Of a DNA stretch of 64,000 bases, positions 1 through 64,000 are shown in pieces. Origin of the DNA: Fuerstiella sp. (GTDB lineage Bacteria > Planctomycetota > Planctomycetia > Planctomycetales > Planctomycetaceae); NCBI GenBank assembly GCA_022843805.1, contig JALHMY010000019.1, positions 1 to 64,000 of the forward strand. The letters are read 5' to 3'. The stretch's first letter is position 1. Each line of letters opens with the position of its first letter. The notes beneath the pieces were generated by a model. It was not told where the DNA came from. It saw nothing but the letters and a program-made list of their open reading frames with translations, and did no database searches. The translations under genes were made by a program, and so were the position numbers.

Positions 1-220
1 CGAGCGAAGCAAGATCGGGAGGGGGCTGGTGAACTTCGGGGCGCGGGTGTTATTTGGACGTGAGGAGGGTGTTATAGGGACGGCGTTGAGTGCAACCCGC
101 GGCGTGCCCTCCCCCGGCCTTCGGCCGACCCCTCCCACTTCGCTTCGCTGCGCGGGAGGGGAGGTATTAAAACCTGCTCCCCCAGCAAAGCTGGTAAAGC
201 AGTTGCCACCCGAGAAAATT
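1..220. repeat. Dispersed non-coding repeat, copy A (inverted relative to 25.5-26.0 kb)
   Basis: This stretch is the reverse complement of sequence found again at 25534-25965. The first 30 bases match the 'gccccctcccgatctcgctg' block at 25534 and 25761. Bases 78-165 match the block containing the CCCCTCCC/GGGAGGGG inverted repeat and the 'gcgttgagtgcaac' stretch at 25623-25711 and 25871-25960. Internal stems are visible: CCCCTCCC at 129-136 pairs with GGGAGGGG at 154-161, and CGGCC-TT-CGGCC-type bases lie at 114-126. The open frame across it (29-265) has Pro/Arg-rich, repeat-derived composition and is not a gene. The element lies downstream of the CBS gene and may be truncated by the window edge. 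Confidence 0.8.
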
Positions 221-895
221 TTACCAGGGGTTCTCATTGAATCCGCCGCGGAAGTCCGTGATTGATCCCAGACGTCGACGAGCCTCGTCGCCGGAGAAAA
301 AGTGTGGCCGCGGCTGTCGGCTATCATCCGGAGCGGAATTCGCAGCCGGCAGTTGTTTCTCAGGTTGATCAATGCGAGCTGACGGAGCTGTCAGATCACG
401 GTTCAGGTGAGCCGATGGGATTGTCGTCGCCCCGGTCTGTTCATTGAGAGGGGCTGCCACAGAACGTCCCGACGATTCCTGCTGCAATTCATCAAGCAGT
501 GTGGACATCACATCACGGCGAAGAAGCAGTCCGCACAAATGGTTTGTGTCGTCGACAACCGGTATGGCTGTATGGCACGAGGACCGAAACAGATGCAGGA
601 CAGAATTCAGAGTGGAAGAAACTCGAACAGAATCGACATGAGCAATCACCAGGGACTCTATGGTCATCGAAGAGGCCGGATGTGCCAGAAGTGCTCGAAC
701 GACCGCACTTTCAGTGACGATTCCCTGAAACTGGCCTGCTGAATCAGTCACCGCCAGCACATCGCTGTCGCTTGTGATGAATCGCAGCGCCACATCTCTC
801 AGACCGGCCGTCGAACTCACACTACAGCGCTGTTTTTCCCGAACAAGATCCTGCAATTGACGCTGTTGCATAACCATATTCTCCACAGTTTCCAT
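221..895 (-). CDS. Tandem CBS-domain protein
   Basis: Cytosolic protein of 224 aa with two CBS modules (about residues 20-75 and 80-135). Each shows the usual pattern of a beta strand ending in 'V.D..G...GIV(T/L)' followed by a helix: 'AVTDSAGQFQGIVTES' and 'PVVDDTNHLCGLLLRRDV'. CBS pairs bind adenine nucleotides and act as energy or redox sensors. The residues after about 140 are Pro/Ser/Gln-rich and look disordered. No catalytic domain is attached, so this is a stand-alone sensor or regulator with unknown partner. Position 895 is the most upstream ATG; an in-frame ATG at 871 has a GGAG about 9 bases before it and is an equally good start. It is transcribed leftward and alone, with repeat DNA immediately downstream. 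Confidence 0.8.
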   Translation of the reverse strand: METVENMVMQQRQLQDLVREKQRCSVSSTAGLRDVALRFITSDSDVLAVTDSAGQFQGIVTESAVVRALLAHPASSMTIESLVIAHVDSVRVSSTLNSVLHLFRSSCHTAIPVVDDTNHLCGLLLRRDVMSTLLDELQQESSGRSVAAPLNEQTGATTIPSAHLNRDLTAPSARIDQPEKQLPAANSAPDDSRQPRPHFFSGDEARRRLGSITDFRGGFNENPW

Positions 896-1214
896 TTTGA
901 TTACGACGAATTCCCTGATCCCTCACTGGCAATTGCTGCCAGAGCAGCTGCCGTCAGGAAAAGCGTAGAACCTTTCCGAAGGTGCGGGTCGTCCTTTTCT
1001 GACGTTTCGCCGGATTGGGTGATGCTGTTGAGAATTTTCAACATCTGCAGCGACTGTATCAATTGCGCTGTGCAGTCGACTGTTTCGGAGTTATCCTGAT
1101 GATTGGCACAAACTGCACAACTGCCTGTTCAGGGTTGTGATGTTGTGTGTACTGATATCAATTGCATTAAGACAAAACCTGCCTGCGTTCAGGCGCGGCT
1201 GCGTGAGGGTTCCG
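896..1214. other. Intergenic region between divergent genes
   Basis: About 320 bases separating the leftward CBS gene from the rightward TPR/peptidase gene. Promoters for both are expected here, but no convincing -35/-10 pair, operator palindrome or RNA gene could be picked out by eye. Confidence 0.5.
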
Positions 1215-3806
1215 ATGCTGCGTTCAATGCCGACACTGCTGCTCGCGTTCAGCTGCGGAATTCTGGCCCCCGGAGTTGATCCGCTAATCGCTGCTGTTGT
1301 TTCGCCTCAGGCTGCAGCTCAGCCTGCTACTCTGGCTGAGTGCCAGGAAATGCTTCGAAACGGGAAGTATCAGGAATGTCTGACAGCAACGACTCAGGCA
1401 ATCGCCAACCGAAGCTATGGAGAAGAATGGCCAATCCTGAAGATTCGTTCGGAACTGGCTCTCGGGAAATATCCCGAGGCAGCGGAAACGGTCAAATCCG
1501 GACTTGAACGCTATGCCTGGAGCGTGCGATTACGCATGCTGGAATTTGACATCGCGTTTGCCAATGGCCTGCCCGATCAGGCTGCCAGTGCCCTCGTGGA
1601 AATCGAACGGCTGGTCTCATCCGCCAGCTGGCGGTACACCGACGCGGATGACCTGGTGGCCCTTGGAAAAGCAGCACTGGCACTTGGTGCAGATGCTCGG
1701 GATGTTCAGGAGGGATTTTTCGAACGGGCACGACGGAATTTCAAAACTCACCCGGATGGATTTCTGGCAGCGGGAGAACTTGCAAACGCGAAAGGTGATT
1801 TCCAGCTGGCTGCCGAGATTTTGCGGCCGGCAGAAAAAACGTTCCCGGCGGATCCCGAAATCCTGTTTGCTTTGTCGACGGCCTTGCGCGGCTCCGATCG
1901 GCCAGCCAGCGTCGAACTGATGAAGAAATCACTTGAAATCAACCCAAATTTTTCGCCCGCTCTTCAGCAGCTGGCGGAAGATCAAATTGACGGAGAAGAA
2001 TACGCCACAGCAGAACAGATTTTGCAGCAAATCTTTTCAGTCAACCCTCACAGTCCTGAAGCTCATGCTCTGCAGGCTGTGATTCATCATCTTCGAAACG
2101 ATTCTGAAGCTGAACAGGCAAGTCACGATGCGGCCATCAGGTTCTCTCTGAAGAACGCACGGGTTGAACATTTGATTGGTCGGAAGCTGTCGCAGAAATA
2201 TCGGTTTACCGAAGGTGCTGCCTACCAGAGAAAATCGCTGGAGGCAGATCCCGATTTTCAGGAAGCCCGCATTCAGCTGGCTCAGGATTTGCTTCGGCTT
2301 GGTGACGAAACGAGCGGCTGGGAACTTGCCGATCAGGCGCACAAGAAAGACGGTTATAACACCACCCTGTTCAATTTACTGCAGCTGAAAGGCAGTCTCG
2401 ACAAATTCCGAACGCTGGAAAGCGAGCGTTTTCATGTGCGGATGGAAGCCAGAGAAGCCGCTGTTTACGGTTCGCAGGTGCTCGCTCTGCTGGAGAAGGC
2501 GCATGTGGAGCTCAGCAGCCGTTATCAGTTCGTTCCTGAAGGCCCGATCGTCGTGGAAATCTTTCCCCGAGCTGACGATTTTGCAGTGCGAACCTTTGGC
2601 ATGCCGGATGTCAGCGGGTTTCTGGGTGTTTGCTTTGGTAAAGTCATAACGGCAAACAGTCCGGCAACCCGTCGCGAAAACCCCTCCAACTGGGAATCGA
2701 TTCTGTGGCATGAATTCTGTCACGTCATTACTCTGCAGATGACCGACAACAGGATTCCCCGCTGGCTCAGTGAAGGTATTTCTGTCTATGAGGAAAGGCG
2801 GCTCGACAGTCGCTGGGGGCAGAGGATGAACGCAGATTTTCGTGATCGGGTGCTCGACGGAAAAGTCACTCCGGTGGGAAAGCTGAGCAGCGCTTTCCTG
2901 ACAGCCGGAAGCGGAGAGGATCTGAACTTCGCCTATTATGAATCATCGATGGTGGTGGAACATTTGGTCGCCGAATTTGGAATGGAGGCCCTCACGGCTG
3001 TTCTCAATGATCTGAAAACCGGACTTTCAGTCAATGATGCACTGGCTCGCAACACGAATGGCCTCGAACCGCTGGAAGCATCTTTCGCGGAATTTCTGAA
3101 AGCACAGGCCCGGTTGTATGCGCCTGAAGCTGAATTTGATCTGGAGGAACTGGAGCAGGTGGGTGCAGCCGGAAGAAGAGGCGATCTCGGTCTTGAAGAG
3201 TTTGTCAAAACACACCCGAAGAATTTTCCTGCTGGCCTTTCTCTGGCGGCCAAGTGGATCAATGAGAAGCGACTGGATGCAGCCGAATTGTTGCTGGAGT
3301 CTTTGATCAGCCTCGTTCCCGAGGACGGCAGCACGAACGGCCCGAGAGTTCTTCTGGCCGGCATTTACCGTCAAACCAGTCGCTCAGACAAGGAAGAGCT
3401 GATACTGGCGGAGCATCTGAAGCGAAACGCTGATGACCTTCCGGCCGTTCTTCGTTTGCAGGAATTGTTCTTTAATCGGGGCGAATTTGCCATGGCCGCA
3501 AAGCTTGGGCACGATGTTCTGGCCATCGACCCTTTTCAGCCGGATGCCATTATTCGCATGGCGAGTGCCGCCGAGCAGGCTGGGGATCAGACGGCGGCAG
3601 CACGTGCCCTTGAAAGTCTGCTGCAGCTTCAGCCGGACGATGCTGCCCGACTGCATTTTCGAATTGCCCGACTGGTAAAGGATGCAGAACCTGACAGGGC
3701 AAAGCGGCATGTACTTTATTCACTGGAAATCGCTCCCCGCTACCGGGAAGCCCTGCAACTGCTTTTGTCCCTGCAGCCTGCCGCAGACGCAGCTGTGCAA
3801 AATTAG
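1215..3806 (+). CDS. Secreted TPR protein with internal peptidase-MA-like zinc metallopeptidase domain
   Basis: Exported protein of 863 aa from the chosen start. The frame is open from 1137, but ATG 1215 is preceded by GAGG (1205-1208) and begins a good signal peptide (MLRSMPTLLLAF..., cleaving near AAVVSPQAAAQ). N-terminal TPR-like helical repeats cover roughly residues 30-400. A gluzincin-type domain follows with HEFCH encoded at 2709-2723 and a downstream glutamate in 'WLSEGISVYEE' 17 residues after the second His, which is the peptidase-MA arrangement (His, His, Glu zinc ligands, catalytic Glu). More TPR repeats follow to the C-terminus ('AALESLLQLQPDDAARLHFRIARL'-like units). It probably acts in the periplasm as a protein-binding protease; the substrate is unknown. 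It is monocistronic, with the next gene convergent. Confidence 0.85.
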   Translation: MLRSMPTLLLAFSCGILAPGVDPLIAAVVSPQAAAQPATLAECQEMLRNGKYQECLTATTQAIANRSYGEEWPILKIRSELALGKYPEAAETVKSGLERYAWSVRLRMLEFDIAFANGLPDQAASALVEIERLVSSASWRYTDADDLVALGKAALALGADARDVQEGFFERARRNFKTHPDGFLAAGELANAKGDFQLAAEILRPAEKTFPADPEILFALSTALRGSDRPASVELMKKSLEINPNFSPALQQLAEDQIDGEEYATAEQILQQIFSVNPHSPEAHALQAVIHHLRNDSEAEQASHDAAIRFSLKNARVEHLIGRKLSQKYRFTEGAAYQRKSLEADPDFQEARIQLAQDLLRLGDETSGWELADQAHKKDGYNTTLFNLLQLKGSLDKFRTLESERFHVRMEAREAAVYGSQVLALLEKAHVELSSRYQFVPEGPIVVEIFPRADDFAVRTFGMPDVSGFLGVCFGKVITANSPATRRENPSNWESILWHEFCHVITLQMTDNRIPRWLSEGISVYEERRLDSRWGQRMNADFRDRVLDGKVTPVGKLSSAFLTAGSGEDLNFAYYESSMVVEHLVAEFGMEALTAVLNDLKTGLSVNDALARNTNGLEPLEASFAEFLKAQARLYAPEAEFDLEELEQVGAAGRRGDLGLEEFVKTHPKNFPAGLSLAAKWINEKRLDAAELLLESLISLVPEDGSTNGPRVLLAGIYRQTSRSDKEELILAEHLKRNADDLPAVLRLQELFFNRGEFAMAAKLGHDVLAIDPFQPDAIIRMASAAEQAGDQTAAARALESLLQLQPDDAARLHFRIARLVKDAEPDRAKRHVLYSLEIAPRYREALQLLLSLQPAADAAVQN

Positions 3807-3907
3807 GCCGACAGAACGTTGCAGCGATTGTCGAGGAATCGTCCGGGTCAGGGCGCGCGGGATTGTCCGTGGTCGATCGCCGAGTTTTCCCACGGTGCAT
3901 TCATCGC

Positions 3908-4540
3908 TTAGCGAATGTCAGACTGTGGAATTGCAGGAGCCGGAAACCATTCGGTCAGCTTTGCTGCCAATCGATGGTACGCGGAATCAGTACAGCGTTT
4001 GAGACTCAGTTTTCCGGTAATCTCCTCATAAAGTGACGAGGACCGCGGTAGCTGGCACCGTCGAACAACTTCTTCAAAAGCCTCTTTCGGTCGTTCCGGT
4101 TTTCCTTCGGAATTAAAATTATATCCTCGATTTTGAAGCCAGGTACGAATTGGGATGGGAGCAGTCCATCTGAGAACCTGCTGCATTGTATTATCAGAAC
4201 CCCATAGCCAAATATCGGATTCAGGCTCGATGACGATTGATTTTGCACATCCATGCCAGGTGTTGTTCAGTCGTACGTCGAGATGTTCTTCCAGACTGAC
4301 TGCATCAGTACATTCAGATCCGCTGCCCTCAAAATCCCTAATTAGCATTGCATGACGAAAACGTCTTTTTTCGAGTTTAAGGATCTCTGGTCCGGTCTTT
4401 CGCGTTCCCCCGTCTCGACCGGGATGGACTCTGAAATCGAACTCGATTCTGCGAATCCCCATTGCCTGCGGCCTTTGCAATGCTCCGCGCAGCGCAAATT
4501 GAGCGTTCTTATCGGCAACAAGCAGTACAAGATCCTGCAT
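3908..4540 (-). CDS. Probable TOPRIM-fold nuclease-like partner of the upstream ATPase (DUF4276-like)
   Basis: Cytosolic protein of 210 aa starting 11 bases after the stop of the ATPase gene, so clearly the second gene of a two-gene operon. It opens with a hydrophobic strand 'LVLLVADKNAQ', then 'HPGRDGG' (39-45), 'MLIRDFEGSG' (65-74, acidic residues D69 and E71) and 'VIEPESDIWLWGSD' (103-116). This order of strand, D.E loop and '(I/V)EPE..(A/I)WL' is what I associate with DUF4276/TOPRIM-like proteins that travel with AAA_21-type ATPases in antiphage modules. The usual Glu at the end of the first TOPRIM strand is not obvious; Asp10 may substitute. The family call is by motif recognition only. 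Confidence 0.6.
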   Translation of the reverse strand: MQDLVLLVADKNAQFALRGALQRPQAMGIRRIEFDFRVHPGRDGGTRKTGPEILKLEKRRFRHAMLIRDFEGSGSECTDAVSLEEHLDVRLNNTWHGCAKSIVIEPESDIWLWGSDNTMQQVLRWTAPIPIRTWLQNRGYNFNSEGKPERPKEAFEEVVRRCQLPRSSSLYEEITGKLSLKRCTDSAYHRLAAKLTEWFPAPAIPQSDIR

Positions 4541-4551
4541 GGAACCCTCGC

Positions 4552-5811
4552 TTAGCTTAGAATTCCAGAGGCGAACAGGATTCCAAGGTCGGGCTCACCA
4601 CGTTTCCAGTCGCGGAGGGCGGGATGTTCGTCTCCCGAGATTATGTCTGTGGCTCCGTTAGCGTCTTTGGCAAAGCAGAGCACGTGGGACGGGTCCAGCA
4701 TGTTCAGGGCCACAGGGCTATGAGTCGCCACCAGCACCTGGCTGTCGTACATGGATCCCAGGGACTGCAGGACAGTCTCGATGGCACGAGGGTGGATGCC
4801 GTTTTCAGGTTCTTCGATGAGGAATACGCCCTGTAAATCGGGAACATATGCAGGAATCGTGAGAGACAATAAACGCAGGGTCCCGTCAGAGACCAGCCAT
4901 GAAGGAACACTCGCACCGTTGTCATATTCGACAGTCAGGTAACAGTGGCGATCCTCGGGACGAACGATTGTCGTAATATTCTGAATGTCTCCGAGGGCCG
5001 TGCGCACATGGTCCAGCCAGCTACGGAATCGGAACTCATCCTTCTGCAGTTCGGCGATGACCCACGGCAAATTGGAACCATCAGGCAGGAATGCTCTTCC
5101 CAGCCCTGGTGGGCTGGGATTTCGAATGCTCTGACTGTTCAGCACAAAGGACTGTACGCCCTTTTCAAGAAAGTCCCGGAACCAAATGCTGACTGGAAAA
5201 CTCTCTGTATCGGCTGGAATATTCGCTAACGCAGAACGACCGCGGCCCAGCTTGAACGAAGGTTTGTAGCTCTGCCTTCCCTGAGTATAGTAGTTGTCAT
5301 TGCCTCCGGGTGTCTTCGTCAGGGTTGTCTGTCTTTTCTTGCCGGCGGTGCACAGGATCGACGGCATCTCCGATCGTTCGGCCGGAAAAAGTTCGCGTTG
5401 TGCTCGTGCTGAAACCGGCTCTGGCTCAAGCAGCCAGAGTGTTTCATGATTCAGTCCAATCTCGTTTGTCGATGTATCGAGACCAATCTCCAGTTCGTAT
5501 CGCACGTTATTGAATCGTCGTTTATCCGGCGCCATAGCATTCTGAACGGATTCCGGCATCTCAGCTTCGACCGCAAGCTGGAACGCCGTCCCTTGTTCCA
5601 TCCAAAGCAATTTCTGAAAGTTGGTGCTGCGATTCTGAATTGTTTCGACAACGTCGCCGCGATTACGAAGCAACTCGCTCAGCAGTGCGACGACGTCCAG
5701 GAATGTCGTCTTTCCGCTGGCATTAGGACCCACAAGTGCGCGAAATGATCCCAAGTCCTGATCTACTGATTGCAGGCAGCGAAATGCGCGGGTCTGAATG
5801 CGTGTAAACAT
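4552..5811 (-). CDS. AAA_21/RecF-like ABC-class ATPase
   Basis: 419-aa SMC/RecF-type ATPase without membrane segments. Walker A is 'GPNASGKT' (28-35), the ABC-like signature is 'LVSDGTLRLLSL' (306-317), Walker B is 'VFLIEEPENGIHP' (329-341) with the catalytic Glu pair, and the H-loop is 'VATHSP' (361-366). The region between residues 85 and 250 is the variable coiled/lid segment. This architecture is shared by the ATPases of OLD/Gabija, PARIS and related two-gene defence systems. The gene leads a two-gene leftward operon with the TOPRIM-like gene at 3908-4540. The role is inferred: ATP-dependent sensing that controls the partner. Alternatives are a DNA-repair ATPase or a general OLD-like protein. 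No mobile-element genes flank the pair. Confidence 0.8.
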   Translation of the reverse strand: MFTRIQTRAFRCLQSVDQDLGSFRALVGPNASGKTTFLDVVALLSELLRNRGDVVETIQNRSTNFQKLLWMEQGTAFQLAVEAEMPESVQNAMAPDKRRFNNVRYELEIGLDTSTNEIGLNHETLWLLEPEPVSARAQRELFPAERSEMPSILCTAGKKRQTTLTKTPGGNDNYYTQGRQSYKPSFKLGRGRSALANIPADTESFPVSIWFRDFLEKGVQSFVLNSQSIRNPSPPGLGRAFLPDGSNLPWVIAELQKDEFRFRSWLDHVRTALGDIQNITTIVRPEDRHCYLTVEYDNGASVPSWLVSDGTLRLLSLTIPAYVPDLQGVFLIEEPENGIHPRAIETVLQSLGSMYDSQVLVATHSPVALNMLDPSHVLCFAKDANGATDIISGDEHPALRDWKRGEPDLGILFASGILS

Positions 5812-5943
5812 TGGCCAAAGTTATGTGGAGGAAGAACACGAATACGAGTCATCTCTCACAGATCATCTCAACTGCCGGCGTCCTCGGCAAGGAAACATGA
5901 AATGCGCTTCAACAATCGATTCGACGGACTCCCGGGATCCCGA

Positions 5944-5985
5944 GTAAAAAATTGAGCCAGCTCGGACATTACGTCCGGCTGGCTC
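5944..5985 (-). terminator. Intrinsic terminator of the 6028-6858 gene
   Basis: On the minus strand a long hairpin is followed by a run of six T. On the plus strand, GAGCCAGC..GGAC (5954-5967) pairs with GTCC.GCTGGCTC (5973-5985), and the A-run at 5946-5951 gives the U-tract. It sits about 40 bases after the stop codon of the leftward gene ending at 6028. Confidence 0.85.
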
Positions 5986-6027
5986 CGTATCTGTGACTAA
6001 CGCTGAATTCTTTAACCCGCTGACCTG

Positions 6028-6858
6028 TTAAGGGGTCACCAATTCGCTTTCGGCATTCTGAATAATGCGTTTCAGCTTCATGTCTGTTTGAACGGTCGTC
6101 ACCGGACGAAAGGCAGTTCGCGGTGCTGTGGATTCTTTTTCTTCACGCGTGACCTTTACGATCCAGCGAGCGAGTCCAAAAGGGACTTCTTTAGTGACCC
6201 AGTACTCGCCCTGGTTCGTCGATCGGCTCTCCGGACGTTCCTTAACCACCTGACCTTTGAAGTGCGTTGCAGTCAGCGACAGGCCGGGAGCCAGAATTTC
6301 GGGAACGTCAGCCGTTGCGATCACTTCCGGTTCACCATAATTCGCCAGAAGTGTGATCGTTGGGTTAAACACCAGAGCGGGTGTTTTAATCTCCTTGATT
6401 GCCTCTTCACCAAGACGACGGAAACCCTTGACGATTGGAAGCATCTGGTTGGGGATCGAGTCCGCATCCACTGGTTCCGCGATCACTTTGCTTTCCGGCA
6501 CCAGGACTTTGTAAATCCGAGCACCTACCGGACCGGGGTCAATTCCCGCCGCACCGGATTTACCGGTAACGACCTTGATCTCAATCCAGCGACACGGCTG
6601 AGCAACACCTTCAAAAGTCGCTTCTTCCATCCCAACCGACTTAATACTCAATTCCGTCGTCCATGTCAGGGACGTCGGTTCCTGTTCACCAGTCGTTTGA
6701 GTTAGTGTACCTTCGTACTCTACCGCCATGCCGTCTTCCGGCAGGTAAAAGATCAGGCCCTGAGCCCTTGTGGGTTCCGGGGCAATCAGACAAATTCCAA
6801 TGATCAGGCCTGCAATGGCAAACTGATTGATCCACCGCATGAGTAAGCTGTCCTTCAA
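6028..6858 (-). CDS. Secreted planctomycete protein of unknown function
   Basis: 276-aa exported protein. The signal peptide runs to about residue 33 (hydrophobic 'FAIAGLIIGICLIAP', then 'TRAQ'). The mature part is beta-rich with Lys/Glu pairs, contains one Cys ('QPCRWIEIKV'), and has no recognisable catalytic motif. A second ATG at 6840 gives a slightly shorter signal peptide and could be the real start. The gene stands alone: a strong terminator follows it and about 340 bases separate it from the vWA operon upstream. I do not recognise a named family; the sequence resembles conserved hypothetical proteins seen beside TPR or cytochrome genes in planctomycetes. Confidence 0.7.
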   Translation of the reverse strand: MKDSLLMRWINQFAIAGLIIGICLIAPEPTRAQGLIFYLPEDGMAVEYEGTLTQTTGEQEPTSLTWTTELSIKSVGMEEATFEGVAQPCRWIEIKVVTGKSGAAGIDPGPVGARIYKVLVPESKVIAEPVDADSIPNQMLPIVKGFRRLGEEAIKEIKTPALVFNPTITLLANYGEPEVIATADVPEILAPGLSLTATHFKGQVVKERPESRSTNQGEYWVTKEVPFGLARWIVKVTREEKESTAPRTAFRPVTTVQTDMKLKRIIQNAESELVTP

Positions 6859-7197
6859 GATTCAGTACTGCAGCCGATTCTGGGAATACGGGCGACTGCT
6901 CTGGGTGCAGACTAAGCCCTGAGCATACCCGAATCAAGTTTATGCGAGATACAAGTCGGTAAGGACCTTTGAAAAGATGATCATCCCAACACGATCCCGC
7001 GGTATTTGTCCGACAATCCAATAAACAGTTTGTCGGAGAATTCCTGGCAGAAGCAAGCAGAAACGTGCCGTGACGGCTCGAATACTGTTTCGTTCAGTAT
7101 GTGCGGGATGTCTCTGCCGGTTAGGTAACCGGGGAGAAAGAAGCGTCTGCGGAGATTTCGAGGAGACAGGCGGTACCGGGATGGTTCTTCCAAAAAC
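6859..7197. other. Intergenic region after the vWA operon
   Basis: About 340 bases without a credible gene. A short stem (CCGACAA near 7010 with TTGTCGG near 7031) could weakly terminate the long leftward operon that ends at 7198, but it lacks a good U-run. The promoter of the 6028-6858 gene should lie near 6860-6950; no clear boxes were seen. Confidence 0.4.
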
Positions 7198-8319
7198 TCA
7201 GGAACCGCCGGTATTTCCGTCGCTGTAGATACGGGCCAGGGGCACCAGCAGCTGTTCAAGAAGCTTCAGATACTCGTCCTCCGGAATCTGGTCTTTTCGC
7301 TGTCGGAGCAATTCCAGATCAGTTTCCAGCTGATCCCGCTGTTTCCTCTGATCGGCCGTCAGTCGCAGTTCTTCTTCACTTCGTACCAGATGCCATTTGG
7401 AAGCGAGGCTGCCGTCGGGGACGAGTTCTTCCTTTTTCAACGCCGAATCGTTTGGACGCACACCCGAAAAGATTTCGGAACGAGTTCCCCGCTGATCGCC
7501 ATTGTCATCCAGCAATGAATGTTCCGTCGCCAGCCGTCCCTCGGCTGTATAAAATTCGGCAGTGCGACGCGCGCCATACAGCCAGGCTTCCAGCAGAGAC
7601 GTCTGTCCATCTCGATCAATGTCGGCATCAGTTCCACTGATTGCCTGCGACATCGCATCACCAAAACGTGAAAACTGAAGCTGGCTGGCGTCTTTCGTGG
7701 CTGATACGACAACTCGCCGGGGCCCGCTGAGGGCATTTAAAAACGGTGCGCTGCAGGAAGAACAGTTAATGATTGCGATCGGTCGCTGCACCGACTGGCA
7801 AAGTTCCTTCAGAGCTGTCGCGGTCAGATCCGGCCCCTGCATGGAGAAGCTGGTATTTCTGGTGTCAAAGGTACCATGACCGATGAGTACCAGCCACAGA
7901 GGTTCTGAGGTGTCCTGACTGCCAGATTCTGAAAGGGCGATCTGCAGCCGATCGAGGTCTGTTTCCGGCGTTTTTTCGGCAGCTGCCTGCTGACCTGAAT
8001 CTGCAGGTGGCAGAACAGGATCGAGGGCCGCATCAGGAGTCAGCTCAGCAACAGGCCCGATGAGCCGGACCTGACAGCCGCCTTTCAGCGCCGCCTCATG
8101 CCATCGCTGTGCCCACTTTCGAAAGTCAAGGCCATATTCCGGCGTTCCTTCCGCGCCGACAACGATAATCACTGACTGCACCGGCTGAGCTGTCTGTGAG
8201 GAATCAGCGGGCTGCGGAATATTTTCCGCTTGCGGCTCCTGACCGGTTGCGACAGAAAGATTCGCTGTGGCAACAGTCATTGCTGTGGCAACGGAGATTG
8301 TAACGGCGAGCGAAATCAT
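7198..8319 (-). CDS. Secreted caspase-like (C13/CHAT-type) peptidase-fold protein
   Basis: 373-aa exported protein and last gene of the MoxR/vWA operon; its ATG overlaps the previous stop by four bases (ATGA, 8316-8319). An N-terminal signal segment (residues 1-26) precedes a caspase-haemoglobinase fold. A strand ends in 'LVLIGHGTFD' with catalytic-type His148. 'AIINCSSCSAP' follows with Cys186, in the C-x-S position of the catalytic Cys; Cys189 is an alternative. Then comes the 'D.D.DG..SL.EAW.YG' segment (about 232-250) typical of C13-like bacterial proteins. The last 70 residues are a charged helix. Both dyad residues are present, so activity is plausible, probably in the periplasm and possibly on its operon partners. 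Confidence 0.75.
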   Translation of the reverse strand: MISLAVTISVATAMTVATANLSVATGQEPQAENIPQPADSSQTAQPVQSVIIVVGAEGTPEYGLDFRKWAQRWHEAALKGGCQVRLIGPVAELTPDAALDPVLPPADSGQQAAAEKTPETDLDRLQIALSESGSQDTSEPLWLVLIGHGTFDTRNTSFSMQGPDLTATALKELCQSVQRPIAIINCSSCSAPFLNALSGPRRVVVSATKDASQLQFSRFGDAMSQAISGTDADIDRDGQTSLLEAWLYGARRTAEFYTAEGRLATEHSLLDDNGDQRGTRSEIFSGVRPNDSALKKEELVPDGSLASKWHLVRSEEELRLTADQRKQRDQLETDLELLRQRKDQIPEDEYLKLLEQLLVPLARIYSDGNTGGS

Positions 8320-10763
8320 GGCAGCCCTCTTCTGCGTCGCAGAGTCCAGTCACCGACAAAGCATCCGACGGCTGCGATGAAAACCCACCACTGATGCCAC
8401 ACTGGCCATGAAGTGATTTCAGCCACAGGCGCATCGCTTTCCTGGAGGCGATCCACGAATTCATCAAGGTCATCAAGTTTAACGGTTTGTCCTCCGGAGA
8501 CTTCTGCCACTCGCTGGAGGAAAGATTGATTGATGCGAACGGATTTCATTTCATCCTGATCAGGCTGACAAGCCCAGCCTGTCAGTGCTGTCAGGGGCTG
8601 AGCATTTTCTTCGTCGGAAATGTTCGCGGTGACGGCAACTCGCCATGGCCCGGAAACATTCGCGGCAACAACTGCTTCAAACGATCCGGGAGCGGCATCG
8701 GAAGGTTCTCCCGTCAGTTCAATTTTTCTGCCGTCCGGATCGGTCACTGTCAGGCGAACGTCGGCATTTTCACGAGACTCGAAGTCACGACCTTTGACGG
8801 TTGCCGTGATTCGAACAACACCTGTTCCCATCGATGGGTCACTGGTCACAGCCACATCAAGTCGACGGGGAACATCCGCCACAAGCCACCTCATCAGCTG
8901 ACGGCATGCTCTTGAATGATCGCTCAGATCCTCGGAGTGCCCGTTGTCGTTCGCGGCAGCGGTTTCCTGCAAAACAGTGGGGATCATTCGACCGCTAGTC
9001 TTCCCCTGCAGTTTCTCCAGCCCTTCGCGAAGTCTCCATCGCCACAGATCTCCCACGCAGACGGCGCCTGTGCGGCCTTTTCCAAACCGTTGTACGACAA
9101 TTGCTGGCCAGTGGTTATCCTGCTCATCCTTTACTTCTGCCATTACAATGGCACCGGGACGCACAAATGCGGTGGCATTGACGGTTTGAAAGGGCGGCAT
9201 CGACTCCATTCTCTGCGTTTCCGCCTGTTCATCGGAACGCAGTCGAATCCATGGCTGCAGCGATCCATCACGAGTCAGACTGAGCCTGACCGGACCTTTT
9301 GGCGATTCCGCCGACCGGCTCAGGTCAACCGGCAGAATTTCGCCAACCGGTGTTCGATCAAAATTTCCCTGCCGAAACGACTCCTGCCCGCCCATCATCA
9401 GCAGACCACCGCCACGGCGAGCAACAAAGTCATACATCAGCTTCAACTGGTCGGCGAGGAAAAAATCGGCTTCGATGTCGTCAAGTACGATCGCATCATA
9501 CGGGAACAGATCTTCTGCTTTCTCAGGGAATCCGCCTCGCAGCTCATCGGCCGTTTTGGTGCCGATACGAACCAGCACCGGCTCATCATACTCTTCCGCC
9601 AGTTCCTGTTCCCCCGGATCAAATCCCCGAAACAGTGAGTTGGACCGTTCCCCGTCACGACCTCGAAAATCGAATCTCGCCTCTTTCTTTGCAATTCTAA
9701 GAAGACCCACCAGCTGGATCTGAGGATCTGATTCAACGGCTCGTCGCAGGAATTTGAACTCCCAGTTCGGTCGGCCCGAGACGTAAAGAATTCGTCGAGG
9801 CTGACTGCCCCGATCCACTGCAATGGTCCTCTGATTGTTGACGGTTGTTACTTCATCGTTTCGAACATTCCCCGAAGAATCCAGCAGCGATGCCTGTACC
9901 TGATAGAATACCGTTCCTTCAGCCGAAGGGCGGTGCTGAAATCTGAACGGAGTCTGTTCGCTGGCCGGACGGGTCTGCGATTCGATGTCGGTGCCTTCAG
10001 CGTCCTGAAGTGTCATCCGGATCTGGTCACCCTCGGCGTTCGATACGGCTGGCTGAACCTGCAGAGTTACCGGGGCGTCATCAAATGCGGTCTGAGTAAC
10101 AACCACGGATTCGACTGCCACATCAGGCATGGCCGCATCATCTGACATCAGCACCGGATATACTGGCGGAATGCCCTGAAGTGTCTCCACGGATTCTGTC
10201 GTATCTGTGGCATTGCCATCCGATAGCAAAATGATTCCGGCCAATGGCTGGCCCTCAAACCGCTGTTTCAGCTGATCGAGAGCCGTGTGCAGTCCGGACG
10301 CCGTGCCGTCAAACTCCACGCCTTCGTAGCGATCAACCTGTTTCAGACGATCACTCACCACATAACGTCTCAGCTCAAAATCCTGACCAATTCGATTGAG
10401 CCATCCGTTCGGCTCTGATCGTTCTCCCGCTTCCAGAAGCTTTTTCAATAGATCAGCGCGCGTCTCCTGCTGATCCGTTGTGACCAGATGACTGCGACTC
10501 ACATCCGTGACCACCGCCAGAACATTCGCACCACGCTTCGGACGAGAACTGCTCCAGAGCGGGTTGACGAGACAAGCTGCAAGCAACAACCATCCGAGAC
10601 ATCGCAGGATCACAGCAATGCTCATCGAACGAAGTCGTTTTCGATTCAGCAGCAATGTCAGCAGAATGCCGACTGCAATAAGTCCGACAGCCGCAGTCAG
10701 CCACTGCGGATCACCCATCACGAGTGCACTCAGGTTTGTCAGATACGGAGCCGGATTGTTCAT
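8316..10763 (-). CDS. Membrane protein with vWA-like and class I glutamine-amidotransferase-like domains
   Basis: 815-aa membrane protein with two N-terminal transmembrane helices (about 20-40 and 48-66) and one at the C-terminus ('WWVFIAAVGCFVGDWTL'). After the N-terminal helices comes a vWA-like domain ('VLAVVTDVSRS', 'GIILLSDGNATD'). Around residues 310-470 there is a GATase1-like Rossmann domain ('ILYVSGRPNWEFKFLRRAV', 'DAIVLDDIEADFF', 'GGGLLMMGGQESF'), and then Ig-like beta domains. The MIDAS is degenerate (D.S.S present, other residues uncertain). It overlaps both neighbours by ATGA, implying translational coupling. Such proteins accompany BatA/MoxR operons in planctomycetes; the exact role is unknown. 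Confidence 0.75.
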   Translation of the reverse strand: MNNPAPYLTNLSALVMGDPQWLTAAVGLIAVGILLTLLLNRKRLRSMSIAVILRCLGWLLLAACLVNPLWSSSRPKRGANVLAVVTDVSRSHLVTTDQQETRADLLKKLLEAGERSEPNGWLNRIGQDFELRRYVVSDRLKQVDRYEGVEFDGTASGLHTALDQLKQRFEGQPLAGIILLSDGNATDTTESVETLQGIPPVYPVLMSDDAAMPDVAVESVVVTQTAFDDAPVTLQVQPAVSNAEGDQIRMTLQDAEGTDIESQTRPASEQTPFRFQHRPSAEGTVFYQVQASLLDSSGNVRNDEVTTVNNQRTIAVDRGSQPRRILYVSGRPNWEFKFLRRAVESDPQIQLVGLLRIAKKEARFDFRGRDGERSNSLFRGFDPGEQELAEEYDEPVLVRIGTKTADELRGGFPEKAEDLFPYDAIVLDDIEADFFLADQLKLMYDFVARRGGGLLMMGGQESFRQGNFDRTPVGEILPVDLSRSAESPKGPVRLSLTRDGSLQPWIRLRSDEQAETQRMESMPPFQTVNATAFVRPGAIVMAEVKDEQDNHWPAIVVQRFGKGRTGAVCVGDLWRWRLREGLEKLQGKTSGRMIPTVLQETAAANDNGHSEDLSDHSRACRQLMRWLVADVPRRLDVAVTSDPSMGTGVVRITATVKGRDFESRENADVRLTVTDPDGRKIELTGEPSDAAPGSFEAVVAANVSGPWRVAVTANISDEENAQPLTALTGWACQPDQDEMKSVRINQSFLQRVAEVSGGQTVKLDDLDEFVDRLQESDAPVAEITSWPVWHQWWVFIAAVGCFVGDWTLRRRRGLP

Positions 10764-13700
10764 TTCGAAGGCTCCTTCCGGCGCTGCTGACCCAGCAGCT
10801 CATAGTATCGCTGAACTAGCTCATCAAACTCTTCCGGAACCGGTTCGCGATCGATCGGTACCATTGAGCGATCAGAGTTCATTCGAGAAAGCTCCTGAGC
10901 GATTCTGGCTTCGAGAGCCTGCATTTCTGCGAGAAGCTGAGATTTCACCAGCTCCCACTGCGGTTGTGAACCGTGCCGCTTAAACTCTGCTCGCATCGCC
11001 CGAGCTCGGTCACGCACCTGAGCCACTCGATTTCGAAGATCCGGATCATCGAGCATCTCTTCGACATCTCGAAGTCGGTCTGACCATTCTGAGAAGTCCT
11101 CACCTGTGATCGGCTGAGCTCCGCCACCCCCGCCAGCACCCTGGCTCTGCTGCCGACCGCCACTCAGTAACGAAGACTGCTGGCGAGTTCCCTGTTGTTG
11201 CCCGCCCTGTTGTTGCCCGCCCTGTTGCTGCTCGCCCTGTTGCTGCTCGCTCTGTTGTTGCCCGCTCTGTTGCTGCTCGCTCTGTTGTTGCTCGCTCTGT
11301 TGTTGCCCGCTCTGTTGTTGCCCGCTCTGTTGCTGCCCGCTCTGTTGCTGTCCGGATTGTTGCTGTCCGGATTGTTGCTGTCCGGATTGTTGCTGTCCGG
11401 ATTGTTGCTGACGGCTTGCATTATCTGGTGACTGACCCTGCGTCGCGGGCCGACCATCCTCTGTCTGCTGTTGACGAGTTCCCGCCTGACCAGAGCGTTT
11501 CTCGGACTGCTGGCCAGCTGTCCCCTGTTGCTCAGATTCCTGAGTTCCAGGGCCGTATTTTGAATCTGTCTTATCCTGATTATCTGATTCAGGATCGCCG
11601 CTGCCCTCAGATTCTCCTGTTGCGTTTCGGATTTCCTGAGCCAGTTCCTGGGATAGCTCATTCAGCTCCGATTGTGCTCGGCGCATTGCCTCTGCTTCGC
11701 TTCCCAATACGGCATCCGCTGCTTTGCTGATATCCTGCTGCAGCTGATCGATACCCTTTCTGGCAATCTGTTCGGCCTGCTGCGACTGTCCCCAAAGTCC
11801 GCGACTGACCAGCATTTCTGTGGCTTCGAGAGCTTCCGCCGATTTGGCATCCCGAACATCCTTGAGCGCATCATAAAGTCGGCCGGAGAGCAGCGGTTCG
11901 CTTTGTTCAGCGCGTTCCACCATACTTTTGGCTTCTTCCATGACGCGGTTCAGGCGATCTCGCTGCTGCGATGCCTGTTTTTCAAGCTCTTCCCGATTTC
12001 GGCCGGATCGCAGTGACGGACGCTGACTTTCCGAATTCTCCTCTGAAGATTGTCCGGCCAGTTCCTTTCCAAGTTCTTTTTGTTTTTCGCTGAGTTCTCG
12101 TGCCTGTTCCCGCAGATCGCGCATTGCCTCGGAGAACTGGTTTGAAGTCTGATTGCGCAGATCACTGCTCAGCTGCTCGAATTGTCGTTCGGCACGGGTA
12201 CCCTCAGAAATTGCATCGGACAGTCGACCTTCGTCAATGGCTCGTTCCGCCTGCTGGACATTGGACCGAGCCTGCTCAACCTGTTCTCGCACCTCTGTAT
12301 TCTGAGCCTGCTGAGGATCTGAAGCCTGATCCATACGTTCCCGCAGTTCGTCGACATCTCGCAGCATCTCTCGCTGTTCATCACGCAGGCGTTTCAATTC
12401 CCGTTCGATTTCTTCGCGTTCTTTCTCGGTGGAAGCGCTGCGAAGTTCGGATTCCAGCTGCTTCATGCGTTCATTCAGCATCTGCTGACGACGAGCGAGT
12501 TCCTTCAGGCGATTCAGAACCTGCAGCTGTTCCCGCTGCTGGTTTGTCATCTGCTGCTGTTCCTGAGCCTGTCGTTCAGACTCGTAGCGGTTTCGATTAT
12601 TATCCAGTTCAAGCTGCTGCAACTGCTGCTGGGATGCACTATTCTGGCCACCACCCTGCCCCTGGCCCTGTTGTTGCTGCTGCTGTCGGACTTCGAATTC
12701 TGCAGCCCGCATTTTCATCAGCATCTGATAGGCGGCCTGCTCCGGCTGCATGCTGCCTGCAAGACTGGCGTCGGGTTTCTGCTCGCGAACGGCCGTCAGT
12801 CTTTCGATTGCCTTCTGCATTTCGGCAGAAGCTGCGGCACCGGCAGCCGCGAGTTTTGGATCCGATTCGACTTTTTCGAGCGCCTGTTTCAATTGTTCGG
12901 CCGCAGCGACCTGAGAGTCGGCAATAATGCCAATTTCGTTTTGCAGCGTACCGGCCGCTTTACGTTCACTCTCTGAACGCAGCAGGTTCCAGGTTGCAGA
13001 GATAATGTCCTTCTGCACTTTGATCACATCGTCGACTGCACTCGGCCCCTGCTGCTGCTGCTGTTGTTGTTGTTGCTGCTGTTGCTGCTGTTCCCCACCC
13101 TGCTGACCCTCGCGAAAGATCTCTTCAAAACGCCGCACCTCCGCAAACATAATATCGCTGTACGTTCGACGAGGCGCACCGTCTGATCCGACGTCTTCCG
13201 CATAAAAATGATAAGTTACCAGATGGTCGGGTTCCGCTTTCAGCTGTTCCATATCGAGCACATGGGCGATCGTGACTTTCTGCGCCCCCGCGGCAGCTGT
13301 GTTTGATGTTGATGATTCCTCCGGAGGCGTCGCCAGTGAAACAGACTGGGGCTCATGCCCCGTCAGTTCGAAAGAAATTCCGTAATCAACAATACCGAAA
13401 TCATCGGTTGCCTCCGCTTCGACAGCAAACTCCTGAAGTGCCGAGACACTGGTATCGCGGCCAGGAAACGTGACCCTGATCTTCGGCTTACCATTCTGAG
13501 TGACCCGTATCGAAATCAATTCTTCATCAGCAGCCGTTCGTCCGTCAGCATCCTGCAGAAAAACAGTCCACGACTGATTCTGCGTTGCGACCAGAGTCGT
13601 TTCCGCCAGCAGCGGGTCGTCAGGTGAAGTCGGCAGAATGAGAGCGGCCCCATCTTTTGCACGGAGTTCCACAAGTGACACGGGCTTATTGAGTTTCAGC

Positions 13701-14776
13701 TGCAGTTTGACGGCCGAGCCTTCGATCGCCGCAACTCGCAGAGTGTCTTCAATCAGTTCCGGCGGACGACCTGTATACGGCGGCGGCGTCAGCAGAACAT
13801 CGGCTCGTTCCAGTTTAGGTCGAACAAATGTTGTCACTTTAAAGGAGGGAGATGTTCCTGACAGCTGTCCATCCTGAGGCGACTCGGTCAGGTCTTTGAC
13901 CCCAAACCGAATCTGATAAGTTCCATCTGCAACGATGTCCTCCATTCGAGCGGCGAACACGCCGGCATCAACAGACGGTGACATCGCCATCGAACGCTTC
14001 TGACTGCCTGAGCCTGAGCCATCTACCGCTGGGCCGTCCTCAGCCGAGCCCTCACCCGCTGATCCGGCCGCTGCTGAGCCATCGCTCGCTGAGCCATCGA
14101 CTGCTGAATAGTCCAGCACTACACGAATTGGGATGGTCTGCCCGAATCGTGCGACAACGGTGAGTGCCGTTCCTTTTTCGATTTCCACATCACCAGGTTC
14201 AATCACCAGTTCGCTGCTGATTGCTTCGATCGACATTTGCGGATCAGAGGATTTTGGGACAAATCGATCGAAACGAAATCCCTGTCCCCAGCGTCCCGCG
14301 GCCAGAACCCCGGACACCATCAGCACAAACGTCAGGAGACTCATGGAAGACCAGATGAACATCTGTCTTCGGGGAACAGTTCGGGTCCAGTCGGATTGTC
14401 GAGCGAGCCGGTCGGCTTCCCGGATCACCATTTGTGAAAGCACTGAGGACCGGGGCGTCAGTCTTTCGAAAACCTGGACGGCTGTCAGAACCGCATCATT
14501 GAGTTCCGGATGACGCTGTTCGATCAGTCGGGCGGTCTCGACGGGCGACGGCTGACGGACCATGATTCGCGAAAGTACGATGCCCAAAATGGTCGCACTC
14601 AGCAGCACAAGTACTTCTGTCCGAAAAATACCGGTCGTTCCCGGAAACCACAGGCATGTGAGCACCGCGGGGGCTGCCAGCAGCAGCCAGCAAGCCGTCT
14701 GCCTGCGAAGTACTCGCAGCTTCTGCAGCCGTGAGGCAACCATGCGTAAACTGCGTTCCAGCATAGTCCCACTCAT
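10760..14776 (-). CDS. Giant Gln-rich coiled-coil membrane protein (DUF4175-like)
   Basis: 1338-aa protein. Two or three transmembrane helices lie within residues 25-170, followed by Ig-like beta domains (about 170-520) and then a very long, charged, Gln-rich coiled coil. Low-complexity segments include a run of 14 Gln encoded near 13045-13090, a Gln/Gly run near 12660-12690 and a pentapeptide array encoded at 11190-11416. The C-terminal 110 residues are ordered and charged ('FSEWSDRLRDVEEMLDDPDLR...'). The layout matches the DUF4175-like proteins beside BatA/DUF58/MoxR genes. It is probably an envelope-anchored structural or assembly factor. ATGA overlaps link it to both neighbours. Expansion or contraction of the repeats would keep frame, because the units are 15 bases. 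Confidence 0.75.
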   Translation of the reverse strand: MSGTMLERSLRMVASRLQKLRVLRRQTACWLLLAAPAVLTCLWFPGTTGIFRTEVLVLLSATILGIVLSRIMVRQPSPVETARLIEQRHPELNDAVLTAVQVFERLTPRSSVLSQMVIREADRLARQSDWTRTVPRRQMFIWSSMSLLTFVLMVSGVLAAGRWGQGFRFDRFVPKSSDPQMSIEAISSELVIEPGDVEIEKGTALTVVARFGQTIPIRVVLDYSAVDGSASDGSAAAGSAGEGSAEDGPAVDGSGSGSQKRSMAMSPSVDAGVFAARMEDIVADGTYQIRFGVKDLTESPQDGQLSGTSPSFKVTTFVRPKLERADVLLTPPPYTGRPPELIEDTLRVAAIEGSAVKLQLKLNKPVSLVELRAKDGAALILPTSPDDPLLAETTLVATQNQSWTVFLQDADGRTAADEELISIRVTQNGKPKIRVTFPGRDTSVSALQEFAVEAEATDDFGIVDYGISFELTGHEPQSVSLATPPEESSTSNTAAAGAQKVTIAHVLDMEQLKAEPDHLVTYHFYAEDVGSDGAPRRTYSDIMFAEVRRFEEIFREGQQGGEQQQQQQQQQQQQQQGPSAVDDVIKVQKDIISATWNLLRSESERKAAGTLQNEIGIIADSQVAAAEQLKQALEKVESDPKLAAAGAAASAEMQKAIERLTAVREQKPDASLAGSMQPEQAAYQMLMKMRAAEFEVRQQQQQQGQGQGGGQNSASQQQLQQLELDNNRNRYESERQAQEQQQMTNQQREQLQVLNRLKELARRQQMLNERMKQLESELRSASTEKEREEIERELKRLRDEQREMLRDVDELRERMDQASDPQQAQNTEVREQVEQARSNVQQAERAIDEGRLSDAISEGTRAERQFEQLSSDLRNQTSNQFSEAMRDLREQARELSEKQKELGKELAGQSSEENSESQRPSLRSGRNREELEKQASQQRDRLNRVMEEAKSMVERAEQSEPLLSGRLYDALKDVRDAKSAEALEATEMLVSRGLWGQSQQAEQIARKGIDQLQQDISKAADAVLGSEAEAMRRAQSELNELSQELAQEIRNATGESEGSGDPESDNQDKTDSKYGPGTQESEQQGTAGQQSEKRSGQAGTRQQQTEDGRPATQGQSPDNASRQQQSGQQQSGQQQSGQQQSGQQQSGQQQSGQQQSGQQQSEQQQSEQQQSGQQQSEQQQGEQQQGGQQQGGQQQGTRQQSSLLSGGRQQSQGAGGGGGAQPITGEDFSEWSDRLRDVEEMLDDPDLRNRVAQVRDRARAMRAEFKRHGSQPQWELVKSQLLAEMQALEARIAQELSRMNSDRSMVPIDREPVPEEFDELVQRYYELLGQQRRKEPSK
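11190..11416 (-). repeat. In-frame 15-bp tandem repeat encoding (S/G)(G/E)QQQ
   Basis: Fifteen consecutive QQQ-containing pentapeptides of the form SGQQQ, SEQQQ or GGQQQ lie within the giant coiled-coil protein. Units on the plus strand read 'ctgttg(t/c)tg(c)ccg'-like with third-position variation (ttg/ctg, ccg/tcg/gcc), so the array has diverged in blocks: CCGGAT-type units at one end and CTCGCT/CCCGCC-type units at the other. Confidence 0.9.
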
Positions 14777-17055
14777 GCGATGCTCTCCATTTGTTGTCGG
14801 CGTTCAATTCCGCCTGCGATGAGTGCTTCCAGTAACAGGCATCCAAGTCCCGCAATAAGCAGCCATCGCCAGAATTTTTGTCGTGATTCCAGTTCCATCG
14901 AATTCAGCTGCCCTGCCAGATCGGCGTCTTCGGAACTGGCTTCTGACAGGACCTCATCAGCAACTGCAGCCTGTAATCCCAGAGCCTGCAGCTGACCAAC
15001 AGGCAGTGGGTCCGTTCGAGTTTCTGATGGTGACAGTCCTGCAATCATATCCAGAATACGATCAGACTCGCTCGTTTTTCCGGAAAGAACGTATCTCCCT
15101 GGCTGATCAAGAAGAATGCCCATTGACGTTTGAGGTGCCCGTGCTGATCGCGACAATTCTGACTCTGTTCCTTCTGACGATCCTGAGTCCGAAACATCGG
15201 ACGAACCAGTCGCGGGTGGATTTTCGGGCTCTGGCGAGTTGCCCACATGCGGAGTTACATCGTTCGTTGTAACGGGCACATCGCCTGCGGTGATGATCGT
15301 TCGATCCGGCTTTTGTATCGACCAGTCTTCAGTCCCCAGCAGTTCACCTGGCGAAATCAGTTCACCTACAATCGCCGTCAGCTGACTGCCACGGCGCGGA
15401 TTGGATTTGCGAATCAGGCTGGTGATCATCGGGGGAAATCGAGTCGACAGAGCCCACTGGCTGTCTTCCGGGTGCCAGCCCGAAGCAAACAGTAGGATGT
15501 GACCTGCAGGGGATTCGCGGGTCTCAAGAATCGCGGGCGTGCCGGTGTCAAACCTGGCTGCAGCACGGTAAACCGTACTGTCGGCCTGCGTTTTCAGCAT
15601 TCGATAGTGCCAGAAACGGATGGAAGAAAAATCAGAAAACCGAGCATCCGAAAACGGAGCAAACAGCGGGCTCGTAAAATCGACGTTACCCAGCATCACG
15701 TAGTCACTGACGGTGGCTTCCTCAACGGTGAGTGGTTCCGGCAGCAAACTGGCAATCGACCCGGCGACCTCCGGCGATCGCAGTGCCACCAGAAGTACTC
15801 CGCCCCGCTTCAGACAGTTTTGAATGGATTCCAGCAGTCCGGCCGGGACAACGTCGGTAACGACAATCAGGCGGATATCGTCGGCAATCGGAAGGATAAC
15901 ACCATTGCCCTGACTAACATCCACGATATCAACGGGTTCACTTTCGTTACCGTCAACCACTCGCTGAAGATAATACCTCATCAGTTCCGCGTTGTTCAGA
16001 TCAGAAGGTCCCACGTGGGCGATCCTGACCGCAGGATTTTCAGTCAGCGGCAGTTCGGCAATATTGTCAAAGGGGTGAATGTCCTGCATCAGTTCGACAG
16101 CAACCGCAGGGGCAACTCCCGGTTCCTGACTGACCGGAAGTGAAATCGCACGACGCTGGCCGGGCGCCACATCAGCAGTAATTGGTTTACCCGTCGGACG
16201 GCCATCTTTATCAACCAGCTGCAGAGTAAAGTCTGATAACTGTGAATCCGTCGAGCTGGTCAGACGAATCCGAGTCTGTCCCTGTGCATCATCTTCCATC
16301 AGGCTGATACCCGCGTTACCGCTTTGCAATGGCCTTACAATTTTCAGATCGACCTGAACGGCAGCGGGAAATGATGCGGTTCGCAGTTCATCCAGCTGAC
16401 TGCCTCGCTGGAAGTCGGTAATCAGCACAATGCGCCTCTGTCCGATTTGGCCGTCTCTGACATTCTCCTGCGACACCTCGTCCGCTGCACTCAAAAGCGC
16501 GGCTCCGGTTCGTGTTTCCATCCAGTCCGGCTCCCAGGACTCGATCATCTTTTCCACAAGGCTGCGTCGAGCGTCTGGTTCCGTCTGACTCCATTGATCT
16601 GCCGATACGACAGTGCGAGTTGTTCGTGAGAAGCAGCTGATACTGAGAACATCCTGAGAATTCAGTTCATCCACGGTCTGTTGAATCTGCTTTGCCACCG
16701 CGTCTCGAATGCCATCGCGCCTCATGCTGGCGCTGGAGTCAATCAGCAGAACTACTCGATTTCTGGATTCATCAACAACAGTATCCGGCATCGCCAGACG
16801 CTGGAACGGTCGCGCGAAAGCCATTCCGATCAATACAAGTGCCAGGATTCGCAGCAACATCAGAGGCCAGTGCTCAATTGTTGACCGTTTGGTCATTTTG
16901 GGCAGTGACGGACGCAGAAACCGAACAAGGCTGAACGGCAGCTTTTCGGAAGGGGTGCGACGCAGCAGATGCAGGACAATCGGAATTGTCGCGGTGACGA
17001 TACCGGCCGCTGCAAAAACAGGCGTCAGAAAATCAAACATGCCGATACCTGCCAA
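14773..17055 (-). CDS. BatA-type aerotolerance/vWA membrane protein
   Basis: 760-aa protein with an N-terminal BatA segment: membrane helix 'FAAAGIVTATIPIVLHLLRR' followed by the conserved 'LPFS..RFL' and a second helix 'LLRILALVLIGMAFARP'. A vWA domain with an intact MIDAS start 'LLIDSSASM' follows, with 'VLITDFQRGS' further on. A GATase-like segment lies around 350-480 ('LIVVTDVVPAGLLESIQNCLKRGGVLLVAL'), and a C-terminal membrane helix 'WLLIAGLGCLLLEALIAGG' closes it. It starts 9 bases after the DUF58 stop. Metal-dependent ligand binding by the vWA domain, acted on by MoxR, is the usual model for this operon type. Confidence 0.85.
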   Translation of the reverse strand: MAGIGMFDFLTPVFAAAGIVTATIPIVLHLLRRTPSEKLPFSLVRFLRPSLPKMTKRSTIEHWPLMLLRILALVLIGMAFARPFQRLAMPDTVVDESRNRVVLLIDSSASMRRDGIRDAVAKQIQQTVDELNSQDVLSISCFSRTTRTVVSADQWSQTEPDARRSLVEKMIESWEPDWMETRTGAALLSAADEVSQENVRDGQIGQRRIVLITDFQRGSQLDELRTASFPAAVQVDLKIVRPLQSGNAGISLMEDDAQGQTRIRLTSSTDSQLSDFTLQLVDKDGRPTGKPITADVAPGQRRAISLPVSQEPGVAPAVAVELMQDIHPFDNIAELPLTENPAVRIAHVGPSDLNNAELMRYYLQRVVDGNESEPVDIVDVSQGNGVILPIADDIRLIVVTDVVPAGLLESIQNCLKRGGVLLVALRSPEVAGSIASLLPEPLTVEEATVSDYVMLGNVDFTSPLFAPFSDARFSDFSSIRFWHYRMLKTQADSTVYRAAARFDTGTPAILETRESPAGHILLFASGWHPEDSQWALSTRFPPMITSLIRKSNPRRGSQLTAIVGELISPGELLGTEDWSIQKPDRTIITAGDVPVTTNDVTPHVGNSPEPENPPATGSSDVSDSGSSEGTESELSRSARAPQTSMGILLDQPGRYVLSGKTSESDRILDMIAGLSPSETRTDPLPVGQLQALGLQAAVADEVLSEASSEDADLAGQLNSMELESRQKFWRWLLIAGLGCLLLEALIAGGIERRQQMESIA

Positions 17056-17064
17056 TACTGGTCA

Positions 17065-17994
17065 TTATCGCTGCCTCCGTGCCTGCAGGAACTCGGCGAG
17101 AGCCAGTTCGAGCGGACGATCAGTGGACATCAGGACAAATGAAGCGCCAATCGCATCACACGCTGCCCTCACCTGACGATTGTGTTCGTTGATTCTTGCA
17201 GTGAATTCCGATCGGACAAGTTCCGGATCCGCATAGATCTGCTGGTTCGTTTCAAGATCCTGAAACAGGCGCGGTCCATCAATGTTCAGGGTCAGCTCCG
17301 CAGGGTCCAGAACCTGGAAAACAATGACATCGTGGCGACAGCCTCTCAACAGCTTCAGCCCTTCCTGAATCTGCTCAACAGGCGCCAGCATGTCTGATAT
17401 CAGAATCACCAGACCCTGCTTGCTGAGTCGCCTCGCTGTATGTTCCAGCGCCTGCTCCGGATTGGTGTCGGATCCGGAAACAGGCTCCTCAAGTGAAACC
17501 ATCAGACGCCGGAGCTGACCGGGGCGATATCGAGCGGGAACGACCAGCCGTACCGACTCGTCAAACAGAGTCAGTCCCACAGCGTCGCCCTGTCGATTCA
17601 GCAGCCATGCCAGAGCCGCCGCGATCGTCCTTCCGTAATCATGTTTCGAATATCCGAGCGTTCCAAAGGACATCGACCGGCTTGAATCCATTACGATATA
17701 GCACCGCAGGTTCGTTTCATCTTCGAACAGTCGGATGTAACTGCGATCCGTTCGAGCATAGAGTTTCCAGTCAATGAAACGAGGATCATCACCCTGGGCA
17801 TACTGTCGATATTCTGAAAACTCGACGGAGAATCCATGTCGTGGACTGCGGTTGAGCCCCGTCCGAAAACCGTCGACAATCACCTTCGCGCGGATTTCAA
17901 GCGATCGAATGGCCATGATCACCTGAGGATCCATCATGGACTGGTAACGTTTCGTTGCCTGGCCAGATGATTCCACCACCGATGTTGTCGACAT
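17065..17994 (-). CDS. DUF58 domain protein (vWA-like MoxR partner)
   Basis: 309-aa cytosolic protein with the DUF58 hallmark 'DPRFIDWKLYARTDRSYIRLFEDE' region (about 73-96) followed by the vWA-like strand and MIDAS 'YIVMDSSRSM'. A second strand is 'LVILISDML'. The length is normal for the family. It lies 29 bases downstream of the MoxR ATPase gene and 9 bases upstream of the BatA gene, the standard MoxR-DUF58-BatA order. It probably forms a MoxR-dependent complex with the membrane vWA proteins encoded downstream. Confidence 0.9.
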   Translation of the reverse strand: MSTTSVVESSGQATKRYQSMMDPQVIMAIRSLEIRAKVIVDGFRTGLNRSPRHGFSVEFSEYRQYAQGDDPRFIDWKLYARTDRSYIRLFEDETNLRCYIVMDSSRSMSFGTLGYSKHDYGRTIAAALAWLLNRQGDAVGLTLFDESVRLVVPARYRPGQLRRLMVSLEEPVSGSDTNPEQALEHTARRLSKQGLVILISDMLAPVEQIQEGLKLLRGCRHDVIVFQVLDPAELTLNIDGPRLFQDLETNQQIYADPELVRSEFTARINEHNRQVRAACDAIGASFVLMSTDRPLELALAEFLQARRQR

Positions 17995-18023
17995 GCCTGC
18001 TGATCGTTGTGTGGGAGTGGGTT

Positions 18024-19055
18024 CTATGCGACCGCCTCCCTCTTCGGATGTTCCACAGTATCCAGCAGCTGACTGATCACGGATTCGATCGTCATGCCCT
18101 GTGCTTCTGCTTTGTAGTTGGGAAGAATGCGATGCCGGAGGACAGGATGCGCGAGTGACTGAATATCCTTCGTCGACACAAACGGACGGCCATCCAGGAG
18201 GGCAAGTGCTTTGCCTCCCAGAACGAGATTTTGCCCGGCCCGAAGTCCGGCCCCCCAGGAAACGTATTCGTTCACAAAAGCAGGAGCGTACTTCTGACCA
18301 GGCCTTGAGGCCGCAGCCAGTCGGACCGCATAACGAACGACTTCATCAGCAATTGGCACCCGCTGCACAATCTGATGAAAATCACGGATCACCGAACCTT
18401 CAAACAGAGGCTGGATCTGATGAACTCGACGGGACGTGGTCTGCTGAACAACGGCCACCTCATCATCTTCCGGAAGATAGTCGATCAGCACATTGAACAT
18501 GAATCGGTCGAGCTGCGCTTCCGGAAGCGGGTATGTCCCTTCCATTTCGATTGGGTTCTGAGTTGCCAGCACGAAGAATGGTTCTTCGAGAATATAACGT
18601 CGACCCGCAGCAGTCACCTGATGTTCCTGCATCGCTTCCAGCAGTGCCGACTGAGTCTTCGGGGGTGTGCGATTGATTTCATCGGCCAGCAACACATTGG
18701 CGAAGATGGGGCCTTTGATGAACCTCATGGAGCGATGGCCTGCTCCATCTTCCTCCAGTACTTCCGTGCCGGTAATGTCTGCGGGCATCAGGTCCGGAGT
18801 AAACTGAATACGATTAAATTTCAGTTCGAACAGCTGCGCGATGGACTTCACCAGCAGTGTTTTTGCCAGTCCGGGAGCCCCGGTAATCAGGCAATGACCT
18901 CCCGACAGCAGAGAAACGAGCAATTGTTTGACGACATCCTTCTGACCGATAATGACCTGAGACAATTCGCCATCGATCTGCCTGCGAAGTGAGCGAAGCT
19001 GCTCAATCAGTTCGCGTTCCCGCTCCGGCGAAAGTTCTGCTGCATCTTCCGTCAT
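18024..19055 (-). CDS. MoxR family AAA+ ATPase
   Basis: 343-aa AAA+ ATPase. Walker A is 'GAPGLAKTLL' (K in GLAKT), Walker B is 'VLLADEINRTPPKTQSALLE', and sensor 1/arginine-finger segments include 'ATQNPIEMEGTYPLPEAQLDRF'. The C-terminal lid has the usual MoxR pattern ('LVLGGKALALLDGRPFV...DI'). It is a cytosolic chaperone-like ATPase that remodels vWA-domain partners, here very likely the DUF58 and BatA products encoded immediately downstream. The DUF4159 stop is 26 bases away on the upstream side of the locus, so it is probably co-transcribed with it. Confidence 0.95.
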   Translation of the reverse strand: MTEDAAELSPERERELIEQLRSLRRQIDGELSQVIIGQKDVVKQLLVSLLSGGHCLITGAPGLAKTLLVKSIAQLFELKFNRIQFTPDLMPADITGTEVLEEDGAGHRSMRFIKGPIFANVLLADEINRTPPKTQSALLEAMQEHQVTAAGRRYILEEPFFVLATQNPIEMEGTYPLPEAQLDRFMFNVLIDYLPEDDEVAVVQQTTSRRVHQIQPLFEGSVIRDFHQIVQRVPIADEVVRYAVRLAAASRPGQKYAPAFVNEYVSWGAGLRAGQNLVLGGKALALLDGRPFVSTKDIQSLAHPVLRHRILPNYKAEAQGMTIESVISQLLDTVEHPKREAVA

Positions 19056-19081
19056 GACATCTGCCTTTTTGACGCCGAACG

Positions 19082-19906
19082 TCAGTGGGTCATCGCGTAA
19101 AAAATGATGTTGATACCAAGGGGGTACGCTTTTTTCTCTGAAAACTCTTTGAAGTACCAGGGATCTTCGCCTTCACGTTCCCAGCCATCACCCAGGTCGG
19201 TATTGTGACAAATCATGGCCATCATCCGCCCGTGATCATCAAACAACCCCTTGTAATGCACTTCTTTAGCGTCCCATCGCTCATAAGTAATTCCCTGAGC
19301 CGCTCCCTGCTGTGCCCAGCCGATTGCAGGAATCTGGGGCTTCTCTTTGAGGTCATAAACGCAGTGAAAGATCGGATGTTCCAGCGGCAGCTCTTCCGGT
19401 TCGCGATCAGGGAACACGAGTCGCATTTCCTGAGCGAAGTTAAACCATTCATCCTCACCCCAGAAGTCATCCACCATCAGAAATCCACCGTTCAGCAGAT
19501 AGGTGCGCAGAGCATCTCGTTCTGGCTGCGACAGGGAGATATGGCCGGGCTCAATGATATAGATGAAGGGATAATCGAATAACCGCGGGTCGGTCAGTTC
19601 CAGCACAACGCCATCGGGATCGACATGCATTGATGTCAGTTGCTGCAGCCGGTACGAAAAGTTCAGGTCCGCATCAGGGTAGTCGGTGGGCCAGCCCCAT
19701 CGTCCATAAGACTGATAGCGGATGCGTACAAACGTGAAAACGTCGTGTTTGAAGTCTTCATCCAGCTTCCAGTCCGGAACGCCTCGACGCTCCACGCGGC
19801 CGTCCGGTCCGTAAAAATCACGGAACCGACCGCGCTGTGCTACGGCGATCGTCGTAAAACACAACAAAATCAGCACGAAAAAGACTGTCAGCGTGCGTTT
19901 GCTCAT
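19082..19906 (-). CDS. Secreted DUF4159 protein
   Basis: 274-aa exported protein. The frame is open from 20011, but ATG 19906 starts directly at a signal peptide ('MSKRTLTVFFVLILLCFTTIAVAQ'), so it is preferred; no clear Shine-Dalgarno is present. The mature domain has DUF4159 features: 'WGWPTDYPDADLNFSYRLQQLT', 'FIYIIEPGHISLSQPERDALRTYL', and 'GGFLMVDDFWG' followed by 'HPIFHCVYDL'. The GATase-like fold of this family lacks an obvious catalytic Cys. It leads the vWA operon, which matches DUF4159-MoxR-DUF58 order in other planctomycetes and some myxobacteria. The function is unknown, probably in the periplasm. Confidence 0.85.
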   Translation of the reverse strand: MSKRTLTVFFVLILLCFTTIAVAQRGRFRDFYGPDGRVERRGVPDWKLDEDFKHDVFTFVRIRYQSYGRWGWPTDYPDADLNFSYRLQQLTSMHVDPDGVVLELTDPRLFDYPFIYIIEPGHISLSQPERDALRTYLLNGGFLMVDDFWGEDEWFNFAQEMRLVFPDREPEELPLEHPIFHCVYDLKEKPQIPAIGWAQQGAAQGITYERWDAKEVHYKGLFDDHGRMMAMICHNTDLGDGWEREGEDPWYFKEFSEKKAYPLGINIIFYAMTH

Positions 19907-20083
19907 ACCCGATGATCTCATGAAAGGCACCGGAAACGTGAACGACGTGTTTGCAGGAATGACGTTTGTCGCAGATCGGACGACACTTTTCCACTGCGAG
20001 TGCCGTACCAAATGCCCGGACAGACGGAATTTGGACGGGCAAATGACAAATCTCGCTGACTTCGTCCTCAGTCAGCTCTCCGG

Positions 20084-21460
20084 CTACAGATAACGAATTC
20101 GCTTACGAATATCGGTAACAACGCTTTGATATCGATTCGTCAGATTTCCCGGTCCAAACATCTGAGTCCGACAGAACTCCATATCATCCCAGCCAATGGC
20201 ATTGGTAAAAATGGGCTTCAGATACTCCATTCCGAATGAGGAGAGATGCATTCGTCGAGTGTCATACATGGAGGGGTGGACTTCCCTCGGATGGATTTCC
20301 CCCCACTGATCCCGAAGTTTATTAGCCCTGACGGAACAGAGAGTAAAACCGTGCTCACTTTCATACTGAATCGTGGCGACTTCATTGCTTGCTCCACTCA
20401 GCAGCAGATCAACCGCTTTTCCGCCCAGCTGTGACGCATAAAACCGGTCAAACTGAATGGGTCGACCGCCTCGCTGAGTGTGGCCAATTTTACGGGTGAA
20501 CAGGGCAGACGACGCTGGTTCAAAGCTGCGATTCTCCAGAAACATCTCGTCCCCAAGTCGTTTGGCCAGCATCTTTTGTAATGCATCCGCCGCACCGCTG
20601 TACCGAATATTGCCAGCAGGATCGAACGTTGGAGCAGTTGCACCAAGTTCCTGTCCATCATTATCTTTGACGCCCTCTCCCACGCAGATCACGACATGCT
20701 GTTGCAGCTCATAAATCTGTCGCACTTTCGCTTCCAGCTGATCAAGATTCAGCGGAACCTCCGGAATCAGGATAATGTCGGGCTGACCGTATGCTGATCC
20801 CAGTGCGATATAACCGGACTGACGCCCCATCACCTCAACAATGGCCACACGCCGATGGCTTTCTGCGGTCGTCCGAATTCGTTCCACACATTGTGCAACA
20901 ACATAGACGGCTGTGGCGTAACCGGGAGTTGCGTAATTGATGATGTCTTCAAGACGGATTGTGTCTCGCGACACAACGTGCTCTTCACGATATCCCGGAT
21001 GCTGGTCAATTGGCCGCCGCAGCCACTCGTTCGGCTCATCAATGTAATTCAGCCCAAGGTCGTTGTCGATCGTCTTCGGAGCCAGCGTGCATGGGATAAA
21101 TTCGGCGATGGGTTGCATTCCGTTGATCGTGCCGTCGCCACCAATACACACGAGCCCATCGATCTTCAACTGCCGCAAATGGCGTTCGGCTGTGCAGAGC
21201 AGTTCGCCGGAATCACGGTCGATATAGGTTCGTGATGATCCCAGCAGCGTTCCGCCCTTGCAGGGATCCAGTTCCGGAATCGTTGTAAACAGGGGATTCA
21301 GGTGCACATGCGGAGCTCTCGGATCCAGCAATCCTGCGTATCCACGCTGAAATCCGTAGACTTCCACATTGGATGCGTTTGCCCGCTGAACAGCACCATA
21401 AATCGTCGCGTTCAGGGCCGGAGTATCACCTCCCGCTGTTAGAATCCCGATTCGTTTCAT
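20084..21460 (-). CDS. 6-phosphofructokinase, G/K hybrid active-site type
   Basis: 458-aa PFK that phosphorylates fructose 6-phosphate in glycolysis. The N-terminal 'GILTAGGDTPALN' nucleotide loop, 'GGDGT' (107-111), 'PKTIDND' (128-134, catalytic Asp) and 'MGRQSG' are all present. The Gly in GGDGT is what ATP-dependent enzymes carry (PPi enzymes have Asp there), whereas the Lys in PKTIDND is the PPi/plant-type residue (classic bacterial ATP-PFK has Gly). Gly with Lys is the combination of plant and trypanosomatid ATP-PFKs, so ATP use is the better guess. It is about 130 aa longer than E. coli PfkA, as expected for this clade. It is monocistronic; no U-rich terminator was seen. Confidence 0.9.
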   Translation of the reverse strand: MKRIGILTAGGDTPALNATIYGAVQRANASNVEVYGFQRGYAGLLDPRAPHVHLNPLFTTIPELDPCKGGTLLGSSRTYIDRDSGELLCTAERHLRQLKIDGLVCIGGDGTINGMQPIAEFIPCTLAPKTIDNDLGLNYIDEPNEWLRRPIDQHPGYREEHVVSRDTIRLEDIINYATPGYATAVYVVAQCVERIRTTAESHRRVAIVEVMGRQSGYIALGSAYGQPDIILIPEVPLNLDQLEAKVRQIYELQQHVVICVGEGVKDNDGQELGATAPTFDPAGNIRYSGAADALQKMLAKRLGDEMFLENRSFEPASSALFTRKIGHTQRGGRPIQFDRFYASQLGGKAVDLLLSGASNEVATIQYESEHGFTLCSVRANKLRDQWGEIHPREVHPSMYDTRRMHLSSFGMEYLKPIFTNAIGWDDMEFCRTQMFGPGNLTNRYQSVVTDIRKRIRYL

Positions 21461-21557
21461 ATCTGCCCCTTAATTCGTTGGCTGGCTCATGACTCGCGAC
21501 CGCCGCAGTAATGTAATGATTTCGCACGGCTTCTGCGACACCGCTGCCCCCACGTAG

Positions 21558-21578
21558 CAGCGTCTCTCCGAGACGCTG
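21558..21578. repeat. Short intergenic palindrome
   Basis: A perfect inverted repeat, CAGCGTCTC-tcc-GAGACGCTG, lies in the 290-base gap between the divergent PFK and phytase-like genes. It has no T-run on either side, so it resembles a REP-like element rather than a terminator. The remaining gap (21461-21751) shows no other feature apart from the expected promoters. Confidence 0.6.
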
Positions 21579-21751
21579 AAAACCCCTCCCGACCGCAACG
21601 CCCCAAAAACGTCGCGGCGTGTGTTGATAGAAATGTGAAGGCTGGTTAATGAAAAGTTAACAATCGCTCAGATAGTTCGTGCGGATCAGCGCTTTGACAC
21701 AGTAGACCTTGTCCGATCAGCTCTCCGGAAAAATGCAGGACTGAAACACGA

Positions 21752-23044
21752 ATGTTATATTTAACGAATGAACGTTTTTCCGTTATCAGGGGATACCGAC
21801 TGGTTTTAGTGTGTTTGCTCGTCGTTTCAAAGATTTCTGCCGTTCCCACAGGCCACGTGCAGGCGGCTGATCAGACAGAAATACAGTTGCTGGGAACGAT
21901 TCGGTTTGATGGGACGATGCAGGATCAGTCCGAGGATGCATCACCTCTGGAAAATGGTCAGCTGGGAAACCGCTTTGGCGGGATTTCGGCCATTGAGTAC
22001 TCTGGAAACGCGAACCTGTTTTATGCGATTGCGGATCGAGGTCCGGACGACGGTGCCGCCGGATACATGTGCCGCTTCCATCTTCTGAAACTGGATATCA
22101 ATCCACTGGCAATCGAACCGGTCCAGGGAACCGTTGTAAAAACGGTATTCCTCTCGGATCATCGCGAACAAGTTTTCTCCGGATCCGCGGCACTCCTTTG
22201 TCCCACGGATACTCTGGCTGGCCGATTCGATCCCGAAGCAGTTCGCAGCATGCCGGACGGCAGTCTGTATGTCTCAGATGAATACGGACCGCAACTGATT
22301 CAGTTTGGTGGCGATGGACGTGAACGTTGTCGCGTTCCGCTTCCTTCCGTACTTTCGGTAAAGGTACCGGCAGATTCGAAAGACCGCGAAAACCAGTTGA
22401 ATCAGAGCGGACGATCGTCGAATCGCGGAATGGAAGGTCTGGCCTTATCGACGGACGGCCGTCATCTGTATGGTCTGATGCAGGGAGCACTTTTGCAGGA
22501 TTCTTTGAGGGATGAACCGGGACATGCGTCAGGACGCCACTGTCGCCTGGTGGAGGTTGATATTGATTCTGGCAAATGTCGGCAGTTTGTGTATTCGCTG
22601 GAGCATCCTGCGTATGGAACCAATGAGATTCTGGCGATTGGCCCCGACGAATTTCTGGTCATTGAACGAGACAGCCAGCCTGGAACTGAGGCGGGATTTC
22701 GTAAACTGATGCGGATTCAGCTTGACAACGCGACAGATGTTTCGGATCGATTGCAGCTGGCATCCTCCACGATGCCAGCGGATACGCTTGATCCATCCGT
22801 CATTCCTGTGGACAAAGAAGTCTTTCTGGATTTTCTGAATCCGAAATTCGGGCTCGTCGGCGAAGGCATGCCTGAAAAAATCGAAGGTCTGACTCTGGGG
22901 CCCGTTTTGCCCGATGGACGGCATACTCTGCTTGTCGCAATTGACAATGATTTTGAAGAGGATCATCCAACTCTGATCTGGGTTTTCGCGGTGCCGACGT
23001 CAGGTTTGCCCGCTCTGACTTCTGCGGCTCTTTCCAGCCACTGA
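21752..23044 (+). CDS. Secreted esterase-like-activity-of-phytase family protein
   Basis: 430-aa exported protein. The signal segment 'LVLVCLLVVSKISAVPTGHVQA' ends near residue 38. The mature part is a beta-propeller of the phytase-like esterase family (PF13449 type): 'FGGISAIEYSG...FYAIADRGPDDG' near the N-terminus, 'DPEAVRSMPDGSLYVSDEYGP', 'NRGMEGLALSTDGRHLYGLMQ', 'EILAIGPDEFLVIERD' and 'MPEKIEGLTLGPVL'. These are the conserved acidic and Asn/Arg positions of that family. It probably hydrolyses phosphate esters outside the cytoplasm; the substrate is unknown. It is followed after about 150 bases by the oxidoreductase gene. Confidence 0.8.
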   Translation: MLYLTNERFSVIRGYRLVLVCLLVVSKISAVPTGHVQAADQTEIQLLGTIRFDGTMQDQSEDASPLENGQLGNRFGGISAIEYSGNANLFYAIADRGPDDGAAGYMCRFHLLKLDINPLAIEPVQGTVVKTVFLSDHREQVFSGSAALLCPTDTLAGRFDPEAVRSMPDGSLYVSDEYGPQLIQFGGDGRERCRVPLPSVLSVKVPADSKDRENQLNQSGRSSNRGMEGLALSTDGRHLYGLMQGALLQDSLRDEPGHASGRHCRLVEVDIDSGKCRQFVYSLEHPAYGTNEILAIGPDEFLVIERDSQPGTEAGFRKLMRIQLDNATDVSDRLQLASSTMPADTLDPSVIPVDKEVFLDFLNPKFGLVGEGMPEKIEGLTLGPVLPDGRHTLLVAIDNDFEEDHPTLIWVFAVPTSGLPALTSAALSSH

Positions 23045-23196
23045 CTTTTTGCTCCGAATTGAATGCGGTATTCTGGTGACATCACGGGGGGCTGCGGACT
23101 GTTGAAGAGTGGCCGGAATTGACCGGTCAGCTTCGATTGGCCGTATCCAGCCGAGTTCCCTGACATTGGATGTTTACCTGGAATTCGGAGCACACA

Positions 23197-24330
23197 ATGA
23201 ATCAGCTGGTCCATACGGCCAGGCAACTGGAAGCAGCGATGGGAATCCGGCTGCCGATGGATCGCACTGTCGGCATTGGCTGTGTCGGCGCTGGTTTTAT
23301 TATGGCGGACTGTCATCTGGTGGCTTACCGCCAGCATGGACTTAATCCTCGGTGCATTACATCTCGAACGCGTTCGCGGGCGGATGAAGTGGCTGCCCGT
23401 CATGGAATTCCTCAGGTGGCCGACTCAGTCGAAAGTCTGGTGGCTGATCCTGAGATTAAGATTCTGGATGTCGCCGTTCCACCGGATTGCCAGGCAGATG
23501 TGATTCACCGGGCTCTTTCCGGGAAACATTTTCTGCGAGGCATTCTGGCACAAAAGCCCCTTGGAATGAACTACCAGGAAGGCCTGGAAATCGTTCGCCT
23601 GTGTGATGCTGCAGGAGTGACACTGGCAGTCAATCAGAATATGCGGTTCGACCATTCGGTGCGTGCCTGCGGGAAACTGATCAGTTCAGGTACACTTGGA
23701 ACTCCGGTTCTGGCCACCATCGATATGAGGGCGATTCCTCACTGGATGCCATGGCAACAACGGCTTGGGTGGGTCACACTCCGAATCATGAGTATTCATC
23801 ATCTGGATACGTTTCGTTACTGGCTGGGCGATCCGGATCGGGTATTCGCAAGCGTTGCCCCGGATCCGCGAACGTCGCAGAAATTCTCTCATGAAGACGG
23901 GATTGCGCTTTATATCCTTGAGTTTCCGGGAGGAGCTCGGGCATCTTCATGGGATGATGTCTGGACGGGGCCAGCAAGAGAAGGCAGCGCGGCCGACATT
24001 GGAATTCGCTGGCGGGTCGAAGGAACGGATGGACTTGCCCGGGGAACAATTGGCTGGCCGGGGTATCCGGAGCGTGTACCCAGTACGCTGGAGTTTTCCA
24101 CTGTCAGAGATCACGGCGCATGGCATCGTCCGAGATGGGACGAAGTCTGGTTTCCTGATGCCTTCATCGGACCTCTCGCCGATCTGATGGTCGCTGTGGA
24201 AAATGGACAATCGGCCTCGATCAGTGGACAGGATAATCTGAAAACGATGGCGCTGGTTGAGGCCTGTTATCGTTCGGTTGCTCAGCACCGCGCTGTTTCG
24301 CCTCAGGAAATCATTGACGAGTATCAATAA
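23197..24330 (+). CDS. Gfo/Idh/MocA family oxidoreductase
   Basis: 377-aa NAD(P)-dependent dehydrogenase. The Rossmann fold begins '[24 protein letters not shown]' with the GxGxxG-like loop; 'EKPLG' of the classic family reads '[11 protein letters not shown]' here; '[13 protein letters not shown]' follows. The C-terminal alpha/beta domain contains '[16 protein letters not shown]'. ATG 23197 is chosen over ATG 23170 because GGAG (23187-23190) lies six bases upstream. Substrates are usually sugars, inositols or their derivatives; which one cannot be told here. One base separates its stop from the next start, so it is translationally coupled to the yjbQ-like gene. Confidence 0.85.
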
Positions 24331-24331
24331 G

Positions 24332-24781
24332 ATGAAGCACGGTAGCTGGATTCAGACGAAGGTGACACTTCCCGCGTTTCCACGCGGATGTCATCTGATT
24401 ACCGACAGGATTTTGCAGGCCGTGCCTGAATTACGTTCCTGTCAGATCGGACTGATGCACGTTTTTATTCGTCACACCTCCGCATCCCTCTCGATCAACG
24501 AAAACGCGGATCCGGATGTGCCGATCGATTTGGCCATGTCGCTTGATCGGCTCGCGCCGGAATCTGCTGCCTATCGTCATACCTGCGAAGGTCCGGACGA
24601 TATGCCGGCGCACGTTAAAGCCACGCTGACAGGCTGCAGTGTGTCGATACCGGTTGCTGACGGGCGATTGCTGACGGGAACATGGCAGGGCATTTACCTT
24701 TGCGAGCATCGCGATCAGGGTGGTCGACGGCAGCTGGTTGTGACGATTCAGGGAGAATTTGAATCAGAGTCGTCCGATTAA
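24332..24781 (+). CDS. YjbQ family (UPF0047) protein, secondary thiamine-phosphate-synthase-like
   Basis: 149-aa cytosolic protein of normal family length. It shows the family landmarks 'LMHVFIRHTSASLSINENADPDV', 'GPDDMPAHVKATLTG' and 'GTWQGIYLCEHRDQGGRR', containing the conserved His and Glu/Asp residues of the trimeric UPF0047 fold. YjbQ has weak thiamine-phosphate synthase activity; the physiological role is not settled. The ATG lies one base after the preceding stop codon; the frame can be extended upstream into the oxidoreductase gene, but that part is out of family. Six-base-scale spacing then leads toward tdk. Confidence 0.9.
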   Translation: MKHGSWIQTKVTLPAFPRGCHLITDRILQAVPELRSCQIGLMHVFIRHTSASLSINENADPDVPIDLAMSLDRLAPESAAYRHTCEGPDDMPAHVKATLTGCSVSIPVADGRLLTGTWQGIYLCEHRDQGGRRQLVVTIQGEFESESSD

Positions 24782-24853
24782 ATCGAGTTGAGCATCGGAC
24801 TATCAGGTTCGCCGTTTCACAAGTTTGCTTTCAGGCAGAATTTCGTTCCGTTT

Positions 24854-25483
24854 ATGGCCAAGCTGTACTTTTATTACTCGGCAATGAATGCCGGCAAATC
24901 AACATCACTGCTGCAGGCGGCGTACAACTATCAGGAACGAGGCATGCAGCCTTTGCTTCTGACACCCCGGCTGAATACCCGGGATGGCGCAGGTCGAATT
25001 GCATCCAGAATTGGAATCAAAGCCGAGGCTGTCAGTTTTGATCAGACAGATTCCCTGCTGGAAATCTGTCGTCATCAGCATGCGACTCATCCGGTTGCCT
25101 GCGTCTTTGTGGATGAGGCTCAGTTTCTCACTCGACTGCAGGTATTCCAGCTGGGGGAAGTCGCCGATCGTTCGGGAATTCCCGTTCTTGCCTACGGTTT
25201 GCGGACCGATTTTCAGGGCAATCTCTTTGAAGGCAGTCAGCATTTGCTTGCCTGGGCGGATGTAATTTCAGAGATCAAGACAGTGTGTCACTGTGGTCGC
25301 AAGGCAACGATGGTGCTTCGTCTTGATTCTGACGGAAAGCCGGTTCGAACAGGCGACCAGATCAAAGTCGGCGGTAACGAAAGTTATGTTTCAGTATGTC
25401 GGCTGCATTTTAAGGAAGGAATGGCCGAACGGTCGTCTCCAACTCTGCCGTTTGCAGATGACGATCAGGACGATCCGGCGTAA
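24854..25483 (+). CDS. tdk: Thymidine kinase (type II)
   Basis: 209-aa enzyme that phosphorylates thymidine to dTMP with ATP in the salvage pathway. The P-loop is '[12 protein letters not shown]' at the very N-terminus, Walker B is '[10 protein letters not shown]', and the lasso/zinc region has '[13 protein letters not shown]' and 'CRLHF' (three Cys and one His as probable zinc ligands). The start at 24854 places the P-loop at the usual distance; the open frame from 24788 adds 22 residues without family match. Length and motifs are complete. It is third in a compact rightward set after the oxidoreductase and yjbQ-like genes. Confidence 0.95.
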
Positions 25484-25499
25484 CTGAGGCCGAGCAGGT

Positions 25500-25975
25500 C
25501 GCCCCGGATAACATCCGCGTCCCGCTGATCACCGGCCCCCTCCCGATCTCGCTGCCGCTCGCTCGACCTCCCCCAACTTCGTTGGGGGAGGAGGTGGAAA
25601 CACACTCCCCTCCACGCAAACACCTCCCCTCCCGCGCAGCGCAGCGAAGTGGGAGGGGTCGGCCGATAGGCCGGGGGAGGGCTCGCCGCGTGTTGCACAG
25701 AACGCCGTCCCAACTACACCTTGAACCCCGTCCCAGGAACACCCGCACCCCGCTGTTGCCCGGCCCCCTCCCGATCTCGCTGCCGCTCGCTCGACCTCCC
25801 CCAGCTTCGCTGGGAGAGGATGTTTTCGTTTGGAGAGGATGTTTTCGTTGGGGGAGGAGGATTCAAATAACCTCCCCTCCCGCGCAGCGAAGCGAAGTGG
25901 GAGGGGTCGGCCGTCAGGCCGGGGGAGGGCTCGCCGCGTGTTGCACTCAACGCCGTCCCAACTACAGCCGCGTCC
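25500..25975. repeat. Tandem pair of a ~230-bp dispersed non-coding repeat
   Basis: Two successive copies are seen. Copy 1 runs from the 'ggccccctcccgatctcgctg' block at 25533 through the block ending 'gccgtcccaactaca' near 25717. Copy 2 runs from 25760 to about 25966. Each copy has a 'cctcccccaactt/agctt' stem-loop and a CCCCTCCC...GGGAGGGG stem followed by GGCC-ata/tca-GGCC. The inverted copy is at 1-165. Open frames crossing this region in several frames and both strands are by-products of the GC-rich repeat. The rest of 25976-26151 holds nothing recognisable. Confidence 0.85.
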
Positions 25976-26151
25976 GACGGGCAGCCTGTCAATACGCGCT
26001 CAAACTTACTGTCGCCAATGGAATCCCGCTGAATGCGGCGAGCTGCTCGGCATCTGGCTCACATTGAGTCGCTGCGCGTACGGTGCGTTCGATGGAATCG
26101 GACCGTTTTGGCTGGCTGCGTTTCGCTGTCGTCCGACAGCAATGTTGCTGC

Positions 26152-26346
26152 TCAGTCGTCGTCGTTGTGAAGTGAGCGATGAGTGCGGTTACCGCGTCGA
26201 TCTCGCCGGTCGCGTCGGTCGCGTCCAGCGTCTTCGCTGTCGTCTTCATCGTCGAAACGTGGTTTCGACTTAATTCGTCGATCCTTTGTGGATCGTTTGT
26301 CTGCAAGGCTGTTTAAATCGTCAGGCGATGGAAGTTCGTTCGGCAT
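26152..26346 (-). CDS. Possible small, highly charged protein
   Basis: A 64-aa frame from ATG 26346 with a Pro/Asp-rich start ('MPNELPSPDDLNSLADKRS'), a Lys/Arg stretch, an acidic 'DDEDDSEDA' block and an 'RDRRDRRDRRG' tail. It looks like a disordered charged tail protein and has no recognised domain. The Asp-Arg repeat could also simply reflect a short cgatc/cggt-type DNA repeat (26190-26225). No Shine-Dalgarno is evident. Retained as a weak candidate because the composition is protein-like and no other gene occupies the space. Confidence 0.3.
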   Translation of the reverse strand: MPNELPSPDDLNSLADKRSTKDRRIKSKPRFDDEDDSEDAGRDRRDRRDRRGNRTHRSLHNDDD

Positions 26347-26578
26347 AAGAACGCTCGGACAACAAAACTTTCTGGGTAGAGTCACCAAACTGCAAAATTG
26401 AAAACCAAATAACCGTTGAGGCACCTGCCTGGTGACCCTGATTTTGCTTTATCTCACGATCGGCTGCCAATCCCTGCTGATTGCGTTAATCCGGTAGCCT
26501 AAAACCCGATTGTGTCGATTGATTTGATTCTTGAAAAGACAGAAACCGAAAACCGGCAATTTTTGCGGTGAGAATTCG

Positions 26579-26890
26579 TCACAGGAATGAACAAATGTAG
26601 TCCGTGACCTGCGTCACCTGGAGCCGAAATGAAGAATTTCCTTCCACATTAAACTCCTGCCCGCCGCACACTTCCTGCCACTCTGTTTTTCCAGCAGGGC
26701 ACCATGACAGTTTTCCGGACTGGATTTCCATCAGTTCTGGCTTTCCAGTATTGAACTGATATTCACCCGGCAGCATGATGCCAAGGGTTTTGATGGACCC
26801 GTCAGCAAATTCCACCGTACGACTGGTGACCTTTCCGTCGAAATAAACGTTGGCGGCTTTAATGACACTCACAGATTCAAACTTGTTCAT
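26579..26890 (-). CDS. ppnP: Pyrimidine/purine nucleoside phosphorylase
   Basis: 103-aa single-domain cupin of the PpnP (formerly DUF1255/YaiE) family. It cleaves a broad range of nucleosides with phosphate to the base and (deoxy)ribose 1-phosphate. Landmarks are 'NVYFDGKVTSRTV', 'KTLGIMLPGEYQFNTGKPELMEI', 'GQEFNVEGNSSFRLQV' and the C-terminal 'DYICSFL'. Length and end match the family exactly. It stands alone, leftward. With tdk about 1.4 kb away it adds to nucleoside salvage, though the two are not in one operon. Confidence 0.95.
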   Translation of the reverse strand: MNKFESVSVIKAANVYFDGKVTSRTVEFADGSIKTLGIMLPGEYQFNTGKPELMEIQSGKLSWCPAGKTEWQEVCGGQEFNVEGNSSFRLQVTQVTDYICSFL

Positions 26891-27497
26891 GGAAGACTCA
26901 CAGGGTTCGACTTTCGACGAAAAGCAATCAATTTGCGGATGCTAGTTTCCCGTTTGCAGGGTGTGAAGTGAAACAAATGACTTCGTGCAAACTCGAAAAG
27001 ATGCCGGAAATTCAGCTGTCCGGATGGTCCCAAACCGGTGTGACTGTTGCGTAATCCCCAGACGTACCCGAAATGACAGTGCGAAGAAGTGGTGATCATA
27101 TGTTGTTCAATTGCGGCCGTTTGTAGACAAACCCGCAGATTCGCATGGCGATTTCCGGGGTGCGTAGCATTCGAAATTCGTTCGACCAGAAGGAAATCCA
27201 CAGATTCCTCAATTCCCCGATCTTTCTTAATCGTTAAAAAAAACGCAGAATGTGAGTATGACCGATTGAGTCCATTTATTCTCTGGATCTAACCTATACT
27301 TCGGGGTTTGACCGATTGTTGCAGCCGGATGGAGTCGTTGCTGTAAACTGAATGTCAGATGATAAGTTTCTTGACCCATAGAGAATTTGAGGAAATGTTT
27401 GCTCAGAGAATTTCGGGCGACCGGAGCCCGTGGGGTCTGATTCGAGACGATATTGTTGAAATGAATCCGCACGTGCACGGAAGGAAAGGTTGAAAAG
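26891..27497. other. Gene-poor interval of about 600 bases
   Basis: The interval separates divergent ppnP and the Cys-rich protein gene. Open frames on both strands (for example 26887-27201 minus) have no protein-like composition. The base composition is more AT-rich than the flanking genes, particularly 27230-27300 ('cttaatcgttaaaaaaaacgcag'), which would suit a promoter or an A/T-rich regulatory element. No small RNA could be defended. Confidence 0.4.
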
Positions 27498-27899
27498 ATG
27501 AAGCAGGTAGCCAGGGTATTGATGGTCTGTGTGAGTCTGTTTGTAACGAGCACGCAGGTAGTTCAGGGGCAGGTTCTGACTCCGGTCCCGGAGCATCCGT
27601 ATGTGCATGAACTGAGTGCTGCTCCGGCAGTTCCAGTGTTTCACAATGTTAAGTACAAGGATTTGGACGAAATGTCCCCTTGTGCTCAGCCGAAGCTGAT
27701 TGTGGTTCGGAATCCGTGTGCAGATCCCTGTGATGCGTGCCAGCCTGATTGTGTGGCGATACAGATCTGTGTGCCAACCTGTGGCTGCGAGTTGATCAGC
27801 TGCAGGAAGAATGGTGATCGAATTCGGTATGACTATGGCAAGTATGCCATTGATGTACGGATCAAAAAGAACCATATTGAAGTGGACTATCAGGATTAG
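27498..27899 (+). CDS. Small Cys-rich secreted protein
   Basis: 133-aa exported protein. The signal peptide (residues 1-24, 'VLMVCVSLFVTSTQVVQGQ') is followed by a Pro/His-containing linker and then a Cys cluster: 'SPCAQPK', 'NPCADPCDACQPDCVAIQICVPTCGCELISCRK', about ten Cys in 50 residues. A short charged beta segment ('DRIRYDYGKYAIDVRIKKNHIEVDYQD') ends it. Many Cys residues after a signal peptide point to disulfide bonds or metal binding outside the cytoplasm, possibly a cell-wall component; planctomycete walls are known to contain Cys-rich proteins. A purine-rich AAGGAAAGG lies before the start, and a strong terminator follows at once, so it forms its own transcription unit. Confidence 0.75.
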   Translation: MKQVARVLMVCVSLFVTSTQVVQGQVLTPVPEHPYVHELSAAPAVPVFHNVKYKDLDEMSPCAQPKLIVVRNPCADPCDACQPDCVAIQICVPTCGCELISCRKNGDRIRYDYGKYAIDVRIKKNHIEVDYQD

Positions 27900-27932
27900 G
27901 CTTCGAAAGCAGAAGTAAATCGGCAGAATATA

Positions 27933-27966
27933 AAGGACGACGGCAGAGAACCGTCGTCCTTTTTCG
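27933..27966 (+). terminator. Strong intrinsic terminator
   Basis: A perfect 11-bp stem, AAGGACGACGG (27933-27943) with CCGTCGTCCTT (27951-27961), has a 7-base loop and continues into a T-rich tract (27959-27964). It lies 34 bases after the stop of the Cys-rich protein gene. Confidence 0.95.
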
Positions 27967-28136
27967 TTTCATATTGCTGGCACAGCAATTCTGCCCTGCT
28001 GCTCGCGATCGAGTTCGATGTGTACTAGACTTCTTAACCGGCACCTGTCGACATGAGAATTGAGTCATTGCAGCTCGATTCAACTGTCGAATTATCAATT
28101 CACATGTTCGATTTACGATTGTGATTGAGTTCAAAT

Positions 28137-30767
28137 ATGGACCTGAAACTCTGCCCGGCCTGTGGACAGTCGGTTTTGGACGACGATGCAAAGGTTTGCC
28201 CGTTTTGCGGCGCAGCGATGGACGGATCCGATAAGGGTTCGCGGAAGCCGTCGGGAACGAAGCCAGCAGCGCCGCGGCCTGCGGCAGCGGGCTCGGGCGG
28301 CACAGCCACAGGCTCGGGAAATACTGCCAGCAAATCGCCGGGTGCGGGCAAGAGCGTTTCCGGAGCCGCCAAACCGCCATCGGGAGCAGCTGGGGCAGCG
28401 AAATCAGAATCCAAACCGATTCAGGCAGGACTTCGTGCAGGCAAACCGCAGGTTGATGAGGATGATCCATTTGGGCTCGGCACCGTCGGTCCGTCGGCCA
28501 ATGTGATTCAGGCGCTGGAGAAGCCGGAGAAAGGGCATTTACACCGGGTGATCTGCCCGATGTGCGAAAAGCCAGGGTTTGTGTCAAAAAGTGCGATTGG
28601 CAAGCAGGTTCGGTGTGCCAATCCGAAATGCATGGTTCCCGTTTTTACTGTACCGGACCCCGATGCGCCAGCGGCTGATCGCATTCCGAAGCGACGGGCG
28701 ATGAGTGAAGACAAGGCAGGAGACGGTGCCGGATCGGTGAAACCTCGCAGTCCCATGATGATCTACGGAATCGTGGGAGGAGTGCTGCTTGTTCTTGCTG
28801 TCGTTTTTGTCCAGTTTCTGAATCGCGGCCCAAAGATTCCCAGCGACCTTTCGAAGCCGGTGGAAATTCCGGTTGGGGGATATGGCAACACGGACGCTGA
28901 GGCCGAAGCCCTGGCTGCTGAAGAAAAAGCAAAAGCGGCTCAGGCGGCCAGTCAGAACAATACTGCCGCAGAGGCGGATCGGCTGGTTCGCAGGATGATT
29001 ACAACGGCCCGTGTCTCTGCGAATCGCGACAAGGCTTTTGCTCGACGACTGACAGCAGACGTCTATTTTCGGCTGAATCAGCCAGCTTTAGGCGCTCAGG
29101 AGTTCTCGCAGTTGCTGCTGGTAAATCGGCAATCTGCATTTTATCAGATCGAGCCTCGATTGACCGTCTACTGGAAGAAGAAGGCCGCCGGAGATGCTGC
29201 AGGAGCAAAGGCCGAACTTGATCAGATTCTGAAGGATTCAGCCACCATCCCGAACAGCGGTCGAATTGCGCTGGAATCTGCGATGGGAGTTGCTTCGGCA
29301 TTGATGGCGGAAGGACGTGCAGCAGAAGCCACGCAGCTCATTCAAAAAAATCAGCGTGACAGAAGTGTCAGCCTGAACCGGGACGCGATGAGCAGTGCGG
29401 CATGGTTTTTTACAGCTTCAAGTCTTCGGAGTTCCGGCAAGCCGGCAATTGCGGTAACGGACGTGTTTTCCTGGTATGACCCGCTGAGAACTGCAGTGGC
29501 CGTGGATCTGGCCATTCGATCCAGGTTCCGCGAAGCTCTTGCCTGGTCCACCGCCAGTACCGAAAAACGCGAGGTGACCGATTCCCTGGCAGCTGTTGCG
29601 GAACTGGCAGCGGCTGGATCGTCGTCTGACGCCGATTTGTCGGCTCTTGAAACAGCTGCAGCGGCCGTGCATCCAATGGCACTGCTTCGCATTCAGTCGG
29701 TTATTGCGGCGGAACGAAAATCGACACAGCGTCTTCAGGCGGTTGCTCCAGCGGTCGCTGCGATTCAGACACAGCCTCCGCTGGCCGTTCCTTCGATCGA
29801 CAAAGTGCTGCGGATGGATTTACCAGACGGATTTGCTCAGCGAATGACGGCAGCGGCCCTGACCGATTATGCCCGAGCCGCAGTGCTTTGTGGAGACGTT
29901 GCCGGTGCCGAAGAAGGGCTGAGAAAACTGACCGCGATCCTGTTCGAGATTGCTCCGCCTGCCGCAGAAACTCGCGCGGCGGTTCTGGAAGTGGAACAGC
30001 GGGAGGCGGATGTTAAACGGCGTATTAACTCAGACCTCCGTATTACCTCAGAAACCGAAGTCGCATCTACTTTTCGCAACTATCGCCGGAAGGTGGACCA
30101 GATTGCTGTGGTTGCGGAAGAACGTCGTCTGTCGCTGATTCAGAAACTTGCGAGAGTCGTGCGGGCAGGAGGGGTAGAACCTGTCAGAACGGTTCTCAAT
30201 GACCCGGCTCTCGGTTTGAAGCAGGAGGTACTCGTTGATGAGCTGGCCGGTTTGCTGGCTGCAGCAGCCACTCGTACCGGGCAGTCAATGCCGGAACTTG
30301 AGGCACTCGACCCCGCGTTAAAGGTCCAGCTGCCGGATCGCACAAAGGAACTTCATGAAATCTCCGTTGGACCACTGGCGGTCAACGCATGGATTCTGGT
30401 GAAGCAGGGCAGGGTACCGCAGGCGATGAAACTAATCTCGGGCGGAAGTACTGACCTGCCCGGTTTACGCGAAGCGGTGCTGAGTGAAATCGTCCACTAC
30501 ACAGCCACAAATGCTCAGAGCTCTGAGTTGGTTTACACGGGCATCGGAGCGATCTCAAACCCGGTGTGGCGTGAAGAAGCTCTGCAAACCGCGGGTCGCA
30601 TTTTTGCATTACGAGGAATGGAAAAGGCATCCGAAACCTGGATTGACGCACAGAACCGAATGCCGCCCACAGAACAGGTGACCGCCTTCTATGGACTTGC
30701 CATCGGTCTGATCGAACGGGGTGATGCGCCAGCCGAGACCAAATCCACAACGCCTGGCCAGAAATAG
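28137..30767 (+). CDS. Zinc-ribbon, single-pass membrane protein with TPR-like helical C-terminal part
   Basis: 876-aa protein. An N-terminal zinc ribbon ('CPACG..' and 'CPFCG', residues 5-25) is followed by an Ala/Gly/Pro/Ser-rich linker, a second treble-clef-like cluster ('CPMCEKPGF...CANPKCMVPVF', about 142-172), and one transmembrane helix ('MIYGIVGGVLLVLAVVFVQFL'). A long Ala-rich helical region of TPR/solenoid type follows. The upstream in-frame TTG (28125) is less likely than ATG 28137, which puts CPACG right at the N-terminus. The cytosolic ribbons and extracytosolic helical solenoid suggest a signalling or scaffold role. No enzymatic motif was found. It is monocistronic. Confidence 0.75.
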   Translation: MDLKLCPACGQSVLDDDAKVCPFCGAAMDGSDKGSRKPSGTKPAAPRPAAAGSGGTATGSGNTASKSPGAGKSVSGAAKPPSGAAGAAKSESKPIQAGLRAGKPQVDEDDPFGLGTVGPSANVIQALEKPEKGHLHRVICPMCEKPGFVSKSAIGKQVRCANPKCMVPVFTVPDPDAPAADRIPKRRAMSEDKAGDGAGSVKPRSPMMIYGIVGGVLLVLAVVFVQFLNRGPKIPSDLSKPVEIPVGGYGNTDAEAEALAAEEKAKAAQAASQNNTAAEADRLVRRMITTARVSANRDKAFARRLTADVYFRLNQPALGAQEFSQLLLVNRQSAFYQIEPRLTVYWKKKAAGDAAGAKAELDQILKDSATIPNSGRIALESAMGVASALMAEGRAAEATQLIQKNQRDRSVSLNRDAMSSAAWFFTASSLRSSGKPAIAVTDVFSWYDPLRTAVAVDLAIRSRFREALAWSTASTEKREVTDSLAAVAELAAAGSSSDADLSALETAAAAVHPMALLRIQSVIAAERKSTQRLQAVAPAVAAIQTQPPLAVPSIDKVLRMDLPDGFAQRMTAAALTDYARAAVLCGDVAGAEEGLRKLTAILFEIAPPAAETRAAVLEVEQREADVKRRINSDLRITSETEVASTFRNYRRKVDQIAVVAEERRLSLIQKLARVVRAGGVEPVRTVLNDPALGLKQEVLVDELAGLLAAAATRTGQSMPELEALDPALKVQLPDRTKELHEISVGPLAVNAWILVKQGRVPQAMKLISGGSTDLPGLREAVLSEIVHYTATNAQSSELVYTGIGAISNPVWREEALQTAGRIFALRGMEKASETWIDAQNRMPPTEQVTAFYGLAIGLIERGDAPAETKSTTPGQK

Positions 30768-31059
30768 GTCAGCGACAACGGCGTGAGTGGCCTGTAAGAA
30801 GTAATGTTTCATTTTCCGAAACCGGAGGGCTCGCGCCCTGCCGCTACTTTCGAATCCCTCAGTGATTTCTGAGCGAATCCTAAGCACGCTCCGGTGCTGT
30901 CCCCGGATTTCCTGAGATAGCGGGTGTCTCAGACACCCGCTCTCCGCGAGATCAGGGGTCCTTAACCAGCCTCAGGATTCGAAGCGTGACTTCGCTCAGC
31001 AGTTTGCTTTGCTGACGGCGAGGGTTACCCCGACTGCGGTCGCAGAGAGTCCAATAATT
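30768..31059. repeat. Intergenic spacer with palindrome 30920-30940
   Basis: About 290 bases between convergent genes. A perfect 10-bp inverted repeat with a one-base centre (GCGGGTGTCT-c-AGACACCCGC, 30920-30940) dominates. A weaker stem at about 31000-31015 ('cagcagtttgctttgctg') follows. Neither has a U-run. These may terminate one or both genes or be REP-like elements; no gene is present. Confidence 0.55.
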
Positions 31060-32967
31060 TCAGTGCCAATCGGGACGCGAGTGTGATGGTCGCTGAGATG
31101 GTGCCAGAGTTGCTGGCGGAGGTTCGGGGATAACGCCGGGTTTGGCAGAAGGCTCACTCACATCACTGCCCGGGTCAGGGTACGGCTTTCGAACAGTTTC
31201 GGGCCAGTTTCTCTCCGAGACGCCGTTGACCACAACTCCCAATACGGCTGCACCGACGCCGCGGAGTCTCGAAAGAGCATTGGCGGCCCGCTGTAACCGG
31301 CTGTGGCTGTGACGAACGCATAACAGAACTGCATCAGACAGTGCGGCCACAGTCAGCGGGTCATCGACTGCCATTATCGGAGGCGTATCTATGATCACAA
31401 GGTCATACTGAGATCGAACCTTACTCAAAAGCTGAGCGAAATTCGTTCCGGACAAGAGCCTTGCCGGGCTGGTCGGGCGATTCCCGCAGGTCAGCAAAGA
31501 CAAATTTGGGACCTGACTGGAGGATTGGACGGCATCAGACAGAGATACGGATCCCTCCAGCAGTTGCGCGACGCCAGTGTGACTCGCGTGTCCAAACAAC
31601 TGATGAACTTTCGGTCGATGCAGGTCGCCTTCCATCAGCAGCACCCTGCGTCCAGTCTGTGCGAACGAGACAGCCAAATTGGTCGCCAGCGTGGACTTTC
31701 CATCTCCGGGTGAGGCGCTTGTCACACACAGCAACGCATGATTGTTTTGGTGCATCCCGGAAGAAACGCACTTGCGAACGGCATGAAATGCCTCCGCTGC
31801 GTCAGATGTTGGGCGATACAGGGTCACGACTGTGGCCGCGATTCCGCCGTCCAGAGTTTCGGAGTGCAGATACTGTTTTGTCAGGAATGGAATCCGGCCC
31901 AGCACGGGGAAGCCAAATCGGTAGCTGAGGTCACTCAGGTGCTGATCGACATTTCCGTGTCTCCCAAACGACCAGTAGAGCAAACCCAGACAGATGCCGA
32001 TGGAGGTCGACAGGAACAGCGTCCCCGTCCATGGAGAGGCGGTCACGAAGCAGGCAATGGCCAGGCAGACAGTGATGATGCTCAGGGACGTGACAATGAA
32101 AGCAATGCGGTCCAGACCGTTCATTTGCAGATTGACGACATGCCTGCCGAATGCGGCGAGTTGCTCGGACACGACACTCCGGAACCTGGAAATTCTCCAG
32201 CTCACTTTCAGCAGCTTTTGACGAACTGCTTCTGCCTTGATGTAAGGCTGAGGTTTGCCACGAGGAAGCTCAGTGCCGACTATCGACAGGAATGACTTCA
32301 GGATCCGGCCGTTGATGCGGTCTGTTAGAGCTGAATCAGAGAAGATCTGTTTCTGAAACAACTTCAGCTCGGACTGTGACGTGACTTCCGTAGCGAGACG
32401 TCGGAAAATTCCGGCATCAATCAGCATGCCCGTAAATTCCTCGAAGTCACCAAACACTGCGATGGTCTCTTCCTTCTGTCCCTGCCATGCAAGCCATACC
32501 GCCCGAACTCGCTCCTGACGTTCGCAGATCACACGGACAAACTCGGGCACGCGGACCCGACCGGCAGCAACCCGGGTTGCGCCGTCCCGATCTGCGGTCT
32601 TATAAAGTGGTGCTGCCAGGAGAATATCGAGAACATAGTTTTCACAGTTCCCTGAGGTCAGCATTTCGTCCAGTTCGACGGCAATTTCAGCACGAGTTTC
32701 CAGGCTGACGGATTCATCAAACAGGAGCAATGCAAGATCGAGAGCCATTGAATATTCTGAGGCGAGCCGCAATCGGGCGAGAGCATCTTTGGAAGTGGAT
32801 CGCACGACGGTCGACGCGGGGAATCGGGCAAGATAACTGGCAATGGGGATCGAAATACTCTGCATCGCCTGCGGACACAGGAAAGTCACGGATCCAGCAT
32901 CTTCACTGACCCATGCTGCCGTCATGTCGAGTGGTGACAGAATGACCTGACCGCTCTGAGACTTCAT
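31060..32967 (-). CDS. CpsD/Wzc-like P-loop protein with novel N-terminal domain and two membrane helices
   Basis: 635-aa protein from ATG 32967, which overlaps the preceding stop (ATGA, 32964-32967); the open frame extends to 33180 only through the neighbouring gene. Residues 1-280 are a helical domain I do not recognise. Two transmembrane helices follow (288-310, 313-334). A bacterial tyrosine-kinase-type P-loop domain comes next, with Walker A 'SPGDGKST' (419-426), Walker A' 'LLMEGDLHRP' (443-452) and Walker B 'VIIDTPP' (524-530). It lacks the periplasmic Wzz loop and has only one C-terminal Tyr in a Pro-rich tail, so classic Tyr-cluster autophosphorylation is doubtful. No polysaccharide genes are nearby. 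It may be a diverged MinD/CpsD-type ATPase. Confidence 0.75.
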   Translation of the reverse strand: MKSQSGQVILSPLDMTAAWVSEDAGSVTFLCPQAMQSISIPIASYLARFPASTVVRSTSKDALARLRLASEYSMALDLALLLFDESVSLETRAEIAVELDEMLTSGNCENYVLDILLAAPLYKTADRDGATRVAAGRVRVPEFVRVICERQERVRAVWLAWQGQKEETIAVFGDFEEFTGMLIDAGIFRRLATEVTSQSELKLFQKQIFSDSALTDRINGRILKSFLSIVGTELPRGKPQPYIKAEAVRQKLLKVSWRISRFRSVVSEQLAAFGRHVVNLQMNGLDRIAFIVTSLSIITVCLAIACFVTASPWTGTLFLSTSIGICLGLLYWSFGRHGNVDQHLSDLSYRFGFPVLGRIPFLTKQYLHSETLDGGIAATVVTLYRPTSDAAEAFHAVRKCVSSGMHQNNHALLCVTSASPGDGKSTLATNLAVSFAQTGRRVLLMEGDLHRPKVHQLFGHASHTGVAQLLEGSVSLSDAVQSSSQVPNLSLLTCGNRPTSPARLLSGTNFAQLLSKVRSQYDLVIIDTPPIMAVDDPLTVAALSDAVLLCVRHSHSRLQRAANALSRLRGVGAAVLGVVVNGVSERNWPETVRKPYPDPGSDVSEPSAKPGVIPEPPPATLAPSQRPSHSRPDWH

Positions 32968-33827
32968 GACCGGATCTCCTCGAATGGAACACCGCCCAGT
33001 TTCTCCTGAACTGCCTTTCGAAACACCTGTTCTCGCCGCCGGTGCTTCGAAACGTTCACGCGAACCGACTGAAACGTACGGGCCGTCATTGGTCCGAACA
33101 CATGAACTTCGACGAATTGATCCTGTTCGGCATTTCCCAGGATATTCACAAGTATATCGGGAAATGAGTCTACATTGCACGAGGAATCGAGCCGATCCTC
33201 ACATGCTGCGAGACAAAGCAGGTGGCGTTCGTCCCAGTCTGACCTCAGGATTTCGGCAAAACTGTGTGTCTGGTGATAACGCACGGCGGTATTTCCTTCA
33301 AAGCATGACGACCGATGGGCGATCATATGAGTTGACAGCGTGATGGCACAATCACCGTAACTGTCCAGACCTTGCCCATTAAGGGTGAGGCACGCATAGT
33401 GAATCTGGTCGATGTGGTGATGCGATCCCAGGAGTTCAATTTCTGCCTGAGGTCGTAGTTTTGCCCAATCCAGCACTGTCCCGCGAGGTGCGGCAGCTCG
33501 CAGCCTGAGGCGTTCCAGGTCATAGTACGTTTCAAAAATCTCCGTCGTTGCGGCGATTTCCCGATGCAGCTTCAACAAAGTGCAGGCAAACACCGCAACC
33601 GAGTTGCGGCAGGCAGAGATAAAACTTCGTCCGATGTGCTCAGCTGCTTTTTCCTTCAGCCGCTGCAGTGACGACTGCACTCGCCGGGCCAGTTTTTGTC
33701 TTTCTTCCGGCGTCTTCGCAAGATCGACGTTGGGAAAAAAACTGGGGAGTCCGCAATGTGGACAGTTAGTCCGCGAGACCGGCATTTCCAGGCTGCAGTG
33801 AACACAGATGCGGGTGGGAACACTCAC
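32964..33827 (-). CDS. Zinc-ribbon protein of unknown function
   Basis: 287-aa protein starting at GTG 33827; GGAG lies about six bases upstream and the start overlaps the previous stop (GTGA). The N-terminus is a rubredoxin-like zinc ribbon ('CVHCS' and 'CPHCG', residues 8-25), followed by a helical stretch (40-110) and an alpha/beta C-terminal part. In that part 'YGDCAITL' (157-164), 'RSSCFEGNTA' (172-181) and 'FVEVHVFG' (238-245) recall a pattern I associate with DUF3626-type, ADP-ribosyltransferase-like domains (YG..ixL / FT.GDS / YVEaQ.HG). That similarity is weak and not verified. ATGA coupling to the P-loop gene implies a joint function. Confidence 0.6.
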   Translation of the reverse strand: MSVPTRICVHCSLEMPVSRTNCPHCGLPSFFPNVDLAKTPEERQKLARRVQSSLQRLKEKAAEHIGRSFISACRNSVAVFACTLLKLHREIAATTEIFETYYDLERLRLRAAAPRGTVLDWAKLRPQAEIELLGSHHHIDQIHYACLTLNGQGLDSYGDCAITLSTHMIAHRSSCFEGNTAVRYHQTHSFAEILRSDWDERHLLCLAACEDRLDSSCNVDSFPDILVNILGNAEQDQFVEVHVFGPMTARTFQSVRVNVSKHRRREQVFRKAVQEKLGGVPFEEIRS

Positions 33828-33970
33828 ACGGAACTCCTCACATCGTCAAACTGGTCGAGGACACTCGTTTGCCGGGTAGTCATCCGTTCCCGCAGCAACG
33901 ACATGAATTCGTCATGGCCTACGGAACGGGAGATCGACTCGCCGACAAGCGCATCATAGAAGAAGGACAC
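33824..33970 (-). CDS. Small 48-aa protein heading the kinase-like operon
   Basis: A GTG-start frame, read as MSFFYDALVGESISRSVGHD at residues 1-20 and ending RSSV. The start is supported by a strong Shine-Dalgarno, GGAGAAGG on the minus strand (33978-33985), seven bases upstream. The stop overlaps the GTG of the zinc-ribbon gene by the GTGA junction (33824-33827). The N-terminus resembles the short amphipathic opening '(S/I)x(F/I)xxAL' found at the very start of many CpsD-type kinases, so it may be a detached peptide of that kind; this is inference. Too short for routine gene callers. Confidence 0.65.
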   Translation of the reverse strand: MSFFYDALVGESISRSVGHDEFMSLLRERMTTRQTSVLDQFDDVRSSV

Positions 33971-34295
33971 GAGAATACCTTCTCCGCCGGGAAGAAATTC
34001 AGGCGAGCGGCGGTTTCCAGTGTTGCGTGCTGCGACAGTCGCAGGGAATCACAGAATCCGGTCGGCGGAGCGACCGGTGTACCGTACAGGCTGCATCAGT
34101 TATTCACCCAATCCGTGACTGACCTCTTTGGCCCAATTTCCTCGTCGGCGCAAAACAAAAAATAATGAATGTGTGGAAGAATCCTTCAGACTCTTAACCG
34201 TTCGTTCAGAAATGTTTTGCAGAATTCTCTCTGACAACAGGGAGGAAACGCCATCATCGCAGTCGCCGAGTCTACTGAGGAGTCCACTGATTCCA
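33971..34295. promoter_or_regulatory. Divergent promoter region with hairpin 34058-34077
   Basis: About 325 bases between the leftward three-gene operon and the rightward response regulator. It must contain both promoters. A perfect 7-bp stem CCGGTCG-gcggag-CGACCGG lies at 34058-34077 and could be an operator or a leader hairpin. An open plus-strand frame from 34128 runs into the regulator gene, but its 56 extra residues are not family-like. Confidence 0.45.
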
Positions 34296-34979
34296 ATGCA
34301 GCCAAACATACTTCTTATTGAAGATGAATCAGCAATTGCAGATGTTGTTCTTTATAATCTGCAGAAGGAAGGGTTCCGTGTTTGCTGGGAAAAAGACGGA
34401 ATCAGCGGATTGCTCAAAGCACAGACGATTGTCCCCGATCTCTGTTTGCTGGATGTAATGCTGCCTGGTATTGATGGACTGCAGATTTGTCGTGTTCTGA
34501 AATCAGATGCGAAAACGCAATCTGTTCTCGTCATGATGCTGACGGCACGCAGTGAAGAAAAAGACGAGGTTCTGGGCTTTAGTCTGGGTGCTGACGACTA
34601 TGTGACGAAACCCTTCAGAATTCAGCCGCTGATCCATCGAATCAAGGCTTTACTGCGTCGCACAGAGGCTGCCGAAGTCTCCAAAAACTTTATCCGATCG
34701 CATGGCATTGAGCTGGATCGCCGATTCCTGCTGGCCACGCTGAACGGGAACGATCTGAAACTGACGCCCACAGAATTCCTGATGTTGTGGACGCTGATGT
34801 CTCAGCCGGGCCGTGCATTCTCACGCGGTGAACTCATGGAGTCGTGTCGGGGAGATGAAGTCAGCACGCTTGAGCGCACAATCGACGTGCACATGCTGTC
34901 GCTGAGAAAGAAACTGCAGGAATGTCGGCACCTCGTCGAGACAGCTCGCGGTATAGGATACCGGTTTTCGAGGAAGTGA
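34296..34979 (+). CDS. PhoB/OmpR-type response regulator
   Basis: 227-aa two-domain transcription factor. The receiver opens '[14 protein letters not shown]' (acidic pair E9/D10); the phospho-acceptor is D53 in '[13 protein letters not shown]', with switch Thr in 'MLTARS' and Lys in 'YVTKPFR'. The C-terminal winged helix has '[25 protein letters not shown]' and '[14 protein letters not shown]...[11 protein letters not shown]'-like DNA-recognition segments ('[14 protein letters not shown]' here). ATG 34296 is the family-consistent start; GAGGAG lies at 34276-34281. No histidine kinase gene is adjacent. It is divergent from the kinase-like operon, which it may control (inference). Confidence 0.92.
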
Positions 34980-35163
34980 ACGACTACCGGTCTCTGACTA
35001 CTGGCCTGTGACTCGGCAGTTTCCGTATTCATTGATTTCTAACCGAGTCCACATCAGATCTTCATCGAACAGAAGATACTTTCTTTCAGATGTGAAGGCC
35101 TCGTATTTTTGGTTCAGGCCCTGTTCCAGTGTTTGCGAACGATCATTGAGGAGTAGAGTAACG

Positions 35164-36159
35164 ATGAAGAGTATAGTTCCCCGCCACCGGGGTTTCACCC
35201 TGATTGAACTGCTGGTGGTGATTGCAATCATAGCCATTCTGGTGGCATTGCTGTTACCAGCCGTGCAGCAGGCTCGCGAGGCAGCTCGCCGTACACAGTG
35301 CAAGAATAATCTGAAGCAGATGGGACTTGCGCTGCACAATTATGAAGGCACCTATGGTGTACTTCCGCATGCAATGTACGGAAACGGTGTGATTCCCTGC
35401 ACGACCGACCAGGATAACGGATTTGGCTGGATGGTGTCCCTTCTTCCGTTTGTGGAACAGGCCAACCTTTATCAGCGCATCAATCCGCAGGGAACCCCGG
35501 GGATTTTCAGGCCGGCTGTCCTCGCTCTTTACTATCCAGGGGCGACGATCGTACCCGGGGGGGACACTGTGTTGTCTGGTTATCTTTGCCCATCCTCAGC
35601 GATGCCCGTGATTTGCCCGGCGACCTTTACAGTTCCCGGCTCTCCGGGTGGCGGAGCGATTCCGGCAGCAACGCCTACCGCCGTGGGTTACGCCACCAGC
35701 AGTTACAAGGCTGCCGGTGGATCAAACTCGGGCGACTTCGGCATGATGCACAAGGGATGTGAGGGTGGCGGAGTTCGATTTCGTGACGTAACTGACGGGC
35801 TGAGCAACACCATCATGGTAGGCGAGTCTGTTTATACAAGCACCAATGTCTCGGCCGCGAGTCGTGCTACCGTCGCTCCCGCCCGTTTTCAAGACTGGCC
35901 GCTCTGGATTGGTTCCGGCGGTCAGAGTGACGAAGCCATTCGTATCAACGGTCGTTTCGGCAGTGTGATCAACGCCCGCGTCAGCTTCAACAGGATGGCC
36001 CTCGCCATCAATGACGACAATGCGTTCAGTTACCACGTTGGCGGTGCTCAGTTCACCCTGGGCGACGGTTCGGTTCGGTTCATCAGCGAAAACATTGATG
36101 TTCGTACTTATGACTGGTTGCACGACAAGCGTGACGGACAGGTGATCGGCGATTTCTGA
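35164..36159 (+). CDS. DUF1559 domain protein with type IV pilin-like N-terminus
   Basis: 331-aa planctomycete-type pseudopilin. The prepilin motif '[24 protein letters not shown]' spans about residues 7-30, with Gly before the cleavage site and Glu at mature position 5. It is followed by the family signature '[31 protein letters not shown]' and, near the C-terminus, '[11 protein letters not shown]' and '[22 protein letters not shown]'. ATG 35164 is preceded by GAGGAG (35148-35153). Planctomycetes carry many paralogues, thought to be envelope or pseudopilus components. It is followed by a small lipoprotein gene, the usual partner of this family. Confidence 0.95.
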
Positions 36160-36366
36160 CATCCGATAAAAGTCTTGTCCGGGTTGGGCAGATCTGCTCG
36201 CGATGACCGATAACCCTCTCTCGTGACGGCGGGAGGGGGTTCCCGGGACCTGCTCGTTGGTTAAGCACGCGGTGCGTCAACAACAGTGCTTCGACGGTTC
36301 TCGTCGATCTGTTCTCAACGAGAGCCGTCGACGCACGCTCCTATTTTGCATGTATCAGGAAAAGTG

Positions 36367-36822
36367 ATGAAAACAGCACGCAATAAATTATGCAATATTG
36401 TGATGATCGCCACGGCAGTTTCGTTCGTCGGATGTTCGCAGGGCATTAAAGAGTTTCCCTGCGCTCCCGCATCCGGCATTGTGACATGTGAAGGTCAGCC
36501 GGTACGAGAAGCTCAGGTCTTCTTTGCTCCAACAACGTCAGGAAAGTCGGCAGAGGTTGGTAAGCCTGCGTTCTCGTGGACCGGCGAGGATGGTCGCTTC
36601 ATACTTTCAACATATGGCAACGAGGATGGTGCCGTCGTTGGAACTCATGTTGTTCGCGTGACTACCAGCAGCAAGTATCCATGCAACTGTGTGGGAGAAG
36701 AGACAAACGATCTGATGGAAGTGCAAATCAAGGCGGATGAGAAGAACGAGTTTGAGATCAAGCTGCCTAAGCGAACCGCTCCCGCTCCAAAGAACCCGTT
36801 TGAAGACAAGGACGAGGAATAG
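36367..36822 (+). CDS. Lipoprotein with carboxypeptidase-regulatory-like beta domain
   Basis: 151-aa protein from ATG 36367. The signal peptide ends in a lipobox 'SFVGC', so Cys is acylated and the protein sits in a membrane. The mature domain is a transthyretin-like beta sandwich: 'ASGIVTCEGQPVREAQVFFAP', 'DGRFILSTYGNEDGAVVGTHVVRV', ending in 'EFEIKLPKR'. The tail is Pro/Asp/Glu-rich. Genes of this kind very commonly follow DUF1559 genes in planctomycetes, and here the gap is about 200 bases. The upstream-extended frame from 36286 adds no family sequence. Confidence 0.85.
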   Translation: MKTARNKLCNIVMIATAVSFVGCSQGIKEFPCAPASGIVTCEGQPVREAQVFFAPTTSGKSAEVGKPAFSWTGEDGRFILSTYGNEDGAVVGTHVVRVTTSSKYPCNCVGEETNDLMEVQIKADEKNEFEIKLPKRTAPAPKNPFEDKDEE

Positions 36823-36875
36823 ATTCATGATCGTTTCTGGTCCAGTGAGAGATTTCCGGTTTTCAGACAAAACCC

Positions 36876-38396
36876 ATGAATGCTGAAGAGTGCTGTAAGA
36901 ATAACCTGAATGCGATAGCAGCTTCCCCAGCGCACGTGTCCGGGGAAGGTTTGACAGCACACAGGCTGATGAGGCCGGTATCGATCCTCAGTCTGATCGT
37001 GTTTCGTGTGATTTTCGGTATGACAATGACCTTCTGGGCGTTTGATTACCTGAGGCATGATCGAGTTCGTGAGCTGTGTGCGCCCGGTGTATTTCATTTC
37101 ACGTACAGTGGATTTTCCTGGGTCGCGCCATGGCCAGGGAACGGTATGGTTTTCCACTTTGCTGGTCTGCTGCTGGCCGCCATCATGATTGCGCTGGGAG
37201 CAATGTATCGAACCGCCACCATATGCTTTGCTGTGGGGTTCACTCATTTCTTTCTGATCGATCGAACAAACTACCAGAACCACTACTATTTGATTGTGCT
37301 CATCAGCTGGCTGATGGTTATCCTGCCGGCTCATCGAGCCTGCTCGGTGGATGTTCTGAACGGCTCCGTCACAAAGTGCGAGACGATTCCGCAGTGGTGC
37401 CTCTGGCTCCTTCAGTTTCATATTGCTCTGCCCTATGTCTTCGGGGGCATTGCCAAGATTGAGGCGGACTGGTTATCCGGAGAGCCGATGCGGCATATGC
37501 TGGGAACTCAGTCCTGGATTAATATGGCAGCGATGCACGGCTGGGAGATTCCGGTTTCGCGAATTCTGACCTTGGGAGGCTTGCTTTTTGATCTGCTGAT
37601 CGTGCCAGCAATGCTTTATCGAAGAACTCGGAAACCGGCGTTCCTTATAGCCGTTTGTTTCCATGTCACTAATTCACTGCTTTTCAATATTCACATCTTT
37701 CCGTGGATGATGATTGCGGCGACAACCGTGTTTCTACCCTCGGACTGGCCAGCGCGCGTGGCAGGGGTTCCGCAAAACCCTCAGCCCCGGGAACATCGCG
37801 ACTTAACAGGCAGGAAACCGGTATTTCCGGTCATTTCTCGTACGGCTGTCCTGCTGATCGCAGTGTACTGCTGCTTTCATTTGATATGGCCTTTCAGGCG
37901 CGTTCTCTATGAAGGGAATACGGGATGGACAGAGCGCGGCCACTATTTCTCGTGGCGAATGATGCTGCGGGGCAAAACAACCGGAGTTCGTTACTACCTC
38001 ACCGATTCAGCGACCAGGGAAACGAAGCCGGCTGATATCCGGGGATTGCTGAACTCTGAGCAGCAGCAAAAATTCGCAAAAGACCCGGAAATGATTCTGG
38101 ATCTGGCTCATGAGATTGCGTCTGTGCATCAAAATCGGACTGGAGCCTCATGTGAAGTGCGTGTGCTGGCTCTATCGTCGCTGAACGGTCGAAAGCCGCA
38201 GCTGCTGGTTGATCCGGAGGTTAATCTGGCGGCAGAACCTGCATTCGCATTCAATCGTCGGTGGATTGTTCCACTGCATGAACCTCTTCGAAATGAACCA
38301 TGGACTGTCCCTTTGGATGAATGGGAACGGCACGCTGACATTCCCAGTCTCCCATTCCTGAATCATCAAACACAAATTTCTGCCAACAACGAATAA
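36876..38396 (+). CDS. HTTM / vitamin K-dependent gamma-carboxylase-like membrane protein
   Basis: 506-aa integral membrane protein with several hydrophobic helices across residues 35-330 and a soluble C-terminal part. Family landmarks: 'FRVIFGMTMTFWAFDYLRHDRV', 'HFTYSGFSWVAPWPG', 'FLIDRTNYQNHYYLIVLISWLM', 'LLQFHIALPYVFGGIAKIEADWLSGEPMR' and, later, 'WTERGHYFSWRMMLRGKTTG'. These belong to the HTTM domain shared with vertebrate vitamin K-dependent gamma-glutamyl carboxylase, whose bacterial homologues have mostly unproven substrates. It lies 53 bases after the lipoprotein gene and 12 bases before the metallophosphoesterase, so it is probably co-transcribed with the latter. Confidence 0.85.
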   Translation: MNAEECCKNNLNAIAASPAHVSGEGLTAHRLMRPVSILSLIVFRVIFGMTMTFWAFDYLRHDRVRELCAPGVFHFTYSGFSWVAPWPGNGMVFHFAGLLLAAIMIALGAMYRTATICFAVGFTHFFLIDRTNYQNHYYLIVLISWLMVILPAHRACSVDVLNGSVTKCETIPQWCLWLLQFHIALPYVFGGIAKIEADWLSGEPMRHMLGTQSWINMAAMHGWEIPVSRILTLGGLLFDLLIVPAMLYRRTRKPAFLIAVCFHVTNSLLFNIHIFPWMMIAATTVFLPSDWPARVAGVPQNPQPREHRDLTGRKPVFPVISRTAVLLIAVYCCFHLIWPFRRVLYEGNTGWTERGHYFSWRMMLRGKTTGVRYYLTDSATRETKPADIRGLLNSEQQQKFAKDPEMILDLAHEIASVHQNRTGASCEVRVLALSSLNGRKPQLLVDPEVNLAAEPAFAFNRRWIVPLHEPLRNEPWTVPLDEWERHADIPSLPFLNHQTQISANNE

Positions 38397-38408
38397 GAGG
38401 AAGCTGAT

Positions 38409-39815
38409 ATGTTCTTCGAATCGAAAAGTCGACTTCGACAACTGCTCCTTTGTACGACGTTACTGCCGCTGGCGACCGTTGCAGTCAGAGCACAGGACGC
38501 GAACCCTGATGTGATCAGGCTGGTGCCCAAAGTTGAACCGGCAGAGTTTGCTCGTCCGAGCATACTTCCCGATCGCATCGTGCTCACCTGGGCTTCTGAT
38601 CCCGCAAAGTCGCAGGCTGTCACGTGGCGAACTTCGACCGCAGTGACTCGAGGGCTCGCTGAAATCACGATTGCCGATGCGGGGCCGGATCTGGAATCGC
38701 AGAGTAAACAGCTGGTGGCGGTAAGTCAGCCGCTGACGACTGACCTCAATACAGCACACTTTCACACCGTGAAGTTCGAAGGACTCACGCCAAAGACAAA
38801 GTACGCGTATCGCGTGGGTGACGGTGTAAACTGGAGCGAATGGTTCCAGTTCACAACGGCCAGCACAGAACCCGAGCCGTTCTCGTTTATCTACTTCGGC
38901 GATGCCCAGAATGATGTTCGTTCGAAATGGTCGCGAGTCATTCGTGAAGCATATCGCGATGCTCCAAAGGCGAAGTTCATGATTCACGCAGGCGATCTGA
39001 TCAATCAAGCCGAGTCTGATGTTGAATGGCAGGAATGGTTTGAAGCCGGAGCGTGGATGAATGGAATGATTCCCAGTATAGCCGTGCCTGGCAACCATGA
39101 AATTGCGAAGCTGGATGACAATACTCGACGAGTCTCTCATCACTGGCGGCCACAATTCGCGTTTCCCGAAGACGGACCTGAGGGTATGGAAGAAGCCTGC
39201 TATACCCTCGTCTATCAGGGCGTTCGAATCGTTGGAATGAACAGCAATGAGAAGCCGATGGAACAGGCCGAATGGCTGGATAAGGTGCTGACCGAAAACA
39301 AGGAAAAATGGGTTGTATGCACATTTCATCACCCGATGTTCTCGACCGGCAAGGACCGTGACAACGCGGGATTGCGGGCGATCTGGAAACCGGTGCTCGA
39401 CAAGCATCGCGTCGATCTCGTGCTTCAGGGACATGACCACACATATGGGCGAACTGGCCTGGACACTCCGATGGGCCATGTGAATCTGGCAACCGGTGTG
39501 AATACGTCAGATGTCTTTTCCGGAACCGTGTATGTTGTGTCGGTCAGCGGACCCAAAATGTACAACCTGCAGCGACATCCGTTCATGTCTCGTCATGCTG
39601 AAGACACGCAGCTGTATCAGATCATTCATATTGACGGTGATAAGCTTCATTTCGAAGCTTTTACAGCAACCGGAGAATTATACGACGCCTTCACACTGAC
39701 TAAACAAAAGGGTGCTAAAAACCAGCTGACGGAAGAAGCTCCCTCAACGCCGGAAAGACTTCGCCCACCAGTGGTCGCTGCTCCTGCGAAGAAGGCATCG
39801 GAAGTGCTGAAGTAA
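38409..39815 (+). CDS. Secreted metallophosphoesterase with purple-acid-phosphatase-type N-terminal domain
   Basis: 468-aa exported enzyme. A signal peptide ('LLLCTTLLPLATVAVRAQ') precedes a fibronectin-III-like N-terminal domain ('DRIVLTWASDPAKSQAVTWRTS') and a calcineurin-like fold. Metal-binding motifs appear in order: 'YFGDAQND', 'IHAGDLIN', 'VPGNHE', 'CTFHHPMF', 'LQGHDHTYGR'. All the two-metal ligands (D, D, N, H, H..H) are present, so it should hydrolyse phosphate esters outside the cytoplasm. Residues after about 430 are Pro/Ala/Lys-rich. The start lies 12 bases after the HTTM gene. Confidence 0.92.
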   Translation: MFFESKSRLRQLLLCTTLLPLATVAVRAQDANPDVIRLVPKVEPAEFARPSILPDRIVLTWASDPAKSQAVTWRTSTAVTRGLAEITIADAGPDLESQSKQLVAVSQPLTTDLNTAHFHTVKFEGLTPKTKYAYRVGDGVNWSEWFQFTTASTEPEPFSFIYFGDAQNDVRSKWSRVIREAYRDAPKAKFMIHAGDLINQAESDVEWQEWFEAGAWMNGMIPSIAVPGNHEIAKLDDNTRRVSHHWRPQFAFPEDGPEGMEEACYTLVYQGVRIVGMNSNEKPMEQAEWLDKVLTENKEKWVVCTFHHPMFSTGKDRDNAGLRAIWKPVLDKHRVDLVLQGHDHTYGRTGLDTPMGHVNLATGVNTSDVFSGTVYVVSVSGPKMYNLQRHPFMSRHAEDTQLYQIIHIDGDKLHFEAFTATGELYDAFTLTKQKGAKNQLTEEAPSTPERLRPPVVAAPAKKASEVLK

Positions 39816-39982
39816 GACTTGTTTGACGAGCGGCGGGTGGTGATCGCTGTTTGCGGGCAGCACACCCGCCGGTTTGGGAACCTGGAACTGATATCGTCGC
39901 CGACGCATTGATGGCAGCCATTCCCGTTTGCCTGGGTATTCGCGAGGAATGATGGCGAAGGGTTAAATGAAGGAGAAGTATT

Positions 39983-40642
39983 ATGATTCGTTTTGTTCTC
40001 GTAAGCGGATTCCTTGGGCTATGCGGGCTGACTCTGGTCTTTGGGTCAGAGAAGCAGTCCGGTACTGCTGTTCGCATGACTGCGTCGTTTCAGAATGGCG
40101 TCAATGATTACTCCGGCACCATCGACTCGGAGATCTGGGCTTTGGCTCCGACAACGATCCTGGATGGTAACGGTAATGCATCTGCTGATGCTGATAACGA
40201 CGGTGGTGAGAGTCAGGTGTTGCTTCGTTTTAATGACATAACAGGCCGAGACGCCCGACAGATTCCCCCAAATGCAGTGGTTCATTCAGCGCGGCTGCTG
40301 GTCAGTGCCTTCGATCAGGGCAGCACGGTGAATCTGCATCGTATGCTGGTTCCGTTTGATGAATCGGTCACCTGGAACAGCCTGGTGTCCGGTGTTTCCG
40401 CAGACGGAATGGAGGCATCTCGTCACAAAGATGCGTTCACCTTTGGAAAGATCGCGGCAAATTCGTCTGAGATCATCTTTGATGTGACCGACACAGTGCA
40501 GTTGTGGGTCAACGGTGAAACAAACCATGGCTGGGCGTTCCTGAACACAGGAGGCAATGGCTGGGACTTTTACGTGTCCGAGTTTGAGAACATCAGTCAG
40601 CGCCCAAAGCTTGTCGTGGAATACAGCGTGCCCGGTCGCTAA
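39983..40642 (+). CDS. Secreted DNRLRE-domain protein
   Basis: 219-aa exported beta-rich protein. A signal peptide ('MIRFVLVSGFLGLCGLTLVFGS') is followed by a DNRLRE domain: 'NGVNDYSGTIDSEIWA', 'SQVLLRFNDITG', 'SARLLVSAFDQGSTVNLHRML', 'TWNSLVSG', 'FDVTDTVQLWVNGETNHGWAFLNTGGNGWDF' and 'RPKLVVEYSV'. This domain is found in carbohydrate-binding and surface proteins. GAAGGAG just before the ATG is a good ribosome-binding site. It is a separate gene in the rightward run, with palindromes downstream. Confidence 0.88.
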   Translation: MIRFVLVSGFLGLCGLTLVFGSEKQSGTAVRMTASFQNGVNDYSGTIDSEIWALAPTTILDGNGNASADADNDGGESQVLLRFNDITGRDARQIPPNAVVHSARLLVSAFDQGSTVNLHRMLVPFDESVTWNSLVSGVSADGMEASRHKDAFTFGKIAANSSEIIFDVTDTVQLWVNGETNHGWAFLNTGGNGWDFYVSEFENISQRPKLVVEYSVPGR

Positions 40643-40675
40643 CCGGCTGTTTTGCTGATGGCCAAAGTTCCGAGG

Positions 40676-40747
40676 GGCAGACTTCCAGTCTGCCATTCAT
40701 TCAGAAGCCCCAATGTTTATGAATGCAACTGCAGGCTGGAAACCTGC
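40676..40747. repeat. Two short REP-like hairpins
   Basis: GGCAGACT-tcc-AGTCTGCC (40676-40694) and GCAGG-ctggaaa-CCTGC (40731-40747) lie in the spacer between the DNRLRE and DUF1501 genes. Both have the 'ttcca' or 'tggaa' core and no T-run. Confidence 0.65.
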
Positions 40748-40862
40748 CCCACAAATTGATCAGCAGACCTTTGAAAAGTCCGGTAGCAGAACAACAGCTA
40801 TTTTGGACTCAATTTCATATTTCAGATCACATTTTTGACTCGAAAGCAGCAGGAGTTTACAT

Positions 40863-42227
40863 ATGGCAAAAGCAGAAGCTGGCACATGGAATTCGGATCC
40901 TTCTCATTTTATTCCACGATCTCGGCGTAACTTTCTGTACGCGGGCTGGCTGGGCGGGCTGGGGCTCAGCATGGGCAACTTCTTCCGACTAAAAGCCGCG
41001 AGTGCCGAAGACGCTCCTGCGGGCGCCGCAGAGCCAAAAGCGAAGTCGGTTATCCATATTTATCTGCAGGGCGGATTTGCCCATATGGACAGCTTCGATC
41101 CGAAGCCGGATGCACCGATTGAGTATCGTGGTATTCTTGACAACATTTCCACGGCAGTTCCCGGCGTCCGTTTCAGCTCACATATGCAGGAAACTGCAAA
41201 GATTGCGGACAAACTGACGGTCGTGCGCAGCATGACACATACGGAGGTTGACCATGCTCGTGGTGAGCACAGCATGTTTACCGGGTATCGGCCCAGTCCG
41301 GCTCTGGTGTATCCCAGTGCGGGAAGCGTCGTCTCGCATGAACTGGGTCCTCGCGGAGCGATGCCGCCCTATGTTGTCGTTCCCACCGCTGGCAGCCAGT
41401 TTCTGGGCAGTGGCTACCTGAGCAATGCCTTTGGACCTTTTGCTCTGGGTGCCGATCCTGCTCGTACAGGGTTCTCAGTCAGAGACCTGAATCATCCGGC
41501 AGGTATCGATGATGCCCGATTCGAAACTCGCAAATCGTGGAAGGACCTTGTAGACCAGCACTTTCGGAAGCAGGGCGAAGATGATGCTCTTCGAACGATG
41601 GATGCATTTTATCAGCGAGCGTACGAACTGCTGGACTCTCCGGAATCCAAAGCCGCATTCAGCCTGAATGGTGAAACAGAGGAAACCAGGAATCTGTATG
41701 GAATGAAGCCGTGGGGACCGATTCTGCGTCCATCGGCCGGAGCACGCTTTCTGATGGCTCGTCGACTGGTGGAAGCAGGTGTTCGATTCGTCACAGTGAC
41801 ATATGGTGCGTGGGACACGCATTCGTATCACTATCGTGGAATTGAGACTCAGCTTCCTGACCTGGATAAAGCTTATGCCGGCCTGATTCAGGACCTGGAT
41901 CAGCGAGGCCTTCTGGATTCGACTCTTGTACTGATCACGAGCGAGTTTGGACGAACACCAAAGGTGAATGCGGGTGGCGGCCGTGATCACTGGCCTCGCG
42001 TTTTCAGCATCGTGATGGCTGGAGGCGGTACAAAGCGAGGGCACGTGTTCGGTGCGTCAGATGCTCTGGCAGGAGAAGTCGCCGAGATGCCTTTGTCCGT
42101 CGAGAACTATGCATCCACGGTTTACCATCTTCTGGGTATCGACGCGACGAAGTCGCTGATGTCTCCCGGCGATCGTCCGCAGTCAATCGTGATGAATGGA
42201 AAAGTCGAGAGCGACCTGCTGGCCTGA
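40863..42227 (+). CDS. DUF1501 (sulfatase-like) secreted protein with Tat-type signal
   Basis: 454-aa protein. A twin-arginine motif 'RRNFLYAGWLGG' (21-32) heads a hydrophobic stretch, indicating Tat export of a folded protein. The DUF1501 fold, related to alkaline phosphatase/sulfatase, shows 'SVIHIYLQGGFAHMDSFDPKP', 'SMTHTEVDHARGEHSMFTGYRPSP', 'VTYGAWDTHSYHYRG' and 'LVLITSEFGRTPKVNAGGGRDHWPRVFSIVMAGGGTKRG', i.e. the Asp/His positions that bind metal in the superfamily. AGGAG precedes the ATG. The family abounds in planctomycetes beside DUF1549/DUF1553 and PSCyt genes, several of which follow here. Confidence 0.95.
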   Translation: MAKAEAGTWNSDPSHFIPRSRRNFLYAGWLGGLGLSMGNFFRLKAASAEDAPAGAAEPKAKSVIHIYLQGGFAHMDSFDPKPDAPIEYRGILDNISTAVPGVRFSSHMQETAKIADKLTVVRSMTHTEVDHARGEHSMFTGYRPSPALVYPSAGSVVSHELGPRGAMPPYVVVPTAGSQFLGSGYLSNAFGPFALGADPARTGFSVRDLNHPAGIDDARFETRKSWKDLVDQHFRKQGEDDALRTMDAFYQRAYELLDSPESKAAFSLNGETEETRNLYGMKPWGPILRPSAGARFLMARRLVEAGVRFVTVTYGAWDTHSYHYRGIETQLPDLDKAYAGLIQDLDQRGLLDSTLVLITSEFGRTPKVNAGGGRDHWPRVFSIVMAGGGTKRGHVFGASDALAGEVAEMPLSVENYASTVYHLLGIDATKSLMSPGDRPQSIVMNGKVESDLLA

Positions 42228-42361
42228 GGCGGGTGAGTTCGTCGAGAAAAAGACGTGTCACACTGCTGGCATCTGGTATCTGGAGGTTCTGACATACCCA
42301 GACAGGCTTCTGCGACTGTTTCAAACAGTCGCAGAGCCACCAGAATTCAGGAGCCAGTGCG

Positions 42362-43513
42362 ATGGCAAAATACCCAAAGGCCGAGTTTGATGTCTTTATG
42401 TCTCGAGTTCGGACAGCGAATCCGACTTTTGGACGATTCCAAAAGAGTACACTCAGCCCGGTCTTAGCGATTCTTGAAAGCGATTCCGGCAGTGCGAGTA
42501 ATCTTGAGAAGGCTGTGGCTGCTCTTCCGGAAGAGACCAGATCCAAATATCGGGAGGCATTAAGGTACCTCAAATGGACTTATCCCGGGTCAGATCGGTA
42601 TTTGGGGTCGGACGCTGAAACTCTGCGGTCGCTGCTGACAAGTGCCACTGCTGGCGCACAGGCAATCCAGACTGTGCTGGACGCGATGTCAGTGCCGACT
42701 GCCCGGAAGTACGAGTCCGCATTGAAAAAGCTGATGTCGGATCGATCAGACGTCTATTATGTTGGTGTGGAGTCCTTCGATACGAGATTCACCGGAACGT
42801 CCGTAGCTGGCACAGATACTGTGAATGACCGAATCTGGTATACATCCCGGCATTTCCATGCGACCGCAGTCACTTATTCTGTGGTTCCGGCCAATACGCA
42901 ATTCGAAATTGGATTTATCCAGATCTGTTCAGCGAAGACACTGGACCATCGCTATCTGAATGACGGACTGGAGACGCGATGGCAAATGCCTGGTGGCTAT
43001 CCAAAGAGTGATAGTTCCGATGAGAGTAACATTCCGTGGTATCATGTTGGTAACGGGGTATTCTGCTCAAATTTAACGGCCGCGAGAAATCATACTCTGC
43101 AGCAGCAGGAGACGTTTGAACTTGACGACAACTTCAATAACAACAGTGCTCGTCGCAGGCTGTATTATTTAAAGGGCGGTAGCAATCAGTCAAGTTTGCT
43201 GAAGTCGATTGTGCGTAAGCAATCCTTTGTGGCATGGTTCGCCGTCAGACGGAAGAATTCCACTGCGTATCGACTTCTGAGGCGTGTCGAATATGGTTTT
43301 GACTTCCGTGTCGCAGTTCAGCATTTCGGAAACCAGACAATCGCCAGCATGGAAGAAGCAAACGTGCCGATCGTTGAATCTGTTCCGAACGCAGCGGACG
43401 CTCTGCCTGCTGAAGCGCTGAGCGGCCCAATCACTAATGATGGAGAGCAGCTCGGCGTCTTTTTGAACGGAGCCTGGTTCTGCCCCATTAATCAGACCAT
43501 TAGTCTGGCCTGA
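42362..43513 (+). CDS. Cytosolic protein with apparent FAM78-like domain
   Basis: 383-aa protein without signal peptide. Residues 1-130 are helical and charged ('SLLTSATAGAQAIQTVLDAM'). Residues about 150-325 carry landmarks that match what I recall of the animal FAM78A/B family, in the same order and spacing: 'YTSRHFHATAV' (FAM78: 'YRTPHFRASA'), 'GFIQICS' (184-190; 'GWIQACS'), 'RWQMP' (206-210; 'SWELP'), 'IPWY' (224-227; 'YPWY'), 'DDNF' (255-258; 'NDNF'), and 'RKQSFVAWF' (285-293; 'RDQSFTTWL') followed by Ser/Thr and a 'L.R.E..F..V' strand. Function is unknown in both groups. It sits between exported DUF1501 and PPC proteins, which is odd for a cytosolic protein. Confidence 0.7.
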   Translation: MAKYPKAEFDVFMSRVRTANPTFGRFQKSTLSPVLAILESDSGSASNLEKAVAALPEETRSKYREALRYLKWTYPGSDRYLGSDAETLRSLLTSATAGAQAIQTVLDAMSVPTARKYESALKKLMSDRSDVYYVGVESFDTRFTGTSVAGTDTVNDRIWYTSRHFHATAVTYSVVPANTQFEIGFIQICSAKTLDHRYLNDGLETRWQMPGGYPKSDSSDESNIPWYHVGNGVFCSNLTAARNHTLQQQETFELDDNFNNNSARRRLYYLKGGSNQSSLLKSIVRKQSFVAWFAVRRKNSTAYRLLRRVEYGFDFRVAVQHFGNQTIASMEEANVPIVESVPNAADALPAEALSGPITNDGEQLGVFLNGAWFCPINQTISLA

Positions 43514-43789
43514 GCGACAGGCACAACCGGCCGCGGCCTGACAACGTCGAAATGGCGTTGCGACGAATCAGGAATCCGACGGCCTGGCTTGCCGAGGGAT
43601 GCACGAAATTCATGCATTCCTAACCCTGCCCACATCAGATCTTCATCTCGCTGACGACACTCCGCTTTTCATTCTTCGTGAAAGTCTGAACTCGACGCTG
43701 ATAACAGCGCAGTTCGTCTTTCACGGCAATCGTGCACGCCGACGGGCGAACGATTCACGCGCGATGAGAATTCAAGGGGGTTGTCAGTG
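43514..43789. other. Spacer of about 275 bases
   Basis: No gene or clear regulatory element was recognised between the FAM78-like gene and the PPC protein gene. An open 63-codon frame at 43599-43790 has no protein-like features. Confidence 0.4.
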
Positions 43790-46213
43790 ATGTTTCGTGT
43801 GGTTTCCGTATTCTTCGTTGCGATGCTCATTCAGGTGGCGCTCTATGCTGCTCCGCCGTCTGTGGAACGGCTCTCCCCGGCGGCGGGGCAGCGGGGCACA
43901 TCGTTTTCAGTCACTGTTTTTGGGGCAGGGCTGCAAAATGCCGTTGAAGCCATGTTCTATAATTCTTCAATCACCTGTGAACGGCTTGAGCCGAAGTCAG
44001 ACAATGAGCTGATCCTGCATGTGAAGGCATCCGCCGACTGTTCTTCGGGAATGCACGCGGTGCGAATTCGTTCAGCCGAAGGTATTTCAGAGCTCCATGT
44101 CATCGGAGTCACGACACTGCCGGTCGCCGCCGAGACGGAATCCAACGACACTGCCGAGGATGCTCAGCAGATTCCGCTGAACCACACCATTGTGGGCACC
44201 ATCGAGGCGGGAGATGTCGACAGCTTTCGGGTGACACTGAAAAAGGGTGATCGGCTTTCGGCCGAAGCAGAAGCGATGCGTTCCGGCGGTTCCATGCTGG
44301 ATACCGTTCTGAACGTAATGAGCCCGTCCGGCGAGTGGCTGGCATCCGTCGATGACACTCCCCTTCGACGGCAGGATCCGCTGATTTCATTGCTGGCGCC
44401 TGTCGATGGCGACTACATCGTTCAGCTGCATGAGGCGAACTTTGAAGGCGATGAGTCCAGCCGGTATGCTCTGCATATTGGAACGTTCCCGGCTCCAAAG
44501 TTCGTTTATCCGCCTGGTGGTGAGGCGGGTCGAACTGTTGATGTGATGTTCGGCGGAGATGCCAGCGGCCCTGTCGCTCAGCAGGTCTCACTTCTGCAGG
44601 CGGCTCCGGGAACGATGGATGTCTTCTGCAATCATAATGGTCTGCTTTCTGCGACTGCACTCCCCTTTCGAGTTAGCCCGTTTGCGAATGTTCTGGAGCA
44701 GGAGCCGAATCAGGTTGCAGCCGAGTTGTCTTCCGTGGCGAATGGACTGCCTGTCGCTCTGAACGGCCTGCTGCAGGAGCCCGGAGACCTGGATTGTTTT
44801 CGAATTCGGGCGGAAGCCGGTCAGAAGTTTGATGTGGATGTGTGGGCAAGTCGACTGGGAAGCCCTGTCGACACATTGCTGGAGATTCGGGACCTGGACG
44901 GAAACATCATTGCAGCAAGCGATGACGGAATCAGTCATGACAGCCACGTTGCTGTCACTTTTCCGAAGTCCGGCGAATACATTGTACAACTGACAGATAA
45001 ACGGGGAAATGGCGGGGAAGACTACTTTTACCGAGTGGAACTTTCTCCGTTTCAGCCAGCGGTCACCGCTTTCCTTTCACGTCCCAATCGTTTGTCTCAG
45101 GAGCGTCAGTCGATCTCCGTTCCACGCGGCAATCGAGTGGTCACTTTTCTGGCTTGTCAGCGAACAGGATTTTCCGGGGATGTGCATCTTGTTGCGAGTG
45201 GTCTCCCGGAAGGTGTTCACCTGCCGGAGGCGGTAATTCCATCTGATCGATTCTGGGTTCCGATGGTCATTGAAAGTGCTCCGGACGCACCACTGGCCGG
45301 CGCTTTCGTGGATGTTGAAGCGTCTGCAGCAACCGAGTCGGTCAGTGTGACCGGACGCTTCCGTCAGGTTGTTGATCTGGTGGCCGCTTCGGCCGATCAG
45401 TTGTTTCAGTCCGTGGAAGTCGATCGGCTTGCTGTTTCAGTAATCGAAAAAGTGCCATATTCCATCAGTCTCTCCGTCCCGGCGACGAGTCTGGCGCCCG
45501 ACGGGACCCTGAATCTGGAAGTGACTGCGGTCCGGGACGACGGTTTTACCGGCCCGCTGGAAGTTTCCTTTCCGTTTTTGCCGCCATGGGTTGACGGACC
45601 TGACAAGATCATCATCGCTGCGGGTGAAACGAAAGGAACTTTCACGCTGAGAGCATGGCCGAAAGCGGCTGCTCGCACCTGGCAGGTGTGTGCCGAAGCA
45701 CGTCCGGGAGTTGATGCGCCGTCCGCTCCGGACGGAATGCGAGCAGAAACACAGGGTCGCAGTCGAAGAAAACCTGTGACCCGTCTTGCAGTGGCCTCGA
45801 ACCTTGTGGATCTGACGATTGCCGAATCTCCCGTCACCGGAGCACTCGGGACAGTTGTTGCTGAACAGGGACGCCCACAACAGCTTTTGTGCTCTCTGAA
45901 GCGACAGGGTGATCTGCCGAAAACGATGACCGCAATACTGGAAGGGCTTCCCAATCGAGTCACAGCAGAAAGCGTCTCCGTGAACTCGGATGCAGAAAGC
46001 ATTCGTTTTGAACTAAAGCCGGAAGACACGTCTCCAACCGGAACATTTTCCGATCTGATGGTGCGACTGACCGGAAAGATCGACGGACAGGAAGTGTCGT
46101 GGCGAGTTGGACGTGGCGGAGTACTGAAGATCGAGCCTTCCGGAATGCTTGTTACTGATAAAGACGGAAAGCCGCTCAGTCGACTTGATGTGCTTCGTCG
46201 CCGGAAGAACTAA
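43790..46213 (+). CDS. Secreted PPC-domain (pre-peptidase C-terminal) protein
   Basis: 807-aa exported protein from ATG 43790, with AAGGGGG nine bases upstream; the in-frame TTG 43781 is unlikely. A signal peptide (about 1-20) is followed by an IPT/TIG-like domain ('PPSVERLSPAAGQRGTSFSVTVFGAGL') and two PPC domains: 'ETESNDTAEDAQQIPLNHTIVGTIEAGDVDSFRV..KKGDRLSAE' and 'EPNQVAAELSS..NGLLQEPGDLDCFRIRAEAGQKFDVDVWA'. Several beta-sandwich domains follow. Proteins of this build commonly precede DUF1549/DUF1553 genes in planctomycetes, as here (58-base gap). Probably a cell-surface binding protein. Confidence 0.88.
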   Translation: MFRVVSVFFVAMLIQVALYAAPPSVERLSPAAGQRGTSFSVTVFGAGLQNAVEAMFYNSSITCERLEPKSDNELILHVKASADCSSGMHAVRIRSAEGISELHVIGVTTLPVAAETESNDTAEDAQQIPLNHTIVGTIEAGDVDSFRVTLKKGDRLSAEAEAMRSGGSMLDTVLNVMSPSGEWLASVDDTPLRRQDPLISLLAPVDGDYIVQLHEANFEGDESSRYALHIGTFPAPKFVYPPGGEAGRTVDVMFGGDASGPVAQQVSLLQAAPGTMDVFCNHNGLLSATALPFRVSPFANVLEQEPNQVAAELSSVANGLPVALNGLLQEPGDLDCFRIRAEAGQKFDVDVWASRLGSPVDTLLEIRDLDGNIIAASDDGISHDSHVAVTFPKSGEYIVQLTDKRGNGGEDYFYRVELSPFQPAVTAFLSRPNRLSQERQSISVPRGNRVVTFLACQRTGFSGDVHLVASGLPEGVHLPEAVIPSDRFWVPMVIESAPDAPLAGAFVDVEASAATESVSVTGRFRQVVDLVAASADQLFQSVEVDRLAVSVIEKVPYSISLSVPATSLAPDGTLNLEVTAVRDDGFTGPLEVSFPFLPPWVDGPDKIIIAAGETKGTFTLRAWPKAAARTWQVCAEARPGVDAPSAPDGMRAETQGRSRRKPVTRLAVASNLVDLTIAESPVTGALGTVVAEQGRPQQLLCSLKRQGDLPKTMTAILEGLPNRVTAESVSVNSDAESIRFELKPEDTSPTGTFSDLMVRLTGKIDGQEVSWRVGRGGVLKIEPSGMLVTDKDGKPLSRLDVLRRRKN

Positions 46214-46271
46214 GAACCCTGATCGTTCTTACTCATAACATTATCATGCTCTTTGTCACTGGAATACTCGG

Positions 46272-48716
46272 ATGAAATTGAATTATTTGATTGCGATCCT
46301 GACGCTGATGGTGCCATCCATCGTTGCCGCGCAGGACGCACGGACCACAGACTCCGCACAAACGGCCACTTCGCTTGCCGCATATCCATCGAAAGTCGTG
46401 CTTTCCGATGCCAGCGACTGGCAGCGAATGCTGATTCTTGCATCACGCCCCGATGGAAGCACAAAAGACGTCACTGAATCCGCTGTTTTCAGCGTCAGTG
46501 ACTCAGCAGTTTTGAAGCTGGAAGACGGGATCGCCCAGCCAGTGGCTAACGGAACCTGCGAGATCACCGTGTTGGTCGATGACCGGCAACTTATTGTTCC
46601 GGTGATTGTCTCGGGCGCGGATGTGACTCCGGATCTCAGTTTTCGAACGGATGTTCTTGCGACACTGACCAAGGCAGGCTGTAACACAGGAAAGTGCCAT
46701 GGTTCCGCATCGGGCAAAGATGGCTTTCGTCTGAGCCTGTTCGGATACGATCCGGCCGGAGATCATTATCGACTGACGCGGGAATTACCGGGCAGACGGA
46801 TCAATCTGATTGCTCCAAAGGACAGTCTGTTGATCAACAAGGCACTCGGAAACGTGGATCACACCGGAGGTCAGCTGATCGTGGAAGATTCTCCGGAGTT
46901 TGAAACACTGATTTCCTGGATGCAAAAAGGGGCTCCGGCAGATCCGGCGGAGATGCCTGTGCCAACTGCTATTCGAGTCTTTCCGGAAGAAGCCGTCTTT
47001 GCCACGAAAGGCGAGAATCAGCGTTTGATGGTCATGGCCAGTTTTAGTGATGGTTCTGATCGGGATGTCACAGACCGCGCCGTGTTTATCAGCAACAATG
47101 ATGCGGTGGCGAGTGTAACGGACGATGGAGAAGTGGGCTCCAATGGTGCGGGCTCAGCATTCATCATGGCGAGATTCGATCAGTTCACTGAAGGCTGTTC
47201 GATCATCGTTCGGCCAGGTAAACCCTATAAACAGCCAAACCTGGTCGCGAACAACTATGTGGACGAACTGGTTCAGGCACGCTGGAGAGATCTGCATCTT
47301 CTGCCGTCGGAGGTGTGCTCGGATGAAGTGTTCCTGAGACGTGCTTATATTGACCTGATCGGGCTGCTTCCATCGCCCCAGGAAAGAGAAGCATTTCTGG
47401 CCGATACGTCGGTCGATAAACGAGTCCGCCTGGTTGATGCTCTGGTGGAACGCCCGGAGTTTCAGGACATGTGGGTGATGAAGTGGGCAGAGATGCTGCA
47501 GATCCGAACGGTGAATGGAGTCAGCCCCAAAGGTCTTCAGCTTTACGATCGCTGGCTGCGCGACCGCATTCATTCGGGCGTCACCATTGATCAGGTCGTG
47601 CAGGAGCTGATTCCGGCGACGGGCGGAACATTCGACAATCCGGCAACCAGCTACTATCAGACGGAAACAACGCCACAGTTGCTCGCGGAGAATATGGCTC
47701 AGGCGTTTCTTGGGACACGGATTCAGTGTGCTCAGTGTCACAACCACCCGTTTGATCGCTGGACCATGGACGACTATTACGGCTTTGCCGCCTTCTTCAG
47801 TCAGGTCGGATACAAGCAGGCACAGGATCCTCGTGAAATCATGATCTACAATGCGGCGACAGGCAGCCTGAAGCATCCTGTAGATGATCGCCCGGTCGTT
47901 CCGACATATCTGGGTGCGGGCCGGGCAAGTCTTCCTGCCGGATCCGATTATCGGGAGGTGCTGGCTCGCTGGCTTGCCTCGGACGAAAACCCGGCTTTCG
48001 CAGAGAATCTTTCGAACGTTGTGTGGGCACACTTCTTCGGGATCGGCATTGTTGACCCGGTGGATGATATCCGAGTCAGCAATCCTCCTTCGAATCCCGC
48101 ACTGCTGCATCGGCTTGGGAAAAAACTGTCAGAATATCAGTATGACATTAAACCACTGGTTCGTGATCTGTGCGCATCACAGACTTATCAGCTTTCCACA
48201 ACTCGAAACGAATCGAATGCCCTTGATGAACGACATTTTTCTCACGGCCGTATTCGTCGTATGCGGGCCGAAGTGCTGCTGGACTGCCTGAATCAGGTAA
48301 CAGAAACGACCGTCGAGTTTCGAGGACTTCCGTCGGGCAGCCGAGCCGTTCAGGTAGCGGACGGCGCGACTCCCAACTATTTCCTGACAACTTTTGGCCG
48401 TGCCTCACGGGCGACAGCCTGCTCCTGTGAAGTAAAAACCTCACCGACGTTGTCACAGGCTTTGCATTTGCTGAATGGTGAATCCACAACCGGCAAGATA
48501 CTGGAAGGTGGAGTTGTCAATCGCCTGCTGGCTGAGAACTCTGATCCCATGGCTGCTGTCACATCGCTCTATGAACGCTGCCTTTGCCGTCAGCCGACCG
48601 CAGAAGAAGCTGCGGCCATACGTGAGCGTCTTCAGGGCAATCAGGACATAAAGACGTCGCTCGACGATCTGTTCTGGGCACTGCTGAATTCCAACGAATT
48701 TGTCTTCAATCACTGA
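46272..48716 (+). CDS. Secreted DUF1549/DUF1553 protein with Ig-like and cytochrome-like motifs
   Basis: 814-aa exported protein. After the signal peptide come a Big_2-like domain ('YPSKVVLSDASDWQRMLILASRPDGSTKDVTESAVFSVSDSAV'), a cytochrome-like stretch with a CX4CH motif ('AGCNTGKCHGSASGKDGFRLSLFGYDP'), a second Big_2-like domain, and then DUF1549 ('VDELVQARWRDLHLLPSEVCSDEVFLRRAYIDLIGLLPSP', 'CAQCHNHPFDRWTMDDYYGFAAFF' with CXXCH). DUF1553 closes it ('NVVWAHFFGIGIVDPVDDIRVSNPPSNPALL'). This protein family is nearly restricted to planctomycetes and relatives; the function is unknown but haem binding is plausible. Confidence 0.93.
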   Translation: MKLNYLIAILTLMVPSIVAAQDARTTDSAQTATSLAAYPSKVVLSDASDWQRMLILASRPDGSTKDVTESAVFSVSDSAVLKLEDGIAQPVANGTCEITVLVDDRQLIVPVIVSGADVTPDLSFRTDVLATLTKAGCNTGKCHGSASGKDGFRLSLFGYDPAGDHYRLTRELPGRRINLIAPKDSLLINKALGNVDHTGGQLIVEDSPEFETLISWMQKGAPADPAEMPVPTAIRVFPEEAVFATKGENQRLMVMASFSDGSDRDVTDRAVFISNNDAVASVTDDGEVGSNGAGSAFIMARFDQFTEGCSIIVRPGKPYKQPNLVANNYVDELVQARWRDLHLLPSEVCSDEVFLRRAYIDLIGLLPSPQEREAFLADTSVDKRVRLVDALVERPEFQDMWVMKWAEMLQIRTVNGVSPKGLQLYDRWLRDRIHSGVTIDQVVQELIPATGGTFDNPATSYYQTETTPQLLAENMAQAFLGTRIQCAQCHNHPFDRWTMDDYYGFAAFFSQVGYKQAQDPREIMIYNAATGSLKHPVDDRPVVPTYLGAGRASLPAGSDYREVLARWLASDENPAFAENLSNVVWAHFFGIGIVDPVDDIRVSNPPSNPALLHRLGKKLSEYQYDIKPLVRDLCASQTYQLSTTRNESNALDERHFSHGRIRRMRAEVLLDCLNQVTETTVEFRGLPSGSRAVQVADGATPNYFLTTFGRASRATACSCEVKTSPTLSQALHLLNGESTTGKILEGGVVNRLLAENSDPMAAVTSLYERCLCRQPTAEEAAAIRERLQGNQDIKTSLDDLFWALLNSNEFVFNH

Positions 48717-48774
48717 TTTCGCACCTGATTGCTCAGCGATCCGGGCAGTCGTTCTGCATAAGGTTAATTGACGA

Positions 48775-50238
48775 ATGTTTATGAATCCTCACATCATCCG
48801 TATCGTGATGTTGTTAGCGGCAATTCTGCCGGCTCATTCCACAGTATTCGCGCAGGCTCCGGAGTCGAAGGAAGTTACCTGGGATCAGGTGAAGCCCGTT
48901 TTTCAGAAACGCTGTTTCGCGTGTCACCGCGGGGAACAGTCACGCGGTGGTCTGGACCTGTCCACTGTGGGAGGAATTAAGGCGGGATCCACTTCCGGCG
49001 CCGCCGTTGTGGCGGGTAAACCGGAACAGAGCATGATTTATACTCTGCCCGCTCATCTCGAAAATCCTCAGATGCCTCCCAACAGTGCAAAACTGCCCCA
49101 GCGGGAACTGGACCTGATTTATGGATGGATTCAGGGAGGACTCTCGGAAAAAGTGACAGTGGCCAGTGCCGCTGGCTCAGGAGCTTCGAGGCCTTCGAGA
49201 CCCGTTATGAATCGGCCGAAAACTCTTTCGATGCGTCCCGCAATGCCCAAAACCAGAACTGTCATGGAGGCGTCAGCAGACTCGTCCGCAGGGAATGCTG
49301 CCGATGCGTCGGCGGACAAAAAGGGGGATTTGAAGAAGACGGTTAAGACCCTGTCACACATGGTGACCGCCGTTGCCGCAAGTCCCACGGCCTCTCTGGT
49401 CGCTGTTGCCGGGCATCGGGAAGTGACGATTTTCCAGTGGACGGACCAGTCACGGGTAACATCCATCCCTTTTCCGGCCGGAGATATTTTTGTTCTGCGT
49501 TTTTCACGGGATGGAAGCGTGTTGCTGGTCGGCGGAGGAATTGGCGGAGTATCCGGAAAAACGATGGGCTTTGACGTCGCAACCGGGGCTGTGGTGTTTG
49601 AAACCGGTGAGGAATCCGATGTGGTGCTCGCTGCGGATATCTCTCCAAACGGGATGCTGGTTGCGGTGGGTGGTCCTTCCCGGCTGGTGAGAATTTACAA
49701 TACCGTGACCGGTGAAAAAGTTGCCGACATTCGGCGACATACGGACTGGATTCTTTCTGCAGCATTCAGCAATGACGGACTGCTTCTGGCGACTGGTGAT
49801 CGCTTCGGAAGTGTACAGATATGGGAAGCCGCAACAGGATCGCCATTCCATACTCTGCGTGGTCATTCGGGAGCAATTCACGAGCTCCAGTGGGCAGCAG
49901 ACTCCAACACAGCAATTTCCGCCAGTGAAGACGGCACTCTTCGAATCTGGGATATGCATGAAGGCGTTCAGCGTCAGGTATTGCCCGGTGAAGTCGGCGG
50001 AATTCTGGCGACTGACGCGGAGGCAACCGGTCGATTCATCGCAGGTGGTCGTGCGGGAAAGATTCGAGTGTGGAACAGTCCAGGTAATCTGCAGCGGGAG
50101 ATCACCATGGCCGACGAGGTGACGACACTGGCGATCACTCAGGATGGGACACACGTGATTGCCGCAGATGTGACCGGCAATGTGGAGTTATACAATCTCG
50201 AATCCGGAAAAAATGTCGGGACGTTTGTTCTGCCATAA
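48775..50238 (+). CDS. Secreted PSCyt1-type cytochrome c domain fused to WD40 propeller
   Basis: 487-aa exported protein. A signal peptide leads into a planctomycete cytochrome C domain: 'VFQKRCFACHRGEQSRGGLDLST' with CXXCH haem motif, then 'PEQSMIYTLPAHLENPQMPPNSAKLPQRELDLIYGWIQGG' with a candidate distal Met. After a Pro/Ser/Ala-rich linker (about 150-190) WD40 repeats follow, such as 'RHTDWILSAAFSNDGLLLATGDRFGSVQIWEAATG' and 'GHSGAIHELQWAADSNTAISASEDGTLRIWDM'. It lies 58 bases after the DUF1549/1553 gene, so probably in one transcript. A secreted haem protein with an interaction scaffold. Confidence 0.93.
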   Translation: MFMNPHIIRIVMLLAAILPAHSTVFAQAPESKEVTWDQVKPVFQKRCFACHRGEQSRGGLDLSTVGGIKAGSTSGAAVVAGKPEQSMIYTLPAHLENPQMPPNSAKLPQRELDLIYGWIQGGLSEKVTVASAAGSGASRPSRPVMNRPKTLSMRPAMPKTRTVMEASADSSAGNAADASADKKGDLKKTVKTLSHMVTAVAASPTASLVAVAGHREVTIFQWTDQSRVTSIPFPAGDIFVLRFSRDGSVLLVGGGIGGVSGKTMGFDVATGAVVFETGEESDVVLAADISPNGMLVAVGGPSRLVRIYNTVTGEKVADIRRHTDWILSAAFSNDGLLLATGDRFGSVQIWEAATGSPFHTLRGHSGAIHELQWAADSNTAISASEDGTLRIWDMHEGVQRQVLPGEVGGILATDAEATGRFIAGGRAGKIRVWNSPGNLQREITMADEVTTLAITQDGTHVIAADVTGNVELYNLESGKNVGTFVLP

Positions 50239-50446
50239 AGCTTTCGAAACGATTGGGCCAGTCCAGCCGGGCCGGTTCAGCAGTTAACCGGGGCTCGGCC
50301 CACACGTGTGATGTTGAAAATCGGATGACTTTGACAGACGTTTTCTGCATTTCTGACGATTCATTGGTTCGAATCTGATTCAAACAAACAATCCCATCGG
50401 CCGCGGAAACAGATCCGGACAGCGGGATGGCAATCGAGGTTATAAG

Positions 50447-51700
50447 ATGATCGATCGAGCATTCTGCATTCCTGGTCGGTTGGCAACGGCGACGCTGTCC
50501 GGTCTTTTCCTGCTGTTTCAATCGTCGGTACTGAGTGCTGATGACTGGCCGGCATGGCGTGGCCCATTGGGCAATGGTGTCAGTGCGGAAACCGATGCCC
50601 CGATGAAATGGAGTGCCAGTGAGAACATTGCATGGAAGACTGCGATCCCGGGCAAAGGTCGTTCGTCGCCGATTGTCAGCGGTGGTCGAGTATTTGTGAC
50701 GACGGGCGTCGAAGAGGATCAGTCTCGACGAGTGATCTGCATCGATCGCAATGACGGTAAGATCCTGTGGTCCGTGTCCGTGCATCATGGTCCGGGCGGT
50801 AAGATGCATCTTGACAATACAATGGCATCCTCGACGCCAGCCGCCGATGGCGAACGAGTGTTCGCCGCGTTTGTGGATGATCAGGGGATGAAAGTCGTCG
50901 CGCTGGACTATGACGGCAGAATCGTCTGGGAAAAATCCCCGGGAACCTTCTTTTCCAATCACGGTTTCGCAGCCTCGCCAGTGATTTATCAGGATGGAGT
51001 TATTGTCAATGGACATCAGGACGGAACTGCGTTCGTTGTCATGCTGGATCGAAAATCCGGTGATGAGATCTGGCGATACACTCCTGCCGTGAATCAGCGA
51101 TCGTTCTCAACGCCGGTACTCACCAGATTTGAAGGACAGGATCAGCTAATTCTGACCGGTGCTCAACAAACGGTCGGGCTGAACCCGGCGACGGGTGAGC
51201 TCCTGTGGAACGCAGCGGGACCGTCTGAGAAGTTTGTCTGCACTCCATCCGTGGGACATGGGATGGTTTTTAGTTTTGGCGGATCACCGAGCAAAAAGTC
51301 ACTCGCTGTCAGACTGGGCGGGACTGGCGATGTGTCGGAAACTCACGTGGCATGGAGAAATGAACGAGCGATGCCGTATGTGCCGTCCCCGCTGCTCGCC
51401 GGTGACTATCTTCATATCATCACCGATCTGGGTGTGTATTCATGCATTGAACCAGTTACCGGAAAGGTTTTGCATACCGCTCGAGCATTTGGTTCGACTT
51501 ACAGTTCACCGGTGGCGGTCGGCGACCGGATTTATATGTTCGAAGACATTGGTCGGTGCACCATCTTTGAAAACCGGCCTGGTTTTCACGTGCTGGCAAA
51601 AAACTCTCTTGATGAAGAAGTCTATTCGACTCCCGCCGTTTCCAATGGTCAGCTTTTCGTACGGACGACGACTGCGATCGTCTGCATCTCTGATCCATAG
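50447..51700 (+). CDS. Secreted PQQ-type (quinoprotein-like) beta-propeller protein
   Basis: 417-aa exported protein. A signal peptide ('LATATLSGLFLLFQSSVLSAD') precedes the PQQ-like propeller whose first blade is 'DWPAWRGPLGNGVSAETDAPMKWSASENIAWKTAIPGKGRSSPIV'. Later blades carry 'DRNDGKILWSV', 'DYDGRIVWEK', 'DRKSGDEIWRY', 'NPATGELLWNAAG' and 'EPVTGKVLHTA' Trp-docking-like motifs. The family is widespread in planctomycetes and does not necessarily bind PQQ. It ends the rightward run of exported proteins. Confidence 0.92.
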   Translation: MIDRAFCIPGRLATATLSGLFLLFQSSVLSADDWPAWRGPLGNGVSAETDAPMKWSASENIAWKTAIPGKGRSSPIVSGGRVFVTTGVEEDQSRRVICIDRNDGKILWSVSVHHGPGGKMHLDNTMASSTPAADGERVFAAFVDDQGMKVVALDYDGRIVWEKSPGTFFSNHGFAASPVIYQDGVIVNGHQDGTAFVVMLDRKSGDEIWRYTPAVNQRSFSTPVLTRFEGQDQLILTGAQQTVGLNPATGELLWNAAGPSEKFVCTPSVGHGMVFSFGGSPSKKSLAVRLGGTGDVSETHVAWRNERAMPYVPSPLLAGDYLHIITDLGVYSCIEPVTGKVLHTARAFGSTYSSPVAVGDRIYMFEDIGRCTIFENRPGFHVLAKNSLDEEVYSTPAVSNGQLFVRTTTAIVCISDP

Positions 51701-51810
51701 TGACACCGGTTCTTTGGCAGTGGTGTCTTAGAATTGAGCCGCCACCAACCGCTAAAAGACGTTCAAGAGCGGTAATAAGACGATGAGGAGTCGGATTTTG
51801 CCATCGAGAT

Positions 51811-51858
51811 GACGCCGCTCCGCTCGCCTGACACGTCCAAAGGCGAGCGGTGTGGCGT
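51811..51858. repeat. Intergenic stem-loop with GGCGAGCGG stem
   Basis: An interrupted inverted repeat: ACGCC (51812-51816) and CCGCTCGCC (51820-51828) pair with GGCGAGCGG (51842-51850) and GGCGT (51854-51858). It lies in the about 350-base spacer between the propeller gene and the IS. No U-run follows. The remainder of 51701-52052 shows no gene. Confidence 0.65.
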
Positions 51859-52052
51859 TAGCCCACCGAGTGCGATTCCTGCTGGGGTCTGCATCTCACT
51901 TCCCGTCGTGGACCGACCGGTACAAAGGCCCTGCAAGCCCACGAGGCGTGGCGACCGTCGTTGTCGTCACGTATTGAGCCCAGGTTTTGGAAACAACAAT
52001 CGATGTCACCATGCTGAATTGCCCGGCCCCAACCGACCCTGCGTCGGGTTAG

Positions 52053-54108
52053 CCCGACTTCCCCAGAATCGACGAAATCTGAGCCAGCTGGAAAATTATT
52101 TGCCGTGTTTTTGAGGCGAGTTTTCAAAAAAGCCCGTGTTTGGAAAGCCGAAACGTGATGTAGTGAGAACCCGGGATCTGGCGGGGGTGAGAACCGGCGA
52201 TAATATTCCCGGCCATGTTTATTCGACAGTACTACAAGCAGGAGAATGGGCGACGCACGGCGTATTGGGCGCTGGTGGAATCGCATCGCACGGCAACGGG
52301 GCCGCGACAGCGAATCGTGGCCTGGCTGGGCAAACTTGATGAAGCTGGCCGACTGGGTGTGAAGCAAGCGGCTGATGTCGCTCGCAGATCAATTGAGCCC
52401 GCTTCTGAAGCAGATCGAATACAGCCACTTGGAAAGCAAAAGCAATTCGAATTTGATGATGCAAGTGTTGCTGTGGAACCTCGCTGGGTGGAAGTCAACG
52501 CGGGTGGCGTGCGAGTTGAAAACCTGCGACAGTTTGGCGGTTCATGGATGGCACTGCACCTCATTCGGACGCTGCAGCTCGACACGTTTCTGGACAAAGT
52601 GATTCCGGAAGGCCGCGAACACGTGCCATGGAATGTGACATCGCTGATCCTGATCATCGCCCGTCTGCTGGAGCCATCGAGCGAACTGTTTATCGCCGAA
52701 CAATGGTTTGCGAAAACGGCGCTGCCGGATCTGCTTGGCGTATCCGACTCATGCGTCGACGACAACCGGCTGTACCGCGCCCTCGATCACCTGCTGCCGC
52801 ATAAGGAAGCGCTCGAAGTTCATTTGAGAAACCGGCTCGGCGAGCTGTTTGCACTGGAGTATGACCTGTTGCTCTACGACGTGACAAGCACGTACTTCGA
52901 AGGTGCCGCCAGCTTCCCGCTGGCACAGCGAGGTTACTCAAGGGATCAGCGCAGCGACTGCAAACAGGTCTGCATAGGTCTCGTGGTTTCCCGTTGCGGA
53001 ATGCCGCTGGGTTATGAGGTCTTTGCAGGAAACACGGCGGACGTGACGACGGTTGAACATGTCGTGGAAACCATGGAACGCCGCTACGGAAAAAGCAACC
53101 GCATCTGGGTAATGGATCGCGGAATGGTGAGTGAAGACAACATCGAATTTCTTCGCGAAGGTGGTCGGCGCTACATCGTTGGAACGCCAAAGTCGATGCT
53201 GAAAAAGTTCGAACAGGAGATAATGAAAGAAGACTGGCACAGCATCCGTGATGGACTCGAAGTGAAGATTGTGCCATGGCCAAAATCAGACGACGATGAT
53301 CGTGAGGACGCTGCATTATTTACGGAAGCAGATACATCACCCGAACGATTCATTCTGTGTCGCAGTCGTGAGCGATCAAAGAAGGAAGAAGGCATCACGC
53401 AGCGTTTCGAAAAGAAGATCGAAGAGTGGCTGATTCGCATGAAGACACGCTGCGAAAAACAGGCACGCGATCCCATGAAGGTGGAACGCGAGATTGGCAG
53501 GATGCTCGGCAAGAACTCTCGCGCCGCAAAGCTGTTTGATGTGAAGGTGACAAAGACCGACAAAGGAGCCGCTCGCATTGAATGGTCAAAGGTCGAAGCC
53601 ACCCGAGACTGGACGACACTGAGTGCGGGATGCTACCTGCTACGCACCAACGTCGCCGATTGGTCAGACGAAGAACTCTGGAAAGCGTACATTCAATTGA
53701 CGGAAGCAGAAGCGGCCTTTCGGATCCACAAGAGCGACCTGTCGATCCGCCCGATCTGGCATCAGAAAGAAGAACGTGTCCTCGCACATATCTTGGTTTG
53801 TTTCCTTGCTTACGTGCTGTGGAAAACTCTGGGGCAGCTCTGCGACCGAGCCGGCCTGGGAAGCGAACCACGCCGGGTACTTTCGGAACTTTCGGAGATC
53901 CGTTCGATGGATGTTGTTCTACCGACTCGCGCCGGACCTGAAATTCGAACCCGATGCATTTCCCGGCCGAGCGACCATCAGGAAATTCTGCTCGATCGAC
54001 TCGGCCTCAAACTGCCTTCGAAAATAATCCAGAAGAAAATGTAGTGAGAAAAAAGTACCTGAAACCCCGGAAAACATTGTCTTTTTTGAGCGAACTGGGG
54101 AAGTCGGG
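52053..54108 (+). mobile_element. IS1634-family insertion sequence, apparently intact
   Basis: The element is bounded by 14-bp terminal inverted repeats, CCCGACTTCCCCAG (52053-52066) and CTGGGGAAGTCGGG (54095-54108), with TTAG flanking both ends (52049-52052 and 54109-54112) as a probable target duplication. It is 2056 bp long with one full-length transposase gene. It lies in an intergenic region, so no gene was broken. The sequence just left of the element, GTCGGGTTAG, is the same as the right end plus its flank (54103-54112). Confidence 0.9.
52215..54044 (+). CDS. IS1634/IS4-superfamily DDE transposase
   Basis: 609-aa transposase. The N-terminal segment '[26 protein letters not shown]...[12 protein letters not shown]' is typical of IS1634. 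The RNase-H-like core carries the first Asp in '[13 protein letters not shown]', the second in '[17 protein letters not shown]', and the Glu in '[26 protein letters not shown]' (the Y-2-R-3-E-6-K-like region). The C-terminal '[19 protein letters not shown]' helix is also family-like. All three catalytic acids and the full length are preserved, so it is probably active. It uses ATG 52215 with no obvious Shine-Dalgarno. Confidence 0.93.
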
Positions 54109-54164
54109 TTAGGGCTGGAGATCCTGCTGGCCTTCTGTCAGTGATGCTCAAGTCGCAAGCGGTT

Positions 54165-54208
54165 GTCCACAGCAGGCTGTGGACTCGAAAGCGGCAGCAG
54201 GCTGCCGC
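54165..54208. repeat. Twin hairpins with identical CAGG loops
   Basis: GTCCACAG-cagg-CTGTGGAC (54165-54184) and GCGGCAG-cagg-CTGCCGC (54191-54208) lie six bases apart between the IS and the convergent M50 gene. They share the core CAGCAGGCTG. There is no U-run. Confidence 0.7.
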
Positions 54209-54244
54209 AGTCAACGGGGAGGGGGAATTGTGTCGTGGAACCGT

Positions 54245-56635
54245 TTACACTTTGAAGCGGAAGGTTTCGAGGAAATATCGATAACCCCATTGAACCAGAG
54301 TTCGATTTCCAACGAGGAATCTGGCGTTACCTCGCATGCCTGGCTTCATCAGAATGCCATCACCCTGACTTTCAGCGTGATGAAAGTGCAGCTCAGCAAT
54401 TGCCCGGTACGCGGTGCTGGCCAGTTTTTCCTTGCCCTGCGGGTCGGAAGTCGTTGCCAGCGGTCCCTGAAAACGGGTTGTCAGCGACTCAGGAGCCACA
54501 AGCTCCCCTTTCGGAGAAAGCTCTTTCACCTTTGTGACATAGGTCACGTCGGGGAGGTGGTCGAGTTTCAGTTCGATTTCCATGTTGTCCTGCAGTTCAT
54601 CACGATGGCTTTGATTGATGTACAGAACGGCGTGCAGATCAGTCGCCGGGGCCACAGCCAGTAATTCCTGTCCGATTTCGACAAAGCATCCATCATTCTT
54701 TGGATCGAACGGAGTTCCGAACCAGCGGCCGAGCCTGGTGGGATCGATATCATCGCGAGGAGGCTCCGGGATGCGGCGAGCGGCCACGATTGTTCCGCTG
54801 ACAGGAGCTCGCACAACTCTTGCCGCATTCAGGCGAACGAGTTCGCGGATTCGGGCTTCCAGCTTTTTGACTTCCGCCAGTGTCTCCTGTTCGGGAAGGA
54901 GATTCTGGTTCTGTCGATATTGTTCCACTTCCTCGGTGCGTGCTACCCACTGATAAGTGGACTGCATCAGGTCATCCCGATTTTTGACCTCTGTTGCGTC
55001 CTCAACGACAGCCAGCACATCGCCCTTTTGAACCGAATTTCCCTGGCGAACGAGCGCCGAGTATTCGGATGGCTGTGGAAGGCCGTCGAGCAGTGAGAGC
55101 TGTTCCGGGATAATCTCGTCCTTCTTGGGTGCTGCCTTCTGCCTTGCCCACTGCTGTATCTTCAGGAGCGTCTCGTAACGTTCCCGATATTCTTCAGGTG
55201 GAACAATCCATCCGGTGAAGGGGGCGGGAACGGTGACGAGGCCTCTGGGTTCAAGAAAGAAGGGGGCTTCAAGATGCCAGGGAATTCTGATGGTGACCGC
55301 AAGCCAGACGACAGCACCAAGCACGGCCAGACTAAACGCGATTTTGGGCTTGCTCATGGGTTCCATCCGGGGAGTGGCAATAATCTGGTAAACGTTCTTA
55401 AACATCGCAAATACAATACCGGCCATGCTGAACATCATCAGTGTAATGCCCAGACTCTGCAGGTCATAGGGTTTCAGTACGGTGTAAAGAAACATGCTGA
55501 TGGAGACCAGGATCACCCAGCGATAAAGCCATGCGGCGATGGCATACGTAACGAACCATGCGCGTCCGGTTTCCGGCATAAATGGATCCGGACGGGATTC
55601 GATGCCGAGGCAATACCAGGAGAACGATTCTCGAAGAAGTTTATCTGACTTCTGCCGCAGATTGGGAATCTCCAGGAAGTCGCTCATCATATAATAGCCG
55701 TCAAATCGCATCAGCGGATTTGCGTTGAAGATGACTGTGGTGATGGTCGTCACAAAAAACGTATTTAGTGCAAGGTGATGCAGCAGACCAGGTTTTGTGA
55801 ACCACCAGATATAGATAGCGACGGCGGACAGGATCACTTCGATGTACATACCGGCAGCGCCAATAATGATGCGATGCCATTTATTCTTCATCATCCAGGA
55901 ATCGGTAACGTCACAGTACAGGCAGGGGCTGAACACCAGCAGCATGACGCCCATTTCATGACATTCACCACCATAATGAACACAGCTCAAACCGTGTCCA
56001 AACTCGTGGATGATCTTGGCCAGTGCCATGGTGATCCACAGATAGATCAGATTTGGCCACCCGAAGAAGCTTTGAAATTCCGGCAGCCGACCTCGAAACT
56101 GGTCCAGATTGGCTCCCAGCAGCAGCCATGCTGAAGCGACAAACAGCATGCAGACAGTGGCCGCAACCGGGTGGAACATCCACCCAAACAGCGGGTGGAT
56201 GAACTTCAGTGTTCGTTCGGGATCCCATCCGGGCAATCGCAGATACATCAGACTCATCAAAGTCTGTTTGATCTTTTCTTTACGGCTTTTTGCTCGTTCA
56301 CGAGCCACGGAAGCGCCCTGACCCGGGCGATTGCTGATGACCAGACCTTTACGATGGAGGTCCGTAATCAGCTGCTGAATATCGCTGAGCGTTACCTGAA
56401 GCGTGGGGAACTCGCGTTTCAGGTCCTCACGCACTTTCTCAAGACTGCGTTTACCGTCCAGCAGTTCCAGAATCCTGTATTGTTCGATTTGCAGGCGATG
56501 ATACTTCAGTGCGATTGGATCTTTAATGACCTGATATCCGACGCCCAGGTAATCAATTTTCGCGACCTGCAGATCGGCCCGTTTTTCGAGAGGAATCGGT
56601 CGCTCATTGGAAGCTACCGTGCTGCCGGCACTCAT
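54245..56635 (-). CDS. Membrane M50 (site-2-protease-type) peptidase fused to HlyD-like adaptor domain
   Basis: 796-aa membrane protein. Residues 20-105 form a PqqD-like winged helix ('YQVIKDPIALKYHRLQIEQYRILELLDGKRSLEKVREDL'). Several transmembrane helices follow, with the zinc motif HEFGH at 210-214 and 'CLYCDVTDSWMM' and 'ANPLMRFDGYYMMSDFLEIPNL' (second metal region, N-P...D-G). After a further membrane block the C-terminal half (about 440-796) is a HlyD/RND-adaptor beta-barrel with lipoyl-like halves ('TVPAPFTGWIV', 'VVRAPVSGTIVAARR'). Such fusions occur in planctomycetes with secretion or peptide-maturation systems. It is second gene after the adaptor at 56708, separated by 72 bases. Confidence 0.88.
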   Translation of the reverse strand: MSAGSTVASNERPIPLEKRADLQVAKIDYLGVGYQVIKDPIALKYHRLQIEQYRILELLDGKRSLEKVREDLKREFPTLQVTLSDIQQLITDLHRKGLVISNRPGQGASVARERAKSRKEKIKQTLMSLMYLRLPGWDPERTLKFIHPLFGWMFHPVAATVCMLFVASAWLLLGANLDQFRGRLPEFQSFFGWPNLIYLWITMALAKIIHEFGHGLSCVHYGGECHEMGVMLLVFSPCLYCDVTDSWMMKNKWHRIIIGAAGMYIEVILSAVAIYIWWFTKPGLLHHLALNTFFVTTITTVIFNANPLMRFDGYYMMSDFLEIPNLRQKSDKLLRESFSWYCLGIESRPDPFMPETGRAWFVTYAIAAWLYRWVILVSISMFLYTVLKPYDLQSLGITLMMFSMAGIVFAMFKNVYQIIATPRMEPMSKPKIAFSLAVLGAVVWLAVTIRIPWHLEAPFFLEPRGLVTVPAPFTGWIVPPEEYRERYETLLKIQQWARQKAAPKKDEIIPEQLSLLDGLPQPSEYSALVRQGNSVQKGDVLAVVEDATEVKNRDDLMQSTYQWVARTEEVEQYRQNQNLLPEQETLAEVKKLEARIRELVRLNAARVVRAPVSGTIVAARRIPEPPRDDIDPTRLGRWFGTPFDPKNDGCFVEIGQELLAVAPATDLHAVLYINQSHRDELQDNMEIELKLDHLPDVTYVTKVKELSPKGELVAPESLTTRFQGPLATTSDPQGKEKLASTAYRAIAELHFHHAESQGDGILMKPGMRGNARFLVGNRTLVQWGYRYFLETFRFKV

Positions 56636-56707
56636 CTTAACTCCGTTCCTGTTTCACAGATTCAACACTGGATTGGGCCGGTTTCTCCGGACAAAAACCG
56701 GAGGCGA

Positions 56708-57751
56708 TCATTTGCCCTGAATCCATGCTTCAACCGGAACACCTTCCTGAAGCAGGTAGCGTCCCTGGCGGTCCTGTCGATTCGGGACATTCACAAACAC
56801 GGTCAGCTCGCCGCGAGTTGACAACTTTGCTGTGACGAAAGTAACTGTACCCACGAACTTTTCACCCTGCCGGGCAGAGGCAGCAGCAGGGGGATTGTCA
56901 AACGGACTGGGAGCCGTCGCGGGAGCGGCCGGAGCATCAAACGCGGGCGCCGATGGACGCAGCCCGGGAGCACCTTCCAGCGGATTACTGCGGGTGCGAG
57001 CGGGTTCGACGGCTGCCTCTCCCGATTCTCCTGCAGCCGGTTTTCTCCGGGAACTGATTGTCAGCTCGACCGTGTTGCCGACGGAAATCTGATCGCGGTA
57101 ACTATAGTCAACCAGCAGAACCGCACGAAGAATTGTCAGATCGGTCACAGTGAGCACAGGGTCGCCCTGCCGAACGGCCTGTCCAGGCCACTTGTGAACC
57201 TGTGTGACGACGGCATCTTCGGGCGCCAGAACCGTGTACTGGCCGATTTCAGATCGTTTCACATCTGCAGCAAGCTGAAGAATGATCTTGTCCTCATTCG
57301 ATTTCTCCAGCTGTGCCTGTGCCTTTTGCACTTCCAGTTCACTCTGCCGAATTTCACTCTCAGTGAATACGGTAAACTGCCTCGATGCCTGAGCGTTTTT
57401 CTCCTTCTGGACCTGCAGGTCAATTTCTGCCTTGGCAAGCGCAGTCTGAGCGAACTTGATTTCGACTTCTGATTCGGCTTTCTTCTCTGCTTCTCGCAAC
57501 TGCGCCTGAACCACATCATCCTTAAGGCGGATGATAATATCACCCTTTTTGACGACCTGTCCTTCTTCTGTTGGATTGACATAATCCAGAATTCCCGGGA
57601 TTTCTGCGGACAGCTGGACTTCCTTGAGGATGGCAAGTCGAGCGTCATTGACCGGAATACGGGTCCCCTGAGCGCAGGCGGAGTTTGCATCAACAGCCAG
57701 GAGTGCCGTGACCGCCAGCATTGTGAGCAGTGGACAGTATCGGTTCATCAT
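56708..57751 (-). CDS. HlyD/RND-type periplasmic adaptor protein
   Basis: 347-aa exported adaptor from ATG 57751 (the adjacent ATG at 57748 is equally possible; the open frame to 57862 lacks a signal-like start). The signal peptide is 'YCPLLTMLAVTALLAVDANSACAQG'. A lipoyl half 'LSAEIPGILDYVNPTEEGQVVKKGDIIIRLKD' is followed by a long coiled-coil hairpin (about 75-165), the second half 'YTVLAPEDAVVTQVHKWPGQAVRQGDPVLTV', and a beta-barrel domain with an Ala/Pro-rich insert (about 235-285). It starts the leftward operon with the M50-HlyD fusion. No permease is encoded nearby. Confidence 0.88.
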   Translation of the reverse strand: MMNRYCPLLTMLAVTALLAVDANSACAQGTRIPVNDARLAILKEVQLSAEIPGILDYVNPTEEGQVVKKGDIIIRLKDDVVQAQLREAEKKAESEVEIKFAQTALAKAEIDLQVQKEKNAQASRQFTVFTESEIRQSELEVQKAQAQLEKSNEDKIILQLAADVKRSEIGQYTVLAPEDAVVTQVHKWPGQAVRQGDPVLTVTDLTILRAVLLVDYSYRDQISVGNTVELTISSRRKPAAGESGEAAVEPARTRSNPLEGAPGLRPSAPAFDAPAAPATAPSPFDNPPAAASARQGEKFVGTVTFVTAKLSTRGELTVFVNVPNRQDRQGRYLLQEGVPVEAWIQGK

Positions 57752-57862
57752 GGAACGGACTTTCGATTCGTGTGGATATGTCAGCACGCCTGGAGCATTC
57801 AGAAGCCGACGGAACGAGGGCAAATGAAACGGCAGGCCGACAAAATGAACTGTTAGGATCAC

Positions 57863-58193
57863 GTGGTCTAACGCATGGAGGCCAATTGCTCAATATTTCC
57901 TGCCCGGTCCGGCATCCTGCCGAAACCCGGTTCCACCGGACAACTTTCTGGTCCGTATTGTATCAGGATTTCGTCAATACGCCGAATTTTTCTGTTGTCA
58001 ATCACAATTATTCAACTGTGTGACAGGGACAAACCCGTGTCGAAATTGCGACGAATCGAGCAGAAATTCACAGAAACTGCCTGAATATCATAATGTCGTG
58101 CAGCCTCCCATAGTCGTCTTTCGCTCCGCGAAAAAACGCCTGCACGCTACTTTCGCGGAGCGAAAGGCGACACTAAGTCCACGCCTTTGCGTT
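57863..58193. repeat. Spacer with long interrupted inverted repeat (58113-58171)
   Basis: 21-base arms at 58113-58133 and 58151-58171 ('ctttcgctccgcgaaa' / 'tttcgcggagcgaaag') form a stem with one mismatch and a 17-base loop. The region is downstream of the leftward HD gene and upstream of the adaptor gene. There is no real U-run after the stem, so it may be a mobile palindrome of the 'ttcgctccgcgaa' type. No gene was seen in the rest of the spacer. Confidence 0.7.
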
Positions 58194-59549
58194 TTAAGAC
58201 TCCGGATGTTCTGCCAGCATTGCAGTGACGATGTCATCGATCGCCACTGTGTGGTCATGGATTAAGCCCACTGCTCTCTGACTGCCAAAAATACGAACCT
58301 TTTTAACACAGTCATCGAACTGAGTTTTTGCCATCGCGTCCACAATCGGCGATACTTCGCGCAAAGAGCGATAACAGCGTTCGGCTGGAAAGAAAACGTC
58401 GACACGAAACTCCACTTCCCGGTGCAGCGGAGGAGCATCGATCAGGATGTCCAGATCCTGAAGAGGCTGCCCGGTTTGTTCGGAAATTCGACGGGCCAGT
58501 CGGTTTGAAAATCGGGTCAGCTGCGGATAGGTCATGTGACGCATTGCCCGGTACAGTTCGGAATGGTGAAACAGGCTGTATTCAGAAAGTCGCTTATGAA
58601 GCACACGTTTTGATCCGAACAAACCGTCGGTCAGCAACGTCGCCTGAGCGGGTACAGCGGCGGCACAAAGCTGGCGTATCAAATCGTGTTCGGGCAGTCT
58701 GAACAGTTCATAAAGACTGAGCGACTGATGGACTTCAAAAAAAGCACGTGCAAACATCGTAGTTGCGGACCTTACCGCATGATGCCAGTAAACCTCGGTG
58801 AACATGACATAACGGGCGAACACCATCATCTCGGCAGCCGTTTTTCCTTTTCCTGTGATCGCGAGGCCATCTCCGGCTTCGTTGACAACCAGCGAATTGA
58901 TCAGCCGGTTTCGATCAAAGTGACGACCATACGGAACACCACAGTGCTGACTGTCGCGGGAGAGGTAGTCCATTTTATCGATGTCGATAGGACCGGATAA
59001 GATGGAACGTCGCAGACGATGGCTGGGGCTGTCGCTTCCGGCCACCAGCACATCCAGGACTTCATGCGGTTCAATCTGCCACTCCGTTCGCAGGACGTTT
59101 GCCAGCTCGCTGCCGGAGCTTAGAAATTCGGTGGCAAACACCTCATGTGGCGGCATGTTCGGCAGGCACATATCTTCTATCGGATGGCAGAACGGCCAGT
59201 GTCCGATATCGTGAAGCAGCGCTGCCACAATCAGGATCTCGGCATCACGTACGGAGACCGTAGCGGCAAATCGAGGATCACGGCCAAGCTGCCAGAGATA
59301 ACGCAGGGCATTGTGATAGACGCCCAGTGCATGTTCAAAGCGAGTATGTGTCGCACCTGGGTAGACTCGGGAGGCCAGTGCCAGCTGAGTGACATGGGCG
59401 AGCCGCTGAAATTCGGCTGAATCCACAATCGATCTGACACGTCGGGTGAACGGGACATCCTGTTCGGAAGGAATGCGAATCACTCCCACGGAGTTGCCCG
59501 ATTGAGAGATTTCCGGGATGTCAGTGTAGGGGTGCATCATCCTCGGCAT
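58194..59549 (-). CDS. HD-domain phosphohydrolase
   Basis: 451-aa cytosolic protein of the dGTPase-like HD superfamily. The metal-binding residues are visible as 'YPGATHTRFEHALGVYHNALRYL' (first His), 'LIVAALLHDIGHWPFCHPIEDM' (HD pair plus His) and 'DIDKMDYLSRDSQHCGV' (Asp). The last 100 residues form a C-terminal domain ('EQTGQPLQDLDILIDAPPLHREVEF'). Relatives hydrolyse dNTPs, (p)ppGpp or other phosphate esters; the exact substrate is not inferable. ATG 59549 is the first in frame, with ATG at 59537 as alternative. It is divergent from infA. Confidence 0.88.
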   Translation of the reverse strand: MPRMMHPYTDIPEISQSGNSVGVIRIPSEQDVPFTRRVRSIVDSAEFQRLAHVTQLALASRVYPGATHTRFEHALGVYHNALRYLWQLGRDPRFAATVSVRDAEILIVAALLHDIGHWPFCHPIEDMCLPNMPPHEVFATEFLSSGSELANVLRTEWQIEPHEVLDVLVAGSDSPSHRLRRSILSGPIDIDKMDYLSRDSQHCGVPYGRHFDRNRLINSLVVNEAGDGLAITGKGKTAAEMMVFARYVMFTEVYWHHAVRSATTMFARAFFEVHQSLSLYELFRLPEHDLIRQLCAAAVPAQATLLTDGLFGSKRVLHKRLSEYSLFHHSELYRAMRHMTYPQLTRFSNRLARRISEQTGQPLQDLDILIDAPPLHREVEFRVDVFFPAERCYRSLREVSPIVDAMAKTQFDDCVKKVRIFGSQRAVGLIHDHTVAIDDIVTAMLAEHPES

Positions 59550-59940
59550 CCTCGGACATTTTCATTCAACTCTCAACCTTTCCGAAGAGTCTCAGGGTGA
59601 AAACATTTCTTCGAATGGCCACGAAATACGAAAATTGTAGGAAGAAATATCGAGGCGAACCGGGCAAGAACGGAATTCGTTTGCTGTAAGCTGCTTTCCG
59701 GCTTGAGTTTCTGGCAAATCCCTGTCAGGATGTCAGTTCGCAGCGGCGGGTTTTGAGAAATCGAGACTGGTCTTCCAATTTGCTCCGCTTCGATACAATA
59801 AGCGTTTCACAAATCGGTGAGACGCCGAAAGATGATGGCGGCGTGAAGAATCCCAGGGGATCCGAATTTCTGCTCGGTGCCCGGAAACGTCAGACCTGAC
59901 CGAATTTTCTATGTGCAGAAGGGCGAAAGAAGCGTTTGGA
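59550..59940. other. Divergent spacer upstream of infA
   Basis: About 390 bases containing promoters for both the HD gene and infA. There is no gene-like frame and no strong hairpin. The segment around 59625-59660 ('gaaatacgaaaattgtaggaagaaat') is locally A-rich, as promoter regions often are. Confidence 0.4.
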
Positions 59941-60159
59941 ATGGCGAAGGAAGAAGCGATACAGGTAGAGGGCAACGTGATTGAGGCCCTGGCAAATACT
60001 CAGTTCCGAGTGGAACTGGAGAACGGTCATCAGGTCATGGCACACGTCGCCGGAAAAATGCGAAAGCATTTTATTCGAATCGTACCGGGAGACCGTGTTG
60101 TGGTCGAAGTTTCTCCCTACGACCTGAAGCGTGGTCGCATTGTTTACCGCGAACGCTGA
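59941..60159 (+). CDS. infA: Translation initiation factor IF-1
   Basis: 72-aa OB-fold protein that binds the ribosomal A site with IF-2 and IF-3. The sequence '[72 protein letters not shown]' can be recognised by '[16 protein letters not shown]', 'AHVAGKMRK' and '[12 protein letters not shown]'; length and ends are canonical. ATG 59941 is chosen over 59911 because IF-1 starts MAK(K/E)E. Its last codons and stop lie inside a 16-base repeat (60146-60209), so duplication occurred right at the gene end without changing the protein end. Confidence 0.97.
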
Positions 60160-60209
60160 TTACCGCGAACGCTGATTACCTTGTCTATCGCTGACCGCGA
60201 ACGCTGATT
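60146..60209. repeat. Three copies of a 16-bp repeat at the end of infA
   Basis: The unit 'accgcgaacgctgatt' occurs at 60146-60161, 60162-60177 and 60194-60209; the first two are in direct contact and the third follows a 16-base spacer ('accttgtctatcgctg'). The first copy contains the infA stop codon TGA (60157-60159). Confidence 0.95.
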
Positions 60210-60229
60210 AGTCAGAGTCTCCGCCCTGT

Positions 60230-60706
60230 ATGTCAAGCTCCGTAAGTCCACTACCGTTTGTTCAGCTGTTTACAGACGGGGCGTGTCGGGGAAACCCGGG
60301 GCCTGGCGGCTGGGGTTGTATTTTGCGGCACCCGGCCACCAGTACAGAGCGCGAATTCAGTGGAGGTCATCCGGAGACCACCAATAATCAGATGGAACTC
60401 CAGGCTGTTATTGAAGGTCTGAACAGACTGACGCGCCGCTCCAGAGTTGAAGTCATCACTGACAGCAAATATGTGGCGCAGGGCTCATCGGAATGGCTGC
60501 CCGGCTGGAAGAAGAACGGCTGGAAACGTCGGGACGGAAATAGGCTGGTGCCCGTTAAGAATGTGGAATACTGGCAACAGCTGGATCAGTTGCTGCAGAA
60601 GCATCAGGTGCATTTTACTGTGGTTCGCGGTCATATGGGTCATCCGGAGAATGAGCGTTGTGATGAGCTTGCCGTTGCTGCGGCAGAGTTGGCTCGCAAC
60701 TCCTGA
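60230..60706 (+). CDS. rnhA: Ribonuclease HI
   Basis: 158-aa enzyme that cleaves RNA in RNA:DNA hybrids. Catalytic residues: Asp in 'FTDGACRGNPGPGGWG', Glu in 'TTNNQMELQAVIEGL', Asp in 'VEVITDSKYVAQGSSEWL' and the last Asp/Glu in 'GHPENERCDELA'. The basic-protrusion region 'LPGWKKNGWKRRDGN' and 'VRGHMGHPEN' mark the HI type. Length is normal. It starts about 20 bases after the repeat that follows infA and may share its transcript. Confidence 0.96.
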   Translation: MSSSVSPLPFVQLFTDGACRGNPGPGGWGCILRHPATSTEREFSGGHPETTNNQMELQAVIEGLNRLTRRSRVEVITDSKYVAQGSSEWLPGWKKNGWKRRDGNRLVPVKNVEYWQQLDQLLQKHQVHFTVVRGHMGHPENERCDELAVAAAELARNS

Positions 60707-60983
60707 TCCCATCGCAAATGACCGATGACAGAAGTACCCATGGCAAACGAACCCATAGCAAACCTGCCTAACCCGGCGGCCGATTTTTAGCTTCAGATAT
60801 CAACATCGGAAGTACCCGTGCAGTTTTACTGTCTTTCGGGACTCACGCGTTCGTGATGACAGTCGTATTCACGGCCATCTCCGGACACCGTGTTGCATAA
60901 TCTGCCTTTTGTCATCAGCGGTCGAGTTGAATTGCCGATCGGTACTTCGGAGGGTCGCCAAATTTCTGAAGGAGTATTTGCAG

Positions 60984-61568
60984 ATGAAAAGTACTGGTCT
61001 GAGAAAGATGATCGTTGCGTTGATCGCCGTTGCCCTTGGGGTGTCAGGGAACCCATTGTTCGCATTGGATACGCCGGGACCGCGTCCATTGCCGGACGCA
61101 AAAGCCAGAATTCGGGACGTGCTGCTGTCAGAACGAGGAGTCGTCGAACTGCAGCTTGTTGATTCTCAGGGACAGGGCCTGAAGAATGTTCCCGTGACGG
61201 TAAAGTTCCAGGATCGCATTGTGGCACAGGCCACGACGGGCGAGAACGGTCTCGTTTCTCTTGAGAAAATTCGCCCGGGCCAGCATACTGTTCATGCCGG
61301 AGCGGGTATTGAGCTGGTGCGAGTCTGGCAGCCGTCGGCTGCACCTCCTTCAGCGGTTAATCGACTGGCGATTGTGTCAGATGAACGAGTGGTCCGCGGC
61401 CAGCCCGGCTCAACTCCATCGAATCCCGGACAGACAACAATTTCGCCGGGCGGAGCGCTCACTATTCTTTCTCTCGTCGGTGCCGGCGTTGCTCTGGCAG
61501 AAATCGAATCACAGAAAGATGATATAAAAAGCCTGCAGAGTCAGGTGAATGCACTGGCGAGTCCATAG
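60984..61568 (+). CDS. Secreted protein with beta-sandwich domain and C-terminal anchor
   Basis: 194-aa protein from ATG 60984, nine bases after AAGGAG (60969-60974). A signal peptide ('MIVALIAVALGVSGNPLFAL') is followed by a carboxypeptidase-regulatory-like domain ('RGVVELQLVDSQGQGLKNVPVTVKFQDR', 'TTGENGLVSLEKIRPGQHTVHAGAGIELVRVW'). A Pro/Ser/Gly-rich linker follows, and then a hydrophobic helix ('ALTILSLVGAGVALAEIES') with a short coiled tail. Probably envelope-anchored. A strong terminator follows. Not assigned to a named family beyond the beta domain. Confidence 0.8.
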   Translation: MKSTGLRKMIVALIAVALGVSGNPLFALDTPGPRPLPDAKARIRDVLLSERGVVELQLVDSQGQGLKNVPVTVKFQDRIVAQATTGENGLVSLEKIRPGQHTVHAGAGIELVRVWQPSAAPPSAVNRLAIVSDERVVRGQPGSTPSNPGQTTISPGGALTILSLVGAGVALAEIESQKDDIKSLQSQVNALASP

Positions 61569-61600
61569 AATCAACAGGGACGAACATTGGGGGACTCTCT

Positions 61601-61634
61601 GCGGGGACGGCCAACAGCTGTCCCCGCTTTTTTT
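61601..61634 (+). terminator. Intrinsic terminator
   Basis: Stem GCGGGGAC (61601-61608) and GTCCCCGC (61620-61627) with an 11-base loop, followed by seven T (61628-61634). It lies about 30 bases after the preceding stop. Confidence 0.95.
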
Positions 61635-61676
61635 GATATACTCTGAAATCAGGCGAGCGGCAAAATCGTTTTTACC

Positions 61677-61853
61677 GGGAGGGCGAGGCTCCTGCCGAGC
61701 CGAGAGTTTTTCTCGGGAGGGCGAGGCTCCCGCCGAGCCGAGAGCTTTTCTCGGGAGGGCGAGGCTCCTGCCGAGCCGAGAGCTTTTCTCGGGAGGGCGA
61801 GGCTCCCGCCGAGCCGAGAGCTTTTCTCGGCTCAGCAGGAGCTTCGCCCTCCC
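61677..61853. repeat. Four tandem 38-bp repeats plus one inverted copy
   Basis: Units beginning 'gggagggcgaggctcc(t/c)gccgagccgagag' start at 61677, 61715, 61753 and 61791, exactly 38 bases apart, alternating 'cctgcc' and 'cccgcc'. An inverted copy, 'tcggctcagcaggagcttcgccctccc' (61827-61853), follows the fourth unit, so the end can fold into one long hairpin. This family also produces spurious 'GEAPAEP'-type reading frames in planctomycete genomes. It lies in the 5' flank of the M20 gene and is falsely joined to it by the open frame from 61549. Confidence 0.92.
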
Positions 61854-61938
61854 ATGTGCCGCGGTGACTGGTATATTTTTGAATGCCGGTCACCTTATAC
61901 AGAATGCCGGATTCGAAGCAGGTGACAGGAGACCCGGA

Positions 61939-63204
61939 ATGAATTCCGTTTCAGCCAGACATATCACTCCGACTGATATTGAGCGGATTGTTCCGTTTGA
62001 AGTGCTGATTGACCGAATTGCTGCAGATCGTGAATCTGCATGGATCAGTTGTCGACGAATGCTTCACGCTGCCCCGGAGCCCAGTGGACAGGAGACGGCG
62101 ACCAGCCAGTTTATCGTCTCAAGACTCAGCACACCTCTGATTACAGCCGCAATACCGCCGAGGGGAGTGGGGGTCATTGCCGACCTGAAGATTGGAGCTG
62201 TCACCGAGGCAACTCGAGTGATCGCGGTGCGAGCCGACATTGACGCTCTGCGGATGCCTGACAAAAAATCGGTTGCGTACTGTTCGGGCAGAGCCGGGCT
62301 GGCACATGCCTGCGGACATGACGCTCATACAACGGTTGTCCTTGCCACGGCCGAACTGCTTCAGACGGTGGCCCGAACCTCGCAGGAGTCAGAACTTCCG
62401 GCCATTCATATCCGTTTTCTGTTTCAGGCGGCTGAAGAGACGGGGGAAGGCGCCTTGTGGATGATTGAAGACGGAGGCCTTGAAGGAGTTTCCGCAATCC
62501 TCGGCCTGCACGTCGATCCTCAGATTCGTGCGGGGCGTATTGGAATTCGTTACGGAGTGTTGACAGCGCAGGTTGACGAGCTGCATTTTGTTGTTGAGGG
62601 ACGAGGCGGGCATGCGGCTCGTCCGCAGCACACCACCGATCCGATTGCGGCGGCTGTGATGCTGATTTCCACACTTTATCAGACGATTCCTCGGCAGGCG
62701 GACGCGCTGACACCCACCGTTTTCACCATCGGTTCAGTTCATGGGGGAACCGCGTCGAATATTATTCCGGATCGCGTCGAGATTTCCGGAACTCTGCGAA
62801 CAACCGATGCGGAAACTCGCCTGCGTGTGATCGGACTGATTCGCCACACATGCGAAGCGATCTCACTGACGACGGGCAGCAAAATTGATGTCGGGTTCTC
62901 CAGCCCGCTTGGTTCGGTGATCAATGACCCGGTCGTTACGTCCGCATTTGAGGCGTCAGCCCGCCAGGTTGTCGGTGATCAGGGAATCGTGATCATCGAG
63001 AAACCCAGTATGGGCGGAGAAGACTTCGCGAACTACATCGATCGGGTTCGGGGCGCGCAGATACGACTGGGATGTGCGGGAGAACAGTCAGACTGGCCCC
63101 TCCTGCATTCGCCGGTGTTCGATATCGATGAAAAGGCAATTGCTGTCGGAGCCCGGGTGATGGCCAGAACTGCTCTTTTGCTGGCAATGATTGCCCGCGA
63201 CTGA
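61939..63204 (+). CDS. M20-family amidohydrolase (M20D type)
   Basis: 421-aa enzyme from ATG 61939, with AGGAG six to eight bases upstream. The family motif 'HACGHDAHTTVVLATAELL' has Cys125, His127 and His130; 'LFQAAEETGEGALWMIEDGGLEGV' has the catalytic Glu pair; further on come 'GLHVDPQIRAG', 'GRGGHAARPQHTTDPI' and 'SMGGEDFANYI'. These match N-acyl-amino-acid/hippurate-type deacylases of the M20D group. The substrate is unknown. The open frame reaches back to 61549 only through repeat DNA. It precedes a ligase-like gene by 69 bases. Confidence 0.93.
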   Translation: MNSVSARHITPTDIERIVPFEVLIDRIAADRESAWISCRRMLHAAPEPSGQETATSQFIVSRLSTPLITAAIPPRGVGVIADLKIGAVTEATRVIAVRADIDALRMPDKKSVAYCSGRAGLAHACGHDAHTTVVLATAELLQTVARTSQESELPAIHIRFLFQAAEETGEGALWMIEDGGLEGVSAILGLHVDPQIRAGRIGIRYGVLTAQVDELHFVVEGRGGHAARPQHTTDPIAAAVMLISTLYQTIPRQADALTPTVFTIGSVHGGTASNIIPDRVEISGTLRTTDAETRLRVIGLIRHTCEAISLTTGSKIDVGFSSPLGSVINDPVVTSAFEASARQVVGDQGIVIIEKPSMGGEDFANYIDRVRGAQIRLGCAGEQSDWPLLHSPVFDIDEKAIAVGARVMARTALLLAMIARD

Positions 63205-63273
63205 CCTCGCCGTTTAGATTTCCGTATTCTGGTCCCTGCTCTCGCCACCTCCCTGCCTTCGGAAAAAAATCAA

Positions 63274-64000
63274 ATGCCGGTGATGCGATTCACTCCGAAC
63301 ATTTATCCGACTGTCGGAGTTGAAATTGAACTGCAGCTGGTCGATTCGGATGACATGTCGCTTTCCAGCTGCATCGAGGAGGTGCTTGCCGCCATTCCTC
63401 CTCATCTGCAGGGGTCGGTTAAGCCGGAACTGATGCAGTGCTACGTGGAAATCAATACCCGGATCTGCAAAACCGTTCGCGAGGTGGGCGACGACCTGCG
63501 CGAAAAGCTCACTGTGCTTGAGCGGAAGGTGGAGCCGCTTGGAATCCAGCTCTTCTGGGCCGCCACACATCCGTTTTCTTCCTGGAGACACCAGAAAATT
63601 ACGGTGAACGATCGATATTACCGCCTTGTTGCCCTGATGGAAGATGTGGCCAGACGACTGGTGACCTTTGGGCTTCATGTTCATGTGGGTGTCGATACCG
63701 GCGACAAGGCGGTGATGATCTGCGACCGCATGCAACAGCATCTGCCACTATTGCTTGCCTTGTCTGCCAATTCACCATTCTGGGAAGGCAGAAACACAGG
63801 ACTTCGCTCCAATCGATCCAAAATCATGGAAGGATTGCCGACTGCCGGGCTGCCCTACCAGATGAGGAACTGGAGTGAGTATGTCTGGCTGGTGAAGCAT
63901 CTGATCGATACAGGTTTTATCAATTCGATTCGTGAGATCTGGTGGGATATTCGGCCTCACCATCACTTTGGCACGGTGGAGATTCGCGTTTGCGATGTCC
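63274..64000 (+). CDS. Carboxylate-amine ligase, YbdK-type (glutamate-cysteine ligase family), partial
   Basis: The gene runs off the window end; the first 242 codons are seen. It starts 'MPVMRFTPNIYPTVGVEIELQLVD' (two ATGs at 63274 and 63283). The N-terminal 'GVEIELQLVD' is the GCS2/YbdK signature, followed by 'KPELMQCYVEINTRICKTVREV', 'AATHPFSSW', 'TFGLHVHVGVDTGD', 'LLALSANSPFWEGRNTGLRSNR' and 'EIWWDIRPHHHFGTVEIRVCDV', all characteristic of the family. YbdK has weak glutamate-cysteine ligase activity in vitro; true function is unclear. Probably co-transcribed with the M20 gene. Confidence 0.92.
   Translation, partial: MPVMRFTPNIYPTVGVEIELQLVDSDDMSLSSCIEEVLAAIPPHLQGSVKPELMQCYVEINTRICKTVREVGDDLREKLTVLERKVEPLGIQLFWAATHPFSSWRHQKITVNDRYYRLVALMEDVARRLVTFGLHVHVGVDTGDKAVMICDRMQQHLPLLLALSANSPFWEGRNTGLRSNRSKIMEGLPTAGLPYQMRNWSEYVWLVKHLIDTGFINSIREIWWDIRPHHHFGTVEIRVCDV

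What the first reader, a model, noticed from the sequence alone, without database searches (positions are those of the whole stretch)
42362..43513. Bacterial protein resembling the animal FAM78 family
Six short landmarks occur in the order and approximate spacing I recall for human FAM78A/B: (Y)xxxHFxA, G(F/W)IQxCS, (R/S)W(Q/E)(M/L)P, PWY, DNF and QSFxxW, followed by a closing strand. FAM78 is a family of unknown function that I know only from animals. A homologue of this kind in a planctomycete, with an added N-terminal helical domain and lying inside a cluster of exported DUF1501/DUF1549/cytochrome proteins, would be new and could hint at the ancestral function.
Basis: partly seen in the sequence, partly recalled or inferred. 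Interest (0 to 1): 0.85.

Follow-up and report, generated by a model that had tools for sequence, protein, structure and literature searches.

The report
Bacterial relative of animal FAM78 proteins
A bacterium carries a protein that looks related to FAM78, an animal protein family of unknown function, and more distant relatives form the end of larger proteins in a few other bacteria, so the family may be older and wider than animals.

Summary
The ORF at 42362-43513 (+, 383 aa) is coding and holds the six landmarks in order. No Pfam, NCBIfam, PHROGs, PADLOC or PDB-sequence entry matches it significantly. Against a human FAM78 sequence recalled from memory (261 aa, taken as FAM78B), residues 160-364 align at 22% identity, 0 of 2,000 shuffles as good; among 2,199 ORFs it is the best hit (E 3.5e-6, next 0.74). 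A query+FAM78 profile led to five further domains in three genomes of the phylum, C-terminal in Fn3 proteins. Their profile alone hits recalled FAM78B at E 3.9e-8, but the window ORF only at 0.43; with FAM78B added, 8.9e-6. The gene is an extra between DUF1501 and PPC genes; six of six homologous operons examined lack it, so its neighbours say little about function. Single-sequence AlphaFold models failed. Best reading: a remote bacterial FAM78 homologue, probably a non-enzymatic binding module fused to helical repeats. The homology is provisional on the recalled sequence; the mechanism is inferred.

The parts
42362..43513 (+). FAM78-like gene, 383 aa
   Evidence: codon usage in frame
42362..42751 (+). 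N-terminal helical region (residues about 1-130) with two weakly similar stretches (residues 36-70 and 90-124)
   Evidence: repeat score 42 against 22.6 +- 4.6, 6 of 2,000 shuffles as good, borders chosen by eye; helices in a low-confidence model
42827..43477 (+). FAM78-like domain (profile match 42851-43477; alignment row starts at residue 156)
42839..42862 (+). landmark YxxxHFxA (residues 160-167)
42911..42931 (+). landmark GFIQICS (residues 184-190); G184 and Q187 agree with FAM78B and the bacterial majority
42977..42991 (+). landmark RWQMP (residues 206-210)
43034..43042 (+). landmark PWY (residues 225-227)
43127..43135 (+). landmark DNF (residues 256-258); D256 is invariant in alignment A3
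43220..43237 (+). landmark QSFVAW (residues 287-292); W292 is invariant in alignment A3
43427..43441 (+). C-terminal PITND (residues 356-360); P356, N359 and D360 agree with FAM78B and the bacterial majority
42309..42335 (.). 27-base near-perfect palindrome in the leader, no T run after it
   Evidence: the 134-base leader folds at z -5.8
42228..43780 (+). 1,553 bases between the DUF1501 and PPC genes, against 79-210 bases between the same two tblastn matches in six homologous operons

Best explanation
The gene encodes a bacterial member of a FAM78-like domain superfamily. Its C-terminal 225 residues or so are homologous to animal FAM78 (shown by sequence statistics, with the animal sequence recalled) and, more distantly, to a C-terminal domain of Fn3 proteins in a few genomes of the same phylum (shown only with FAM78B as the link). 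A helical-repeat N-terminus is added. The protein probably stays in the cytoplasm (inferred: no signal or membrane segment). It most likely acts as a non-enzymatic, beta-rich binding module, with the helical part contacting a second partner (inferred). The gene is an accessory insertion between the DUF1501 and PPC genes of a conserved operon and may be co-transcribed with them (inferred), so the operon is its site rather than its pathway.
For: Recalled FAM78B as query: the window ORF is the best of 2,199 ORFs (E 3.5e-6; next 0.74); the reverse search gives 2.2e-6. Smith-Waterman 109 against shuffles 32.4 +- 4.8, 0 of 2,000 as good. Profile of five bacterial domains, holding neither FAM78 nor the query: recalled FAM78B at E 3.9e-8. 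Bacterial domains plus FAM78B, without the query: window ORF at E 8.9e-6, best reversed decoy 1.9, 4,405 sequences. hhalign of the bacterial profile with query+FAM78B: probability 95, E 3.6e-8. Fifteen columns agree across query, FAM78B and the bacterial majority. Insertion: six of six homologous operons examined lack the gene.
Against: The human sequence is recalled, not fetched. Without FAM78B the bacterial domains link only weakly to the window protein: hhalign E 0.002, probability 14; five-domain profile E 0.43, ranked third; one domain against the query 44, with 71 of 2,000 shuffles as good; the window's genome had no match to that domain. A query+FAM78B profile finds only two of the five bacterial proteins clearly (E 3.9e-6 and 3.8e-4), a third at 0.052, the other two not at all, with reversed decoys from 0.36. 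The subsets were cut from an alignment that had included the left-out sequences, a mild leak. No fold evidence: pLDDT 32 and 28. The binding role is read from the kind of conserved residues only.
Confidence: 0.62

Rival explanations
1. Transfer from an animal or another eukaryote: the host took up a FAM78 gene and fused it to a helical part.
For: The gene is a lone insertion; of 196 other near relatives only two weak matches appeared, both rejected by eye. C189, W226, N257, Q287 and S288 are shared with FAM78B and absent from all five bacterial domains.
Against: Only 21.6% identity to FAM78B over 199 columns, about as far as FAM78B is from the bacterial domains (16.0-25.4%). FAM78B shares 12 columns with the bacterial majority and not the query, 11 with the query and none of the bacterial domains. 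Codon usage fits the host.
Confidence: 0.2
2. Bacterial origin of animal FAM78: the domain is an old, rare bacterial module that an animal ancestor acquired; the window protein is the closest bacterial form seen here.
For: Bacterial members exist in two unlike architectures, and these two forms are at least as far from each other (14.7-19.4% identity) as each is from FAM78B (21.6%; 16.0-25.4%).
Against: Few bacterial members: 3 of 391 other genomes of the phylum and 0 of 837 in four samples centred elsewhere, which held no positive control. No eukaryotic collection was open to me, so the eukaryotic spread is unknown.
Confidence: 0.35
3. Chance or convergent similarity, helped by a recalled sequence that might have been bent towards the query.
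For: I wrote the human sequence after reading the query; the link from query to the other bacterial domains is weak without it.
Against: The recalled sequence also matches five bacterial domains found later, by a profile that excluded both it and the query (E 3.9e-8). Those domains were found with a profile that held the recalled sequence, but their own letters owe nothing to it. No shuffle or decoy comes near.
Confidence: 0.1
4. An operon-specific accessory factor of the DUF1501/PPC/DUF1549 machinery.
For: Same strand, inside the operon.
Against: Six of six homologous operons examined, one of them in the same genome, are without it; those neighbours are exported by my recalled knowledge of the families, this protein shows no export signal by hydropathy.
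Confidence: 0.1

Closest known systems
FAM78A/FAM78B (animal family of unknown function; recalled as PANTHER PTHR31655 / InterPro IPR029638)
   Same: Similar over about 200 residues with G(F/W)IQxC, W(Q/E)(M/L)P, PWY, DNF, QSFxxW and a C-terminal P-x-x-N-D in the same order.
   Different: 22% identity; added N-terminal helical part; starts MAKYPK, whereas recalled FAM78B starts MGCIQS (a lipidation-like start); in a bacterium.
C-terminal domain of Fn3 proteins in genomes G208, G256, G405 (unnamed; no Pfam model)
   Same: Shares G184, Q187, Y198, P225, D256, F289, W292, L306, P356, N359, D360 as majority residues; W..G(Y/F)(L/I)(Q/E)N, W(L/F)(I/V)AxN and a PLxxD end among themselves.
   Different: PWY and DNF are reduced to P and D; it ends a larger protein with fn3 and in part FIMAH domains that has a conserved neighbour gene; 14.7-19.4% identity to the window protein.
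DUF1501-PPC-DUF1549 operon (PF07394 and PF04151; the DUF1549 label is recalled)
   Same: Genomic neighbours.
   Different: Not the same family by Pfam; the operon occurs without this gene in six of six places examined.

Membership tests
FAM78 (animal) | Significant sequence similarity over the FAM78 domain | tested here: met
   E 3.5e-6 and 2.2e-6 among 2,199 ORFs; 0 of 2,000 shuffles as good. The animal sequence was recalled, so this stays provisional.
FAM78 (animal) | N-terminal MGC...S start of FAM78B (recalled; not known to be obligatory) | tested here: not met
   The protein starts MAKYPK. I therefore call it a remote homologue and not a FAM78A/B orthologue.
FAM78 (animal) | Same three-dimensional fold | not testable with these tools
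FAM78 (animal) | Hit to the curated family model (PANTHER/InterPro) | not testable with these tools
   Those libraries are not on hand; Pfam has no hit for the query domain or for recalled FAM78B
FAM78-like superfamily with the bacterial Fn3-protein domains | Profile similarity of the window protein to the five bacterial domains without help of FAM78B | tested here: inconclusive
   E 0.43, hhalign E 0.002 with probability 14; significant only with FAM78B in the profile, E 8.9e-6

The most novel reading that the evidence does not exclude
FAM78 is the animal branch of an old bacterial domain superfamily, whose other bacterial members end Fn3 proteins that are probably secreted and have a dedicated partner; animals took the domain from bacteria and lipid-anchored it inside the cell, and the window protein is the cytoplasmic bacterial form nearest to it.
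Probability: 0.3. Interest if true: 0.75.

Novelty: new variant of a known kind. Interest (0 to 1): 0.6.

Why it matters
FAM78A and FAM78B are human proteins without a function known to me. The papers that I saw as listings are expression, methylation, association and similar studies by title and abstract start, and none of the listings seen joins FAM78 to bacteria by title. Bacterial relatives offer a smaller, experimentally easier member and an alignment of distant sequences that shows which residues are kept (G184, Q187, Y198, D256, W292, N359, D360), so that structure and binding tests become possible. The second architecture, on Fn3 proteins with a conserved neighbour gene, suggests a binding role that can be tested.

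Tried and rejected
Pfam, NCBIfam, PHROGs, PADLOC and PDB-sequence searches gave no relative. The best PDB E-values were 0.49 and 0.42; one PHROGs match at E 0.28 to a bacterial domain was ignored.

Weak matches dropped after reading the ORFs by eye: G117 (stop inside), G018 (sulfatase-like ORF), G227 (acetyltransferase-like ORF), G369 (stop inside, E 0.0054).

Motif-pattern scans. Genome contigs: 51 stretches, one open in frame and without GxIQxC, none similar to the protein by tblastn at E up to 1. Viral contigs: 9 stretches (one open in frame, ribonucleotide-reductase-like by eye); 7 (one open in frame, no profile match); 34 (of the 25 new ones none open in frame and no profile match). The search for related loci in viral contigs found nothing. 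The genome contigs pattern asks for WY, DNF and a QxF with S, T, C, R or W in the middle at set spacing, so members of the Fn3 type would be missed; it does not show absence.

Phages and plasmids: three Mesorhizobium matches at E 5-7 and one Salmonella match at E 0.9, ignored; no match.

AlphaFold on the whole protein and on residues 136-383, single sequence: unusable, so no fold search was run.

Mobile-element origin of the insertion: besides the palindrome, self-comparison showed only short inverted matches of 14 and 22 bases; no copy of the flanks in the 412 kb of the same genome outside the window that I had fetched, and one 40-base, 85% match inside the window at 35027-35066.

Operon comparison: I took six of the places listed (92 of 99 genomes had a match to the PPC protein), most of them high-scoring; the rest were not examined.

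Full report
Observation. The window ORF 42362-43513 (+) is intact, has a ribosome-binding-like AGGAG 8 bases before its ATG and codes in frame by the codon usage of neighbouring genes. A degenerate DNA pattern for three of them with their spacing occurs once in the window and in none of 100 shuffles.

Known families. Nothing in Pfam, NCBIfam, PHROGs, PADLOC or the PDB sequences matches the protein significantly. Pfam has no hit for recalled FAM78B either, so an empty Pfam result does not count against the idea.

Link to FAM78. I compared the protein with a human FAM78 sequence written from memory. Its 261 residues fit the length that I recall for FAM78B. BLASTP aligned query residues 160-364 with residues 44-245 at 22% identity. 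The Smith-Waterman score was 109, against 32.4 +- 4.8 for shuffles, with 0 of 2,000 as good. Among 2,199 stop-to-stop ORFs of 80 aa or more (window plus 400 kb of the same genome), recalled FAM78B picked this ORF first at E 3.5e-6, the next being at 0.74; the reverse search gave 2.2e-6.

Check with later sequences. A profile of query plus FAM78B (A1), searched in 392 genomes of the phylum, gave the window's own genome and three weak matches, in G208, G227 and G256. The one in G208 (L006) read by eye as the same domain. It scored 80 against FAM78B, shuffles 33.2 +- 5.2, 0 of 2,000 as good; against the query only 44, with 71 of 2,000 as good. Searching 392 genomes with it gave G208, G256 (two copies), G405 (two copies) and a rejected match in G369; the window's own genome did not match. 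A profile of these five bacterial domains, which holds neither FAM78 nor the query, hits recalled FAM78B at E 3.9e-8 in the ORF background; the window ORF comes third at E 0.43. I wrote the human sequence before seeing those domains, so this match argues that the recall is sound. The domains were, however, found with a profile that held it.

Further profile tests (405 sequences with reversed decoys). Bacterial domains plus FAM78B reach the window ORF at E 8.9e-6, best decoy 1.9. Bacterial domains plus query reach FAM78B at 1.7e-15, best decoy 1.4. Query plus FAM78B reach two of the five bacterial proteins at 3.9e-6 and 3.8e-4, a third at 0.052, the other two not at all, best decoy 0.36. These subsets were cut from an alignment made with all seven rows, a mild leak. 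hhalign of the bacterial profile gives E 3.6e-8, probability 95, against query+FAM78B, but E 0.002, probability 14, against the query alone.

Topology. In alignment A3, 15 columns agree across query, FAM78B and bacterial majority. Eleven are shared by query and FAM78B and absent from all five bacterial domains; 12 by FAM78B and the bacterial majority only; 6 by query and the bacterial majority only. Identities are 21.6% (query-FAM78B), 14.7-19.4% (query-bacterial) and 16.0-25.4% (FAM78B-bacterial); the bacterial domains are 31-36% identical to the first of them. The three lines are about equally far apart, which speaks against a recent transfer from an animal and for an old split, but seven sequences cannot settle direction.

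Distribution. The window's genome has one copy. Of 196 other near relatives none has a credible copy. In the order of G256, 3 of 9 genomes have the Fn3-type domain. Ten genomes reached through loci gave none. In four phylum samples centred on genomes of loci titled Halobeggiatoa, Kiritimatiellae, Kastovskya and Haliscomenobacteraceae, 0 of 279, 194, 166 and 198 matched; these runs held no positive genome, so they are weak evidence of absence. A strict motif scan of genome contigs returned 51 stretches, none of them a relative.

Other architecture. The five bacterial domains end ORFs of 604-687 aa (stop to stop; two run off a contig end). Of three scanned, all have fn3 and two have FIMAH domains. 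Beside each lies a 353-467 aa gene of one family (alignment A4); four of its six members were scanned and have no Pfam hit at E 0.01. That these proteins are secreted is inferred from fn3/FIMAH and from the hydrophobic starts of some neighbours; I saw no clear signal peptide on the Fn3 ORFs themselves.

Site. DNRLRE-like (recalled label), DUF1501, PPC and DUF1549 genes lie in the same order in G055, G001, G037, G035, G145 and in a second copy on contig C35 of the same genome; the WD40/cytochrome-type gene follows in five of the six, the G145 stretch ending before it. In all six the DUF1501 match is followed by the PPC match after 79-210 bases, and neither the A3 profile nor the single sequence finds the FAM78-like gene there. 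In the window that gap is 1,553 bases and holds the gene. Its GC is 50.6% against 53.0-56.1% for the neighbours, a mild difference. A 27-base near-palindrome lies in the leader; the 134-base leader folds at z -5.8, and no terminator-like T run was found. Because both flanks belong to the operon, on a 109,862-base contig, contamination is unlikely.

Mechanism. Shown: similarity to FAM78 (provisional on the recalled sequence); a weakly repetitive N-terminus; no signal or membrane segment (largest 19-residue hydropathy mean 0.54 near the N-terminus and 1.01 overall); an extra gene inside a conserved operon. Inferred: a beta-rich domain, from reading the sequence, since both models are unusable; no evident catalytic set, the shared residues being mostly aromatic, Gly, Pro, Leu and Asn/Asp; hence a binding or scaffold module rather than an enzyme. 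I put about 0.5 on a binding role within the homology reading.

Literature. FAM78A: 58 papers, 15 seen as listings. FAM78B and family identifiers: 57 papers, 30 seen as listings, none of those 30 with the identifiers. FAM78A with function terms: 7 listings, none of which holds FAM78A. FAM78 as a whole word: 4 listings, none on a bacterial homologue by title. A search combining FAM78 with bacteria, transfer, planctomycete and homolog: 8 of 531 seen as listings, none of which holds FAM78. I read no paper's text.

Noticed in passing
L111, L112, L113, L114, L115 (G208, G256, G405): Each Fn3 ORF with the FAM78-like C-terminus lies directly beside a 353-467 aa gene of one family (alignment A4, ending EWxKxVxKIF); some have lipoprotein-like starts by eye, four of six members scanned have no Pfam hit: a possible two-gene unit.
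   Followed up: partly
L111:2303-3031 and L111:6079-6834: Two 243- and 252-aa ORFs with nearly the same C-terminus (ETKKKNLxDAITKFKEELKSGAxNK) flank the Fn3 gene and its neighbour in G208; the second has no Pfam hit.
   Followed up: no
window 42309-42335: 27-base near-perfect palindrome in the leader of the gene; no other copy in the window at up to 3 mismatches.
   Followed up: partly
window 43608-43647 and 35027-35066: 40-base stretches 85% alike, one downstream of the gene and one near the start of a DUF1559-like ORF (label recalled); possibly a small dispersed repeat.
   Followed up: no
window 39983-50238 and G000:C35: The genome carries a second copy of the DNRLRE-like/DUF1501/PPC/DUF1549/WD40 gene order on contig C35, 42-70% identical by gene.
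   Followed up: no
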